46,066 nt of DNA from an uncultured Prevotellaceae bacterium (GTDB lineage Bacteria > Bacteroidota > Bacteroidia > Bacteroidales > Muribaculaceae): positions 1 through 46,066 of the forward strand of contig ONKD01000016.1 in the NCBI GenBank assembly GCA_900318345.1, given 5' to 3'. Below are positions 1 to 46,066 of this stretch, piece by piece. A program made the translations under genes and the position numbers. Below the pieces are notes generated by a model. That model was not told the origin of the DNA. It ran no database searches and was given only the letters and a program-made list of their open reading frames with translations. Each line of letters starts with the position of its first letter. The stretch's first letter is position 1.

Positions 1-1
1 G

Positions 2-337
2 CTCAAGTTCTATGCTACGCCGTCATTCAGCATTGACTTTGGACCTCAAGTTGGCTTCAATGTTTATAGCAAAGCCACGGCTGCCTACAGCGGTTACAAA
101 GCAACTCTTGATATTAAGGAGATGACCAACTTAGTTGACTTTGGTGTGGGATTAGGTTGCACATATAACTTGACCAATAATGCTTTTGTTCAGGCCCGTT
201 ATAATCTTGGTTTGACCAAAGCATTCAAAGGTGGCAGCGAAAAGTTTGACTATGAGGGATATGACATCGAACTGAGTGGCGATTCTCCCGACGTCAAGAA
301 CGGCAACATCCAGATTGCCTTCGGTATGAAGTTCTGA
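2..337 (+). CDS. Outer-membrane beta-barrel protein, C-terminal part (partial)
   Basis: This is the 3' part of a gene whose start lies before the window. The frame is open from base 2 to a TGA ending at 337. The readable 111 residues align by eye with the C-terminal half of the complete gene at 614: both have FGPQVGFNVYSK or a close variant, VDFGVGLG, TYNLT, NAFVQARY and a final NGNIQ.AFGMKF. Alternating short hydrophobic stretches and an aromatic last residue (Phe) are typical of small Bacteroidetes beta-barrels that sit in the outer membrane and need the C-terminal signal for BAM insertion. The function is unknown. Compared with its neighbour it carries an extra loop of about 15 residues (GGSEKFDYEGYDIELSGD). 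It is probably one copy of a tandem duplication. Confidence 0.8.
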   Translation, partial: LKFYATPSFSIDFGPQVGFNVYSKATAAYSGYKATLDIKEMTNLVDFGVGLGCTYNLTNNAFVQARYNLGLTKAFKGGSEKFDYEGYDIELSGDSPDVKNGNIQIAFGMKF

Positions 338-376
338 TTGCCTAGATCAATAAAAGCAGAGAGTTATTAAGTAACG

Positions 377-416
377 GCGGCTGCCCTTAGTCTTATGGGG
401 GCAGTCGCTATTTCTT
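377..416 (+). terminator. Intrinsic terminator after the first beta-barrel gene
   Basis: A 10-bp stem (GCGGCTGCCC at 377-386, GGGCAGTCGC at 399-408, one G-U pair) with a 12-nt loop is followed by a T-rich tail. It lies 40 bp after the stop codon, so the two beta-barrel genes are probably transcribed separately. Confidence 0.75.
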
Positions 417-613
417 GTTATGCATGAGATAGCATTGTATTTATTATGGGGAAAGTGGTGAAAAATCACAATAAAGTGTCCCAAATGCCATCAATGGTGG
501 GGTTTCTAGCAATATGAATCAAACTGCATCGTTAATCTTTTGTCAAAGGTTCGTTTTGACTAAAAACATTATTCATTAGAGTAAGACTAAACGTTTTTTA
601 AAAAGGAAAGTTT

Positions 614-1192
614 ATGAAGAAAGTTTTTGTGTTGATTGCTGCTGCAATTGTGTGCATGAGCGCTAACGCTCAAGTTCAGTTTGGTGCAAAAGTCGGTGTT
701 GACGCTACCCACTTCTGGGGCAAGGACACGGAGCACGGCATGAAAATCGGTTATCAGTTCGGTGCTCTCATGGAGTACAAGTTCAATCCTCACTTCGCCA
801 TCGCTCCCGAAGTCGTATTTGCTTCTCAAGGCGGGAAGTTCAATATCTATGAAGCTGACAACAAGAAGGTTGACAACACCTTTACAACCAACTACATCAA
901 TGTACCCCTGATGTTCAAGTGGTATGCCACTCCCAATTTCAGCTTAGATTTGGGTCCTCAAGTTGGTTTTAATGTATACAGTAAGTACAAGGTTGGTGAC
1001 CTCGATGCTGAAGACATCAAGGATATAACCAAGGGTGTTGACTTTGGTGTTGGCTTGGGCGGCACCTACAACCTGACAGAGAATGCATTTGTCCAGGCCC
1101 GCTACACCATGGGTCTGACCGATGCCTTCAAGGGTGAGTTGACTGAGGCCAAGAACGGCAACATCCAGTTGGCCTTCGGTATGAAATTCTGA
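614..1192 (+). CDS. Outer-membrane beta-barrel protein (PorT/OmpW-like small porin family)
   Basis: 192 residues. An N-terminal signal peptide (about residues 1-19, MKKVFVLIAAAIVCMSANA) is followed by a beta-rich domain that fits the outer-membrane beta-barrel family common in Bacteroidetes. Features are amphipathic strands such as FGAKVGVDATHFWG and IAPEVVFASQGG, glycine-rich turns, and a C-terminal Phe. The predicted place is the outer membrane. No enzyme motif is visible, and the substrate or partner is unknown. The ATG at 614 is preceded by an AAAAGGAAAG purine stretch that can serve as the ribosome site. It is a paralogue of the partial gene just upstream and has its own terminator at 1215-1260. 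The 275-bp spacer before it contains the upstream terminator; no clean TAnnTTTG promoter box was found there. Confidence 0.85.
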   Translation: MKKVFVLIAAAIVCMSANAQVQFGAKVGVDATHFWGKDTEHGMKIGYQFGALMEYKFNPHFAIAPEVVFASQGGKFNIYEADNKKVDNTFTTNYINVPLMFKWYATPNFSLDLGPQVGFNVYSKYKVGDLDAEDIKDITKGVDFGVGLGGTYNLTENAFVQARYTMGLTDAFKGELTEAKNGNIQLAFGMKF

Positions 1193-1214
1193 TAGCCTAT
1201 AAATCAATAGCAGT

Positions 1215-1260
1215 AGCGGCGACATTCCCCATCTTGAGGGAGTCGCCGCTTTTCTTTTTT
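1215..1260 (+). terminator. Intrinsic terminator after the second beta-barrel gene
   Basis: A perfect 9-bp GC-rich stem (AGCGGCGAC at 1215-1223, GTCGCCGCT at 1242-1250) is followed directly by TTTCTTTTTT. It lies 22 bp after the stop of the beta-barrel gene. Confidence 0.9.
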
Positions 1261-1380
1261 ATTGAACCCGCCATCCAGGAGAATCACATCACCTCTATAG
1301 GCCTGGTTCTATGGCCAATGTACTTACTATCGTTTCGATTTCTAAAATTGTTTTTAAAAATATAAAATATTGTTAAAAAG

Positions 1381-1413
1381 TTTGTTTAAATCAAAAAAAC
1401 ATTTGTACATTTG
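1381..1413 (+). promoter_or_regulatory. Bacteroidetes-type promoter of the small RNA gene
   Basis: TTTG at 1381-1384, a 21-bp spacer, and TACATTTG at 1406-1413 match the Bacteroidetes housekeeping sigma consensus (TTTG, 17-23 bp, TAnnTTTG). Transcription should begin near 1420. No plus-strand protein gene follows; a hairpin terminator lies about 30 bp beyond the expected start. Confidence 0.8.
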
Positions 1414-1418
1414 CATGT

Positions 1419-1489
1419 GTGTTTTTCATGGTATTAGATTTAAGGTTTGTGGAGGCTGTCGTGAGACATCTTCCACTTTTTTATTTTTT
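1419..1489 (+). ncRNA. Putative small RNA, about 70 nt
   Basis: A consensus promoter is followed after about 30 nt by a 12-bp stem (1449-1460 with 1465-1476, one mismatch and one G-U pair, GTGA loop) and a TTTTTTATTTTTT tail, which is a complete intrinsic terminator. Between them lies CATGGTATTAGATTTAAGG (1428-1446), which has no credible protein reading. I recall similar 'GGTATTAGATTTAAGG plus GTCGTGA hairpin' segments between genes in other Bacteroidales, but this memory is unchecked. The T tail overlaps the last codons of def on the other strand, so the RNA also ends antisense to the def mRNA 3' end. The exact 5' end is inferred. Confidence 0.6.
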
Positions 1490-2053
1490 ACGTCTTGCAG
1501 GTGCCACTTTGCAACGATAGTCACAAGAGACTTTACCCTTAACCATATTGTTTAATTTAGTACGAATAAGCTGTTTGCGAATTGGCGAGATGCGGTCCAC
1601 AAACAGCGTCTTCTCGAGGTGATCACACTCGTGCTGGACCACGCGAGCCAAATAGCCCTCAATGTCCTGATCATGTTCCTCAAAATTCTCGTCCTGCCAA
1701 TGCAGATGGATTTTCTCGATACGCTGGACATTCTCATGAATGCCCGGCACACTCAAGCAGCCCTCCTCGCGTGTAGTTGAAGGAGCTGACTCGTCAATGG
1801 TGATTTCAGGATTAATGAGCACCATATTCACCCCTTTTAACTCGGGGAAATCCTCAGCAAGTACATCGACATCAATATAAACGATGCGTGCATTTACGCC
1901 CACCTGAGGAGCAGCGATGCCTATACCATTGGTGTGATACATAGTTTCCTTCATGTTGGTGATGAGTTCCTGCAACCCAGGATAATCGGGGGTCACTTTG
2001 ACATTCTCGGCGCGCAACACGGGATGACCGTAGATATAAATAGGTAAAATCAT
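1481..2053 (-). CDS. def: Peptide deformylase
   Basis: 190 residues. It removes the formyl group from the N-terminal methionine of new proteins at the ribosome, using a bound Fe2+ or other metal. All three signature motifs are present: GIGIAAPQ (43-50), EGCLS (97-101, Cys99 a metal ligand) and QHECDHLE (140-147, His141 and His145 as metal ligands, Glu142 catalytic). The length is normal for the family. It is the third gene of a minus-strand cluster after rho and ruvX, with 12 bp between ruvX and def. The C-terminal codons (ARRKK) lie in the T-rich tail of the terminator of the opposing small RNA at 1419-1489. Confidence 0.96.
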   Translation of the reverse strand: MILPIYIYGHPVLRAENVKVTPDYPGLQELITNMKETMYHTNGIGIAAPQVGVNARIVYIDVDVLAEDFPELKGVNMVLINPEITIDESAPSTTREEGCLSVPGIHENVQRIEKIHLHWQDENFEEHDQDIEGYLARVVQHECDHLEKTLFVDRISPIRKQLIRTKLNNMVKGKVSCDYRCKVAPARRKK

Positions 2054-2065
2054 ATTTTGGTATTA

Positions 2066-2488
2066 TCAGTTTTTGTTATATATGCTTTGCAGATAATCGT
2101 TAAGGATAATCGTGGCCGCGATGGCATCAACCCGTGACTTATCGCGCCTATCGCTTTTCTTCATGCCCCCGTCAATCATCGCTTGGTGGGCTATCGTGCT
2201 GGTAAAGCGCTCATCATACATGACCACGGGCATATCGGGCAACACCTTGCGCAACTTATTGACAAACGGAGTGATGTATTTCATGCTCTCGCTGGGCTGG
2301 CCATTGAGTTGCATGGGGTTACCAATGACAATGCGCTCCACCTGCTCACGCCCTATATAGTCTTGAATAAACTGCATGAGGGTGTGGGTGGGGACTGTAG
2401 CCAGATTTCCAGCCACAATCCCTAGCGGGTCGGTGACCGCCACGCCCGTGCGCTTGCGTCCATAATCAATGCCCAAGATGCGCCCCAT
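2066..2488 (-). CDS. ruvX: Putative Holliday junction resolvase / pre-16S rRNA nuclease, YqgF family
   Basis: 140 residues, the full family length. The RNase H-like fold begins with the classic strand GRILGIDYGRKRTGVAVTD (residues 2-20), which has the first catalytic Asp. It continues with IVIGNP and the VVMYDERFTS strand, whose Asp-Glu is conserved in the family, and ends with the DAIAATIILNDYL helix with the last Asp. In E. coli YqgF is essential and processes the 5' end of 16S rRNA; the resolvase role was proposed from the fold. It lies 20 bp after rho and 12 bp before def on the same strand, so it is probably co-transcribed with them. Confidence 0.94.
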   Translation of the reverse strand: MGRILGIDYGRKRTGVAVTDPLGIVAGNLATVPTHTLMQFIQDYIGREQVERIVIGNPMQLNGQPSESMKYITPFVNKLRKVLPDMPVVMYDERFTSTIAHQAMIDGGMKKSDRRDKSRVDAIAATIILNDYLQSIYNKN

Positions 2489-2508
2489 TGACTTAATGAT
2501 TCAATTGT

Positions 2509-4596
2509 TTAGCCCTGTTGCATTGTGAGCAGGAATTCCTCGTTGTCGCGGGTGCGATCCATGCGCTCCTTGACAAATTCCATGGCCTCGACCGATGTGC
2601 GGTCGCTCAAGAAACGACGTATGATCCACATCTTGTTGAGCGTGTCCTGAGGCAACAACAGGTCATCGCGACGCGTGCTTGATGCCATAACATCCACAGC
2701 GGGGAAGATGCGCTTGTTGGACAGCTTGCGGTCGAGCTGCAACTCCATGTTACCAGTACCCTTAAACTCCTCAAAGATAACCTCGTCCATCTTGGAGCCG
2801 GTCTCGGTGAGTGCAGTGGCGATAATGGTCAAGCTGCCTCCGCCCTCGATGTTGCGGGCCGCGCCAAAGAAGCGCTTGGGGCGCTGCAATGCATTGGCAT
2901 CCACACCGCCAGTCAGGATCTTGCCCGATGCGGGAGCAATCGTGTTGTAAGCACGTGCCAGGCGGGTAATCGAGTCGAGCAGGATCACCACATCATGGCC
3001 ACACTCGACGAGCCTTTTAGCCTTACTGAGAACCAAGTCAGCAATCTTGACATGACGGTCGGCCGGTTCATCAAATGTCGAAGCAATCACCTCGGCATGC
3101 ACGCTACGTGCCATATCGGTCACCTCCTCGGGGCGCTCGTCGATGAGCAGGATAATCATGTAAGTCTCAGGGTGGTTCTCTGATATCGCGTTAGCTATCT
3201 CCTTCAAGAGCATCGTCTTACCAGTTTTGGGCTGGGCGACGATAAGTCCACGCTGTCCCTTGCCTATGGGCGAGAACATATCTACCACTCGCTGGGAAAC
3301 TGTGGGATGAACCTTGCTCACCAAATCAAATTTCTCATCGGGGAACAAGGGCACCAGATGTTCAAATGGCACACGGTCGCGGACATAAGCGGGAGTGCGG
3401 CCATTGATCAGTCTGATCTCACTCAAGGGGAAGTATTTCTCTCCCTCCATCGGTGGACGGATGCTGCCCTCGATAACATCGCCGGTCTTTAGACCATAGG
3501 CTTTGATCTGTGACTGCTGAACATAAATATCGTCAGGCGAAGTCAGGTAGTTATAATCGCTTGAGCGAAGGAATCCATAACCCTCAGGAGCAATGTCGAG
3601 GACTCCCTGAGCCTCGAGGATGCCATCAAAATTATATGGTTGCTCGAGATAAGGATTGACTTCAGCAATCTGTTGCTGCTGTTGCTGTTTATTCTTGCGC
3701 TTTTTATTTTTGCTTTCCTTGACTACCTTGGGCTCATGAATGACGATGGGAGCCGTAGCAGCTTCCTCGGCCTGACGACGGCGCTCTTCCTCGGCGCGGC
3801 GCATAGCCTCCTCACGCTCCTGCTGGGTGCGTGGTTTAAAGGTAGTGAACGAACCGCCTGTATTGAAGAAGGAGTTGAGAGAGACACCTTCACGCTCACG
3901 AGGCTCGGTAGCGGGAGCAGGTTTCTCGACGATGATATTTTCCTGTTGCACAGGCTCGTCAACCACTTCGGGTTGTTGTTCAATAGGTTCCTGAGGTGTT
4001 TCGACTGTCTCTTCCAAATTGTCGAAAGGCAACACTGGTTCTTGAACAGTCTGCTTGGGTTTACGGCCACGGCGACGTGGTGTTTGTTCTGGAGCAGCCT
4101 GTTCAACGGGCTCCTGGACCTCGGGAACTGGAACAGATTCTTCTTGCGACTTTTCTTCAGCTATTTTAGCAGCTTCACGAGCAGCTTTTTCAGCAGCCGA
4201 AGGGCGTCCACGCTTGCGCTTGGGAGGCTCTGGAGCGGCTTCTTGCTCTTTTTCAACAGCAACCGGAATTTCTTCAGGCATTTCCTCGACTACGGGTTTT
4301 ACCTCAGCCACATTTTGCTCGTTATTATTCTTTTTATTTTTACTCTTGGTTTGAACGGCATCATCTTTGGTTACTTCATTGCCGTTAGCTTTAGCGGCAG
4401 GCTGGCGGATGCGTTCACGGCGGCGCCGGCCTGGTTCGGGAGCAGAATTGGCAGCTTCGGCTACTGCTTGTTGGTCAAGCACCTCATAGACCAAGGCATC
4501 GTGGTCAGTTGATTCCACACGCTTAATGCCCATAGACTTGGCTACATCACGGAGCTGCTCATCGCTCATTTCATTGAGTTGATTGATATTATACAT
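2509..4596 (-). CDS. rho: Transcription termination factor Rho with a long disordered insert
   Basis: 695 residues from the ATG at 4596; a longer frame to 4638 is possible, but [15 protein letters not shown] is the usual Bacteroidetes beginning. Rho is a hexameric RNA helicase that ends transcription. Domains in order: Rho_N helix bundle (about 1-45); a 260-280 residue low-complexity segment rich in Glu, Pro, Gln, Lys and Arg with [14 protein letters not shown] and [10 protein letters not shown]-hook-like runs; a cold-shock RNA-binding domain (about 331-400, GYGFLRS); and a RecA-type ATPase with Walker A AQPKTGKT (about 454-461), Walker B VVILLDS and the [20 protein letters not shown] region. 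E. coli Rho has 419 residues, so the insert explains the extra size. In Bacteroides thetaiotaomicron the equivalent disordered region has been reported to drive Rho phase separation. Its promoter is at 4739-4770, giving a leader of about 135 nt. Confidence 0.96.
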
Positions 4597-4738
4597 AAGT
4601 AGTATTACAATAATAGGGTGTGTGCCGTGTATTTGCACGAAAAACCCAATAATTAAAGTATCGGAATTTGTGGGAGAAGTACAGAATCGATTGGTAAAAA
4701 GATTGCAATATCTCGGTCTATTACGCCGAATTGCGATG

Positions 4739-4770
4739 CAAAATTAATGATTTTTCTTGACTCTCGCAAA
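4739..4770 (-). promoter_or_regulatory. Promoter of rho
   Basis: Read on the minus strand: TTTG (4770-4767), a 20-bp spacer, then TAATTTTG (4746-4739), a full match to the Bacteroidetes consensus. It is back to back with the TAAATTTG box at 4790-4797 on the plus strand, which fits the gene at 4817. The expected rho leader is about 135 nt, longer than most leaders in this window. Confidence 0.75.
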
Positions 4771-4816
4771 AAATGGAGAAAAAAAGGTGTAAATTTGCAG
4801 TCCAATCAATTAAAAA

Positions 4817-6748
4817 ATGGAAATCGACCGTCAAAAAATAGCTAGCCATGTCAACCTGCCCGTGATGAAGCTGGTAGGCGAGGTGGCCGATGAATTACAT
4901 CGCGAGTGCTACGTCGTTGGGGGATATGTGAGAGACATCTTCCTGGAACGCCCGTGCAATGACATGGACTTTGTGACTGTTGGCAGCGGTATCGAGGTGG
5001 CACGTGCTGTGGCTCATAGGCTTGGCAAGCGGTCACACCTGTCAGTTTTCCGCACCTATGGCACAGCCCAGGTCAAAACACGCCAGTGGGAACTGGAGTT
5101 TGTTGGTGCGCGGCGTGAATCCTACCGCCGCGAGAGCCGCAATCCTATCGTTGAAGACGGGACCCTCGACGATGACCAGCGTCGCCGCGACTTCACCATC
5201 AACGCGATGGCCATCTGCTTGAACAAGGAGCGTTATGGCGAGCTGCTGGATCCGTTTGACGGTATCGGTGACATGGAGCGCCGCATCATCCGCACTCCGC
5301 TAGACCCTGACATCACCTTCAGTGACGACCCATTGAGGATGATGCGAGCCGTGAGGTTTGCCACCCAACTGAGTTTTGACATCTATCCCGAGACTTTTGA
5401 GGCCATTCGCCGCAACGCCGAGCGCATACGCATCATCACGCGGGAACGCATTGCCGAAGAACTGATGAAAATCATGCGGTCGCCCATTCCCTCGCGCGGC
5501 TGGATGTTGCTTGACCAATGCGGATTGCTATCCATCATCTTTCCCGAATTGGCAGCATTAAAAGGCATTGAGACCGTCAATGGGCGTGGTCATAAGGATA
5601 ATTTCATGCACACCATTCAGGTGCTTGACAATGTGGCGGCCGCCAGCGATAACGTGTGGCTGCGCTGGGCAGCACTGCTGCATGACGTAGGCAAGGCTCG
5701 CACCAAGCGCTGGGACCCGCAGATGGGTTGGACTTTCCATAACCACAACTACATCGGTGAGAAGATGGTACCCAAAATTTTCGCAAAAATGCGTCTGCCG
5801 CTCAACGACCACATGAAATATGTGAAAAAACTGGTCGGGCTGCACATGCGGCCTATCGCCCTCGTCGAGGATGAGGTAACCGATAGCGCCGTACGCCGCC
5901 TGCTGTTTGACGCTGGAGATGACATCGACGACCTGATGACCCTGTGCAAAGCTGACATCACCAGCAAGAACCAGCACAAGGTGCAACAGTTCAGAGAGAA
6001 TTTTGACCTGGTGAAGAGCAAGCTCGTCGATATTGAGGAGAAAGACAGGGTGCGCAATTTCCAGCCTCCTGTTGGCGGTGGTGAAATCATGGCAACCTTC
6101 GGCCTCGCGCCATCCAAGCCCGTGGGCTACATCAAGGATGCCATCAAAGATGCCATCCTCGACGGCATTATCACCAATGATTATGCCTCGGCTTACCGCC
6201 TGATGCTGGACAAGGCCAGTGAATTGGGTATCTCTCACATCCATCACGGCCAACTGTGCCACACATCGATGGAGACACCGATGGGTGTGCTCACCATTGC
6301 CGCCGATGAACAGGGCATCGCCTTCATTGGCTGGAACAAAACCGAAGTCGAGAAGACCGCTAAAAAACTCAAGTTACCACTGGTGAAAGCCACGACTCCC
6401 CTACTCGACCAATGCACGAAGCAGCTGATTGAGTATTTCGGCGGAACACGCCAGGCGTTCTCGCTGCCAATGCACCTTTGTGGAACCGAGTTTCAAATGA
6501 AAGTGTGGGATGAGCTGCAACGCATACCCTATGGCACAACCATCTCATATGGCGAGCTTGCTAAACGCGCAGGGAGTCCTAAGGGTTCACGCGCTGTCGC
6601 TCAGGCCAATCACAACAACCCGGTGTGCATCGTCGTGCCATGCCATCGTGTCATTAATGCCGACGGTACGCTGGGCGGCTATGCCTCTGGCCCCGCCTTA
6701 AAACAACAATTGCTCGACCTGGAGAAAAATCACGCGGGAACAAGATAG
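4817..6748 (+). CDS. cca: CCA tRNA nucleotidyltransferase-type enzyme fused to methylated-DNA-protein-cysteine methyltransferase
   Basis: 643 residues in one unbroken frame. Residues 1 to about 470 are a class II nucleotidyltransferase with C-terminal HD domain: GGYVRD (about 37-42), the DMDF metal site (about 49-52), RRDFTINA, DPLRMMRAVRFA, and HTI...LLHDVGK for the HD phosphohydrolase part. This family adds or repairs the CCA end of tRNA, or adds poly(A). Residues about 480-643 are a complete Ogt/MGMT-type DNA repair domain: EFQMKVWDELQRIPYG, SYGELA, then PCHRVI with acceptor Cys609, and GGYASG. This domain takes alkyl groups from O6-alkylguanine in a suicide reaction. An in-frame ATG at 6269 (residue 485) could allow the repair part to be made alone. 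A -7 box (TAAATTTG, 4790-4797) gives a very short leader. The last 19 bp overlap the opposing tatC. Confidence 0.93.
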   Translation: MEIDRQKIASHVNLPVMKLVGEVADELHRECYVVGGYVRDIFLERPCNDMDFVTVGSGIEVARAVAHRLGKRSHLSVFRTYGTAQVKTRQWELEFVGARRESYRRESRNPIVEDGTLDDDQRRRDFTINAMAICLNKERYGELLDPFDGIGDMERRIIRTPLDPDITFSDDPLRMMRAVRFATQLSFDIYPETFEAIRRNAERIRIITRERIAEELMKIMRSPIPSRGWMLLDQCGLLSIIFPELAALKGIETVNGRGHKDNFMHTIQVLDNVAAASDNVWLRWAALLHDVGKARTKRWDPQMGWTFHNHNYIGEKMVPKIFAKMRLPLNDHMKYVKKLVGLHMRPIALVEDEVTDSAVRRLLFDAGDDIDDLMTLCKADITSKNQHKVQQFRENFDLVKSKLVDIEEKDRVRNFQPPVGGGEIMATFGLAPSKPVGYIKDAIKDAILDGIITNDYASAYRLMLDKASELGISHIHHGQLCHTSMETPMGVLTIAADEQGIAFIGWNKTEVEKTAKKLKLPLVKATTPLLDQCTKQLIEYFGGTRQAFSLPMHLCGTEFQMKVWDELQRIPYGTTISYGELAKRAGSPKGSRAVAQANHNNPVCIVVPCHRVINADGTLGGYASGPALKQQLLDLEKNHAGTR

Positions 6749-7518
6749 GCGCTCACCTCATAGAGCAGGTAGATGGGCAAGAAGACGACCATGAGGGTAA
6801 ACGGGTCGCCTGTGGGGGTAATGATAGCGGCTAGAACCAGCAAAACCACGACGGCATGACGGCGATAGGTCTTGAAAAAGCCTCGATGCAGCGCGCCTAA
6901 TGAGCCCAGAAGCCATGCCACCAGCGGCAGTTCAAAGATGACTCCCATGACAAAAATGAGCATCAGGAAAGTGTCCATGTAGCTGTCAAGCGAGATCTGG
7001 TTGGGCACCAGTTGGCTCACATGGTAGTCGGCCAGGAAGCGCAGCGTGACGGGGAAAACGACAAAGTAACCCACGGCCACTCCCAGGAAAAACATCAGGC
7101 AGCCTATCAGGAATGCCATCTTGACACCTCGCCGCTCACGCGGATAGAGGGCAGGCGCGACAAATGTCCACAACAGGTATAGCACGATGGGGAACGTGAG
7201 CACAAGCCCGAGCCAAAACGATGAGGACATGTGAATGAAGAATTGCGAGGCCAACTTGATATTGATGAGCTCGACGTGGAAGTCACCGGTCGTGAACTGA
7301 GGCAACCACGGAACCGAGGAAGTCATGCGTTCAAACAAGCGATACAGCACGAAGTCGCCTCGGCAGGGAGCCAGTATCACGTTGTCGAACAAATAAGGCA
7401 TCACGCAGAACAAGCCGATAGTAGCCGCCACCAATACAATGACAATGCGAATCAACACCGCACGCAATGCGTCGATGTGATCCCAAAACGACATTTCCTG
7501 CAATTTCTCCTCAGCCAT
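6730..7518 (-). CDS. tatC: Sec-independent protein translocase subunit TatC
   Basis: 262 residues from MAEEKLQEMSFWDHIDALR (start at 7518; three more codons upstream are possible). TatC is the inner-membrane receptor for folded proteins with a twin-arginine signal. Visible features: the N-terminal cytoplasmic segment with the conserved Phe/HI-D-LR region, six hydrophobic helices, the family block FVAPALYPRERR between helices 2 and 3, and the GVIFELP helix. It follows tatA on the same strand with a 93-bp spacer that contains an inverted repeat. Its end overlaps the end of the convergent nucleotidyltransferase gene by 19 bp. Confidence 0.96.
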   Translation of the reverse strand: MAEEKLQEMSFWDHIDALRAVLIRIVIVLVAATIGLFCVMPYLFDNVILAPCRGDFVLYRLFERMTSSVPWLPQFTTGDFHVELINIKLASQFFIHMSSSFWLGLVLTFPIVLYLLWTFVAPALYPRERRGVKMAFLIGCLMFFLGVAVGYFVVFPVTLRFLADYHVSQLVPNQISLDSYMDTFLMLIFVMGVIFELPLVAWLLGSLGALHRGFFKTYRRHAVVVLLVLAAIITPTGDPFTLMVVFLPIYLLYEVSAYLVPA

Positions 7519-7549
7519 CAATACCACAATTCAAACAACTAAAACAATT

Positions 7550-7588
7550 AATAAGAAATGAAAAAGGTTGTTCTAGTTGTTTCTTATT
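7550..7588. repeat. Inverted repeat between tatA and tatC
   Basis: Perfect 9-bp arms AATAAGAAA (7550-7558) and TTTCTTATT (7580-7588) enclose a 21-nt loop. The stem is A+T-rich and has no clear T tail on the minus strand, so full termination is unlikely. It may tune the amount of tatC mRNA relative to tatA or protect an mRNA end. Confidence 0.4.
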
Positions 7589-7611
7589 GCACCTGATGTT
7601 TGATTAACAGG

Positions 7612-7830
7612 TTAGTTGTCTTTCTTGTCTTTGTCGAGATCCTCGATGGGTTTCTTGAGCTCATCCTCGACCTCATTCATGCCCTGCTTGAAGCTCTTGA
7701 CACCCTTACCCAGGCCGCGCATGAGCTCGGGAATCTTCCTGCCGCCAAAGAGCAGAAGGATAATAGCTACAATGAGGATAATCTCACCTGTACCCAGATT
7801 CAAAAAACCTAATATTCCGTTAAGTATCAT
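7612..7830 (-). CDS. tatA: Sec-independent protein translocase subunit TatA/E
   Basis: 72 residues from the ATG at 7830. An N-terminal membrane helix (GTGEIILIVAIILLLFGGRKIPEL, about residues 13-36) leads into the FGGRKIPEL hinge and an amphipathic helix (MRGLGKGVKSFKQGMNE), then a charged tail ending DKDKKDN. This is the TatA pattern: the protein oligomerises to form the pathway for folded proteins handed over by TatC. A longer in-frame extension to 7923 lacks family similarity and was not used. A TAnnTTTG box lies upstream on the minus strand (CAAATTTA at 7857-7864 on the plus strand), with only a weak -33 match. It is probably co-transcribed with tatC. Confidence 0.93.
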   Translation of the reverse strand: MILNGILGFLNLGTGEIILIVAIILLLFGGRKIPELMRGLGKGVKSFKQGMNEVEDELKKPIEDLDKDKKDN

Positions 7831-7913
7831 AATTCTCTTGATAATATTTACTGATGCAAATTTAGTACTTTTTTTTTCACTAATCAGACAATTGGCCAAA
7901 AACTCCATAAAAA

Positions 7914-7946
7914 TTTGTGCCATGTTGCAAAAAAGTAGTACTTTTG
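7914..7946 (+). promoter_or_regulatory. Promoter of ptb
   Basis: TTTG (7914-7917), a 21-bp spacer, and TACTTTTG (7939-7946) match the Bacteroidetes consensus. The box ends 38 bp before the ptb ATG. It is divergent from the tatA start region. Confidence 0.75.
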
Positions 7947-7984
7947 GGCATTGGAAACCATTAACAACATTTTAACTAAGTGAA

Positions 7985-8896
7985 ATGAATACCATTAAGA
8001 ATTTTGATGAGCTCATCGCTCACCTCAAGGAGAACAATGTTAAGAAACGTGTTGCTGTAGTTTGGGCTGCCGACGAGAAGACCCCCGCCGCTTGTGCCCA
8101 GGCTCTTGAAGCCGGCTTTATCGAGGCCATCTTTGTAGGCTGCCAAGACAAGCTCGAGGCCAATGAAGCCCTGAAGCCCTTTGCTGCCAGCATCAGCTAT
8201 GTGGATGCCAACGACGCCGACGACGCTGCCGCCAAGGCTGTTGCCCTCGTTCGTGAAAACAAGGCCGACGTGCTGATGAAAGGTCTCATCAACACCGATA
8301 ACCTGCTGCGTGCCGTCCTGAACAAGGAAACCGGCATCCTGCCCAAGGGCAACGTGCTGACCCATGCCGCTGTTGCTTCAATTCCCAGCTATCACAAATT
8401 CCTGATCTTTACCGATGCCGCTGTTATCCCTTATCCCAACCGTGAGCAGCGCATCGAGATGGTGAAATACATGTCTAACGTGGCCCGCAACTTCGGTATC
8501 GAGGAGCCCAAGGTCGCCCTCATCCACTGCACCGAGAAAGTGAACGGCAAGCACTTCCCCTTCACCGAGGACTATCCCGTGATCATAGAGATGGCCAAGA
8601 ACGGCGAGCTGGGCAAATGCATCGTTGACGGACCGCTTGACGCCAAGTGCGCTTGCAGCATGCACGCGATGGAAGCTAAGGGGCTGTCATCACCCTTGCA
8701 GGGCGACAGTGACGTGCTCATCATGCCCGACATCGAGGCCGGTAATGTGTTCTACAAAGCCATCACCCTGTTTGCAGGCGCAAGCACCGCTGGCCTGTTG
8801 CTGGGTGCCAAGTGCCCCGCTGTTGTTCCCTCACGTGCCGACAGCGCCCAGTCCAAGTTCTACAGCCTGGCCGTAGCCACCATGGCAGCCGAGTAA
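7985..8896 (+). CDS. ptb: Phosphate acetyl/butyryl transferase
   Basis: 303 residues, the usual length for phosphotransbutyrylase. It exchanges the CoA of butyryl-CoA (or a branched or short acyl-CoA) for phosphate, giving the acyl phosphate that butyrate kinase turns into acid plus ATP. Typical blocks are visible: VLMKGLINTD, LTHAAVASIP, DAAVIPYPN, DGPLDAKCA, QGDSDVLIMPDIEAGN and FAGASTAGLLLGAKCPAV. A strong promoter precedes it, and the (broken) butyrate kinase gene follows after 47 bp, so the two form the classic ptb-buk pair. In Bacteroidales this pair may serve butyrate or branched-chain acids from amino-acid breakdown; the sequence does not tell which. Confidence 0.95.
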   Translation: MNTIKNFDELIAHLKENNVKKRVAVVWAADEKTPAACAQALEAGFIEAIFVGCQDKLEANEALKPFAASISYVDANDADDAAAKAVALVRENKADVLMKGLINTDNLLRAVLNKETGILPKGNVLTHAAVASIPSYHKFLIFTDAAVIPYPNREQRIEMVKYMSNVARNFGIEEPKVALIHCTEKVNGKHFPFTEDYPVIIEMAKNGELGKCIVDGPLDAKCACSMHAMEAKGLSSPLQGDSDVLIMPDIEAGNVFYKAITLFAGASTAGLLLGAKCPAVVPSRADSAQSKFYSLAVATMAAE

Positions 8897-8943
8897 GCAC
8901 CTTAATATAATTATATAATAACTATAAAACTTCTTACCAACAC

Positions 8944-9922
8944 ATGATTATCTTAGTCATCAATCCAGGGTCAACCTCCACCAAGATGGCAGTTGTTGAG
9001 AACGGCGAGCCCCGCCTGATCAAAGTCATTCGTCACTCAGCCGAAGAGTTGGCTCCGTTTGCCAAGATTACTGACCAGTTTGACTTCCGCCGCAAGATGA
9101 TTCTTGGCGAGCTGGAAAAAGCCGGTATCCCCGTTAAGTTTGACGCGATTGTTGCTCGTGGCAGTCTGACCAAGCCCCTTCCCGGTGGTGTGTATGCCGT
9201 CGACGAGAACATGATTCAAGCTACCTATGCCAGCGAACACCAGCACGCATGCGACCTGGGTTGTGTTATTGCCAACGAGATTGCCAAGGGACTGGGTTGT
9301 CCCTGCTACATCGCCGATCCCGTTGTGACCGATGAGTTAAACGATTATGCCCGCGTGTGCGGTTTGTCAATGTTTAAGCGCGAGAGCATCTGGCACGCCC
9401 TGAACCAGCGCGCCATCGCCCGCCGCTTCGCCAAGGAGAACGGCAAGCGCTACGAGGACCTGAACCTCATCGTTCGAGGGTCCGTTCTCACCCGAGCGCG
9501 CCGGTAGCCTTCCCGCTAAGGCCCTGGTAAACCTGTGCTTCAGCGGTGAATACACACAGGACGAAATCCTCAAGATGATCTCAGGCAAGGGTGGCGTATT
9601 CTCACACCTGGGAACTACCGACATGATCGAGGCCGAGAAGATGATGAACAATGGCGACGAGAAAGCCAAGCTCGTTATCAACGCCATGATTTATCATATC
9701 GCCAAGGCTATCGCCGAGAAAGGTGCTGTGCTGTGCGGCAAGATTGATGCCATCCTGATCACTGGCGGTATCGCTTACTGGCAGTACATGGTTGATGAGC
9801 TCAAGAAGCGCGTCGACTGGATGGCTCCCGTTCACGTATATCCTGGCGAGGACGAGATGTCGGCACTGGCCGAGAATGCCATGGCAGTCCTCAATGGCGA
9901 CATCGAGGTGAAGAAGTACTAA
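8944..9922 (+). pseudogene. buk: Butyrate kinase, disrupted by an internal frame-shifting deletion
   Basis: The first part (8944 to about 9474) reads as the N-terminal half of butyrate kinase: ILVINPGSTSTKMAV phosphate-binding strand, AIVARGS, GGVYAVDENM, ADPVVTDEL, SIWHALNQRA, ending ..EDLNLIV. The frame then runs to a TAG at 9505-9507. From 9476 the next frame continues the family with EGPFSPERAGSLPAKALVNLCFSGEYTQDEI.. to ITGGIAYW, HVYPGEDEM and a stop at 9922. The family normally has about 26 residues between these points (AHLGGG..., the phosphate-2 loop, and the DVNNALDG segment), so roughly 77 bp are missing. The two halves give about 325 residues against the usual 350-360. As sequenced, the kinase cannot be active. 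A consensus or assembly error at this point is the main alternative. Confidence 0.85.
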
Positions 9923-9953
9923 GTTTAGACGTTAGACTTTTAGATTTTAACAG

Positions 9954-9983
9954 GCGAGGTGTTCACACTGATGAATGCCTCGC
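9954..9983. terminator. Hairpin between convergent buk and the LysE-family gene
   Basis: GCGAGGTGTTCA (9954-9965) pairs with TGAATGCCTCGC (9972-9983), a 12-bp stem with two G-U pairs. There is no strict T run on either side, but it lies between two genes that end towards each other (buk ends 9922, LysE-type ends 9997), so a shared two-way terminator is likely. Confidence 0.55.
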
Positions 9984-9996
9984 TTGATATTATGAT

Positions 9997-10653
9997 TCAG
10001 ATGATGTGGATTTCCTGGAGGTAGGCGTAGATGCCGGTCGCCAAGCCGTAGAACGAAAGCACGAGAATGATGATGCCGATGATGCGGTTAATGAGCCACA
10101 TGGAGCGGATATTAAAGTGGGTACGCACCTTATCCACAAAGAATGTGATGACGGCCCACCACAGCAAAGCACCAACGACAATGAAGGCATAGCCCATGAT
10201 GATGTGATACCACTTGTACTCGGGCAAGGGGAAGCCAAAGCGCGCGAACAGCGGGATAATCAGGAACATGATCAACGGATTGCTCAAGGTGAACAGGAAG
10301 CCTGTGGCCATGTCTCGCCAGTGGTCCTCGCGCTGGTCGATGTTCTCGGTAATCTGGCTCACGGGATTGTGGATAATCATGTAGATGGCATAAACGATCA
10401 GGATGATGCTGCCCACGATTTGCAGGATATTGACATTGTCGGCGATAAAGTCGGTCACAAGCGAGATGCCCAGTCCCATGAGCAGGCAATAGAACAAATC
10501 ACTTGCAGCTGCACCGACACCAGTGAAGAAACCCGAGTTGCGGCCCTTGTTCAACGTCCGCTGGACACACAATATGCCCACCGGTCCCATGGGTGCCGAG
10601 AGAAATATTCCAATCGACACACAACCAATAATTATGGATATTATCGTACCCAC
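9997..10653 (-). CDS. LysE/RhtB-family amino-acid exporter
   Basis: 218 residues with about six membrane helices. The N-terminal SIGIFLSAPMGPVGILCVQRTLNKGR carries the family motif (PGP-like MGPVG followed by a conserved basic loop), then GFFTGVGAAASDLFYCLLMGLG. Members export amino acids such as lysine, threonine or homoserine; the substrate here cannot be read from sequence. A central loop (residues about 104-118, SQITENIDQREDHWR) and GFLFTLSNPLIMFLIIPLFARFG match the second half of the family. A minus-strand TACATTTG box lies at 10690-10683, about 30 bp before the ATG, so the gene probably has its own promoter. Confidence 0.88.
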   Translation of the reverse strand: MGTIISIIIGCVSIGIFLSAPMGPVGILCVQRTLNKGRNSGFFTGVGAAASDLFYCLLMGLGISLVTDFIADNVNILQIVGSIILIVYAIYMIIHNPVSQITENIDQREDHWRDMATGFLFTLSNPLIMFLIIPLFARFGFPLPEYKWYHIIMGYAFIVVGALLWWAVITFFVDKVRTHFNIRSMWLINRIIGIIILVLSFYGLATGIYAYLQEIHII

Positions 10654-10731
10654 TATTTCGAAGGTTCTTCAGTTATAACCTGCAAATGTAATAAAAAGAT
10701 TTGAGTTGACAGTTATTAGTGCCGAGTTTTT

Positions 10732-11367
10732 TCAGTCACTAATTCGCGGCATGAGACTATAGGCCACAATCGAGATCTGGGGACGCCGCGACAATTCCCC
10801 GGGATTGGAGCCCGGAGCGCCCTCGGGGACCGCCATTCCCCGCTCGGCATAAAACTTAATCCAATAGTCGGTTACCTGTCCAGTAGCGTCATGGAATGAC
10901 ATCGGCACTGGGCTAAAGATGAGATTGCCCTGGCTGTCCACATAGTTCAACTGAACTAACTCGCTGCAATAGATGGCGCTGTCGCCCGGCAGGTACAAGT
11001 CATCATAGGGTTTTCCCACCATCATGAGACATCGCCGCACCGACTTGCGGATATCCACATCGCCATTCACCCTGCCTACAAGATGGTGGGGATTCTCGCA
11101 GCAGAAAGTATCGATGGGCGTGAGACAAACCGCGGGTTTCTTTGCCTCAATGACATATAGTGGTCCATTGTCGCCACCGATGCGGTGAACGATAGCCACA
11201 TGGTCGATGCTCATGCCTTGAGTTCCTTGTGTAACATCGGTAATGGCATTGGGCTCATTGGGACAACAGAAAAGCAGGTCGCCCTCTTGTAACACTTGGC
11301 CCGATAGCGACATGAATGAAAAGACAACTAGCAGTAGGGCAAGGATTCTAGTACCAAGTGACGCCAT
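10732..11367 (-). CDS. Secreted YiiX/YaeF-like papain-fold cysteine hydrolase
   Basis: 211 residues from the ATG at 11367, chosen because MASLGTRILALLLVVFSFMSLSG is a signal peptide; eight more codons upstream are open. The mature part starts LQEGDLLFC and has IDHVAIVHRIG with the His, an acidic YVIEA strand, and a later IYCSELVQLNY with the Cys. This order (His before Cys) is that of the circularly permuted NlpC/P60-like YiiX/YaeF hydrolases. Relatives are linked to cell-wall or lipid amide hydrolysis, but the substrate is unknown. Its start lies within the last 20 bp of the lptD gene, so it is translationally coupled to lptD and probably acts in the periplasm. Confidence 0.75.
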   Translation of the reverse strand: MASLGTRILALLLVVFSFMSLSGQVLQEGDLLFCCPNEPNAITDVTQGTQGMSIDHVAIVHRIGGDNGPLYVIEAKKPAVCLTPIDTFCCENPHHLVGRVNGDVDIRKSVRRCLMMVGKPYDDLYLPGDSAIYCSELVQLNYVDSQGNLIFSPVPMSFHDATGQVTDYWIKFYAERGMAVPEGAPGSNPGELSRRPQISIVAYSLMPRISD

Positions 11368-14080
11368 TAGAGATGCTGGAATGCTTGTCATACTTCACAT
11401 CCTGCAAGATCGACGACTTGACAGCGATGTGGAAGTTGTAACTCTTGTAAGGACCCACGGGCACGAAGCTTGCACTCATCTCGAAGCAGTGCATCTGGCG
11501 GGATATGCTGCAATTCATATAGGCGATTTTGTGGGTGTCAAAATTATAGCTTGCCGAAGCCGAGAATGCCCAGTTCTTAGTCGGACGGATGCTCGCGTTC
11601 ATGCTCAGGTTTTGGGTCCAACGGCCGTTATACTCGAGTTTATCGTAGTTGAATGAGCCGTAACCGTAGGACAACGAGTAGTTAACCGTCAAGTTCCACG
11701 GGCAGTCCCACTTGGCATAGCCGTCAATGAGTTCCAGATCGGTAGTCGGGCCAGAAGCGTTGCCACTGTTCTCGTCCTGGTCGTCCATGTTGGGATCACG
11801 CGCCTGCTCGCTGGTGGGCGTTTTTTCTTTTTTATCCTTATCCTTCTTGCGCTTGAACGTGTCGTTATTAAAAGTATAGGAGAACGACGTGCCAGTGCTT
11901 GACAGGCGGCCCCAACCACCGCCATTGAACAGGCGTAGCTTGTTAATCCTCACTGGTGTGCCAGCCTCATTCAAGGCATATTTATAGACATCCCATGTTG
12001 CACTCAAGCTGAGGTTAAAGCCCTTGGTGAGTCGCAGCATGATGCTGGTATTCAGGTTGCTCCATTTCATCGAGTCGGCAGCCAAGTTACAGGACTGGCT
12101 CAAGGTGAAATTCTCGATGAGTGAAATCTTTTTAAACCCTGTGCTGTCGCTCTCACTTTTAACCTTTGCCTCCAGGTTGTTGGCGATGTTAAATGAGATG
12201 GTACCAGACTTGCCGTTGGGCGCGCTGCCGTAGAGGCCGTGCTGGAAGTAGCTATATCGGTTGTTGTGATGGATGCCACTAGCGTCAACATAGTCCAGGT
12301 TGCCGTAATAGCCCCACCATGGAGCGCCAAAGTCGGGAGTTGCTGAGAACGAGATGCTGGGCGTCATCACGTGGCGCACCATCTGCAGTTTCTCGCTGAG
12401 CTTGCCCAAGAACTTAAGCGGCTTGAAGAAACCATAAACCTTGGTGCTGAGCGTGACCGCGAAATTGAAGTCAAAGATATTGTAAAAGCCATAGGTCGTG
12501 TCACGCACCACAGCACTGGCGTTGGGATCCCATTGCTGCTTGATCTTGCTGGTGTACATGCGGTCATTCATGGTGATCGAGGGCGTGATGTTGAAGTACT
12601 TCATCACATTGAACGTCGCCTGGACGGGCATCGTGTGGCTCATGCCGTTGCGCCAGTCCTTAACCAGGCTCTTGTGCAGGAACTCGTCTTGTTTAGCTGT
12701 CAACGAGTTCTGGAATTTTCCCGTGTAGCTGATCTTGATTTTCTCATACCAGCGCTCGTCGCCCACAGTGCGCTTGCGCTTGAAAGGCGCCGTCTGGGTC
12801 ATGTTGATCGTGATATTGGGGAACGATACCGTGATAGTCGAGTCGGCTGTGCGCTGCGAGATGTTGGCGTTTGTCGAGATGGACCACTTGCTGTTGGGAA
12901 TCTTGTATGTCAAGTTCACCGTACTGCTCTTGGTATTCTCGGTAAAGGCATTGGTGTAATAAGTGTTGAGGCTATTGCGGGTATAACCAGTCGTTGCAAA
13001 ATTCACACTTGCCGAGAAGGTCATATAGGGATTAGCCTTCTGGCTCTGGCTGTGGTTCCACAACACCTGGAAATTGTGCATCTTGTTATAGTCGGGGTCG
13101 CCTTTCTGACCCGTCACCGTAGTCAGGTAATTGACACTGAACGAGCCTGAATGCTTATAGCGCCAAGCATAGGATGACTGGGCCGACAAGCCCCATGAGC
13201 CTCGGGTATAGATCTCGCCGGTGATAGCGAGGTCGGCATGCTGGCTCAATGCCAGGTAGTAACCACCATTGCGCAGGTAGAAGCCACGGTTGTAGTCCTC
13301 ACCGAAGGTGGGCACCAGGATGCCGCTCTGGTACTTCTCGCTAAATGGGAAATAACCAAAGGGCACCGCAATCGGTAGCGGCAAGTCTTCCAATACCATA
13401 TATGCAGGGCCGGTCACGACATTCTTTTTAGGCTTGACCTTAGCCTTGGTGAGCTGGAAATAGAAGTGAGGGTGCTCATGGTCATCACAGGTGGTATAGC
13501 GGCCATCCTTGATATAGTAGTAATCGTCCTCGGTTTTCTTGGTGATACCGCCAGTGAGGAAGCCCTCGCCCTGCTCGGTGACAATGTCGGTGATGTAGCC
13601 TCGCTTGGTCTTGAAGTTGTATTTCATGATGCGCGACTGGTACTCGCCGCTGTTGTCCTTAAACACAGGCGTACCTGATAGATCGCCAACGCTGTCAGGG
13701 ACACCGATGGCATGCACCTGGCTACTGTCCATGTCCATGCTGATTTGTGCTGCCGTCAGGTCCACGTCGCCATAGATGACCTTGCTCTGGCCATACATCG
13801 TCGCGTGATTGCGCCCGATGAGGATAATGCTGTCCTTAGCGTTAAACTGCACCACATGATCAAGATCGACCTTCACGCGCTTGAAACGGCTAGTGTCTTG
13901 GGGCAAGGCTGGAGCGGGTTTTATTGAATCGCCCTCGGCTCTGACAATGGAGTCCACCGCTTGGGTCAAGTCCAGTATTTGCACTGTCTCTTGGCCATGC
14001 AGCAAAGCTGGTAGCAGCACACATGCCAGTACCAGTAAGACAATGATATGGAGACTTCTTGTCGTCAATGTCCTTTTCAC
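11348..14080 (-). CDS. lptD: LPS-assembly outer-membrane protein LptD
   Basis: 910 residues. A signal peptide (MKRTLTTRSLHIIVLLVLACVLLPALLHG) is followed by a jellyroll LptD/OstA N-domain (about 70-190: VVQFNAKDSIILIGRN, MYGQSKVIYGDVDLTAAQISMDM) and a long beta-barrel of about 700 residues with many aromatic-ended strands. The block DLPLPIAVPFGYFPFSEKYQSGILVPTFGEDYNRGFYLRNGGYY is characteristic of LptD. The protein inserts lipopolysaccharide into the outer leaflet together with LptE. A low-complexity loop (KRKKDKDKKEKTPTSEQARDPNMDDQDENSGN, about 735-765) is unusual and probably surface-exposed or periplasmic. The downstream YiiX-like gene overlaps its end by 20 bp. The promoter at 14095-14125 leaves almost no leader. 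Confidence 0.88.
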   Translation of the reverse strand: MKRTLTTRSLHIIVLLVLACVLLPALLHGQETVQILDLTQAVDSIVRAEGDSIKPAPALPQDTSRFKRVKVDLDHVVQFNAKDSIILIGRNHATMYGQSKVIYGDVDLTAAQISMDMDSSQVHAIGVPDSVGDLSGTPVFKDNSGEYQSRIMKYNFKTKRGYITDIVTEQGEGFLTGGITKKTEDDYYYIKDGRYTTCDDHEHPHFYFQLTKAKVKPKKNVVTGPAYMVLEDLPLPIAVPFGYFPFSEKYQSGILVPTFGEDYNRGFYLRNGGYYLALSQHADLAITGEIYTRGSWGLSAQSSYAWRYKHSGSFSVNYLTTVTGQKGDPDYNKMHNFQVLWNHSQSQKANPYMTFSASVNFATTGYTRNSLNTYYTNAFTENTKSSTVNLTYKIPNSKWSISTNANISQRTADSTITVSFPNITINMTQTAPFKRKRTVGDERWYEKIKISYTGKFQNSLTAKQDEFLHKSLVKDWRNGMSHTMPVQATFNVMKYFNITPSITMNDRMYTSKIKQQWDPNASAVVRDTTYGFYNIFDFNFAVTLSTKVYGFFKPLKFLGKLSEKLQMVRHVMTPSISFSATPDFGAPWWGYYGNLDYVDASGIHHNNRYSYFQHGLYGSAPNGKSGTISFNIANNLEAKVKSESDSTGFKKISLIENFTLSQSCNLAADSMKWSNLNTSIMLRLTKGFNLSLSATWDVYKYALNEAGTPVRINKLRLFNGGGWGRLSSTGTSFSYTFNNDTFKRKKDKDKKEKTPTSEQARDPNMDDQDENSGNASGPTTDLELIDGYAKWDCPWNLTVNYSLSYGYGSFNYDKLEYNGRWTQNLSMNASIRPTKNWAFSASASYNFDTHKIAYMNCSISRQMHCFEMSASFVPVGPYKSYNFHIAVKSSILQDVKYDKHSSISNGVTWY

Positions 14081-14094
14081 GTCGAAATAACATG

Positions 14095-14125
14095 CAAAGA
14101 TAGTGCAAAACGATAGTAGAACAAG
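14095..14125 (-). promoter_or_regulatory. Probable promoter of lptD
   Basis: On the minus strand: CTTG (14125-14122, one mismatch to TTTG), a 19-bp spacer, and TATCTTTG (14102-14095). The box ends 14 bp before the lptD ATG, so the mRNA leader would be only a few bases. Confidence 0.55.
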
Positions 14126-14158
14126 TAAGATTTAGTTTTATTATCGTTTTTTAGCATT

Positions 14159-14192
14159 GCAGCCACAATTACGCAGCCACAATTATGCAACC
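14159..14192. repeat. Short tandem repeat, 14-bp unit
   Basis: GCAGCCACAATTAC (14159-14172) and GCAGCCACAATTAT (14173-14186) are adjacent copies, and GCAACC starts a decayed third. It lies in the spacer between the glgP terminator and the lptD promoter, with no gene on it. Confidence 0.7.
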
Positions 14193-14223
14193 ATGAGAAG
14201 CATCATTGAGGCCATTATTCACG

Positions 14224-14274
14224 AAAAAAACAATAAAAATACTGCCCGCATGACACTGAGGCTGTGCGGGCAGT
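14224..14274 (-). terminator. Intrinsic terminator after the glycogen genes
   Basis: A perfect 10-bp stem (ACTGCCCGCA at 14241-14250, TGCGGGCAGT at 14265-14274) is followed on the minus strand by ATTTTTATTGTTTTTTT. It lies 20 bp after the stop of the phosphorylase gene. Confidence 0.92.
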
Positions 14275-14294
14275 GAAAACTCTTAACAGATGGA

Positions 14295-16847
14295 TTAGAA
14301 CCACTTGAGATAAGCGAAGTCCTGACGGTGAGGCAGGTTCTTGTTCCACGGATAGATACGGAAAGCGTAACGGAAGATGCCGTTAGTCCTGATGGGCGTC
14401 GTGATTCTGTAAGTGAGCACATCGCCATCGGTAGCAACCACATCAAATTCAGCAGCGCGATGGAACTTAACATCGCCGTCTTCCTCCTTGTACACCACGA
14501 TCTCAGCCTTGATATCCTTGCCCAAGCCAGCGGTATCAATCTTCATGGTGTAGGTCACATTCTCGGTGGTATTGGTGATGGTATCGCTATTGTCATCGAT
14601 TTCATCAACAAGCTTCACATCCTCCCAGCGATCGGCCACTTTCTCTTTCCAAGCAACGATTTCCTTAGCCAGGGCATAGTTCTTGGCGATGAGCTTGCGG
14701 GCACGCTCAGTCTGGGGACAATAGAACTTATCAAAATAGTCCTTCATCATGCGCGACATGGTATAGTTGGGCGCGATGTGGCAAATCGAGTTCTTGATGT
14801 ACTGGATCCACTCGGGTGAATAACCCTTGCTGTTCTTAGCAAAGTAGAGGGGAATAATCTCGTTCTCGAGCATCGAGTAGATCGTGGCCGAGTCGAGCTT
14901 ATCCTGCTGATCCTGCTCGGTGTAAGTGCGCTTGCTGGTCAATGCCCAGCCAGCACCCTCGCGATAACCCTCATACCACCAGCCATCAAGCACCGAGAAG
15001 TTGAGCAAGCCGTTCATCTCGGCCTTCTCGCCCGAAGTACCCGATGCCTCGAGGGGGCGTGTGGGCGTGTTGAGCCAAACGTCAACACCGGTAATGAGTC
15101 GCTTGGACAGCGTCATGTCATAATTCTCGAGGAAGATAATCTTACCCAGGAATTCGGGCATCTTGCTGATTTCGATGATGCGCTTGATGAGTCCCTGACC
15201 GGCGCCATCGGCGGGATGAGCCTTACCGGCAAAGATGAACTGCACAGGGAACTGCTCGTTGTTGACGATCTTTTTCAGTCGGTCCAGATCGTTGAACAAC
15301 AGATAAGCGCGCTTGTAGGTGGCAAAGCGACGGGCAAAGCCAATGAGCAGCGCATTGGGGTTGATCTTGTCAACAATGCTGGTGATGCGGGTGGGATCAC
15401 CCTGATTCTTGAGCCAGCTGTCGCGGAAGTCACGCTTCAAGAAGCGGATGAACTTTTGCTTCAACATCATGCGCATCTCCCAGATTTTCTCGTCAGGAAC
15501 GTTCATCAGGGGCTCCCAAGTCGACTCCAGTTCCTGTTTATCCAAGAATCCCTCGCCCAGCACCTGCTTGTAGAACACTTTCCACTCGCTGGCGGCCCAA
15601 GTGGGCATGTGAACGCCATTGGTGACATATCCCACATGAGACTCCTCGGGGGCATAGCCCTTCCACAGTCCAGCAAACATCTTCTTGGACACCTCGCCAT
15701 GGAGCCAGCTCACGCCATTGCTCTCCTGGGTTGTGTTCAATGCGAATGTGCTCATGCAGAAACGCTCATCGCTACCGGGATTCTCACGACCCATATCCAT
15801 CAGTTCCTGCCAGGAAATACCCAAACGTGCGGGATACTCGCCCATGTACTTGCCGAAGAGTTCCTCGTCAAAATAGTCGTGACCAGCGGGAACGGGAGTG
15901 TGTACCGTGTAGAGCGAAGTGGCGCGGACAATCTCGAGCGCCTCGTTGAAGTTCAAGCCATCCTCCTGCACCATATCCACCAATCGCTGTAGATTGAGCA
16001 ATGCGGCATGGCCCTCGTTGCAATGATAGATATCGGCCTTGATGCCCAAACGCTTCAGCAGCAGGACGCCGCCAATGCCGAGCAGGTATTCCTGCTTGAT
16101 GCGGTTTTCCCAATCGCCACCATAAAGCTTGTGGGTGATCTCGCGGTCATACTCGCTATTGAGGTCCAAATCGGTGTCAAGCAGATAAAGCTTCACACGG
16201 CCCACATTAGCCTGCCATACGTTGGCATAAATGATGCGTCCAGGATAAGGCACCTCGTGAACCAACTGGTGGCCATTCTCGTCCAGTACCGGCTCAATGG
16301 GGAGCTGGCTGAAGTTTTGTGCCTCATAGTTGGCGATTTGCTGGCCATCCATCGCAAGGGTCTGGGTAAAATATCCGTAGCGATACAGGAAACCCACAGC
16401 CGTCATGTTCACGCGGCGGTCACTTGCCTCTTTCACATAGTCACCAGCCAAAATGCCCAAACCACCTGAATAAATCTTGAGGGCATTGCACAATCCATAT
16501 TCCATACAGAAGTAAGCCACTGAGGGCAGATCGTTGCGCAACGGCTGCTTCATGTACTCCTTGTACACCTCATAGGTGCTGTCGATGCGGGCCATCATAG
16601 CGGAATCGGCTTTGATCGCTTCAATCTTTTCGTTGGTGAGGCGCTGGAGCATCTTGACGGGATTCTCGCTGGTAGCACGCCAGGTATCGCGATCCAGGTC
16701 ATGGAACAGGGTCTTACCCTCACTATTCCATGCCCACCACAAGTTGCGCGACATTTCATTCAGTTTCTGGAGTTTGCCAGGCAATTCTGACTTTATAATA
16801 ATGTTTCTCCACTGCGGTTCGTTGCTGTTGCTAACTTTAATCTTCAT
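14295..16847 (-). CDS. glgP: Alpha-glucan (glycogen) phosphorylase, GT35
   Basis: 850 residues. It releases glucose-1-phosphate from the ends of glycogen or malto-oligosaccharides using pyridoxal phosphate. Recognisable blocks: [10 protein letters not shown] near the N terminus, the YGIC-like region [29 protein letters not shown] (about 116-144), HCNEGHAA (about 275-282), HTPVPAGHD, and the C-domain [47 protein letters not shown] with the PLP region, and DGWWYEGY. These belong to the short bacterial alpha-glucan phosphorylase subfamily rather than the muscle type. It is 20 bp downstream of the glycogen synthase gene on the same strand, forming a two-gene synthesis and breakdown unit closed by the terminator at 14224-14274. 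Confidence 0.94.
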
Positions 16848-16867
16848 AATTGTTATTCTATTGATTC

Positions 16868-18535
16868 TTATTGTTCTTGGTTCATGAGTTGACTCATTCG
16901 ATCGCTAGCCAACTCTACTGCCTGGCTATAGGCCAGGTCATAATACTTGATGAAATTCTCCCATGACGCCATCTTGCTGGTTGTGCGGGAACCTTTCCTC
17001 ACGCTCTGCATCATCTTGGGTTCCATCATATACAGGTTGATGAGGCCCGAAACGACAGTCTGGACAGTGTCGGCATAGTTGCTGTCGGTGCGGTGAACCA
17101 CCTTCACACCGCTCAGGTCACTGTCGTCACCAAAGTTGTCCAGCACCCACTGGCCAAAGCCTGCTAGGTCGGTCGTGATGGTGGGCAGACCGAAGGCGGC
17201 ACTCTCGAGAGGCGTGTACCCCCAAGGCTCATAATAGGACGGGAACACCGCTGCGTCAAGGCCTGCCAGCAGGTCATAATAGGTCATGTCCATGATGCCG
17301 TCATTGCCATTGAGGTAACAGGGCACGTCAATCACCATAACCTTGTCCTGAGGCTCGTTGCGGAACGACAGGGCGTTAATTCTATTATAGATTGGGTCGT
17401 TGTAAGGGTTAAACAGGTTGTGGGTAATCACTGGATCAAACAAACGATGAGGTTTGCGGGATGCCATGTTATCCACAAGGTCAGTGCGGGGTGACTTCAT
17501 CCAGGCAGGCACGAGGACGAGCGCCAGCACCTTGCGCTGCAGACTGGTCACGCGGTCCAGGGCGTCACGCAGCGACGATAGTGCGTCAAGATAGACATCA
17601 ATGCCCTTGTTGCGCATCTCCAGGCGACCTGCTGTGGCTACAATCATCGTGTCCTCGGGGAAACGTTGTCCTGTAAGGGCGGTTGCCACCTTCAGCATCC
17701 GCTTGCGAGCCGCAGCACGTGTGTTGGTGAATTTGGCTCCTTTGGGAACATAATTCTGCTCAAAGGCATTGGGCGTTACCAGGGGGCGACGTTCCAGCAG
17801 TTGCTCACACTCTCGGGCAGTCACCTCGCTCACGGTGGTGAACACATCGGCGGCATGGGCCGCAGCTTTTTCAAGCGAGTGCTTGGACTGCATGTTGAGC
17901 TCGACTGCCATCTGATCGCCAAAGTAGCCAGGCATATAGTCATACAACGGTTTACCATTGCCGCAGATGCTTCGCCCGATGCTAGTGGCATGGGTAGTGA
18001 ACACCGTGCCCACTTGAGGCATGTGAGCTTTGACATGCAACAGACCCATGCCTGTTGTCCACTCATCAAAGTGGGCTACCACCCTCAAGTCAGGATTGTT
18101 TTTCCACGCGACGATGCTCTCGATGATGAGGGCAGCAGCATAGGCAAACATGCACGACTCGTCATAATCGCCATAGGCATGGAGTGAGTCCACACCAAAA
18201 CGATTCCACATCTCGGCATAGAGTTCATTCTTGTAAGGATACAACGCGTCAAACTTCACCAGCACAGCCAGGGGCTTGCCAGGGACATCCCAGCGCCCCA
18301 CCCTCACTTTCACGCCACTGGGCAGTGAGGCCTGACGTAGCCATGGAGCTAGCGGAGTCTTCACCTCGACAAACGAGGGAGAGGCATTCTCGGCCGTCCA
18401 TAAATCAGGACCAATGAAAATGAGGTTGTCTTTGTATCTTTTTTGGAGGGTCTTTGCCTTAGTCGACAGGACGGCATAGATTCCGCCCACCTTATTACAG
18501 ACCTCCCAACTTGTTTCAAACAGTAAGTCTAACAT
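16868..18535 (-). CDS. Glycogen synthase, eukaryotic-type (GT3-like)
   Basis: 555 residues. It extends alpha-1,4-glucan chains from a nucleotide sugar. The N-terminal [22 protein letters not shown] carries the KVGG donor-site motif, followed by GPDLW and the [12 protein letters not shown] and [14 protein letters not shown] blocks. The C-domain has [18 protein letters not shown] and [25 protein letters not shown], the acid/base Glu region. The overall order matches yeast/animal GYS (GT3), the form known in Bacteroides and relatives, rather than E. coli GlgA (GT5). It is the first gene of the pair with the phosphorylase. A minus-strand TACCTTTG box lies at 18577-18570, about 35 bp before the ATG, without a clear -33 partner. 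Confidence 0.9.
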
Positions 18536-18919
18536 CTCTTTTTTTGGTTATAGACTGAAAAACAGGCCACAAAGGTACAAAAAATATTGCAAACAGCCAC
18601 ATCTTCAGCACAACAAACAAAGGAATAACAATCATGAATTTTCACAACTTATTAAAAATCAGCAACTTATAAAATCATTTTACAATCTCAAAAACAATCT
18701 AATTAATCATCTCATTATCAAGTTATTATCACTGATGCAATCGATTACCATGTTTTGCGGTAAATTTAACAGATCATTCTTTTCTGTCTTAATTATTTAA
18801 TGTGTGTGAGGATGGATTTTTTAGGGAAAATAGTTGGCGAATGAAAAAAAGTTTGTAAACTTGCAGGTTAAATGTAAAGCAAATCCTTGGCGAAAGTTCG
18901 CTAAGCAACAATGTAACAA
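18536..18919. other. A+T-rich spacer between divergent genes
   Basis: 384 bp without a credible gene. It holds a minus-strand -7 box for the glycogen synthase (CAAAGGTA at 18570-18577 on the plus strand). On the plus side there is a near-consensus box for the gene at 18920 (TTGG at 18834-18837, then TAAACTTG at 18856-18863). The middle, 18610-18780, is strongly A+T-rich; no hairpin, repeat or RNA gene was recognised in it. Confidence 0.6.
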
Positions 18920-19879
18920 ATGATTATGAACATGTCAATAGAGAAAATGCTGTCTCATGTCTATGAGATAGAAGGGTTGATGCTCGTTACCCGACGCCTG
19001 GGTGATGAGAACACGCCCGAAGTGATCACCAACAAAATAAAACGCAAGGTGCGCGAGCTGGCTGAAATGTGTGGCGTAGAACTCACCGTTGCACCTGAGG
19101 CCGAGCAACCTCAAGCACCCGAGGCCGTAGAGACCCCAAAGGCTGAAGTCATTACCGATAACGAGGAGAAACAAGAGGTTCCCGCACAACAGCCCATTGA
19201 GGACATAGAGGAGGAAAATGAGGCCGATGAGACTTGTGATCATGACAATAATGAGGACTTCAACGAAATCCCCTCGCTTGACGAGCAGGAGCCTGCTGAG
19301 CAAGAGCCAGTAGCCCAACCCACACCTCCAGCATGTCCAGTCACGCCACCAGCACCCGTTGAGCAAGAGACAGCAGTCACTCCACCCGCTCCAGTTCATC
19401 CTGAACCGCCCGTCACACCCCCACCCTTTAGAGAGGAGCTCAACGACGAGCCCGTTCCCGAGCCCGACCCCGAAGTTGTGCCCGAGGATGACCGCGACCT
19501 GGAAGATATCACTGTGGAGTTTATCATGCCCGAGGAGGAAGAACTCCCCGAGCCCGAGGAGGAGATGCCCACACCCCCCGTACCCACCGAGTTCCCCGAG
19601 GTGGACGAGCCTGAGACCCCCTTACGCGTTGACGAGAAATTACAGCGCAAACTCTCTAAAGACATCCGCAAAGCCTTCTCGGTCAATGACCGATTCAGGT
19701 TCCAACGCGAATTGTTTGCTGGCAGCGCTAACGCGATGAACACCGCCATTGAGCACATCGAAATCATGAGAAGTTACGGCAACGCCGAGCTCTATTTCTA
19801 TAGCCAGTTGAACTGGGACCGCGAGAATGAGGTCGTTCAAGACTTCATGGAAATTGTCCGCAACCATTTCCAAGGGTAA
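18920..19879 (+). CDS. Acidic Pro/Glu-rich protein with conserved C-terminal domain, function unknown
   Basis: 319 residues in three parts. Residues 1 to about 55 form a helical N-terminal domain (MSIEKMLSHVYEIEGLMLVTRRLG). Residues about 60-235 are a very acidic linker rich in Pro and Glu with repeated TPPAPV and PEPEE-type runs. Residues about 235-319 are a compact domain (SKDIRKAFSVNDRFRFQRELFAG, then MNTAIEHIEIMRSYGNAELYFYSQLNWDRENEVVQDFMEIVRNHF). I recall this last block at the end of many Bacteroidetes hypothetical proteins; no biochemical function is known to me. There is no signal peptide or membrane helix, so it is probably cytoplasmic. The stop is 19 bp before rsmI. The exact start among the ATGs at 18920, 18926 and 18932 is uncertain. 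Confidence 0.8.
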   Translation: MIMNMSIEKMLSHVYEIEGLMLVTRRLGDENTPEVITNKIKRKVRELAEMCGVELTVAPEAEQPQAPEAVETPKAEVITDNEEKQEVPAQQPIEDIEEENEADETCDHDNNEDFNEIPSLDEQEPAEQEPVAQPTPPACPVTPPAPVEQETAVTPPAPVHPEPPVTPPPFREELNDEPVPEPDPEVVPEDDRDLEDITVEFIMPEEEELPEPEEEMPTPPVPTEFPEVDEPETPLRVDEKLQRKLSKDIRKAFSVNDRFRFQRELFAGSANAMNTAIEHIEIMRSYGNAELYFYSQLNWDRENEVVQDFMEIVRNHFQG

Positions 19880-19898
19880 CATTATTATATAATTATAA

Positions 19899-20633
19899 AT
19901 GGCCGGCAAACTCTACATAGTGCCCACTCCAGTAGGAAACCTTGATGACATGACCCCTCGTGCCATCGAGGTGCTCAAGAGCGTTGACACGGTGCTAGCC
20001 GAGGATACCCGTACCAGTGGCGTGCTGCTCAAGCACTTCGGCATCGCCACTCCCATGCGCAGCCACCACAAGTTTAATGAGCACGAGGCGGTTAGCGCTG
20101 TGGTCGAGCAACTACAGGCTGGAGCCGTCATGGCGCTCATCAGCGATGCGGGCACTCCAGGCATCAGTGATCCGGGATTCCTGCTCTCGCGTGAGTGCCG
20201 CCGGCAAAACATTGAGGTCGAGACATTGCCTGGGGCGACAGCATTTGTGCCTGCACTGGTCAACTCGGGGTTACCGTGTGACCGTTTTGTATTTGAGGGA
20301 TTCCTGCCCCAGAAGAAAGGCCGCGCCACCCGATTGGAGGAGTTGAAAACCCAGCCATTGACCATGGTATTCTATGAGTCGCCCGTGAGGCTGTTAAAGA
20401 CGTTACAGCAATTTGCCGAGGTATTTGGAACCGACCGTGAGGGAAGTGTGGTGCGTGAAATTAGTAAACTGCACAACACCACCCATCATGGCACACTCAG
20501 TGAATTGGTTGACTATTTCACCGCCAACGCTCCACGTGGCGAGATTGTCATCATTGTCGCAGGCTGCCCGCCCAGCACAACGGCCAAAGTGGACAAGTAT
20601 GCTGAATTCAAACATAAGAAAGCTAAAGTATAA
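19899..20633 (+). CDS. rsmI: 16S rRNA (cytidine1402-2'-O)-methyltransferase RsmI
   Basis: 244 residues. It methylates the ribose of C1402 in the decoding centre of 16S rRNA with S-adenosylmethionine. The tetrapyrrole-methylase fold is clear: KLYIVPTPVGNLDDMTPRAIEVLK (3-26), VLAEDTRTSGVLLKHFGI, the SAM loop ALISDAGTPGISDPGFLL, GATAFVPALVNSGLP, FEGFLPQKKGR and FYESPVRLLKTL. The C-terminal part is normal. It lies between the acidic protein and the Cbp1-type lipoprotein, all on the plus strand with short spacers. Confidence 0.96.
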   Translation: MAGKLYIVPTPVGNLDDMTPRAIEVLKSVDTVLAEDTRTSGVLLKHFGIATPMRSHHKFNEHEAVSAVVEQLQAGAVMALISDAGTPGISDPGFLLSRECRRQNIEVETLPGATAFVPALVNSGLPCDRFVFEGFLPQKKGRATRLEELKTQPLTMVFYESPVRLLKTLQQFAEVFGTDREGSVVREISKLHNTTHHGTLSELVDYFTANAPRGEIVIIVAGCPPSTTAKVDKYAEFKHKKAKV

Positions 20634-20688
20634 CAAGATTATTAAGCATTTAATAAACATTGATTATAAAATAAAAAATTCAATAGGT

Positions 20689-21576
20689 ATGAAAAAGATT
20701 ATGTATTTTGTTTGGTTGATGGTAGGATTAGCTATCATGCCTGCGTGTCAACGCAGTAACCAAATTGAGGCCGAAGCCATGCGCCAGGACTCTATTAATG
20801 CCGCATTGCAAGACTCCATCAATACCGCTAACGCCGAGAAAGACAGCCTCATGCAGCTCATGAGCGACATCGCCGACGGCATGGCACAAATCAAGGAGAT
20901 GGAAGACATTATCTCGGTAAACAACCTGAATGGCGAGACGCCTGACCGCAAGAAGCAGCTGCGTGATGACATCGTGCTCATTCAGCAATCCATCAACAAG
21001 CACAAGCAGCGGTTGGCTGAGCTGGAAAATCGCTTGAAGCAGTCAACCAACTACAATTCCAAGATGGAGAAATCGATTGCCATGATGAAGCAACAGCTTG
21101 ACGATCAGCAGAAGACCATCAACGACCTCACCAATCAACTGGCAGCTGCTCACATCCAGATCAAGAGCCTGAACCAAAGCGTGGACTCGCTCAACACGGT
21201 CAACAAGAACGTGACCAAGGAGAAAGAAGCCGCCGAGCAAAAATCCAAAAAACTCACTAACGAGGTCACTAACCTCAACACGTGCTATTACGTCATCGGC
21301 TCAAAGAAGGAGCTCAAGGAACACAAGATCATCGAGACAGGTTTCCTGCGCAAGACAAAGATCCTGGAAGGTGACTTTGAGATGTCCTATTTCACCAAGG
21401 CCGATCGCCGCACCTTGAATGAGATTCCCCTGCACAGCAACAAGGCACAGCTCATGACCAACCATCCCAAGGATTCCTACGAAATCACTGATCATGGCAA
21501 TGTCAAGGTGTTGCGCATCCTGAATGCCGAAAGATTCTGGGGAAAATCCAATTTCCTCGTCGTTAAGGTAGATTGA
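20689..21576 (+). CDS. Cbp1-family coiled-coil lipoprotein (adhesin-like)
   Basis: 295 residues from the ATG at 20689; a longer open frame upstream overlaps rsmI and was rejected because a lipoprotein signal starts here (MKKIMYFVWLMVGLAIMPAC, lipidated Cys20). Residues about 25-200 are a long coiled coil rich in Gln, Lys and Asn with heptads (KQQLDDQQKTINDLTNQLAAAHIQI). The C-terminal domain has CYYVIGSKKELKEHKII, FLRKTKILEGDF, YFTKADRRTLNEIPL and FWGKSNFLVVKV. This layout matches proteins called Cbp1-family collagen-binding adhesins in Bacteroides; binding here is unproven. The stop shares its last base with the start of glycerate kinase (TGATG), so the two are translationally coupled. Confidence 0.82.
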   Translation: MKKIMYFVWLMVGLAIMPACQRSNQIEAEAMRQDSINAALQDSINTANAEKDSLMQLMSDIADGMAQIKEMEDIISVNNLNGETPDRKKQLRDDIVLIQQSINKHKQRLAELENRLKQSTNYNSKMEKSIAMMKQQLDDQQKTINDLTNQLAAAHIQIKSLNQSVDSLNTVNKNVTKEKEAAEQKSKKLTNEVTNLNTCYYVIGSKKELKEHKIIETGFLRKTKILEGDFEMSYFTKADRRTLNEIPLHSNKAQLMTNHPKDSYEITDHGNVKVLRILNAERFWGKSNFLVVKVD

Positions 21577-22715
21577 TGAGAATCGTCCTGGCGTTTGATA
21601 AGTTCAAGGGCTCGGCGACTTCTCAACAACTCAATGATGCCGTGCAGCAGGCCCTCAGCGAAGACCCAGGGCTGTCTGTTAGCACTGTGCCAATCGCCGA
21701 TGGCGGCGATGGCACGACCGATGTTCTTGCCGCGTGCAAGCAAGGGCAATGGGTGTCGATATCGGTGCCCGCCCCCCTCATAGTATTACCGCCAGTCAAT
21801 GCCCGCTATTTCCTGTGTGATGACGGCACCGCCCTTATCGAGGTGGCTGCCGCCAGTGGCCTGGTACTTGTTCCCGATGAACTGCGCGACCCATTTCGCA
21901 CGTCCACGCTGGGCACAGGGTTGATGATGCGCGATGCCCTGGAGCGCGGTTGCCGCCACATCGTGTTAGGAATGGGCGGGTCAGCGACCTGTGACGCCGC
22001 GATGGGCATCCTTTGTGCCCTGGGCGTAGAATTCTTTAATGCCGATGGCCGGCATCTATTCCCTTGTGGCGCTAATTTAAGAGAAATCGCCCATATCGAG
22101 ACTGCCGGAATCCCCCACGAAGTTCATGAATGCCTTTTTACGCTTTTGGCCGACGTGGACAACCCCCTGTGCGGAGAACGGGGCACGGCTAACGTTTACG
22201 CACCGCAAAAAGGGGCCGATCCAGAACAAGTGAGGCAGTTAGAACTAGGCATGCGCCATGTGGCCGAGATCGTTGGTGAGGAAATCGCCACAACAGCGGG
22301 ATGTGGCGCTGCGGGAGGCATTCCCTCGCTCATGCTCCACCTGCTCAACTGTGAGCTGCTGGCTGGTGCGCCTTATGTGATCGCCCACAACGGAATGGAC
22401 AAAGCGATTGACCACGCCAATCTGATTATCACTGGCGAAGGACGATTAGACAACCAAACGCTGATGGGTAAAGGACCTGGCCACGTCATCAAGCTTGCCC
22501 ACGAGCACAACATTCCTGTAGCCGCCATTTGTGGTGCCATTGACACCGATTTTGACCCTAAGGAAGCCGGACTGTTGGCAGCTATCGGCGTCAGTGAAGG
22601 CCTTCAACTAGAGGAAGCGATGGATACCACATCTACCCTGAACCGCGTGTGTATCGCTGCCCGGCAACTCATCACAAAGCTAAAAGAGTCAAGCAATGAT
22701 GCAATGGTTAAGTGA
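21576..22715 (+). CDS. glxK: Glycerate kinase
   Basis: 379 residues from the ATG at 21576. It phosphorylates D-glycerate, most likely to 2-phosphoglycerate as in the GarK/GlxK (type 1) family. Visible blocks: MRIVLAFDKFKGSATSQQ, PIADGGDGTTDVLA (about 43-56), GLVLVP, LGMGGSATCDAAMGIL (about 131-146), ADVDNPLCGERG, GCGAAGGIP and TGEGRLDNQTLMGKGP. The start overlaps the preceding lipoprotein stop by one base, and the end overlaps the next transporter gene by 20 bp, so the three are probably one transcript. The link between a kinase, a surface lipoprotein and an AspT-like transporter is not explained by sequence. Confidence 0.94.
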   Translation: MRIVLAFDKFKGSATSQQLNDAVQQALSEDPGLSVSTVPIADGGDGTTDVLAACKQGQWVSISVPAPLIVLPPVNARYFLCDDGTALIEVAAASGLVLVPDELRDPFRTSTLGTGLMMRDALERGCRHIVLGMGGSATCDAAMGILCALGVEFFNADGRHLFPCGANLREIAHIETAGIPHEVHECLFTLLADVDNPLCGERGTANVYAPQKGADPEQVRQLELGMRHVAEIVGEEIATTAGCGAAGGIPSLMLHLLNCELLAGAPYVIAHNGMDKAIDHANLIITGEGRLDNQTLMGKGPGHVIKLAHEHNIPVAAICGAIDTDFDPKEAGLLAAIGVSEGLQLEEAMDTTSTLNRVCIAARQLITKLKESSNDAMVK

Positions 22716-24357
22716 CATATTCCTATCCCACTCGGCTGTGCAAGCCGTTGTCGTTTTGTCCCTGTTGTGTGCCTGCGGGTTAGCAATGGGCAAAATCAAG
22801 GTGCTGGGTGTGTCGCTTGGTGTGGCTTTTGTGTTCTTCTTAGGCATTTTAGCGGGCTATCTAGGTCTATCCATCGACCCTCAAATGCTGCAATATGCCC
22901 AAAACTTCGGGCTTGTGCTGTTTGTCTATGCGTTAGGCTTGCAGGTGGGTCCCGGCTTCTTTGGCTCATTTCACAAGTCAGGCCTCAGGCTCAACATGCT
23001 GGCTCTTACGGTAGTGCTGGTGGGCACTGTCCTCACCTTGCTGCTACCATTATTAGGCATTAACCTGAGCGATGCCGTGGGCATCATGTGCGGTGCCACG
23101 ACCAACACTCCTGCACTGGCTGCGGCTCAACAAACACTCGCCCAACTGCACCAGCCTCAGAGCGGTGCCGCGCTGGGTTGTGCGGTAACCTATCCGCTGG
23201 GTGTTGTGGGAGTCATCATGGCGCTAGCACTCATCCGCAAGGTGATTGTGGGTCCTCATGACCACCTCATCGGCGAAAGTGAAGAAGAAGCCGACCACAC
23301 CTTCATCGCCGCCTATCGCGTGCGCAACGAGGGCATCATCGGCAAAACCGTGGGCGACCTGGCACGCATCAGCCCCAGGAAATTTGTCATATCCCGCTTG
23401 TGGCGTGATGGCAAAGTGACTATCCCCGAGGCTGACACTATTCTCATGCCCGATGACCGCCTACTGGTCACCATGCAGGACCAGGATGCCGCCGAAGCCA
23501 TGCAGGTTCTCTTTGGCAAACAAGAGAACACCGACTGGAATAAGGATGACATCGACTGGAATGCGATTGACAGCGAACTGGTCTCTCAAGCCATTCTCGT
23601 GACTAAACCCGAAATCAATGGCCGCAAACTGGGTTCACTGGGCCTGCGCCGCCACTATGGCGTGAACATCAGTCGTGTGAACCGTGGCGACTTGCAGCTG
23701 CTGGCCACGCCCGACCTGCGCTTGCTGCTGGGTGACCGCATCATCGTCGTGGGGCACCGCGAGGCCATCAAAAACGTTGAGAAAGAAGTGGGCAATGCCG
23801 TCAAGATGCTCGACGAGCCTAACCTGATCACCGTCTTCATCGGCATGACGCTGGGACTCATCCTGGGTTCCATCCCCATTGCCTTGCCGGGCATATCAGC
23901 CCCCGTGAAACTGGGATTGGCCGGTGGTCCTATCATTGTGGGCATTCTCATGGGCGCCTTTGGACCCCGCATCCACGTGAACGCCTATACCACGACTAGT
24001 GCCAACCTCATGCTGCGTTCAATCGGTCTGGCCCTTTATCTCGCTTGCTTGGGACTGGCATCAGGACCCGATTTCTTTGCTACGGTCGTGCGCCCTGAGG
24101 GGCTGTTGTGGGTAGGAACGGGCTTCTTGATCACTATCCTTCCTGTTTTGCTAGTCGCTGTCATAGCCTTGCGTGTGGCCCATATAGACTATGCCGCCAC
24201 GTGCGGAATGCTCAGTGGAGCCATGGCCAACCCCATGGCGATGAATTATGCTAACGACGACATCGGTAGTGACCGACCCGCAGTCGCTTATGCGTCGGTT
24301 TACCCCTTGAGCATGTTCATGCGTGTGATTATTGCCCAGGTGCTGCTACTCATCTGA
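22696..24357 (+). CDS. AspT/YidE-family transporter with two TrkA-C domains
   Basis: 553 residues. The protein is a duplicated membrane transporter: helices at about 10-180 and 377-553 flank two cytoplasmic RCK-C (TrkA-C) domains at about 203-272 and 298-366. The first half has LYVYALGLQVGPGFF-like and GATTNTPALAAA (about 133-144); the second repeats it as GAFGPRIHVNAYTTTSANLMLR and GAMANPMAMNYAND. AspT itself exchanges aspartate for alanine, but most members (YidE, YbjL) have no known substrate. It overlaps glycerate kinase by 20 bp. A foldback element starts six bases after its stop and may also end transcription. Confidence 0.9.
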   Translation: MMQWLSDIFLSHSAVQAVVVLSLLCACGLAMGKIKVLGVSLGVAFVFFLGILAGYLGLSIDPQMLQYAQNFGLVLFVYALGLQVGPGFFGSFHKSGLRLNMLALTVVLVGTVLTLLLPLLGINLSDAVGIMCGATTNTPALAAAQQTLAQLHQPQSGAALGCAVTYPLGVVGVIMALALIRKVIVGPHDHLIGESEEEADHTFIAAYRVRNEGIIGKTVGDLARISPRKFVISRLWRDGKVTIPEADTILMPDDRLLVTMQDQDAAEAMQVLFGKQENTDWNKDDIDWNAIDSELVSQAILVTKPEINGRKLGSLGLRRHYGVNISRVNRGDLQLLATPDLRLLLGDRIIVVGHREAIKNVEKEVGNAVKMLDEPNLITVFIGMTLGLILGSIPIALPGISAPVKLGLAGGPIIVGILMGAFGPRIHVNAYTTTSANLMLRSIGLALYLACLGLASGPDFFATVVRPEGLLWVGTGFLITILPVLLVAVIALRVAHIDYAATCGMLSGAMANPMAMNYANDDIGSDRPAVAYASVYPLSMFMRVIIAQVLLLI

Positions 24358-24362
24358 CAATA

Positions 24363-24521
24363 GAAGAGACTGTATCATAATCATGACTTGATTTAGTGGC
24401 CGTGCTTACGCACGGGAAATTAAACAAATTATTATAAAATTTTTAAATACAAAATTTGTTTTAATTTCCCGCCCGAAGGGCGGTTATAATTCCAGCAGAT
24501 GAATTATGATACACTCTCTTC
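24363..24521. mobile_element. MITE-like foldback element, about 159 bp
   Basis: Outer inverted repeats: GAAGAGACTGTATCATAATC (24363-24382) against the complement of 24501-24521 (GAAGAGAGTGTATCATAATTC), with one substitution in the first 19 bases. Inside, CGGGAAATTAAACAAATT (24413-24430) is nearly the complement of 24452-24471. Two mini-hairpins sit at the shoulders: CCGTGC-ttac-GCACGG (24400-24415) and CCGCCC-gaa-GGGCGG (24469-24483). No open frame fits. The size, symmetry and lack of coding sequence suit a non-autonomous element moved by a transposase located elsewhere. No target duplication could be identified with confidence. Standing just after the transporter stop, it may act as a terminator. 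Confidence 0.65.
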
Positions 24522-24550
24522 AAGCTATCCTGTTCTAGATCTTTTTCTAA

Positions 24551-27535
24551 TCATTCACCTGATACAATCAGGTCAATGACGGCATTGATATCCGAAATGT
24601 TCACCTCTTCATCACCGTTCACGTCGCCCGCGATGTCAACACCTCCTTTGAGTTGTATGTCAATAATCGCAGTCACATCACTAATGTTGACCTCGCCGTC
24701 ACCATTCACATCGCACCACTCGGGCATGAAATTCACACCCTCAATATTGAAGTATTTCCACACTAGTGCCTCCCGATATGCGTCAACCGATTGCCGAGGA
24801 GCATAGACAATGGCGTTATTATACACCTTGTCAGGGAAAATTGACTTGCCCTTAAGATAAGGCGGTGTAACAGCACGGCTGGTGATTCTTACCAACGCAT
24901 TGCAGGACCCGAAAGCATACATCTCGGACGTTTTCATTCTCTTTCCGAAGGTGAAATCCATCAATTTTGAACAGCCATGAAAAGCTTTCTCGCCAATAGT
25001 ACGCACCCCGTCACCCAAGGTTGCAACAGTCATTTTTTTGCAATCTTTAAATGCTTGTTCACCAACGCTTTCCACATCATTACTCATCGTGAGGCTGGTC
25101 ACGCTCTCACAACGGATAAACGCATAATCATTTATGTGTTTAACGCCAGCGGGTATAGCAAGGTCGCACACTTCCTCACCGTTCATAAACAGGTGGCGGG
25201 CATAATACAGCGGATTGGCCAATTCATCGTCAAAGGTCATATTGCACCATGACGGCACGTCCCTGATCTCGACACGAGCCAGTTGGGAACACGACATGAA
25301 AGCGTTAGAGTCCACATGGGGTGAACAGCCATCCATAACAATTGTAGTAAGCGATGAACAGCCTATAAAAGCACCCATGCCAATGAGGGTAACACTCGAA
25401 GGAATAACGATTTTCTGTAAGCTCGGACAATCATAGAAGGCGAAATCCTCCAGTTCTTGCAAATTGTCGTTTAGTGTGACATTGGACAAATTGGAGCACC
25501 CATTAAAAGCAGCATAACCTATTGAAATTACTGTGCTGGGCAGTGTCACATCATTCAACGAGAGACAATAGTAGAATGCATAATCACCCACACGGGTCAG
25601 GCCTGGATGTAAAGTTACCTGAGACAAATTTGTACAAGCGCCAAATGAGATATCACCCAAAACGCTCACCGACCCTGGAATGTCAACATGAGTCAGACTT
25701 TCACAGGCATAAAATGCATACACACCGATAGACTCCAGAAACGGTGGCAATATGAGATCACTCAATTGGGTACAACTGTCAAATGCATCATCACCTATCG
25801 AGCGCAACGATTGCGGCAACGTGACACTTGTCATCTCATCGCATCCATAGAAAGAGTTGTTACCAATCGCAGTAACCCCCTCCTCAATTAACACGCTCTT
25901 AAGATAGGCATAATCGGTAAACAAATAATTCCCAACTTTATCAACCGAGGCGGGAATAACCACATCGGTTACCGCATTACCCTTTTTGTCAAATAGCATG
26001 GGACCATATGTCAACGGACTAGAACTTCTAGAGACAAACTCCATTGTCGCCCATGATTCGACATCATCAGTATAGACCTCGCTAAGCCCATTACAGTAGG
26101 CAAATGCATCTTTGCCGAATTTCTTGTTTTGGCCTTGGATGCGTATTGTCGTCATTGCTGAGCAACGGTAAAAAGCATTGGCACCAATATTAGTAACCGA
26201 AGGCGGAAGCAGGATATCGGTCACCTCCATACAATCCATAAATGCACAGGGCGCGATGGAAGTGACAGCTAGGGTCTCTCCATCGAGAGTCACCGTCTCG
26301 GGGATGACGATTGAACCAGAGTAGCAATTATGCATAATATCTCTCCTGACCACCTCGGCAGCATCTCCATTGCGCTTGTAATAGATTCCCGAGACCTCAA
26401 AGTCGTAAGATTGTACCGAATTACCCTCAGGGTCAGGATATACATGATATTGCATCGTTTGATAATAATTAAACTCCCAATCATCTCTACCTAAGGCATC
26501 CAAGACAAAATATCCGTTACCGCCTCCCCATCCCCAGTTGACATGGTACTTGCCTTCTTTATAACCATCAAGGACAAAGGCATGGGCACCGCCAAAGCTG
26601 GTTCCTGTGTAAAGAACAGGACGGTCATTAGATAACTCCTCCATGATCATCGCGTGCCATTGCGCGTCTTCACATTCATCACGGTACAGACACTGGGCCT
26701 CATGGTTGTAACCAAATTGCTTTAACGCCATGAGTTGATCTTCCTGCCACGCGCCACTGCCAGTGGGGCTATAGTTCATGAAACACCCCTGGCCGCAATA
26801 CCTCAACAATGTGGCCACAGCAACTGCTTCCTCCTCATTGTAATCCCCTGGATTATACACATCCAAAATATGATCCCAATCCAGTACGGCACCAGGCAAC
26901 GATGGAACATTATAATGTTCTGTATTAGTCACATATCCAGGCAATGGAGGAACCTGTGCTGGATACTTCCAGTAATTCATCACCTGAGCCATCGCCGTGG
27001 CGACACATCCCGTAGCAGATGCCTCACCATCAATTACAGGGCACATGTCATTAAAAGGTGTGCTTTGATGCCATATCGTCTTTAAGAGAGGCTCAATGAC
27101 CACATCGTCGGCACCGGCTCTAACGGGTACTGGAGCGACAACTTCGGGCTGCTCGACAAGCCACTCGATTTGAGCCTTGTACTGGTCAAGCCACCATTGC
27201 AGATTAGTAGGCAAGTTAGTCATGTCTAGTGCCTCGTCACCATAGGCAAGAATCTGTACGGCTCGGTCATCGCCGGCCACGATGACAAAAGCATCACCGC
27301 CCTCGGAATTAAACACATAGTAAGCCGTCTGTCCAGCACTCACCGTCGAGGGCTCGGCATGGGCCAGCCGCAAGGCAACATTGGGGGCTGACAATCGACC
27401 CTGATGCTGCGATTGCAAGAAACTTGATGCACGCGACCGTGCCGCGTCGGCATCCACACCGGCAGCGCCCAGCCTCATTGCCATCAGGGCAAGGGCTGCC
27501 AATAGCATGATTTTAAATGTAACATGTCTCATCAT
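24551..27535 (-). CDS. Secreted C10-family cysteine protease with leucine-rich repeats and dockerin-type end
   Basis: 994 residues. A signal peptide (about 1-24) precedes a Spi-type propeptide (about 30-135; VFNSEGGDAFVIVAGDDRA, NLQWWLDQYK). The streptopain-like C10 domain follows: Cys177 in ATGCVATAMAQVMNYW, His318 in GGAHAFVLDGY, and the NWGWGG loop (333-338). Residues about 400-890 are BspA-type leucine-rich repeats (IGNNSFYGCDEMTSVTLPQSL-like units). The last 60 residues are two dockerin-type calcium motifs (DVNGDGEVNISDVTAIIDIQL and DVNGDEEVNISDINAVIDLIV). It is likely exported, cleaved to an active thiol protease, and held or sorted through the C-terminal module. The neighbouring gene at 27786 is a paralogue. 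A promoter at 27687-27718 and an unusual 150-nt leader precede it. Confidence 0.92.
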   Translation of the reverse strand: MMRHVTFKIMLLAALALMAMRLGAAGVDADAARSRASSFLQSQHQGRLSAPNVALRLAHAEPSTVSAGQTAYYVFNSEGGDAFVIVAGDDRAVQILAYGDEALDMTNLPTNLQWWLDQYKAQIEWLVEQPEVVAPVPVRAGADDVVIEPLLKTIWHQSTPFNDMCPVIDGEASATGCVATAMAQVMNYWKYPAQVPPLPGYVTNTEHYNVPSLPGAVLDWDHILDVYNPGDYNEEEAVAVATLLRYCGQGCFMNYSPTGSGAWQEDQLMALKQFGYNHEAQCLYRDECEDAQWHAMIMEELSNDRPVLYTGTSFGGAHAFVLDGYKEGKYHVNWGWGGGNGYFVLDALGRDDWEFNYYQTMQYHVYPDPEGNSVQSYDFEVSGIYYKRNGDAAEVVRRDIMHNCYSGSIVIPETVTLDGETLAVTSIAPCAFMDCMEVTDILLPPSVTNIGANAFYRCSAMTTIRIQGQNKKFGKDAFAYCNGLSEVYTDDVESWATMEFVSRSSSPLTYGPMLFDKKGNAVTDVVIPASVDKVGNYLFTDYAYLKSVLIEEGVTAIGNNSFYGCDEMTSVTLPQSLRSIGDDAFDSCTQLSDLILPPFLESIGVYAFYACESLTHVDIPGSVSVLGDISFGACTNLSQVTLHPGLTRVGDYAFYYCLSLNDVTLPSTVISIGYAAFNGCSNLSNVTLNDNLQELEDFAFYDCPSLQKIVIPSSVTLIGMGAFIGCSSLTTIVMDGCSPHVDSNAFMSCSQLARVEIRDVPSWCNMTFDDELANPLYYARHLFMNGEEVCDLAIPAGVKHINDYAFIRCESVTSLTMSNDVESVGEQAFKDCKKMTVATLGDGVRTIGEKAFHGCSKLMDFTFGKRMKTSEMYAFGSCNALVRITSRAVTPPYLKGKSIFPDKVYNNAIVYAPRQSVDAYREALVWKYFNIEGVNFMPEWCDVNGDGEVNISDVTAIIDIQLKGGVDIAGDVNGDEEVNISDINAVIDLIVSGE

Positions 27536-27541
27536 CCAAAT
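27530..27541. repeat. 12-bp direct repeat, copy at the protease start
   Basis: CATCATCCAAAT; on the minus strand this is ATTTGGATGATG, containing the real start codons of the C10 protease. An identical copy lies at 27667-27678. Confidence 0.8.
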
Positions 27542-27564
27542 AGATTTTAAATAATTAATAATTC

Positions 27565-27582
27565 ACGAGAGCAAACTCTCGT
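27565..27582. promoter_or_regulatory. Leader hairpin before the first C10 protease
   Basis: A perfect 7-bp stem ACGAGAG-caaa-CTCTCGT lies about 30 nt before the start codon in the minus-strand leader. On that strand it is preceded by AAAAAAACCTCT, whose CTCT could pair with AGAG in an alternative fold. No T tail follows on the minus strand. Confidence 0.45.
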
Positions 27583-27648
27583 TAGAGGTTTTTTTAATTA
27601 GGGCCGCTACCTGACGCATCCAACATCTGGCAGCAATATGATAAAGCC

Positions 27649-27672
27649 TTAATAATTCTTTGAGTCCATCAT
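27649..27672 (-). CDS. Possible leader peptide, 7 residues
   Basis: ATG ATG GAC TCA AAG AAT TAT TAA (MMDSKNY) begins in the upstream copy of the 12-bp repeat that also forms the real protease start. It lies just after the expected transcription start. It could be a translated leader, or only a relic of a displaced start codon. No homologue is known to me. Confidence 0.25.
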   Translation of the reverse strand: MMDSKNY

Positions 27673-27678
27673 CCAAAT
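27667..27678. repeat. 12-bp direct repeat, upstream copy
   Basis: CATCATCCAAAT, identical to 27530-27541 and 137 bp away from it. It is placed 9 bp downstream of the minus-strand -7 box, where a start codon would be expected for the short leaders common in this window. Confidence 0.8.
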
Positions 27679-27686
27679 GAACTTCG

Positions 27687-27718
27687 CAAATTTAAACACC
27701 CAAAACAAAAAACGCAAA
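27687..27718 (-). promoter_or_regulatory. Promoter of the first C10 protease
   Basis: On the minus strand: TTTG (27718-27715), a 20-bp spacer, and TAAATTTG (27694-27687), a perfect consensus match. The start codon at 27535 lies about 150 bp downstream. Confidence 0.75.
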
Positions 27719-27785
27719 TTCTATTACCAGAAAATGCGTTTTTTGTTAAAAAATACGTAAAATTGTCTAATTATTTGACAGTTTT

Positions 27786-30461
27786 TTACGATAGCATGAG
27801 GTCGATGACGGCATTAATGTCAACTATATTAATCTCGCCGTCACCATTAACGTCGCCCGCAACATCATCTACAGAATTAAGAATGATATCGATAATCGCA
27901 CTCACGTCACTGATGTTGACCTCGCCATCACCGTTCACATCACCAGGCAGTTGCTCGGAGATAATTTCAATGTGTTTGAACCAGGGCCAGATTCCACTAT
28001 TCTTATAAGCACGCAATGAACTTTCAGGAACATACAGGATGGCACTGTCATATACTGAACTTGTGAATGTATTATCATTTCCCGGAGTCAGTGGCGGGAT
28101 TTCGGCCCTACAAGTGACCTTGGCCAGCGCTCTACTATTAATGAAAGCCTTATCGCCAACCAAGCCCACACTCTTGCCTATCGTTACATCGGTAAGTTTT
28201 GAGCAATAGGAGAACGCTTGGTCGCCTACTTGAGTGACATTATCGGGAATGATCACACTGGTTAATGAAGAGCATTTCTGGAAAGCGCCTGTCGAGATGT
28301 TGGTGACCGATGATGGAATGGTAATATGTGTCAACTTGGAGCAACCATAGAACACCTTACTATTCAAGGTAGTCAGTGAAGTCGACAACCTCACATGAGA
28401 CAAAGATGAGCAACCACTAAAGGCACTTGCGCCCAAATCGGTGACAGAATTTGGCAAAACCACCTCTACCAACTCCTTGCAGTTAGCAAACGCTTTATCA
28501 CTAACCGTTGACACAGACGATGGAAATACCACTTGCTTCATAGCGGCGCAGTCACTGAAAGCGGCATTCCCAATTGAAGTGATATTCTCTGGAATGTCAA
28601 TTCCTGTCAAGGCTGAACAGCCAAAGAACACCTGCTTGCCAATGGCGGTCATCGTTTGGGGCAATGACACTGAGGTGATTGAAATACAATTAGAAAACGC
28701 TGCCGTGCCGATATCAGTCACACCATCTTCTAAAACTACCGATTTCAAACCCTCACAGTCAATAAACGCAAATGGGCTTACTTGCTGGATTGACTGAGGA
28801 ACAACCAGATGCTCCAACTCTTGCCCATTGGCATAAAGATGATGGGCAAAACTGAGGGGGTTAGAGTAATGGCTGACAAAAGTCATACCTAGCCATGAAT
28901 TGACGTCACCAATCTCAACATGTTTCAGCGCGTTGCAATCCATAAACGCATCCTCGCCAACTGTTTTCACCGCATTACCCGAGAACAAAACACGTTCCAA
29001 GTTCATGCAATTGGCAAACGCTTGATTTCCTATAGACTCAACCCCTGATGGAATTTCTATCTCGATGAGACCGATGCAATTCCTGAACGCGTAATCATCA
29101 ATATACTTAACAGTAGATGGTATCGCCACGCTCACTAGATTAAGGCTATTCCTGAATGCACTCTGACCGATGCCTGTTACAGGGATGGTCTTACCGTCAT
29201 GGTTCACTTGATCGGGAATGACAACCTGCCCTTCATAAGAATCGTAGTGGGTATCAAAATAGGTCACGATAGCCTGAGATGCATCCTCGTTGTACTTGTA
29301 ATAGATGCCGTCATGCTCAAAATCACTGCCATACTCAGAGGGAGTCTGTTGTGAAGGATAAATCCTGTGCAACATCTGCACATTGGCATTAAACGAATAG
29401 GTCCTGACGTTGAAAGCGCCCAACGCGAAATAGCCGTTGCCAGTAGCTGCCCAGCCCCAGTTGATGTGGTACTTACCGTCATGATAGCCGTCGAGCACAA
29501 AGGCATGGCCTCCTGCCATGGGGTCATTGCCAGAATACAGCACCGGGTAACCCGACTGCAAGTCATCAATCAACAGGTCGGCCCATTCATCAAGTTCATA
29601 ATCTGACCGATTAAGCATCGTGGCGCTAGGGTTATAGCCAAACAACTTCATGCCACGCAACTGGTCAGGAACATAGGCGCCACTGCCATCGGGGCTATAA
29701 CCCATGTTGCATGACTGGCCACAATAACGCATCAGCTTGGCCACAGCGTCGCCCTGGGCTTTAGTATATTCGCCAGCGTAAGAATCCAGCATATCATCCC
29801 ATTCAAATGTAGTGGCCGGCAATCCTGAAAGCATCGTTCCCAAGGAACGGCACCAATAGCCTGAAACGCCGTTGGTCCTATCGGGATAACGCCAGTAATA
29901 CATGACTTGGGCCATGGCTGTGGCAACACATCCTGTCACGCAGCGCTCACCATTGGAAAGAGGACACATGTTGTAATATGGCTCACTTTGGCTCCAGTTA
30001 CAGGTAAGCATCGGAGCAATAACCAGTTGACCGTCACTATCACGTCGCGGTGCCGATGCTTTCTCCACCTTCTCGTCAGGGTTGGCAATCAGGAACTCAA
30101 TCTGTTCCTTGTATTGATCCAACCACCACTGCAGGTTGCACGGCAGGTCAGTCATGTCTATCGAGCCTTCACCATAGCCAAGGATTTCCTCGGCCCGGTC
30201 ATCGCCAGCGACAATGACAAAGGCTTTGCCGTCGGTAGAGTTAAACACATAATAGTCAGCGCAACGTAAATTAACGGCCGATGACTCGACGTGACTAAGA
30301 CTCAATGTTGAGTTGCCGGCATTGAGTTTATCGACACTATGCGACGCCAAGAACTGATACGCCCTGGCTTGGGCCGAAGGCGCATCCAACGAGGCCGCGC
30401 TCATGCTCATCGTTATCAGAACAAAGGCAGCCAGTAATAACTGTTTTAAATAATTCATCAT
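27786..30461 (-). CDS. Secreted C10-family cysteine protease with leucine-rich repeats and dockerin-type end (paralogue)
   Basis: 891 residues from the ATG at 30461, chosen because MMNYLKQLLLAAFVLITMSMSA is a signal peptide and because TTGGATGATGA before it matches the start region of the paralogue; 11 more codons upstream are open. The order is the same as in the neighbour: propeptide with YVFNSTDGKAFVIVAGDDRA, C10 domain with TGCVATAMAQVMYYW (Cys), GGHAFVLDGY (His) and INWGW, then BspA-like repeats, then a dockerin-type pair (DVNGDGEVNISDVSAIIDIIL, DVNGDGEINIVDINAVIDLML). One difference is NWGWAATGNGYF in place of NWGWGGGNGYF in the active-site loop. It is about 100 residues shorter, mainly in the repeats. 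It follows the lipoprotein gene at 30562 by 100 bp. Confidence 0.92.
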   Translation of the reverse strand: MMNYLKQLLLAAFVLITMSMSAASLDAPSAQARAYQFLASHSVDKLNAGNSTLSLSHVESSAVNLRCADYYVFNSTDGKAFVIVAGDDRAEEILGYGEGSIDMTDLPCNLQWWLDQYKEQIEFLIANPDEKVEKASAPRRDSDGQLVIAPMLTCNWSQSEPYYNMCPLSNGERCVTGCVATAMAQVMYYWRYPDRTNGVSGYWCRSLGTMLSGLPATTFEWDDMLDSYAGEYTKAQGDAVAKLMRYCGQSCNMGYSPDGSGAYVPDQLRGMKLFGYNPSATMLNRSDYELDEWADLLIDDLQSGYPVLYSGNDPMAGGHAFVLDGYHDGKYHINWGWAATGNGYFALGAFNVRTYSFNANVQMLHRIYPSQQTPSEYGSDFEHDGIYYKYNEDASQAIVTYFDTHYDSYEGQVVIPDQVNHDGKTIPVTGIGQSAFRNSLNLVSVAIPSTVKYIDDYAFRNCIGLIEIEIPSGVESIGNQAFANCMNLERVLFSGNAVKTVGEDAFMDCNALKHVEIGDVNSWLGMTFVSHYSNPLSFAHHLYANGQELEHLVVPQSIQQVSPFAFIDCEGLKSVVLEDGVTDIGTAAFSNCISITSVSLPQTMTAIGKQVFFGCSALTGIDIPENITSIGNAAFSDCAAMKQVVFPSSVSTVSDKAFANCKELVEVVLPNSVTDLGASAFSGCSSLSHVRLSTSLTTLNSKVFYGCSKLTHITIPSSVTNISTGAFQKCSSLTSVIIPDNVTQVGDQAFSYCSKLTDVTIGKSVGLVGDKAFINSRALAKVTCRAEIPPLTPGNDNTFTSSVYDSAILYVPESSLRAYKNSGIWPWFKHIEIISEQLPGDVNGDGEVNISDVSAIIDIILNSVDDVAGDVNGDGEINIVDINAVIDLMLS

Positions 30462-30561
30462 CCAATAAAAATAATAATCAGAACACTTTTCCAAACAATT
30501 GGATTCAGTAAATTGATAAACATAATAAAATATATACCTAAATTTTGGTTATTGAAAGATT

Positions 30562-31581
30562 CTATTTTCCACGTCCCAACAAATCACGAGAACGCTTCAA
30601 TAGAGCGGGATCCTTGATTTTCTTTAATTCGTTAAAGACATATTCAGGGTTGATATCCTTGAAGGTGCTCACCACCCCCCGGGTCAACTGGCTGTCGGAG
30701 TGTTCACAACACCATTTCATGAATCGCTCGGTGTCACAATAAAAACGTCCTGATACCAGCGTGAAGAAATCACCTTGCAGTTGAATAGGGTTGGTGATTG
30801 AGCCACGTGATTCCACCAGAAAATCATTCAGGCGATCATACAAGGTTTCATCGCTCATCGGCGTCCATGAGAACAACTCAAGTTGACGCTTATAGCGCCA
30901 GTAATTGTTGAGTAAGGTGGTGTCAGAACTATAGACAGTGCCTATCTTGCCCAGCGCGAAATGCCCGTCATCACCTATTGTGATGGGCAATTCGTTGTGG
31001 ATAAACCACAAGGTAGAGTCAGTGTCCACGCCATCGCGTTGCTCCTTGTAGGAAATCCAGCGGCTCATGTTGATGGGTTTGCCGAACTTATCGGGCATGA
31101 CCATGCGCATCGAGTCGATGCCCACATTGCGGGTGTGCTCATCGACATCATCCCAGTAAGACAAGTTCATACCGCCACACTCTCCCAGTCGCATGAAATC
31201 CAGCATGCCGTCCTTGCCATAGGTTGCAATCCAGCAGGTGCGCGTGTCGCTGTAGGACGTCTGTCCCAGCAAGAGGGTAATGCCCTTGTCAGGATAGTCA
31301 CGCATGCCCCACACGCGCACAATGGAGGTGACGGTGTCCACCTGCATCATCTTGTCAAGCCCTATGGCCTCACAAGTAGAAATGTCCAGGATATGATGAG
31401 GCAAGTTAGCGCCATCATCATTGTAGTTAACGTCATCGGCCACGTTGAGCGAGTCGTCACAGATGCCTGCACTGCACAAGAAGTCATGACCGTTGTTCAC
31501 GGCATCACCTTGTTGCCACTGGCTTTTTCCGCACGAGGTGATGAGCATGACCACCAAGCCTAATAACACCAATTTTTTCAT
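30562..31581 (-). CDS. Lipoprotein of unknown function, related to the one at 33360
   Basis: 339 residues from the ATG at 31581, which gives the lipoprotein signal MKKLVLLGLVVMLITSC (Cys17). The body is soluble, with no membrane helix. Segments such as VWGMRDYPDKGITLLLG, CWIATYGKDGMLDFMRLG and ALGKIGTVYSSDTTLLNNYWRYKRQ align loosely with GVRDVGNGITLAAYYG, DLMTYDRQGKLLDAINA and the matching part of the lipoprotein at 33360. Both end in a helical region followed by a basic tail. I do not recognise a named family. It lies 18 bp after ettA on the same strand, so it is probably in the same transcript. Confidence 0.75.
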   Translation of the reverse strand: MKKLVLLGLVVMLITSCGKSQWQQGDAVNNGHDFLCSAGICDDSLNVADDVNYNDDGANLPHHILDISTCEAIGLDKMMQVDTVTSIVRVWGMRDYPDKGITLLLGQTSYSDTRTCWIATYGKDGMLDFMRLGECGGMNLSYWDDVDEHTRNVGIDSMRMVMPDKFGKPINMSRWISYKEQRDGVDTDSTLWFIHNELPITIGDDGHFALGKIGTVYSSDTTLLNNYWRYKRQLELFSWTPMSDETLYDRLNDFLVESRGSITNPIQLQGDFFTLVSGRFYCDTERFMKWCCEHSDSQLTRGVVSTFKDINPEYVFNELKKIKDPALLKRSRDLLGRGK

Positions 31582-31599
31582 ATTCATTTCCATTATCGA

Positions 31600-33294
31600 T
31601 TAATTATCTAATTTGCGGTAGCGCACGCGGGTGGGCTCTTCCTTGCCCAAGCGTTTGAGCTTGTTTTCCTCATACTCGCTGTAGCTGCCCTCAAAGAAGA
31701 ACACGTTACTGTTGCCCTCAAAGGCCAGGATGTGGGTACAGATGCGGTCCAGGAACCAGCGGTCGTGGCTGATGACCACAGCACATCCTGCAAAATTCTC
31801 AAGACCTTCCTCCAGGGCGCGCAGGGTGTTCACGTCAATGTCGTTGGTGGGCTCATCGAGCAGGAGCACGTTGCCCTCCTCTTTCAATGCCAGCGCCAGT
31901 TGCAGGCGGTTGCGTTCACCGCCCGAGAGCACGCCGCACTTCTTCTGCTGGTCCACGCCACTGAAGTTGAAGCGCGACAGGTAAGCGCGGGCGTTCACGT
32001 CACGTCCTCCCATGCGCAACAGTTCCACACCACCCGAGATGACCTCATAGACGGTCTTGTCGGGGTCGATACTCGTGTGCTGCTGGTCAACATAGACCGC
32101 TTTGACGGTCTCACCGACCTCAAACGTGCCGCTGTCAGGCTTCTCCAGGCCCATAATCAGGCGGAAGAGTGTCGTCTTGCCAGCACCATTGGGGCCAATG
32201 ACGCCCACGATGCCGTTGGGCGGCAGCATGAAGTTCAAGTCGTCGAACAGCAACTTGTCGCCATAGGCCTTGGCCACGTGCTGTGCCTCGATGACCTTGT
32301 TGCCCAAGCGGGGGCCATTGGGGATGAAAATCTCGAGTTTTTCCTCTTTTTCCTTGACTGACTCGTTCAACAGTTTATCATAACTGTTCAAGCGCGCCTT
32401 GCCCTTGGCATGACGGGCCTTGGGTGCCATGCGCACCCATTCCAGCTCGCGCTGCAGGGTCTTTTGGCGCTTGCTCTCGGTCTTCTCTTCCTGGGCGAGG
32501 CGCTGGGTCTTCTGCTCCAGCCAGCTGCTGTAATTGCCCTTCCAAGGGATACCCTCGCCACGGTCGAGTTCAAGAATCCAGCCTGCGACATGGTCGAGGA
32601 AGTAGCGGTCGTGGGTCACGGCGATAACCGTACCCTCATATTGCTGCAAGTGCTGCTCCAGCCAATCGATGGACTCGGCATCGAGGTGGTTGGTGGGCTC
32701 ATCGAGCAACAGCACATCGGGTTTTTGAAGCAACAGGCGGCACAGTGCCACGCGACGGCGCTCACCACCACTCAAGTGCTCGGTCAACTGGTCACCCTCG
32801 GGGCAACGCAGGGCATCCATCGCGCGCTCGAGGCGGCTGTCAAGGTTCCAAGCGTCGGTAGCGTCGATGATATCCTGCAACTCGGCCTGACGGGCAAACA
32901 GTTTATCCATCTTCTCAGGATCCTCATAGTACTCGGGCATGCCGAACTTGAGGTTGATTTCCTCAAACTCCTTGAGGGTGTCCACCACGTGCTGCACGCC
33001 TTCCTGCACCACCTCCTTGACCGTCTTGGTCGGGTCGAGCTGGGGGTCCTGGGGCAGATAGCCCACAGAGTATCCCGGGGCAAACACCACCTGGCCCTGA
33101 TACTGGGTCTCGAGGCCAGCAATGATTTTCATCAATGTCGATTTACCCGCACCGTTCAAACCGATGATGCCGATTTTGGCGCCATAGTAGAACGAGAGGT
33201 AGATATTCTTGAGTATCTGTTTCTGGTTCTGCTGGATGGTTTTGCTCACGCCCACCATCGAGAAAATGATTTTCTTGTCGTCAACTGTTGCCAT
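31600..33294 (-). CDS. ettA: Energy-dependent translational throttle protein EttA (ABC-F ATPase)
   Basis: 564 residues with two ABC ATPase cassettes and no membrane part. First cassette: Walker A GLNGAGKST (about 43-51), signature LSGGERRRVALCR, Walker B LLLDEPTNHLD. The interdomain linker carries the ABC-F arm helices (QKTQRLAQEEKTESKRQKTLQRELEWVR). Second cassette: GPNGAGKTT, LSGGERNRLQLA, LLLDEPTNDIDVNTLRALEE; the NDIDVNTLR form is typical of EttA. In E. coli EttA binds the ribosomal E site and gates the first peptide bond according to the ADP/ATP ratio. It lies between two related lipoprotein genes, with 65 bp to the upstream one and 18 bp to the downstream one. Confidence 0.95.
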   Translation of the reverse strand: MATVDDKKIIFSMVGVSKTIQQNQKQILKNIYLSFYYGAKIGIIGLNGAGKSTLMKIIAGLETQYQGQVVFAPGYSVGYLPQDPQLDPTKTVKEVVQEGVQHVVDTLKEFEEINLKFGMPEYYEDPEKMDKLFARQAELQDIIDATDAWNLDSRLERAMDALRCPEGDQLTEHLSGGERRRVALCRLLLQKPDVLLLDEPTNHLDAESIDWLEQHLQQYEGTVIAVTHDRYFLDHVAGWILELDRGEGIPWKGNYSSWLEQKTQRLAQEEKTESKRQKTLQRELEWVRMAPKARHAKGKARLNSYDKLLNESVKEKEEKLEIFIPNGPRLGNKVIEAQHVAKAYGDKLLFDDLNFMLPPNGIVGVIGPNGAGKTTLFRLIMGLEKPDSGTFEVGETVKAVYVDQQHTSIDPDKTVYEVISGGVELLRMGGRDVNARAYLSRFNFSGVDQQKKCGVLSGGERNRLQLALALKEEGNVLLLDEPTNDIDVNTLRALEEGLENFAGCAVVISHDRWFLDRICTHILAFEGNSNVFFFEGSYSEYEENKLKRLGKEEPTRVRYRKLDN

Positions 33295-33359
33295 ATTATT
33301 ATTTATATTGTGTTTAGTTTATTATCGTTTTGAGCACTCCGGGACCGGTAAAATCTCTA

Positions 33360-34406
33360 TCACGGGTGCTGGGTGGGCGGCTGATTGTCCCACGAGGCGA
33401 CGATGCCGGTGAGCCACTGGCGGGCGGTGGCATCGTCCAGGCGGCCAATCTCGTCGATGAGTTGCGGGCGGTCGTCCACCAGCAACTTGAAGTGCTTCAG
33501 CAAGCGGTTATCCGCGCCACGATGAGCGGCCATCCAGTTCAGGAAACGCTGCGGATTCATCTTGTACAGCTGCGCTACATCCCACGGGAAGGGGTTGTAC
33601 TTGTAATCGGGGGCATAGGTCTCGTCAACCAGTGGAGTAAAGTCGTTCCACACGTCCATGACGCCTAGGTCTTGCTGTGAGCAAACGAGCAGGTCCCAAG
33701 CCTTGAAATCCATAGTGGCATACTCATCGACGCTGCCAGTCTTATCGACCACATGCTGACCCAAGAGCACAAAATGACCCTTGTCGTTGATGGCATAGTC
33801 CTGGTCCCAAGCCTGTTGCCACTGCGGGGCACCCTTGAGGTCGCCATCATAGTCCATGAGGCAACGCCCCATGACGCGATGCAAGGTCACACGATTGGGA
33901 CTCGAGAAAGTGAAATAGCTGTCAAGGGTGAAGGAATTGTCATCATCGGGGTTAGAGAGGTCGCAGCGCCACACCAGATGCAGCTCGCGCGCATTGATGG
34001 CATCGAGCAACTTGCCCTGGCGATCATAGGTCATCAGGTCCACACAATACCCCAACCCGTTGCAGCCGTAATAGGCCGCAAGCGTGATTCCGTTGCCAAC
34101 ATCGCGCACGCCCAGCAGCAGCCAGTTGCTCATCGCACTGGCAAAACTGCCGCCAGCGAGCACGACTAGCGCCTGGTACTGCTCACGAGAGAGCGCTTCC
34201 CCCTTCAAGTCGTCAAGCGTCTGATTGGGGTCGCCACAATACACGTCGGGCAAGGTGAGGCTGTCGCCCAACATCAGTTCATCGTTTATCGTGATGCCCT
34301 GATTGTCGAGAAAAGCAAACTGCTCATTTTCTACTTTTCCATTCCCGCCACATGCGGCTAGCAACAGGGTGCTCGCCAGTAATATCAGTAGTCTTGTCTT
34401 TCTCAT
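33360..34406 (-). CDS. Lipoprotein of unknown function, related to the one at 30562
   Basis: 348 residues from the ATG at 34406; a 51-codon upstream extension lacks a signal and crosses the promoter, so it was rejected. The signal MRKTRLLILLASTLLLAAC ends at lipidated Cys19. The body has VLAGGSFASAMSNWLLLGVRDVGNGITLAAYYG, LMTYDRQGKLLDAINARELH, and an all-helical C-terminus (FLNWMAAHRGADNRLLKHF). No known domain was recognised. It has a strong promoter at 34431-34462 and is probably the first gene of a transcript that continues into ettA, the lipoprotein at 30562 and perhaps the second C10 protease. Confidence 0.75.
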   Translation of the reverse strand: MRKTRLLILLASTLLLAACGGNGKVENEQFAFLDNQGITINDELMLGDSLTLPDVYCGDPNQTLDDLKGEALSREQYQALVVLAGGSFASAMSNWLLLGVRDVGNGITLAAYYGCNGLGYCVDLMTYDRQGKLLDAINARELHLVWRCDLSNPDDDNSFTLDSYFTFSSPNRVTLHRVMGRCLMDYDGDLKGAPQWQQAWDQDYAINDKGHFVLLGQHVVDKTGSVDEYATMDFKAWDLLVCSQQDLGVMDVWNDFTPLVDETYAPDYKYNPFPWDVAQLYKMNPQRFLNWMAAHRGADNRLLKHFKLLVDDRPQLIDEIGRLDDATARQWLTGIVASWDNQPPTQHP

Positions 34407-34430
34407 CTCACTCTCAAAATTAATAGATGG

Positions 34431-34462
34431 CAAATGTACTGCATTTTGGTCAATTGTGCAAA
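34431..34462 (-). promoter_or_regulatory. Promoter of the lipoprotein-ettA cluster
   Basis: On the minus strand: TTTG (34462-34459), a 20-bp spacer, and TACATTTG (34438-34431), a full consensus match 24 bp before the ATG at 34406. The opposing gene at 34514 has its own -7 box at 34502-34509. Confidence 0.75.
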
Positions 34463-34513
34463 TAATCGGGAGAAGTGGGGGTGCCGTGGGGAGTTTTTTT
34501 GTAATTTTGCAGG

Positions 34514-35326
34514 ATGATGGAAGGGAAAAACAAAATTGACATACAGCATCCCGAGGCATGGGAACTGCTTGTCCTTGTCGAGGATGAGCAAGTGAGCTAC
34601 ATCCTTTATACGCCCTCGGTCGATGGTTCGCTCATCACCGGTGAAGTCGAGCGGGCTGACGACAGCCTGCAAGCCCTGGAGGATGCTATATATGATACAG
34701 GCGAGTTGCTCAACGAGTACAAACGTACCCGGGTCATCGTTCACTCCAACCACTTTGTGCTGCTGCCGCTGGATACACCCGATGACGACTGCACCCTGCT
34801 CTTGCACGAGGCATTTCCCGATGACGATGGTGATGTCGCCTTGAGCCCCATGGCACAAAACGGCGTAAAAATCGCTTACTTGATGCCGCGTGGTTTACAG
34901 GCATTCCTGGGACGCACGTTCAACTATCCCACTCTGTACCATCACCTGTCTCCGTTGTGTGAGCATTTCAAGCAGGAGCAATGCCAAGACAACCGCTCCC
35001 GCATGCTCTTGAACCTGAGAAATGGGCACATGGATATAGCCGTTTACTGTGATGGCTCGCTGCAGTGTGCTAACACCTACCCGCTCTCGAATGTCGACGA
35101 TGCGGTTTACTATGCGTTGAACGTTTGGCGCACCCATGGCTTAGACCAGTTGAACGACGAATTGCAAATAACCGGAAATCACCCACTGTGTGCCGCCATG
35201 ACGACCAAACTGCGTGAATTTGTGAAACATGTGATGCCCTTTGCCTTCCCGACTGCCGCCATGCGACTGGGACGCAACGCAATACAGGCACCGCTAGAAC
35301 TAATCCTGCTTGCCCTATGCGAATAA
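34514..35326 (+). CDS. DUF3822 family protein
   Basis: 270 residues; the start is MMEGKNKIDIQHPEAWELLVLVEDEQVSYILY. The family is Bacteroidetes-specific and predicted to have an actin/hexokinase-like duplicated fold; its role is unknown. Visible family traits: VSYILYTPS, RTRVIVHSNHFVLLPL, a central IAVYCDGSLQCANTYPL strand pair followed by DDAVYYALNVW, and a C-terminal half ending LELILLALCE. It overlaps rsmD by 10 bp, the usual Bacteroidetes neighbour, which suggests a link to ribosome building. A TAATTTTG box (34502-34509) ends only four bases before the first ATG, so the mRNA may have almost no leader. Confidence 0.88.
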   Translation: MMEGKNKIDIQHPEAWELLVLVEDEQVSYILYTPSVDGSLITGEVERADDSLQALEDAIYDTGELLNEYKRTRVIVHSNHFVLLPLDTPDDDCTLLLHEAFPDDDGDVALSPMAQNGVKIAYLMPRGLQAFLGRTFNYPTLYHHLSPLCEHFKQEQCQDNRSRMLLNLRNGHMDIAVYCDGSLQCANTYPLSNVDDAVYYALNVWRTHGLDQLNDELQITGNHPLCAAMTTKLREFVKHVMPFAFPTAAMRLGRNAIQAPLELILLALCE

Positions 35327-35871
35327 TCAGCGGAAAATACGGGCGTCGCCGTTTTGACGTGCCCACTAATATCACCGCCCGCCCCACAACCGACATGGCG
35401 CGCGAGAATCTCTTTAACGTGCTGGGTAACATCATCGACCTCGAGGGTGTGACTGTGCTCGACCTGTTTGCCGGCACAGGTGCCATGAGTTTTGAGTTCT
35501 TGTCACGCGGTGCCGCCCACGTCACCGCCGTTGAGAAAGCGCGCACCCAGGCCGAGTTCATCAAGCGTGTGCAGGGCCAGTTAAACGACCCTAACCTCAC
35601 CTTAGTTCGTGGCGACGTGTTCAAGTTCCTTGCCACGTGCCGACAATCGTTTGACGTGATATTTGCCGACCCGCCCTATGACCTGCCACGTTTCGGGGAG
35701 ATTCCCAAGCTGGTGCTCGAGTCGCCGCTCGTGCATGAGGGCACGCTGTTCATCATGGAGCACCCGCGTGAACACGATTTCTCTGCCCTGCCCCATTTCG
35801 CCCAGCAACGGGTCTATGGCAAGGTCAATTTCTCACTGTTTGAAATCAACAACACCAATTCTGAATCATGA
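35317..35871 (+). CDS. rsmD: 16S rRNA (guanine966-N2)-methyltransferase RsmD
   Basis: 184 residues. It methylates G966 of 16S rRNA in the small subunit. The N-terminal MRIISGKYGRRRFDVP is the family start, followed by RPTTDMARENLFNVLG, the SAM-binding motif VLDLFAGTGAMSFEFLSRGA (about 48-67), VEKARTQAEFIK, and the catalytic DPPY in VIFADPPYDLP (about 112-122). It overlaps DUF3822 at its start (10 bp), and its stop overlaps the SusC start (ATGA, 4 bp). Confidence 0.96.
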   Translation: MRIISGKYGRRRFDVPTNITARPTTDMARENLFNVLGNIIDLEGVTVLDLFAGTGAMSFEFLSRGAAHVTAVEKARTQAEFIKRVQGQLNDPNLTLVRGDVFKFLATCRQSFDVIFADPPYDLPRFGEIPKLVLESPLVHEGTLFIMEHPREHDFSALPHFAQQRVYGKVNFSLFEINNTNSES

Positions 35872-38570
35872 AAATCCGTTTATATTTGAGATTGATGGCC
35901 CTTGCTGGACTGCTGTCGGCTGGTCTGCCCATGAGTTCTCAGACTATTATACCCGCTGATAGCGCTACCCGTGTGATGTCACCCACCGTGGTCACCGCCG
36001 AGCAGGTGAGCCAGCAGCAGGTCACCAATCCTCTGGAGGCTATCACTGGACGAGTTGCTGGCGTGACCATCCAGAAAAGCAACAACGGCGCTGCAGCAAT
36101 GAATGCTGTGCGTGTGCGCGGCACCACATCGGTCACGGGAGGCAACGACCCGTTGATTATCGTTGACGGCGTGTTTGGCGACCTGAGCACATTATCATCG
36201 ATTTATCCGTCAGATATCGAGAGTTTCACGATTCTTAAGGATGCCAGCGAAATTGCCCAATATGGCTCGCGTGGCGCATCGGGTGTCATCGAGGTAGTTA
36301 CCAAGAAAGGCGACGCCCATCGAGCCACCATCACCTATAACGGCAAGGTGGGTCTCACCCACGTTAGCAAAAACCTCAAGATGCTCAACGCTGACGGTTA
36401 CCGCGATGCCATCAGAACTCTGGGTAACATGCTCATCGACAAGGGTTACAACACCGATTGGCAGAAGGCTATCCAGCAAACCGCCTTTATTCAAGATCAT
36501 CATGTCGCTTTCATGGGCGGTGGCGACCATTCGGGTTACCGCGTATCGCTCGGATACATGGACCATGACGGGGTCATCCTGCACGACAAGTTACGCAACT
36601 TGACAAGCAACATGAACATGTATCAACGCATGTTTAACGACCTGTTGACCATTGAGGTGGGCATGTTTGGCAACGTGCAGAAAGGGCTAACGGCAGTTTA
36701 CGATGTGCAGAAGACCTTCTACTCGGCACAGGCATGGAATCCCACATTCGGCACCGAGCGAAACAGTACTGGAGGTTGGGACGGCTTCACTTACGCCAAC
36801 CAGATCAATCATCCGCTGGCACTGATGGACAGCCGCACCCAGGACAAGACAACCCACCTGAGCACCCATGCCAAGCTCACATTCAACCTGACACCCAACT
36901 GGACACTGTCCTTCTTCGGCGCTTACAGCCACAACGAGGTCGAGACGGCACAATTCCTGCCGACAAGCATCTGGAGCGGCGGCAAGGGCTACCGCAGCAG
37001 CGCCAAGACCGAGTCATGGCTCGGCAATGCCATCGTGACATGGGACAAAACGCTGGGCCGCAACCATTTCAACGTAATGGGGCTTGCCGAGGTTGAGCGC
37101 AACATCCACACGGGATTCTACACCACCACAACAGGTTTCTCCAGCAACGATATCGGCATTGACGCTATCCAAGCGGGTGCCGTGACGCTGTGGGACGGCA
37201 CAGGCAGTTACCGCAAAGCACCTTCACTGGTTTCATTCATGGCACGAGTCAACTATGACTACGACAACCGTTACTCATTGACCTTCGCGGCCCGTACCGA
37301 CGGCTCGTCAAAGTTTGCCAGCGGCAACCAATGGGGTTTCTTCCCCTCGGTCTCGGCTTCATGGAATATAGGTAACGAAGCGTTTTTAAGCGATGTGGAT
37401 TGGCTCGATGACCTGAAGTGGAGCGTTGGCTACGGTCTAGCGGGTAATCAAGGTGCAGTGGACAGTTACATGGCTCAAAATGTCCTCACGCCTGCGGGCA
37501 TCGCTCCAGTGGGCCAAAACATGGCGGTAACGCTCGATGTCCTGCTCAATGCCAACCCTGACCTCAAATGGGAAGTGAAGCACAGTTTCAACACCGGATT
37601 GAGCGCGGCTTTTTTGGGCAATCGCATCATCACCTCGCTTGATTTCTATGTTTCCAAGACTTCCGACATGCTCTACCTCTATAATGTGGGCGTGCCGCCC
37701 TTCAGTTACAACAAGTTGCTCGACAATCTGGGGTCGATGCGCAACAGCGGTGTCGAGTTGGCACTAGGTTTCTCGCCGCTCACCTCACGCGATATGGAAT
37801 TGAATATCAACGCCAATATCGCCTATCAGTACAACAAACTGCTGTCCTTGAGCGGCTATTATATGGATTACTGGCTGGAGGCTCCCGGCGAGGTGGACCT
37901 GGTCAACCTGAACGGAGCTGGTTTCCACGGTGGCAACAATCACATTGTTTATCAGATGGTAGGTCAACCCCTGGGCGTGTTCTACCTGCCGCACTGCACG
38001 GGCCTCAAGAGTGACGGGCATGGTGGCTATGTGTATGAAATCGCCGACCTCGACAATTCGGGCGACATCAACATCGCTAATGGCAAGGATCGCCGCGTGT
38101 GTGGCCAAGCGATGCCTAAGGTGTTGCTAGGCAGTAACATCAATTACCGTTTCAAGCACTGGGATGTGACCTTGCAGATCAACGGTGCCTTTGGACACAA
38201 GATTTACAACGGCACCGCCTTGACCTACATGAATATGACCAGTTTGCCGGGTTATAATGTTTTGGCCGACGCCCCTGGACGCGCAATCAACGACCAGACC
38301 GCAACCGACTACTGGCTGGAGCGCGGTGACTATATAGACTTTGACTACCTCACCCTGGGCTGGAACGTACCCTTGAGCAAGGCGCTGATGCGCACCATCA
38401 GCCGCCTGCGCCTGGCGCTCACAATAGATAACCTGGGCACCATCACTGGTTATTCGGGTCTGACACCCGTCATCAACAGTTCTTCGGTCAACGGCACCTT
38501 GGGTGTCGATGACAAGAACATCTATCCCGTTACCCGTTCTTATCATCTGGGAGTCACATTAACCTTCTAA
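35868..38570 (+). CDS. SusC/RagA-family TonB-dependent outer-membrane transporter, short form
   Basis: 900 residues. A signal peptide (about 1-24) is followed directly by the plug domain: EAITGRVAGVTIQKSN, MNAVRVRGTTSV, NDPLIIVDGVFGDL, IESFTILKDASEIAQYGSRGASGVIEVVTKKG (about 124-155), then a barrel ending in a strand with final Phe. Members take up large ligands across the outer membrane with a SusD lid. The usual N-terminal carboxypeptidase-regulatory-like domain and the long VVVTGYGTQKK plug start are missing, which explains the length (typical members have about 1000). It begins inside the rsmD stop and is followed 11 bp later by its SusD partner. No sugar-degrading enzymes are nearby, so the ligand is not obvious. 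Confidence 0.93.
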   Translation: MKIRLYLRLMALAGLLSAGLPMSSQTIIPADSATRVMSPTVVTAEQVSQQQVTNPLEAITGRVAGVTIQKSNNGAAAMNAVRVRGTTSVTGGNDPLIIVDGVFGDLSTLSSIYPSDIESFTILKDASEIAQYGSRGASGVIEVVTKKGDAHRATITYNGKVGLTHVSKNLKMLNADGYRDAIRTLGNMLIDKGYNTDWQKAIQQTAFIQDHHVAFMGGGDHSGYRVSLGYMDHDGVILHDKLRNLTSNMNMYQRMFNDLLTIEVGMFGNVQKGLTAVYDVQKTFYSAQAWNPTFGTERNSTGGWDGFTYANQINHPLALMDSRTQDKTTHLSTHAKLTFNLTPNWTLSFFGAYSHNEVETAQFLPTSIWSGGKGYRSSAKTESWLGNAIVTWDKTLGRNHFNVMGLAEVERNIHTGFYTTTTGFSSNDIGIDAIQAGAVTLWDGTGSYRKAPSLVSFMARVNYDYDNRYSLTFAARTDGSSKFASGNQWGFFPSVSASWNIGNEAFLSDVDWLDDLKWSVGYGLAGNQGAVDSYMAQNVLTPAGIAPVGQNMAVTLDVLLNANPDLKWEVKHSFNTGLSAAFLGNRIITSLDFYVSKTSDMLYLYNVGVPPFSYNKLLDNLGSMRNSGVELALGFSPLTSRDMELNINANIAYQYNKLLSLSGYYMDYWLEAPGEVDLVNLNGAGFHGGNNHIVYQMVGQPLGVFYLPHCTGLKSDGHGGYVYEIADLDNSGDINIANGKDRRVCGQAMPKVLLGSNINYRFKHWDVTLQINGAFGHKIYNGTALTYMNMTSLPGYNVLADAPGRAINDQTATDYWLERGDYIDFDYLTLGWNVPLSKALMRTISRLRLALTIDNLGTITGYSGLTPVINSSSVNGTLGVDDKNIYPVTRSYHLGVTLTF

Positions 38571-38581
38571 TTGAAATCATC

Positions 38582-40222
38582 ATGAAACGATATATCACTT
38601 ATAGCCTATTGATAGTCGCTGCCACATTGCTGATGGCTTCATGTGACAAGTTCCTCGAGGATAACCCCACCGACCGATTGCCTGAGGACGAGGCCTATAA
38701 CACAGTTACCGACCTGTGGAATAATGCCTTGGGAAGCATCTACCTCAACATTGGCGGTAGCGCTCCCTCACAGGGATTGCAAGGCACCGCACGCGGCGTG
38801 TGGGACCTGAACACTTTCTCGACCGATGAGGCGATGATTCCCACAAGAGGTACCGACTGGTATGACGGCGGCATCTGGCAGAACCTGTTCCTGCATCGCT
38901 TTGGCAATGTCGATTTCACGGGTGACACATGGAATTACCTCTTCAAGGAGGTGCTCGCTTGTAACCGGGCCCTTGAGCGCATCGATGCGTTTGAAAAGGC
39001 ACATCCTGGCCAGGACGTCAAGGAGTTGCGTGCCGAGGCTCGTGCCCTGCGGGCGATGTTCTTGTTCTATGCTATGGACCTTTATGGCCGTGTGCCTGTT
39101 TTCTTGAGTTCCAACCCCACGGTGCAGGAAATGAAACTGCAGGACCGTTCGGTGGCATTCAAGCACATAGTCAGCGAGCTGCAAGCAGCCGAGAATGATC
39201 TTTCCCGCGTACCGAGTCGCAAGTTTGGAGAGTACTACGGTCGCATGACGGCCTCAGTAGCGGAGTTCCTCTTGGCGAAGGTGCTGTTGAATGCCGAAGT
39301 CTATGCCGATGATGATTGGACCGATGCCCAGCACCCCGATGCCTCGACGATGACGTGGGACGTCAATGGCGAGACACTGAACACCTGGCAAGCGGTAGAG
39401 CGATACTGTAATGCTATCTCGAGCAACGGTTTCAAACTGGCAGATGATTTCAAGGACAACTTCAGCATCAGCAACGAGGAGTCACCCGAGCTGATATTCA
39501 CCATACCGATGGACATCTACAACTATTCTAACCGCTTCAGCCAGCAGTTCCGCTCGTTGCATTACAACCATGCGTCGGCGCTGGGACTGAATGGAGAGAA
39601 CGGCCCGTGTGCCACGATCGAGGCGATGAAGACATTCGGCTATGGCAAGGGTATTGATACGGATATGAGACTGTACTGGACTTATTATTATGACCAGGTC
39701 TATCATGACCAGACAGGTGAACCTGTCACGCTCGATGATGGATCGCAGTTGGTTTACTACCCGATGGCGGTGAAACTCGACCTCACTAATGACCCCTATG
39801 AGAAGACGGCTGGTGCAAGAATGAAAAAATATGAGATTGACCTGGCTGCAATGAGCGATGGACAGTTGCGCCGCAACGACATTGTGCTATTCCGTTATGC
39901 CGACGTGCTGTTGATGCAGTGCGAGGCCATGCTGCGAGACGGCAGAGCAGGTGCCCAAGCCGATGCCCTGCTCAACTGGGTGCGTCAGCGTGTCGGCATG
40001 GCTTGGCGTCCCGCTACGCTTGACAATCTACTTGAGGAGCGCATGTTGGAACTGGCTTGGGAGGGATGGCGCCGCAACGACCTCATCCGCTTCGGCATGT
40101 TCACGCGGCCTTACACCGACCGTCCGCAAACCGATGCTGACCGCATGGGCTATACCCTCGTGTTCCCCATTCCCGGTGAGACGCTCAGCGCCTGCGGCAG
40201 CGCACAGAATCCAGGATATTGA
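38582..40222 (+). CDS. SusD/RagB-family surface lipoprotein
   Basis: 546 residues. The lipoprotein signal MKRYITYSLLIVAATLLMASC ends at Cys21, followed by DKFLEDNPTDRLPEDEAYNT, the usual SusD N-terminus. TPR-like helices follow: ELRAEARALRAMFLFYAMDLYGRVPVF (about 140-166) carries the family RALRAYYY-LYG pattern, and DIVLFRYADVLLMQCEAMLRDG, RQRVGM and LEERMLELAWEGWRRNDLIRFG form the C-terminal family block. It forms the lid over the SusC transporter gene 11 bp upstream. The Fur-family gene starts 14 bp after its stop, so all three are probably in one transcript. Confidence 0.95.
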   Translation: MKRYITYSLLIVAATLLMASCDKFLEDNPTDRLPEDEAYNTVTDLWNNALGSIYLNIGGSAPSQGLQGTARGVWDLNTFSTDEAMIPTRGTDWYDGGIWQNLFLHRFGNVDFTGDTWNYLFKEVLACNRALERIDAFEKAHPGQDVKELRAEARALRAMFLFYAMDLYGRVPVFLSSNPTVQEMKLQDRSVAFKHIVSELQAAENDLSRVPSRKFGEYYGRMTASVAEFLLAKVLLNAEVYADDDWTDAQHPDASTMTWDVNGETLNTWQAVERYCNAISSNGFKLADDFKDNFSISNEESPELIFTIPMDIYNYSNRFSQQFRSLHYNHASALGLNGENGPCATIEAMKTFGYGKGIDTDMRLYWTYYYDQVYHDQTGEPVTLDDGSQLVYYPMAVKLDLTNDPYEKTAGARMKKYEIDLAAMSDGQLRRNDIVLFRYADVLLMQCEAMLRDGRAGAQADALLNWVRQRVGMAWRPATLDNLLEERMLELAWEGWRRNDLIRFGMFTRPYTDRPQTDADRMGYTLVFPIPGETLSACGSAQNPGY

Positions 40223-40236
40223 AAATTGAATGTGAA

Positions 40237-40674
40237 ATGACTGACGAATCGAAATACATCACGCGGCTGGAAGCCCACGACGTGAAGCCCACGGCGTTGC
40301 GCATCCTGTTGCTGCGCACCATGATGGGCCATGACGATGCCTTCTCGCTACAAAGTCTCGAGGACGAGCTAGACACGGTCGACAAATCGACCATCTACCG
40401 CACCATCACCCTGTTCTTGACCCACCACCTCATCCATGCCATCGACGACGGCACAGGGATGTTCAAGTATGCCGTGTGCAGTCCAGATTGCCACTGCGGT
40501 GAGGACGACAGCACCATCGACCACATGCATGCCCACTTCAATTGCGAGCGCTGTGGCCGCACCTTCTGCCTGCAGACGACCCAAGTGCCCATCGTGGCCC
40601 TGCCCGGGAATTTCAAGGTACACAGCGTCAACTACGTGCTCAAGGGCCTGTGCCCCGACTGCTTGAGGCAATAA
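40237..40674 (+). CDS. Fur-family transcriptional regulator
   Basis: 145 residues from the ATG at 40237; a TTG start at 40219 overlapping susD is possible but less likely. The winged helix has HDVKPTALRILLLRTM and KSTIYRTITLFLTHHLIHAI. The dimer part has HMHAHFNCERCGRTFCLQ (96-113; His plus Cys103/Cys106) and a C-terminal CPDC (139-142), giving a structural four-Cys zinc site. A Cys-rich insertion (CSPDCHCGEDDSTIDH, 81-96) may add a metal or redox site. The family includes Fur, Zur and PerR; which metal or peroxide it senses cannot be read. It follows the SusCD pair closely, so it may respond to what that pair imports. Confidence 0.9.
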   Translation: MTDESKYITRLEAHDVKPTALRILLLRTMMGHDDAFSLQSLEDELDTVDKSTIYRTITLFLTHHLIHAIDDGTGMFKYAVCSPDCHCGEDDSTIDHMHAHFNCERCGRTFCLQTTQVPIVALPGNFKVHSVNYVLKGLCPDCLRQ

Positions 40675-40691
40675 TCCAGCACTCCTTTCGT

Positions 40692-40699
40692 TAAATTTG
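40692..40699 (+). promoter_or_regulatory. -7 box before mtgA
   Basis: TAAATTTG at 40692-40699 matches the TAnnTTTG box, 15 bp before the mtgA ATG at 40715. No well-spaced TTTG was found upstream. It suggests that mtgA can be transcribed apart from the SusCD-Fur genes. Confidence 0.5.
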
Positions 40700-40714
40700 C
40701 AAGTACGACTAACA

Positions 40715-41407
40715 ATGAAGACAATAACCCGCTGGTTGCGCAACATACTCATCTTCTTTTTCACCTCGACCATCCTGGCAGTGGTGATTCTGAAGTTTAT
40801 CCCTGTATATGTCACGCCATTGATGCTCATCCGTGCCGTGGAGCAAGTGATTGACGGTGAGGCCCCCGAGATCAACCACCGCTGGGTGCCCCTGGAACAA
40901 ATCAACCACAACCTGCCCCAAGCGGTGATGGCAAGCGAGGACAACCTGTTCCTGAAACACAGCGGCTTTGACCTGGAACAGATACAAAAAGCTCAGATCG
41001 AAGCCCAAGAGGGCAAGCGGCAGCGCGGCGCGAGCACCATCAGCCAGCAGACGGCCCGCAATGTCTTCCTGTGGCAACACCGGTCATGGCTGCGCAAGGG
41101 TCTGGAAGCCTATTTCACATTCCTGATTGAGGGCATCTGGGGCAAGGAGCGCATTATGGAAGTCTATCTCAACTCCATCGAGATGGGGCCTGGCATCTAT
41201 GGCGCTGACGCCGTGGCACGTATCAATTTTGGCACCACGCCCGACAAGCTCACCAAAGCCCAAAGCGCCTATATCGCCGTGTCGCTGCCCAATCCCCTGC
41301 ATCGCGACAGCGGCCATCCCTCGGCAAAGATGAAAAAGATGCAAAAAACCATCCTCAAGCGCATGAAGCAAATCGACCAGTTCCCCAAGGATGCCTGCGC
41401 CAAGTAA
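40715..41407 (+). CDS. mtgA: Monofunctional peptidoglycan glycosyltransferase
   Basis: 230 residues from the ATG at 40715. It is a GT51 enzyme that polymerises lipid II into glycan strands and has no transpeptidase domain. A single N-terminal membrane anchor (about 6-28) is followed by the signature blocks: QAVMASEDNLFLKHSGFD with the catalytic Glu, RGASTISQQTARNVFL, KERIMEVYLNSIEMGPGIYGAD and a third-motif SAYIAVSLPNP. The length is normal. It converges on the acyltransferase gene with only 3 bp between the stop codons and no visible terminator. Confidence 0.95.
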   Translation: MKTITRWLRNILIFFFTSTILAVVILKFIPVYVTPLMLIRAVEQVIDGEAPEINHRWVPLEQINHNLPQAVMASEDNLFLKHSGFDLEQIQKAQIEAQEGKRQRGASTISQQTARNVFLWQHRSWLRKGLEAYFTFLIEGIWGKERIMEVYLNSIEMGPGIYGADAVARINFGTTPDKLTKAQSAYIAVSLPNPLHRDSGHPSAKMKKMQKTILKRMKQIDQFPKDACAK

Positions 41408-41410
41408 TAG

Positions 41411-42418
41411 TCACTTCAAGCCCAACCACCGGCCTATCTTATTCCCCAAGATCTTGTTTCCGTAATAACAGAAACAAAGGCTCACTGCGGTCAAAATAAT
41501 TGAGTTAACCGGATAAATAATGCTGGAATAATAGGGAATGTGCATGAGTACTATCCTAATCATCAGGTGGCTCAAATAGATGCCGAACGAATAGTCTCCG
41601 ATAAGCTTCAAGCATCTGTTTTCCATGTTGACTTTACCGTCTTCCAAAACCCTGTAAGCGATTAAAATCGCTATCACGCTCGTGAGGACTGCAGTCAATT
41701 TTACTTGAGTGCCAAAATCGGGAGCGCCTATTCCTCTCAAAACATAACCCTCAGCCATTTGCAGGGGCAGCGAGATCAGGTACAGGATCAATAAGGTTTT
41801 TATCGACAACTTGCAGTCAATAAGTTTATTACCCAGCATCAAACCCAGATAATAGAAGATAAACCACCCCAGGCAGCAATCATGCCAAAACAGAGCCACA
41901 TACACATCGGGCGATTGGCCCATGGCATGGCAATACCACATGTAAACAAGTATACTAGCGGGGGTTACTAGCCAGCCCAACGCCCTATATTTTGATTTGG
42001 CAAGCCAAATCAGCAAGGGGGTTAACAGAACAAATTGAATGTAAACAAAGATGTAATATAAATGCAGGTAGGCCGATGTCGTCAACAGTGCAAAAGGCAG
42101 CTTAGAGATATTTTTAACCGTAATAACGCTGTATAACAAGCTCCAGATGATGTATGGTATCAGCACCCTGGTGATCCTGTTTTTATAAAACCGCTTCCAG
42201 TCACGACGCTCAGCTTTGGTCAGATAGCCCGACAAAAACAAAAATATCGCGACAGCATAATTAATGAATGGCCTGAAATATACTTGCCACCCATCGGGAG
42301 GGCAATCATGTATGAGCACCACAGCAATAATCGCAAATGCCCTGAGGATTTGGATCATATTGCTCTTTTGCTCTGATACAGCAGTTTGGCGGTTTATAGC
42401 AGCAGTTGTTGACATCAA
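41411..42418 (-). CDS. Acyltransferase family 3 membrane protein
   Basis: 335 residues with about ten membrane helices. The N-terminal MIQILRAFAIIAVVLIHDC carries the family R...H motif with the conserved His, followed by PFINYAVAIFLFLSGYLT and RRDWKRFYKNRITRVLIPYIIWS. Such enzymes acetylate or acylate sugars of the cell surface, including O-antigen, exopolysaccharide or peptidoglycan. The base composition looks more A+T-rich than the flanking genes by eye, which hints at more recent transfer. A TAATTTTG box lies upstream on the minus strand (CAAAATTA at 42462-42469), with a poor -33 match. Its end is nearly touching mtgA. Confidence 0.88.
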   Translation of the reverse strand: MMSTTAAINRQTAVSEQKSNMIQILRAFAIIAVVLIHDCPPDGWQVYFRPFINYAVAIFLFLSGYLTKAERRDWKRFYKNRITRVLIPYIIWSLLYSVITVKNISKLPFALLTTSAYLHLYYIFVYIQFVLLTPLLIWLAKSKYRALGWLVTPASILVYMWYCHAMGQSPDVYVALFWHDCCLGWFIFYYLGLMLGNKLIDCKLSIKTLLILYLISLPLQMAEGYVLRGIGAPDFGTQVKLTAVLTSVIAILIAYRVLEDGKVNMENRCLKLIGDYSFGIYLSHLMIRIVLMHIPYYSSIIYPVNSIILTAVSLCFCYYGNKILGNKIGRWLGLK

Positions 42419-42532
42419 TCTTATTAATTTATCTACCTGTTATTGGCAGCAGATGTTGTCGCAAAATTAGCTTTTTTTCCTCATTTCCCCGCACAATGAT
42501 TACCAAAAAACGACTTCACTTGCCTGCCATGA

Positions 42533-43135
42533 CTACAGGGAGCAGAAAAATGTCACCAAGAAAGGCACCGAGAAATCGACCAGAAAACCATGGAACAGCG
42601 AAATCAAAACGAATTTATCCCCGCTGCACCGGGTGATGATGGGCAGCGTGGTGTCCATGGTCGTCGCTCCACCAGCCGAGATGGGTGCCAATGGTCCGAA
42701 AAACCTCACCAGGAGCGGTGCACCGAGCAATGTGAAAATCTCACGGATGATATTGGCCAGCAGGGCGACAGTTCCCAACTCAGGACCACGATACTCGGTG
42801 ATGAGGATGCTTGACAATGAGTAATAACCAAAGCCTGAGCCCACGGCCAGACAATCGGTGAGACTGCGGCCCGACAGACCCAACGAAGCCACTGCCGTAG
42901 CAGCCAGTGTGCCTGTGATGGTCATCAGCGGCAGGAGCATGAAACGGGGATCCAGTTGTCGGAAACTCTTGAGCAGGGCGGTATTGTTGCCAACCGTCAC
43001 ACCCACACAGAACAGCAGGGCGCACAGCGTCATGAAACTCATGTTACCATAAGCGTTCAAGTCGGGCAACCAGTGCATGATACCGCACACTATACCCAAG
43101 ACGAAAAAACCGATGATGATGAGGCTTCCTTTCAT
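42533..43135 (-). CDS. LysO-family transporter, C-terminal half (separate gene)
   Basis: 200 residues with about six helices. It matches the C-terminal part of LysO (YbjE, DUF340), the lysine exporter of E. coli: GYYSLSSILITEYRGPELGTVALLANIIREIFTLLGAPLLVRFFG and ISAGGATTMDTTLPIITRCSGD are the conserved blocks. In E. coli both halves are in one protein; here they are two genes with a 4-bp overlap (43132-43135). The order N-half then C-half is kept on the minus strand, so a heteromeric protein made from one transcript is likely. The substrate (lysine or an analogue) is inferred from the family. Confidence 0.85.
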   Translation of the reverse strand: MKGSLIIIGFFVLGIVCGIMHWLPDLNAYGNMSFMTLCALLFCVGVTVGNNTALLKSFRQLDPRFMLLPLMTITGTLAATAVASLGLSGRSLTDCLAVGSGFGYYSLSSILITEYRGPELGTVALLANIIREIFTLLGAPLLVRFFGPLAPISAGGATTMDTTLPIITRCSGDKFVLISLFHGFLVDFSVPFLVTFFCSL

Positions 43136-43410
43136 GGCTTGCCTCCTTTCCGGCTATTGATCCAGCGCCACAAGGCCCACGAGAATAGAACCGTTCCCAC
43201 CAAGCCCATCAAGGACAACCATAGTGCCTCCAGCCCTAGATTGCTGATGCCACTCAATACCTGTGGATTCTCTCCCACCTCAACTCCTAGAAAGAAGAGC
43301 AAAGCCCATATCAACACGGTTACCGCCTTGTTGACAAAGGCCAGCCGCCGGCCCCTTAACAAGAAACCCACAGCCATCCCACTAAGCATTATCGCAACAA
43401 TCTTGAGCAT
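43132..43410 (-). CDS. LysO-family transporter, N-terminal half (separate gene)
   Basis: 92 residues with three helices: IVAIMLSGMAVGFLLRGR, AVTVLIWALLFFLGVEVGENP and LSLMGLVGTVLFSWALW. The FLGVEVGENP segment matches the LysO N-terminus (LGxxxGxN). It ends within the start of the C-half gene (ATGA overlap), so the pair is translationally coupled. A TATCTTTG box at 43427-43420 on the minus strand lies about 10 bp before the ATG, opposite a TACCTTTG box (43440-43447) for the divergent lipoprotein gene. Confidence 0.82.
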   Translation of the reverse strand: MLKIVAIMLSGMAVGFLLRGRRLAFVNKAVTVLIWALLFFLGVEVGENPQVLSGISNLGLEALWLSLMGLVGTVLFSWALWRWINSRKGGKP

Positions 43411-43473
43411 AGATGGCTACAAAGATAAAGAAAAATCACTACCTTTGCGGCGTTTGTTTTCAAAAATACTACT

Positions 43474-44010
43474 ATGATGATAAAGAAACTGTTTTTTATT
43501 GTGGCTGTGTCCACTATGTTGTGTGCTTGCTCTAATGCAAATCGCGTGGAGAATAATTCACTTGACACCGCATCGGTTGTGTCGCAGGTGAGCAACATCT
43601 ATAACGATGTGTTCAAGCATTATGCGGAGTTGAAACAGCAAGAGGGAAACAAGCAGCAGGTGAACAACGACAGCCTGTACTGCTCGGCCGACTGGAACCG
43701 CTGGATTGCTCGTGTGGATAGCGTTAACCAGCTGAATGGCTCCATCGACATCTTGGATGTCGATCACTGGATCATGGGTCAAGACTGGGGTGAACTCTCG
43801 GTGAGCGATATTAAAGTATTCTTACTGAAGGGTGACAGCGCAGCGGTTGAGTTCCAATTGCACAACCTTGGAAATATGATCAACGTTGTCTTAGACATGG
43901 TGCACGAGGATGGTGAATGGAAAATCGACAATTTTACCGATATCACCAACGGCATGGACTGGAAAGCAACTATGAAACGCTACCTCGAGGACGAGCAGGC
44001 AAACCGATAA
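43474..44010 (+). CDS. Small lipoprotein, DUF3828-like
   Basis: 178 residues. The signal MMIKKLFFIVAVSTMLCAC ends at lipidated Cys19. The rest is a small alpha/beta domain: SQVSNIYNDVFKHYAEL, SLYCSADWNRWIARVDSVN, DHWIMGQDW, VEFQLHNLGNMINVVLDMVHEDGEWKIDNFTD. The W.I.NF ending and the overall size suggest a DUF3828-type, NTF2-like fold, with moderate certainty. No catalytic motif is seen. It starts after a TACCTTTG box and precedes the M6 protease by 13 bp, so the two are probably co-transcribed; it might help fold, anchor or protect the protease. Confidence 0.72.
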   Translation: MMIKKLFFIVAVSTMLCACSNANRVENNSLDTASVVSQVSNIYNDVFKHYAELKQQEGNKQQVNNDSLYCSADWNRWIARVDSVNQLNGSIDILDVDHWIMGQDWGELSVSDIKVFLLKGDSAAVEFQLHNLGNMINVVLDMVHEDGEWKIDNFTDITNGMDWKATMKRYLEDEQANR

Positions 44011-44023
44011 TAACAACTTGAAG

Positions 44024-45742
44024 ATGAAAACAATAATCCTGACGATTATCTCTGCCATGATGTGCTGCTTGGCAGCAATGGCAGTACCCGCCAAGCCGAC
44101 ACCCTTCACTCATGTCCAAAGCGATGGAACGTCCTTGACGCTGATGATGCAAGGCGGCAAATTCAACCATGCGTTGATGACCCTTGACGGGCTGACGGTA
44201 GCCATGGACGAGAAAGGCGACTACTGCTATACGGCTAGTAGCCACTTGAGTGATGTGCTCGCCCACAACAAGGGCAATCGTGGCATCGAGGAGCAGGCAT
44301 TCATCACCGCTTACCGTAACTCGATGACCCTTGACTCCCCAATGCGCCACATCCCCCGGCGTGAGGAGAGCAACAGCAATCCTCAGGTGCCCACGATCGG
44401 GTCACCCCGCATTCCCATCATCCTGGTGAATTACGCCGATGTGAAATTCATCGATGCCAATCCGGTGGCAACATTTGAGAATCAGTTTAACGAAAAGGAC
44501 TACAGCTGTCTCCATTACTTTGAGGATCAGTCCCGCGGCAAATTCTCACCAAAATTTGAGATAATAGGACCCGTTGAGCTGAGCAAAACCCGCGCTTATT
44601 ATGGCGGGAACGACAGCCGCGGCTATGACATGCATCTGGGAGACATGATCATCGAGGCTTGTGAGGGCATTGACGAGAGTGTGGATTTTGCCGACTATGA
44701 TAACGACAGCGATGGCTTGGTTGACGTTGTGGTTGTGCTGTTTGCTGGCGTGGGCGAGGCTCAGGCCTGGCGCACTGTGCCCGAGTCGGTCTGGCCTTGC
44801 CAGTGGGACATGCAGGAGTGTTATGACTGGGGTTACAGTGCCACCGGGCCCTTCCTGCTCGATGAAACAAGGATTGATAAATTCGCCGTCTTCAATGAAC
44901 TGGAAGGCAGTTCCAACACCAGTACAAATATTGATGGTGTGGGCACCTTCTGCCACGAGTTCAGCCATTGCCTGGGACTGCCCGATTTTTACCACACCGC
45001 CAACGGCTTTGTCTATGGCATGAGCACCTGGGACATCATGGATCACGGTTGCTATAACAATGACAGCCATACACCCGCTGGCTATTCCTCCTATGAGCGT
45101 CACTATATGGGTTGGATGGATCTTATCGATCCCGTTGAGAACACCAATTATGCTATGGCACCGCTTAACACCCCCGAGGGAACTGCCGTCAAGGTGGTGA
45201 ACGACGCCAACCCCGACGAGTACTACCTGCTGGAGTACCGCAAACGGACCGGCTGGGACGCATATCTGGCCGCCGAGGGCATCCTGATTCTGCACGTGGA
45301 TTATGACAAAAACGCATGGGACAATAACACGCCCAACAATATAGGTAGCCATCCCCGCATGTCGATCATCCCTGCCGACAACGTGTTGACTGGATACAGT
45401 AACTCGACCGACACGTGGCCCATGGGCGCCAAGGATTCGCTCACTAACTACTCTATCCCCGCGGCAACAGTCTATCAGGGTGGTTACATGAACAAGCCCA
45501 TTACCCGCATGAGAATTGACTCGGTTCAAAACACCGCCAGCTTCTGGTACATGAAAGAGCCTACAGTGATTGGCGACATTGACGGCGATGGCGAAGTGAA
45601 CATCAGCGATGTCAGCGCCATAATCGATATTTTATTGAGAGGCGGGACTGACGATGCCATCAGCCAGGCTGACGTGAATGGCGATGGAGAGGTCAACATC
45701 GGCGATGTCAACGATGTCATCGACATCATCCTGAGGGGCTAA
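44024..45742 (+). CDS. Secreted M6-family metalloprotease with dockerin-type end
   Basis: 572 residues from the ATG at 44024. A signal peptide (MKTIILTIISAMMCCLAAMA) and a propeptide (about 25-125) lead into an M6 (immune inhibitor A-like) catalytic domain: IPIILVNYADVKF, SRGKFSPKFEIIGPVELSKTRAYYGGND, DADNDGLVD-like DYDNDSDGLVDVVVVLFAG, and the zinc site HEFSHCLGLPD (311-321, Glu312 catalytic), then STWDIMDHGCYN with the Met-turn. Residues about 512-572 are two dockerin-type calcium motifs (DIDGDGEVNISDVSAIIDILL and DVNGDGEVNIGDVNDVIDIIL), nearly the same as the ends of the two C10 proteases. It follows a small lipoprotein by 13 bp. M6 enzymes cut host or microbial proteins outside the cell. 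Confidence 0.93.
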   Translation: MKTIILTIISAMMCCLAAMAVPAKPTPFTHVQSDGTSLTLMMQGGKFNHALMTLDGLTVAMDEKGDYCYTASSHLSDVLAHNKGNRGIEEQAFITAYRNSMTLDSPMRHIPRREESNSNPQVPTIGSPRIPIILVNYADVKFIDANPVATFENQFNEKDYSCLHYFEDQSRGKFSPKFEIIGPVELSKTRAYYGGNDSRGYDMHLGDMIIEACEGIDESVDFADYDNDSDGLVDVVVVLFAGVGEAQAWRTVPESVWPCQWDMQECYDWGYSATGPFLLDETRIDKFAVFNELEGSSNTSTNIDGVGTFCHEFSHCLGLPDFYHTANGFVYGMSTWDIMDHGCYNNDSHTPAGYSSYERHYMGWMDLIDPVENTNYAMAPLNTPEGTAVKVVNDANPDEYYLLEYRKRTGWDAYLAAEGILILHVDYDKNAWDNNTPNNIGSHPRMSIIPADNVLTGYSNSTDTWPMGAKDSLTNYSIPAATVYQGGYMNKPITRMRIDSVQNTASFWYMKEPTVIGDIDGDGEVNISDVSAIIDILLRGGTDDAISQADVNGDGEVNIGDVNDVIDIILRG

Positions 45743-46066
45743 AACGGTTTATTTCTAGTTGGCTTCAGCGCTCGGGGTGTTGAAGACAAGAAAGACTAAA
45801 AAGACAATTGATATTTAAAAAAAGCTGATTGCGCTGATTTTCACTGACTTATATACAATAGTCAGCGAAAATTAGCTTCCTAAGTTATTGTGCAAGTATT
45901 TTGATGAAGATTTTCGTCAAAATGTGCAATATTATTGAATTCGGCACAAAAGTCACCTAATCTGCCGCTTGAAACGCTCGTCGGGGCTCTGCCCCTTGCC
46001 GCTTGGCGCTCCCTGATGTGTTTTTCATGGATTTGGGCTGCCGCATTCAAACGGCTTGACCGCATA
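45743..46066. other. Spacer without a clear gene at the window end
   Basis: 324 bp. It contains a long imperfect hairpin (45833-45876), a second inverted repeat ATTTTGATGAA-gatt-TTCGTCAAAAT (45899-45924), and a GC-rich tail (about 45980-46020) with GGGGC-tct-GCCCC. A 61-residue minus-strand frame (45880 to the window edge) is Arg- and Ala-rich and matches no family I know. It may be part of a repeated element that continues beyond the window. Confidence 0.4.
45833..45876. terminator. Hairpin after the M6 protease, possible terminator
   Basis: GCTGATTTTCACTGAC (45833-45848) pairs with GTCAGCGAAAATTAGC (45861-45876), a 16-bp stem with two mismatched or wobble positions and a 12-nt loop. It is 90 bp after the M6 stop. 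The T tail is weak, so it may instead be a repeat unit. Confidence 0.45.

Follow-up and report, generated by a model that had tools for sequence, protein, structure and literature searches.

A divergent FopS-type small RNA gene predicted beside def in Muribaculaceae, a family without a detected RRM_1 protein

Introduction

The small RNA FopS (RF04319), a regulator through which gut Bacteroides control their sugar uptake, was described in 2025 in Bacteroides thetaiotaomicron, which carries 14 copies of it (PMC11697453). There it represses the translation of susC near the start codon in a seed-dependent manner, and its 5′ part is bound by the RRM-1 protein RbpB, which acts as an antagonist (PMC11697453). 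FopS was presented as part of an RbpB circuit, its consensus comprises 35 nt and its conservation is reported within Bacteroidaceae and one phage (PMC11697453). Our literature search found no report of FopS in Muribaculaceae, and Rfam may already contain FopS sequences from this family.

Results

The window analysed here is a DNA stretch of 46,066 nt (contig ONKD01000016.1), whose host we infer to belong to the genus Sodaliphilus, family Muribaculaceae. For positions 1381-1489, an initial annotation had claimed a small RNA gene that stands alone: a transcript of about 70 nt, a promoter and a terminator belonging to it, and no protein frame. The following features are found there:

1381..1413, + strand: promoter, with TTTG (-33) at 1381-1384, 21 bp, and TACATTTG (-7) at 1406-1413
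1419..1447, + strand: unpaired 5′ region, FopS R1′ seed (RF04319 alignment positions 1-29)
1449..1476, + strand: terminator hairpin with GTGA loop (from folds and covariation on 32 sequences)
1477..1489, + strand: terminator T tail, T6-A-T6 (from the sequence), covering the last 9 nt of def
1419..1489, + strand: predicted FopS-type small RNA (RF04319 match at 1419-1485)
1481..2053, - strand: def-like (peptide deformylase) gene, convergent neighbour, 190-aa ORF

Promoter, core and GTGA hairpin occupy the positions that had been claimed for them, as confirmed in the sequence and in the fold. The RNA is predicted to start near 1419, and GGTATTAGATTTAAGG (1430-1445) lies inside its unpaired 5′ region. 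The hairpin consists of 7 pairs, a 1x1 mismatch, 4 pairs and the GTGA loop; the fold of 1419-1490 has a free energy of -16.8 kcal/mol (z -3.16), and none of 200 dinucleotide shuffles was equally stable. A simple terminator scan found nothing and left the hairpin at 1449-1476 unflagged, perhaps owing to its mismatch. No supported protein frame runs across the RNA, the plus-strand ORF being a mechanical 61-aa TTG ORF (1370-1555), and the protein-coding reading was dropped because that frame lacks support. By eye, a separate hairpin with a T run near 1213-1258, which the scan did not flag, seems to belong to the upstream ORF (614-1192), so the small RNA is not the 3′ end of this ORF. Together with 1-337 (+), the ORF at 614-1192 (+) forms a tandem of related outer-membrane-like ORFs (59% identity, residues 101-192).

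At default thresholds, an Rfam search of the window returned no match. In E-value mode, RF04319 aligned over its full model to 1419-1485 with 53.6 bits (E 1.6e-7), just below the gathering cut-off of 56 bits, which is why we file the RNA as a predicted divergent FopS homologue and not as a certified Rfam member. Within the first 29 nt, 28 match the printed B. thetaiotaomicron FopS consensus. The idea of a new family of widespread small RNAs with an unknown role falls with this match, as the RNA belongs with FopS, for which repression of susC translation is known in B. thetaiotaomicron (PMC11697453). The claim of a stand-alone gene is borne out by the RF04319 match and by the conservation of the promoter, and judged from sequence the segment is a convincing candidate for a small RNA gene.

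Conservation was assessed at the best-scoring model-found loci of the genus, family and order samples and at the loci of an exact 33-mer (seed plus TTTGTG), four sets that overlap in genomes. The 33-mer occurs in 51 genome-contig stretches, one of them from Candidatus Sodaliphilus aphodohippi (L103; Muribaculaceae). The 27-mer GTGTTTTTCATGGTATTAGATTTAAGG is exact in 26/30 genus, 29/29 family and 27/29 order loci. Just upstream of the RNA start, TAnnTTTG is present in 30/30, 29/29 and 29/29 of these loci, beginning 11-13 nt before the start in all 88, and within 18 nt in all 50 of the 51 33-mer loci with enough upstream DNA; in the window at large it occurs in 0.0036 of the 18-nt stretches. The -33 box varies much more, with TTTG at 19-22 bp in 8/30, 11/29, 4/29 and 37/50 loci (genus, family, order and 33-mer set). 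Among 32 distinct window-type copies, 98.1% of 320 stem cells are paired (43-65% in slid controls), and five of the ten stem pairs show double-sided changes, the compensatory pattern that had been predicted for the stem; the set includes L100, which is not linked to def, and relatedness inflates the pairing and covariation counts. The first 33 columns of alignment A1 are invariant by construction, its rows having been chosen by the exact 33-mer, and were left uncounted.

At E <= 0.01, RF04319 matched 60 of 61 genomes of the genus. In the family sample it was found in 147 of 147 genomes, covering all 26 genera (E <= 1e-3), and in the order sample in 64 of 295, spread over 39 of 178 genera and 22 families (E <= 1e-4); the family and order samples comprise genomes at least 90% complete. 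Among 14 control genomes, only Bacteroides ihuae matched. The core is thus found at many Bacteroidales sites far beyond close relatives, in agreement with the initial annotation, which had suggested similar segments elsewhere in the order and had named a lack of such conservation as a refutation. A copy above the RF04319 cut-off is present in 23/61 genus, 139/147 family and 57/295 order genomes. The Rfam cut-off therefore misses a lineage, with only 23 genus genomes above it where 60 match. The Candidatus Sodaliphilus aphodohippi genome holds matches at C169:2559-2626 (54.2 bits) and C220:7204-7276 (40.7 bits); places and scores are identical in G043, a genome listed in the same genus as the window, and this identity is the basis of our host inference.

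The genome to which the window belongs has six RF04319 matches at E <= 0.1, only two of them at E <= 1e-3. One is a short FopS-type copy at C44:67169-67241 (41 bits). Two others, on C74 and C41, are parts of longer RNAs. In these, a FopS-like start leads into a GTCG hairpin that has no T run, and a near-fixed element then precedes the second hairpin, which carries a T tail; in Rfam, both gave sub-threshold FopS matches and one also matched BTnc231 weakly. Such two-part small RNAs of about 150 nt (L002:1511-1662(+), L003:1371-1530(-), L217-L246) share a near-fixed element containing AATGGTATTAGAAGGTTAATTAGTTAAGCAATCC. Their second element was found in 17/18 genus genomes and in 0/129 other family genomes (reversed control 0). 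A FopS-like seed with TAnnTTTG upstream is present at 28 of the 30 fetched loci (33 places listed), the exceptions being L243, which has no recognisable seed, and L222, which begins near a contig end. From sequence, this longer FopS relative appears to be restricted to the genus and is worth following.

The exact FopS seed also occurs in 17 IMG/VR contigs (L145-L161), with TAnnTTTG upstream in 11 of the 17 (L156 starts at the end of its locus), and 12 of 14 scanned contigs score above the RF04319 cut-off. On one viral contig (L145:3821-3922(-)), the seed follows the 3′ end of a tRNA-Arg gene (3850-3922) by 2 nt; this copy comes with a hairpin and a T run of its own, lacks the usual promoter box and stays below the cut-off. 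Its RNA may be released through tRNA 3′ processing. Two further candidates were rejected: L005 is unlike FopS by eye and has no Rfam match, and L203 carries a short seed-like stretch, likewise without Rfam match.

We consider 1419-1489(+) likely to be the gene of a divergent FopS-type small RNA with its own sigma-ABfr-type promoter and intrinsic terminator, which would repress translation starts, probably without RbpB. The promoter, the seed, the covarying hairpin, the FopS homology and, for almost all examined copies of the lineage, the constant position next to def are computational observations.

The seed is complementary to CUAAUACC-AUG-AAAAAC, a sequence that alone fits the starts of many MK-type proteins. 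Pairing was evaluated at 16 of the 17 SusC genes of the window's genome that exceed the TIGR04056 cut-off, one being truncated. Their starts gave a mean z of -0.36 (n=16), compared with 0.06 for 100 other ORF starts (one-sided p 0.02, uncorrected). In genome G060, which has three SusC genes among 552 ORFs, the corresponding p was 0.15. Over all 552 ORFs of G060, starts paired slightly better with the seed than gene interiors did (z <= -2 in 26 vs 12; Wilcoxon p 7.5e-4), an excess that start composition alone can yield. These comparisons, read by analogy with B. thetaiotaomicron, point weakly to SusC as a predicted target. The window itself holds a SusC-type gene at 35979-38567(+) (TIGR04056, 504 bits); between its start and the seed, the pairing energy is -16.0 kcal/mol (z -1.26), a value that is suggestive only.

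Near-exact seed complements (<= 3 mismatches) number 17 in the window's genome vs 14 for the reversed pattern, and strong complements at gene starts were rejected as a signal on this control. The three of these 17 places with 0-1 mismatch are FopS-type copies. Most other seed-complement places open frames shorter than 60 aa; those with frames of at least 105 aa (L205, L209, L215) were discarded as gene starts, being internal to longer frames. An identical near-match to the seed complement with an identical upstream flank lies at two contig ends, window 46020-46036(-) and G000:C35:31-47(+), which suggests a repeat where the assembly broke.

Searches with PF00076 (RRM_1) gave no match in the window's genome and none in the 147 family genomes, the same genomes that all contain FopS; this absence refers to one Pfam profile, which does not separate RbpB from other RRM proteins. 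Matches were obtained in Bacteroides ihuae among the 14 controls and in 198 of the 295 order genomes. In the order sample, 38 genomes have both FopS and RRM_1, 26 FopS only, 160 RRM_1 only and 71 neither (raw counts that ignore kinship, with both thresholds leaving some false negatives). These cross-counts, including the 26 genomes with FopS and no RRM_1, indicate that the two are not tied to each other. Since RRM_1 was found in none of the 147 family genomes, FopS in Muribaculaceae probably works without RbpB: judged from sequence, it would either have no RRM_1 antagonist or rely on another protein.

The same data bear on a rival reading, in which the conserved 5′ region is mainly a protein-binding site (for a protein not of RRM_1 type in Muribaculaceae) or a decoy, and mRNA pairing is secondary. 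The exact 27-mer is longer than the conserved stretch that a pairing seed commonly requires, RbpB does bind this part of the RNA in B. thetaiotaomicron, and the SusC signal is weak. However, the seed is unchanged in Muribaculaceae although RRM_1 is absent there, and seed-dependent repression has been demonstrated in B. thetaiotaomicron (PMC11697453). We regard this reading as unlikely, if still the strongest of the competitors.

Downstream, the RNA converges with the ORF 1481..2053(-), which we take to be def, encoding peptide deformylase. Its stop codon TAA occupies 1481-1483 on the minus strand and the hairpin lies outside the gene. The initial annotation had placed the terminator inside the end of def and let the transcript end antisense to it. 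Because def ends at 1481, this holds for the T tail only, which overlaps the stop and the last two sense codons (about 9 nt), whereas 4 nt separate the hairpin from the def stop. A def homologue accompanies the RNA in 50 of the 51 33-mer loci; 48 of these homologues are encoded on the other strand, 64-251 nt downstream of the RNA 5′ end, and the outliers are L123 (at 728), L142 (at 6337) and L100, which has none in its locus. From this constant position we conclude that the def-linked copies form an anchored orthologous lineage. Relatives of the tandem outer-membrane-like ORFs lie upstream in many def-linked loci.

Such an arrangement could also mean a cis-acting antisense or convergent-transcription element controlling def, to which both the shared 9 nt and the steady distance to the gene would lend themselves. 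Yet the overlap is tiny and is absent in several loci, where the def alignment starts 85-251 nt away from the start of the RNA; it is the seed and not the overlap that is under sequence constraint, and outside the def-linked lineage a def homologue is found for only 2 of the 35 listed copies (L071 and L079; ~3-kb loci), about 1.2 kb away. Given the short overlap and these two of 35 copies, def control is improbable as the main function, and we assign this reading a very low likelihood. That the hairpin is only a def 3′ terminator acting from the minus strand, with no plus-strand RNA, is hardly credible. Its place 4 nt past the stop codon of def and a fold that forms on both strands would allow for this, but the minus strand shows no T run after the hairpin, and promoter and seed are conserved on the plus strand.

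Discussion

In the preferred reading of a FopS-type small RNA, transcription would start at the RNA's own sigma-ABfr-type promoter and end at its own intrinsic terminator. By analogy with B. thetaiotaomicron, the unpaired 5′ region would then pair with translation-initiation regions of mRNAs for SusC-type glycan transporters or related proteins, and this pairing would block ribosome entry; in Muribaculaceae it probably proceeds without the RRM-type antagonist RbpB. More broadly, we lean towards viewing FopS as an order-wide regulator independent of the RbpB circuit. With FopS found in every sampled Muribaculaceae genome and RRM_1 proteins in none, the nearly invariant 5′ region would be maintained there either purely through pairing with mRNAs or by some other RNA-binding protein yet to be described; Sodaliphilus would have elaborated FopS into a lineage anchored at def and a two-part RNA confined to the genus.

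Two other Rfam families resemble the window RNA in part. GibS (RF04182) shares the 5′ seed region, and the window scores 30.9 bits (E 0.0082) against its model; its cut-off is 115, and its 142-nt model includes a second seed, R2, whereas the window RNA has about 70 nt, so that membership was rejected. BTnc231 (RF04180) has a similar 5′ region and the GUCGUGAGAC hairpin. Its model spans 154 positions with more hairpins, and the window match is not significant (16.6 bits, E 0.26), far under the cut-off of 80.4, which rules out membership here as well.

With FopS, the window RNA shares the match over the full-length model, the sigma-ABfr-type promoter and a layout of an unpaired 5′ seed stretch followed by one intrinsic terminator hairpin, without R2 as judged from length. 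It differs in its stem (GTGGAGG/CTTCCAC instead of the stem of the RF04319 family), in its conserved place beside def, in a copy number of six matches (E <= 0.1) compared with the 14 copies of B. thetaiotaomicron, and in a host family without a detected RRM_1 protein. New here are the lack of any RRM_1 match in 147 family genomes that have FopS and the finding that the distribution of FopS does not follow that of RRM_1 across the order sample. A family in which 147/147 genomes carry FopS and 0/147 RRM_1 offers a natural test both of what RbpB contributes and of the RNA working alone.
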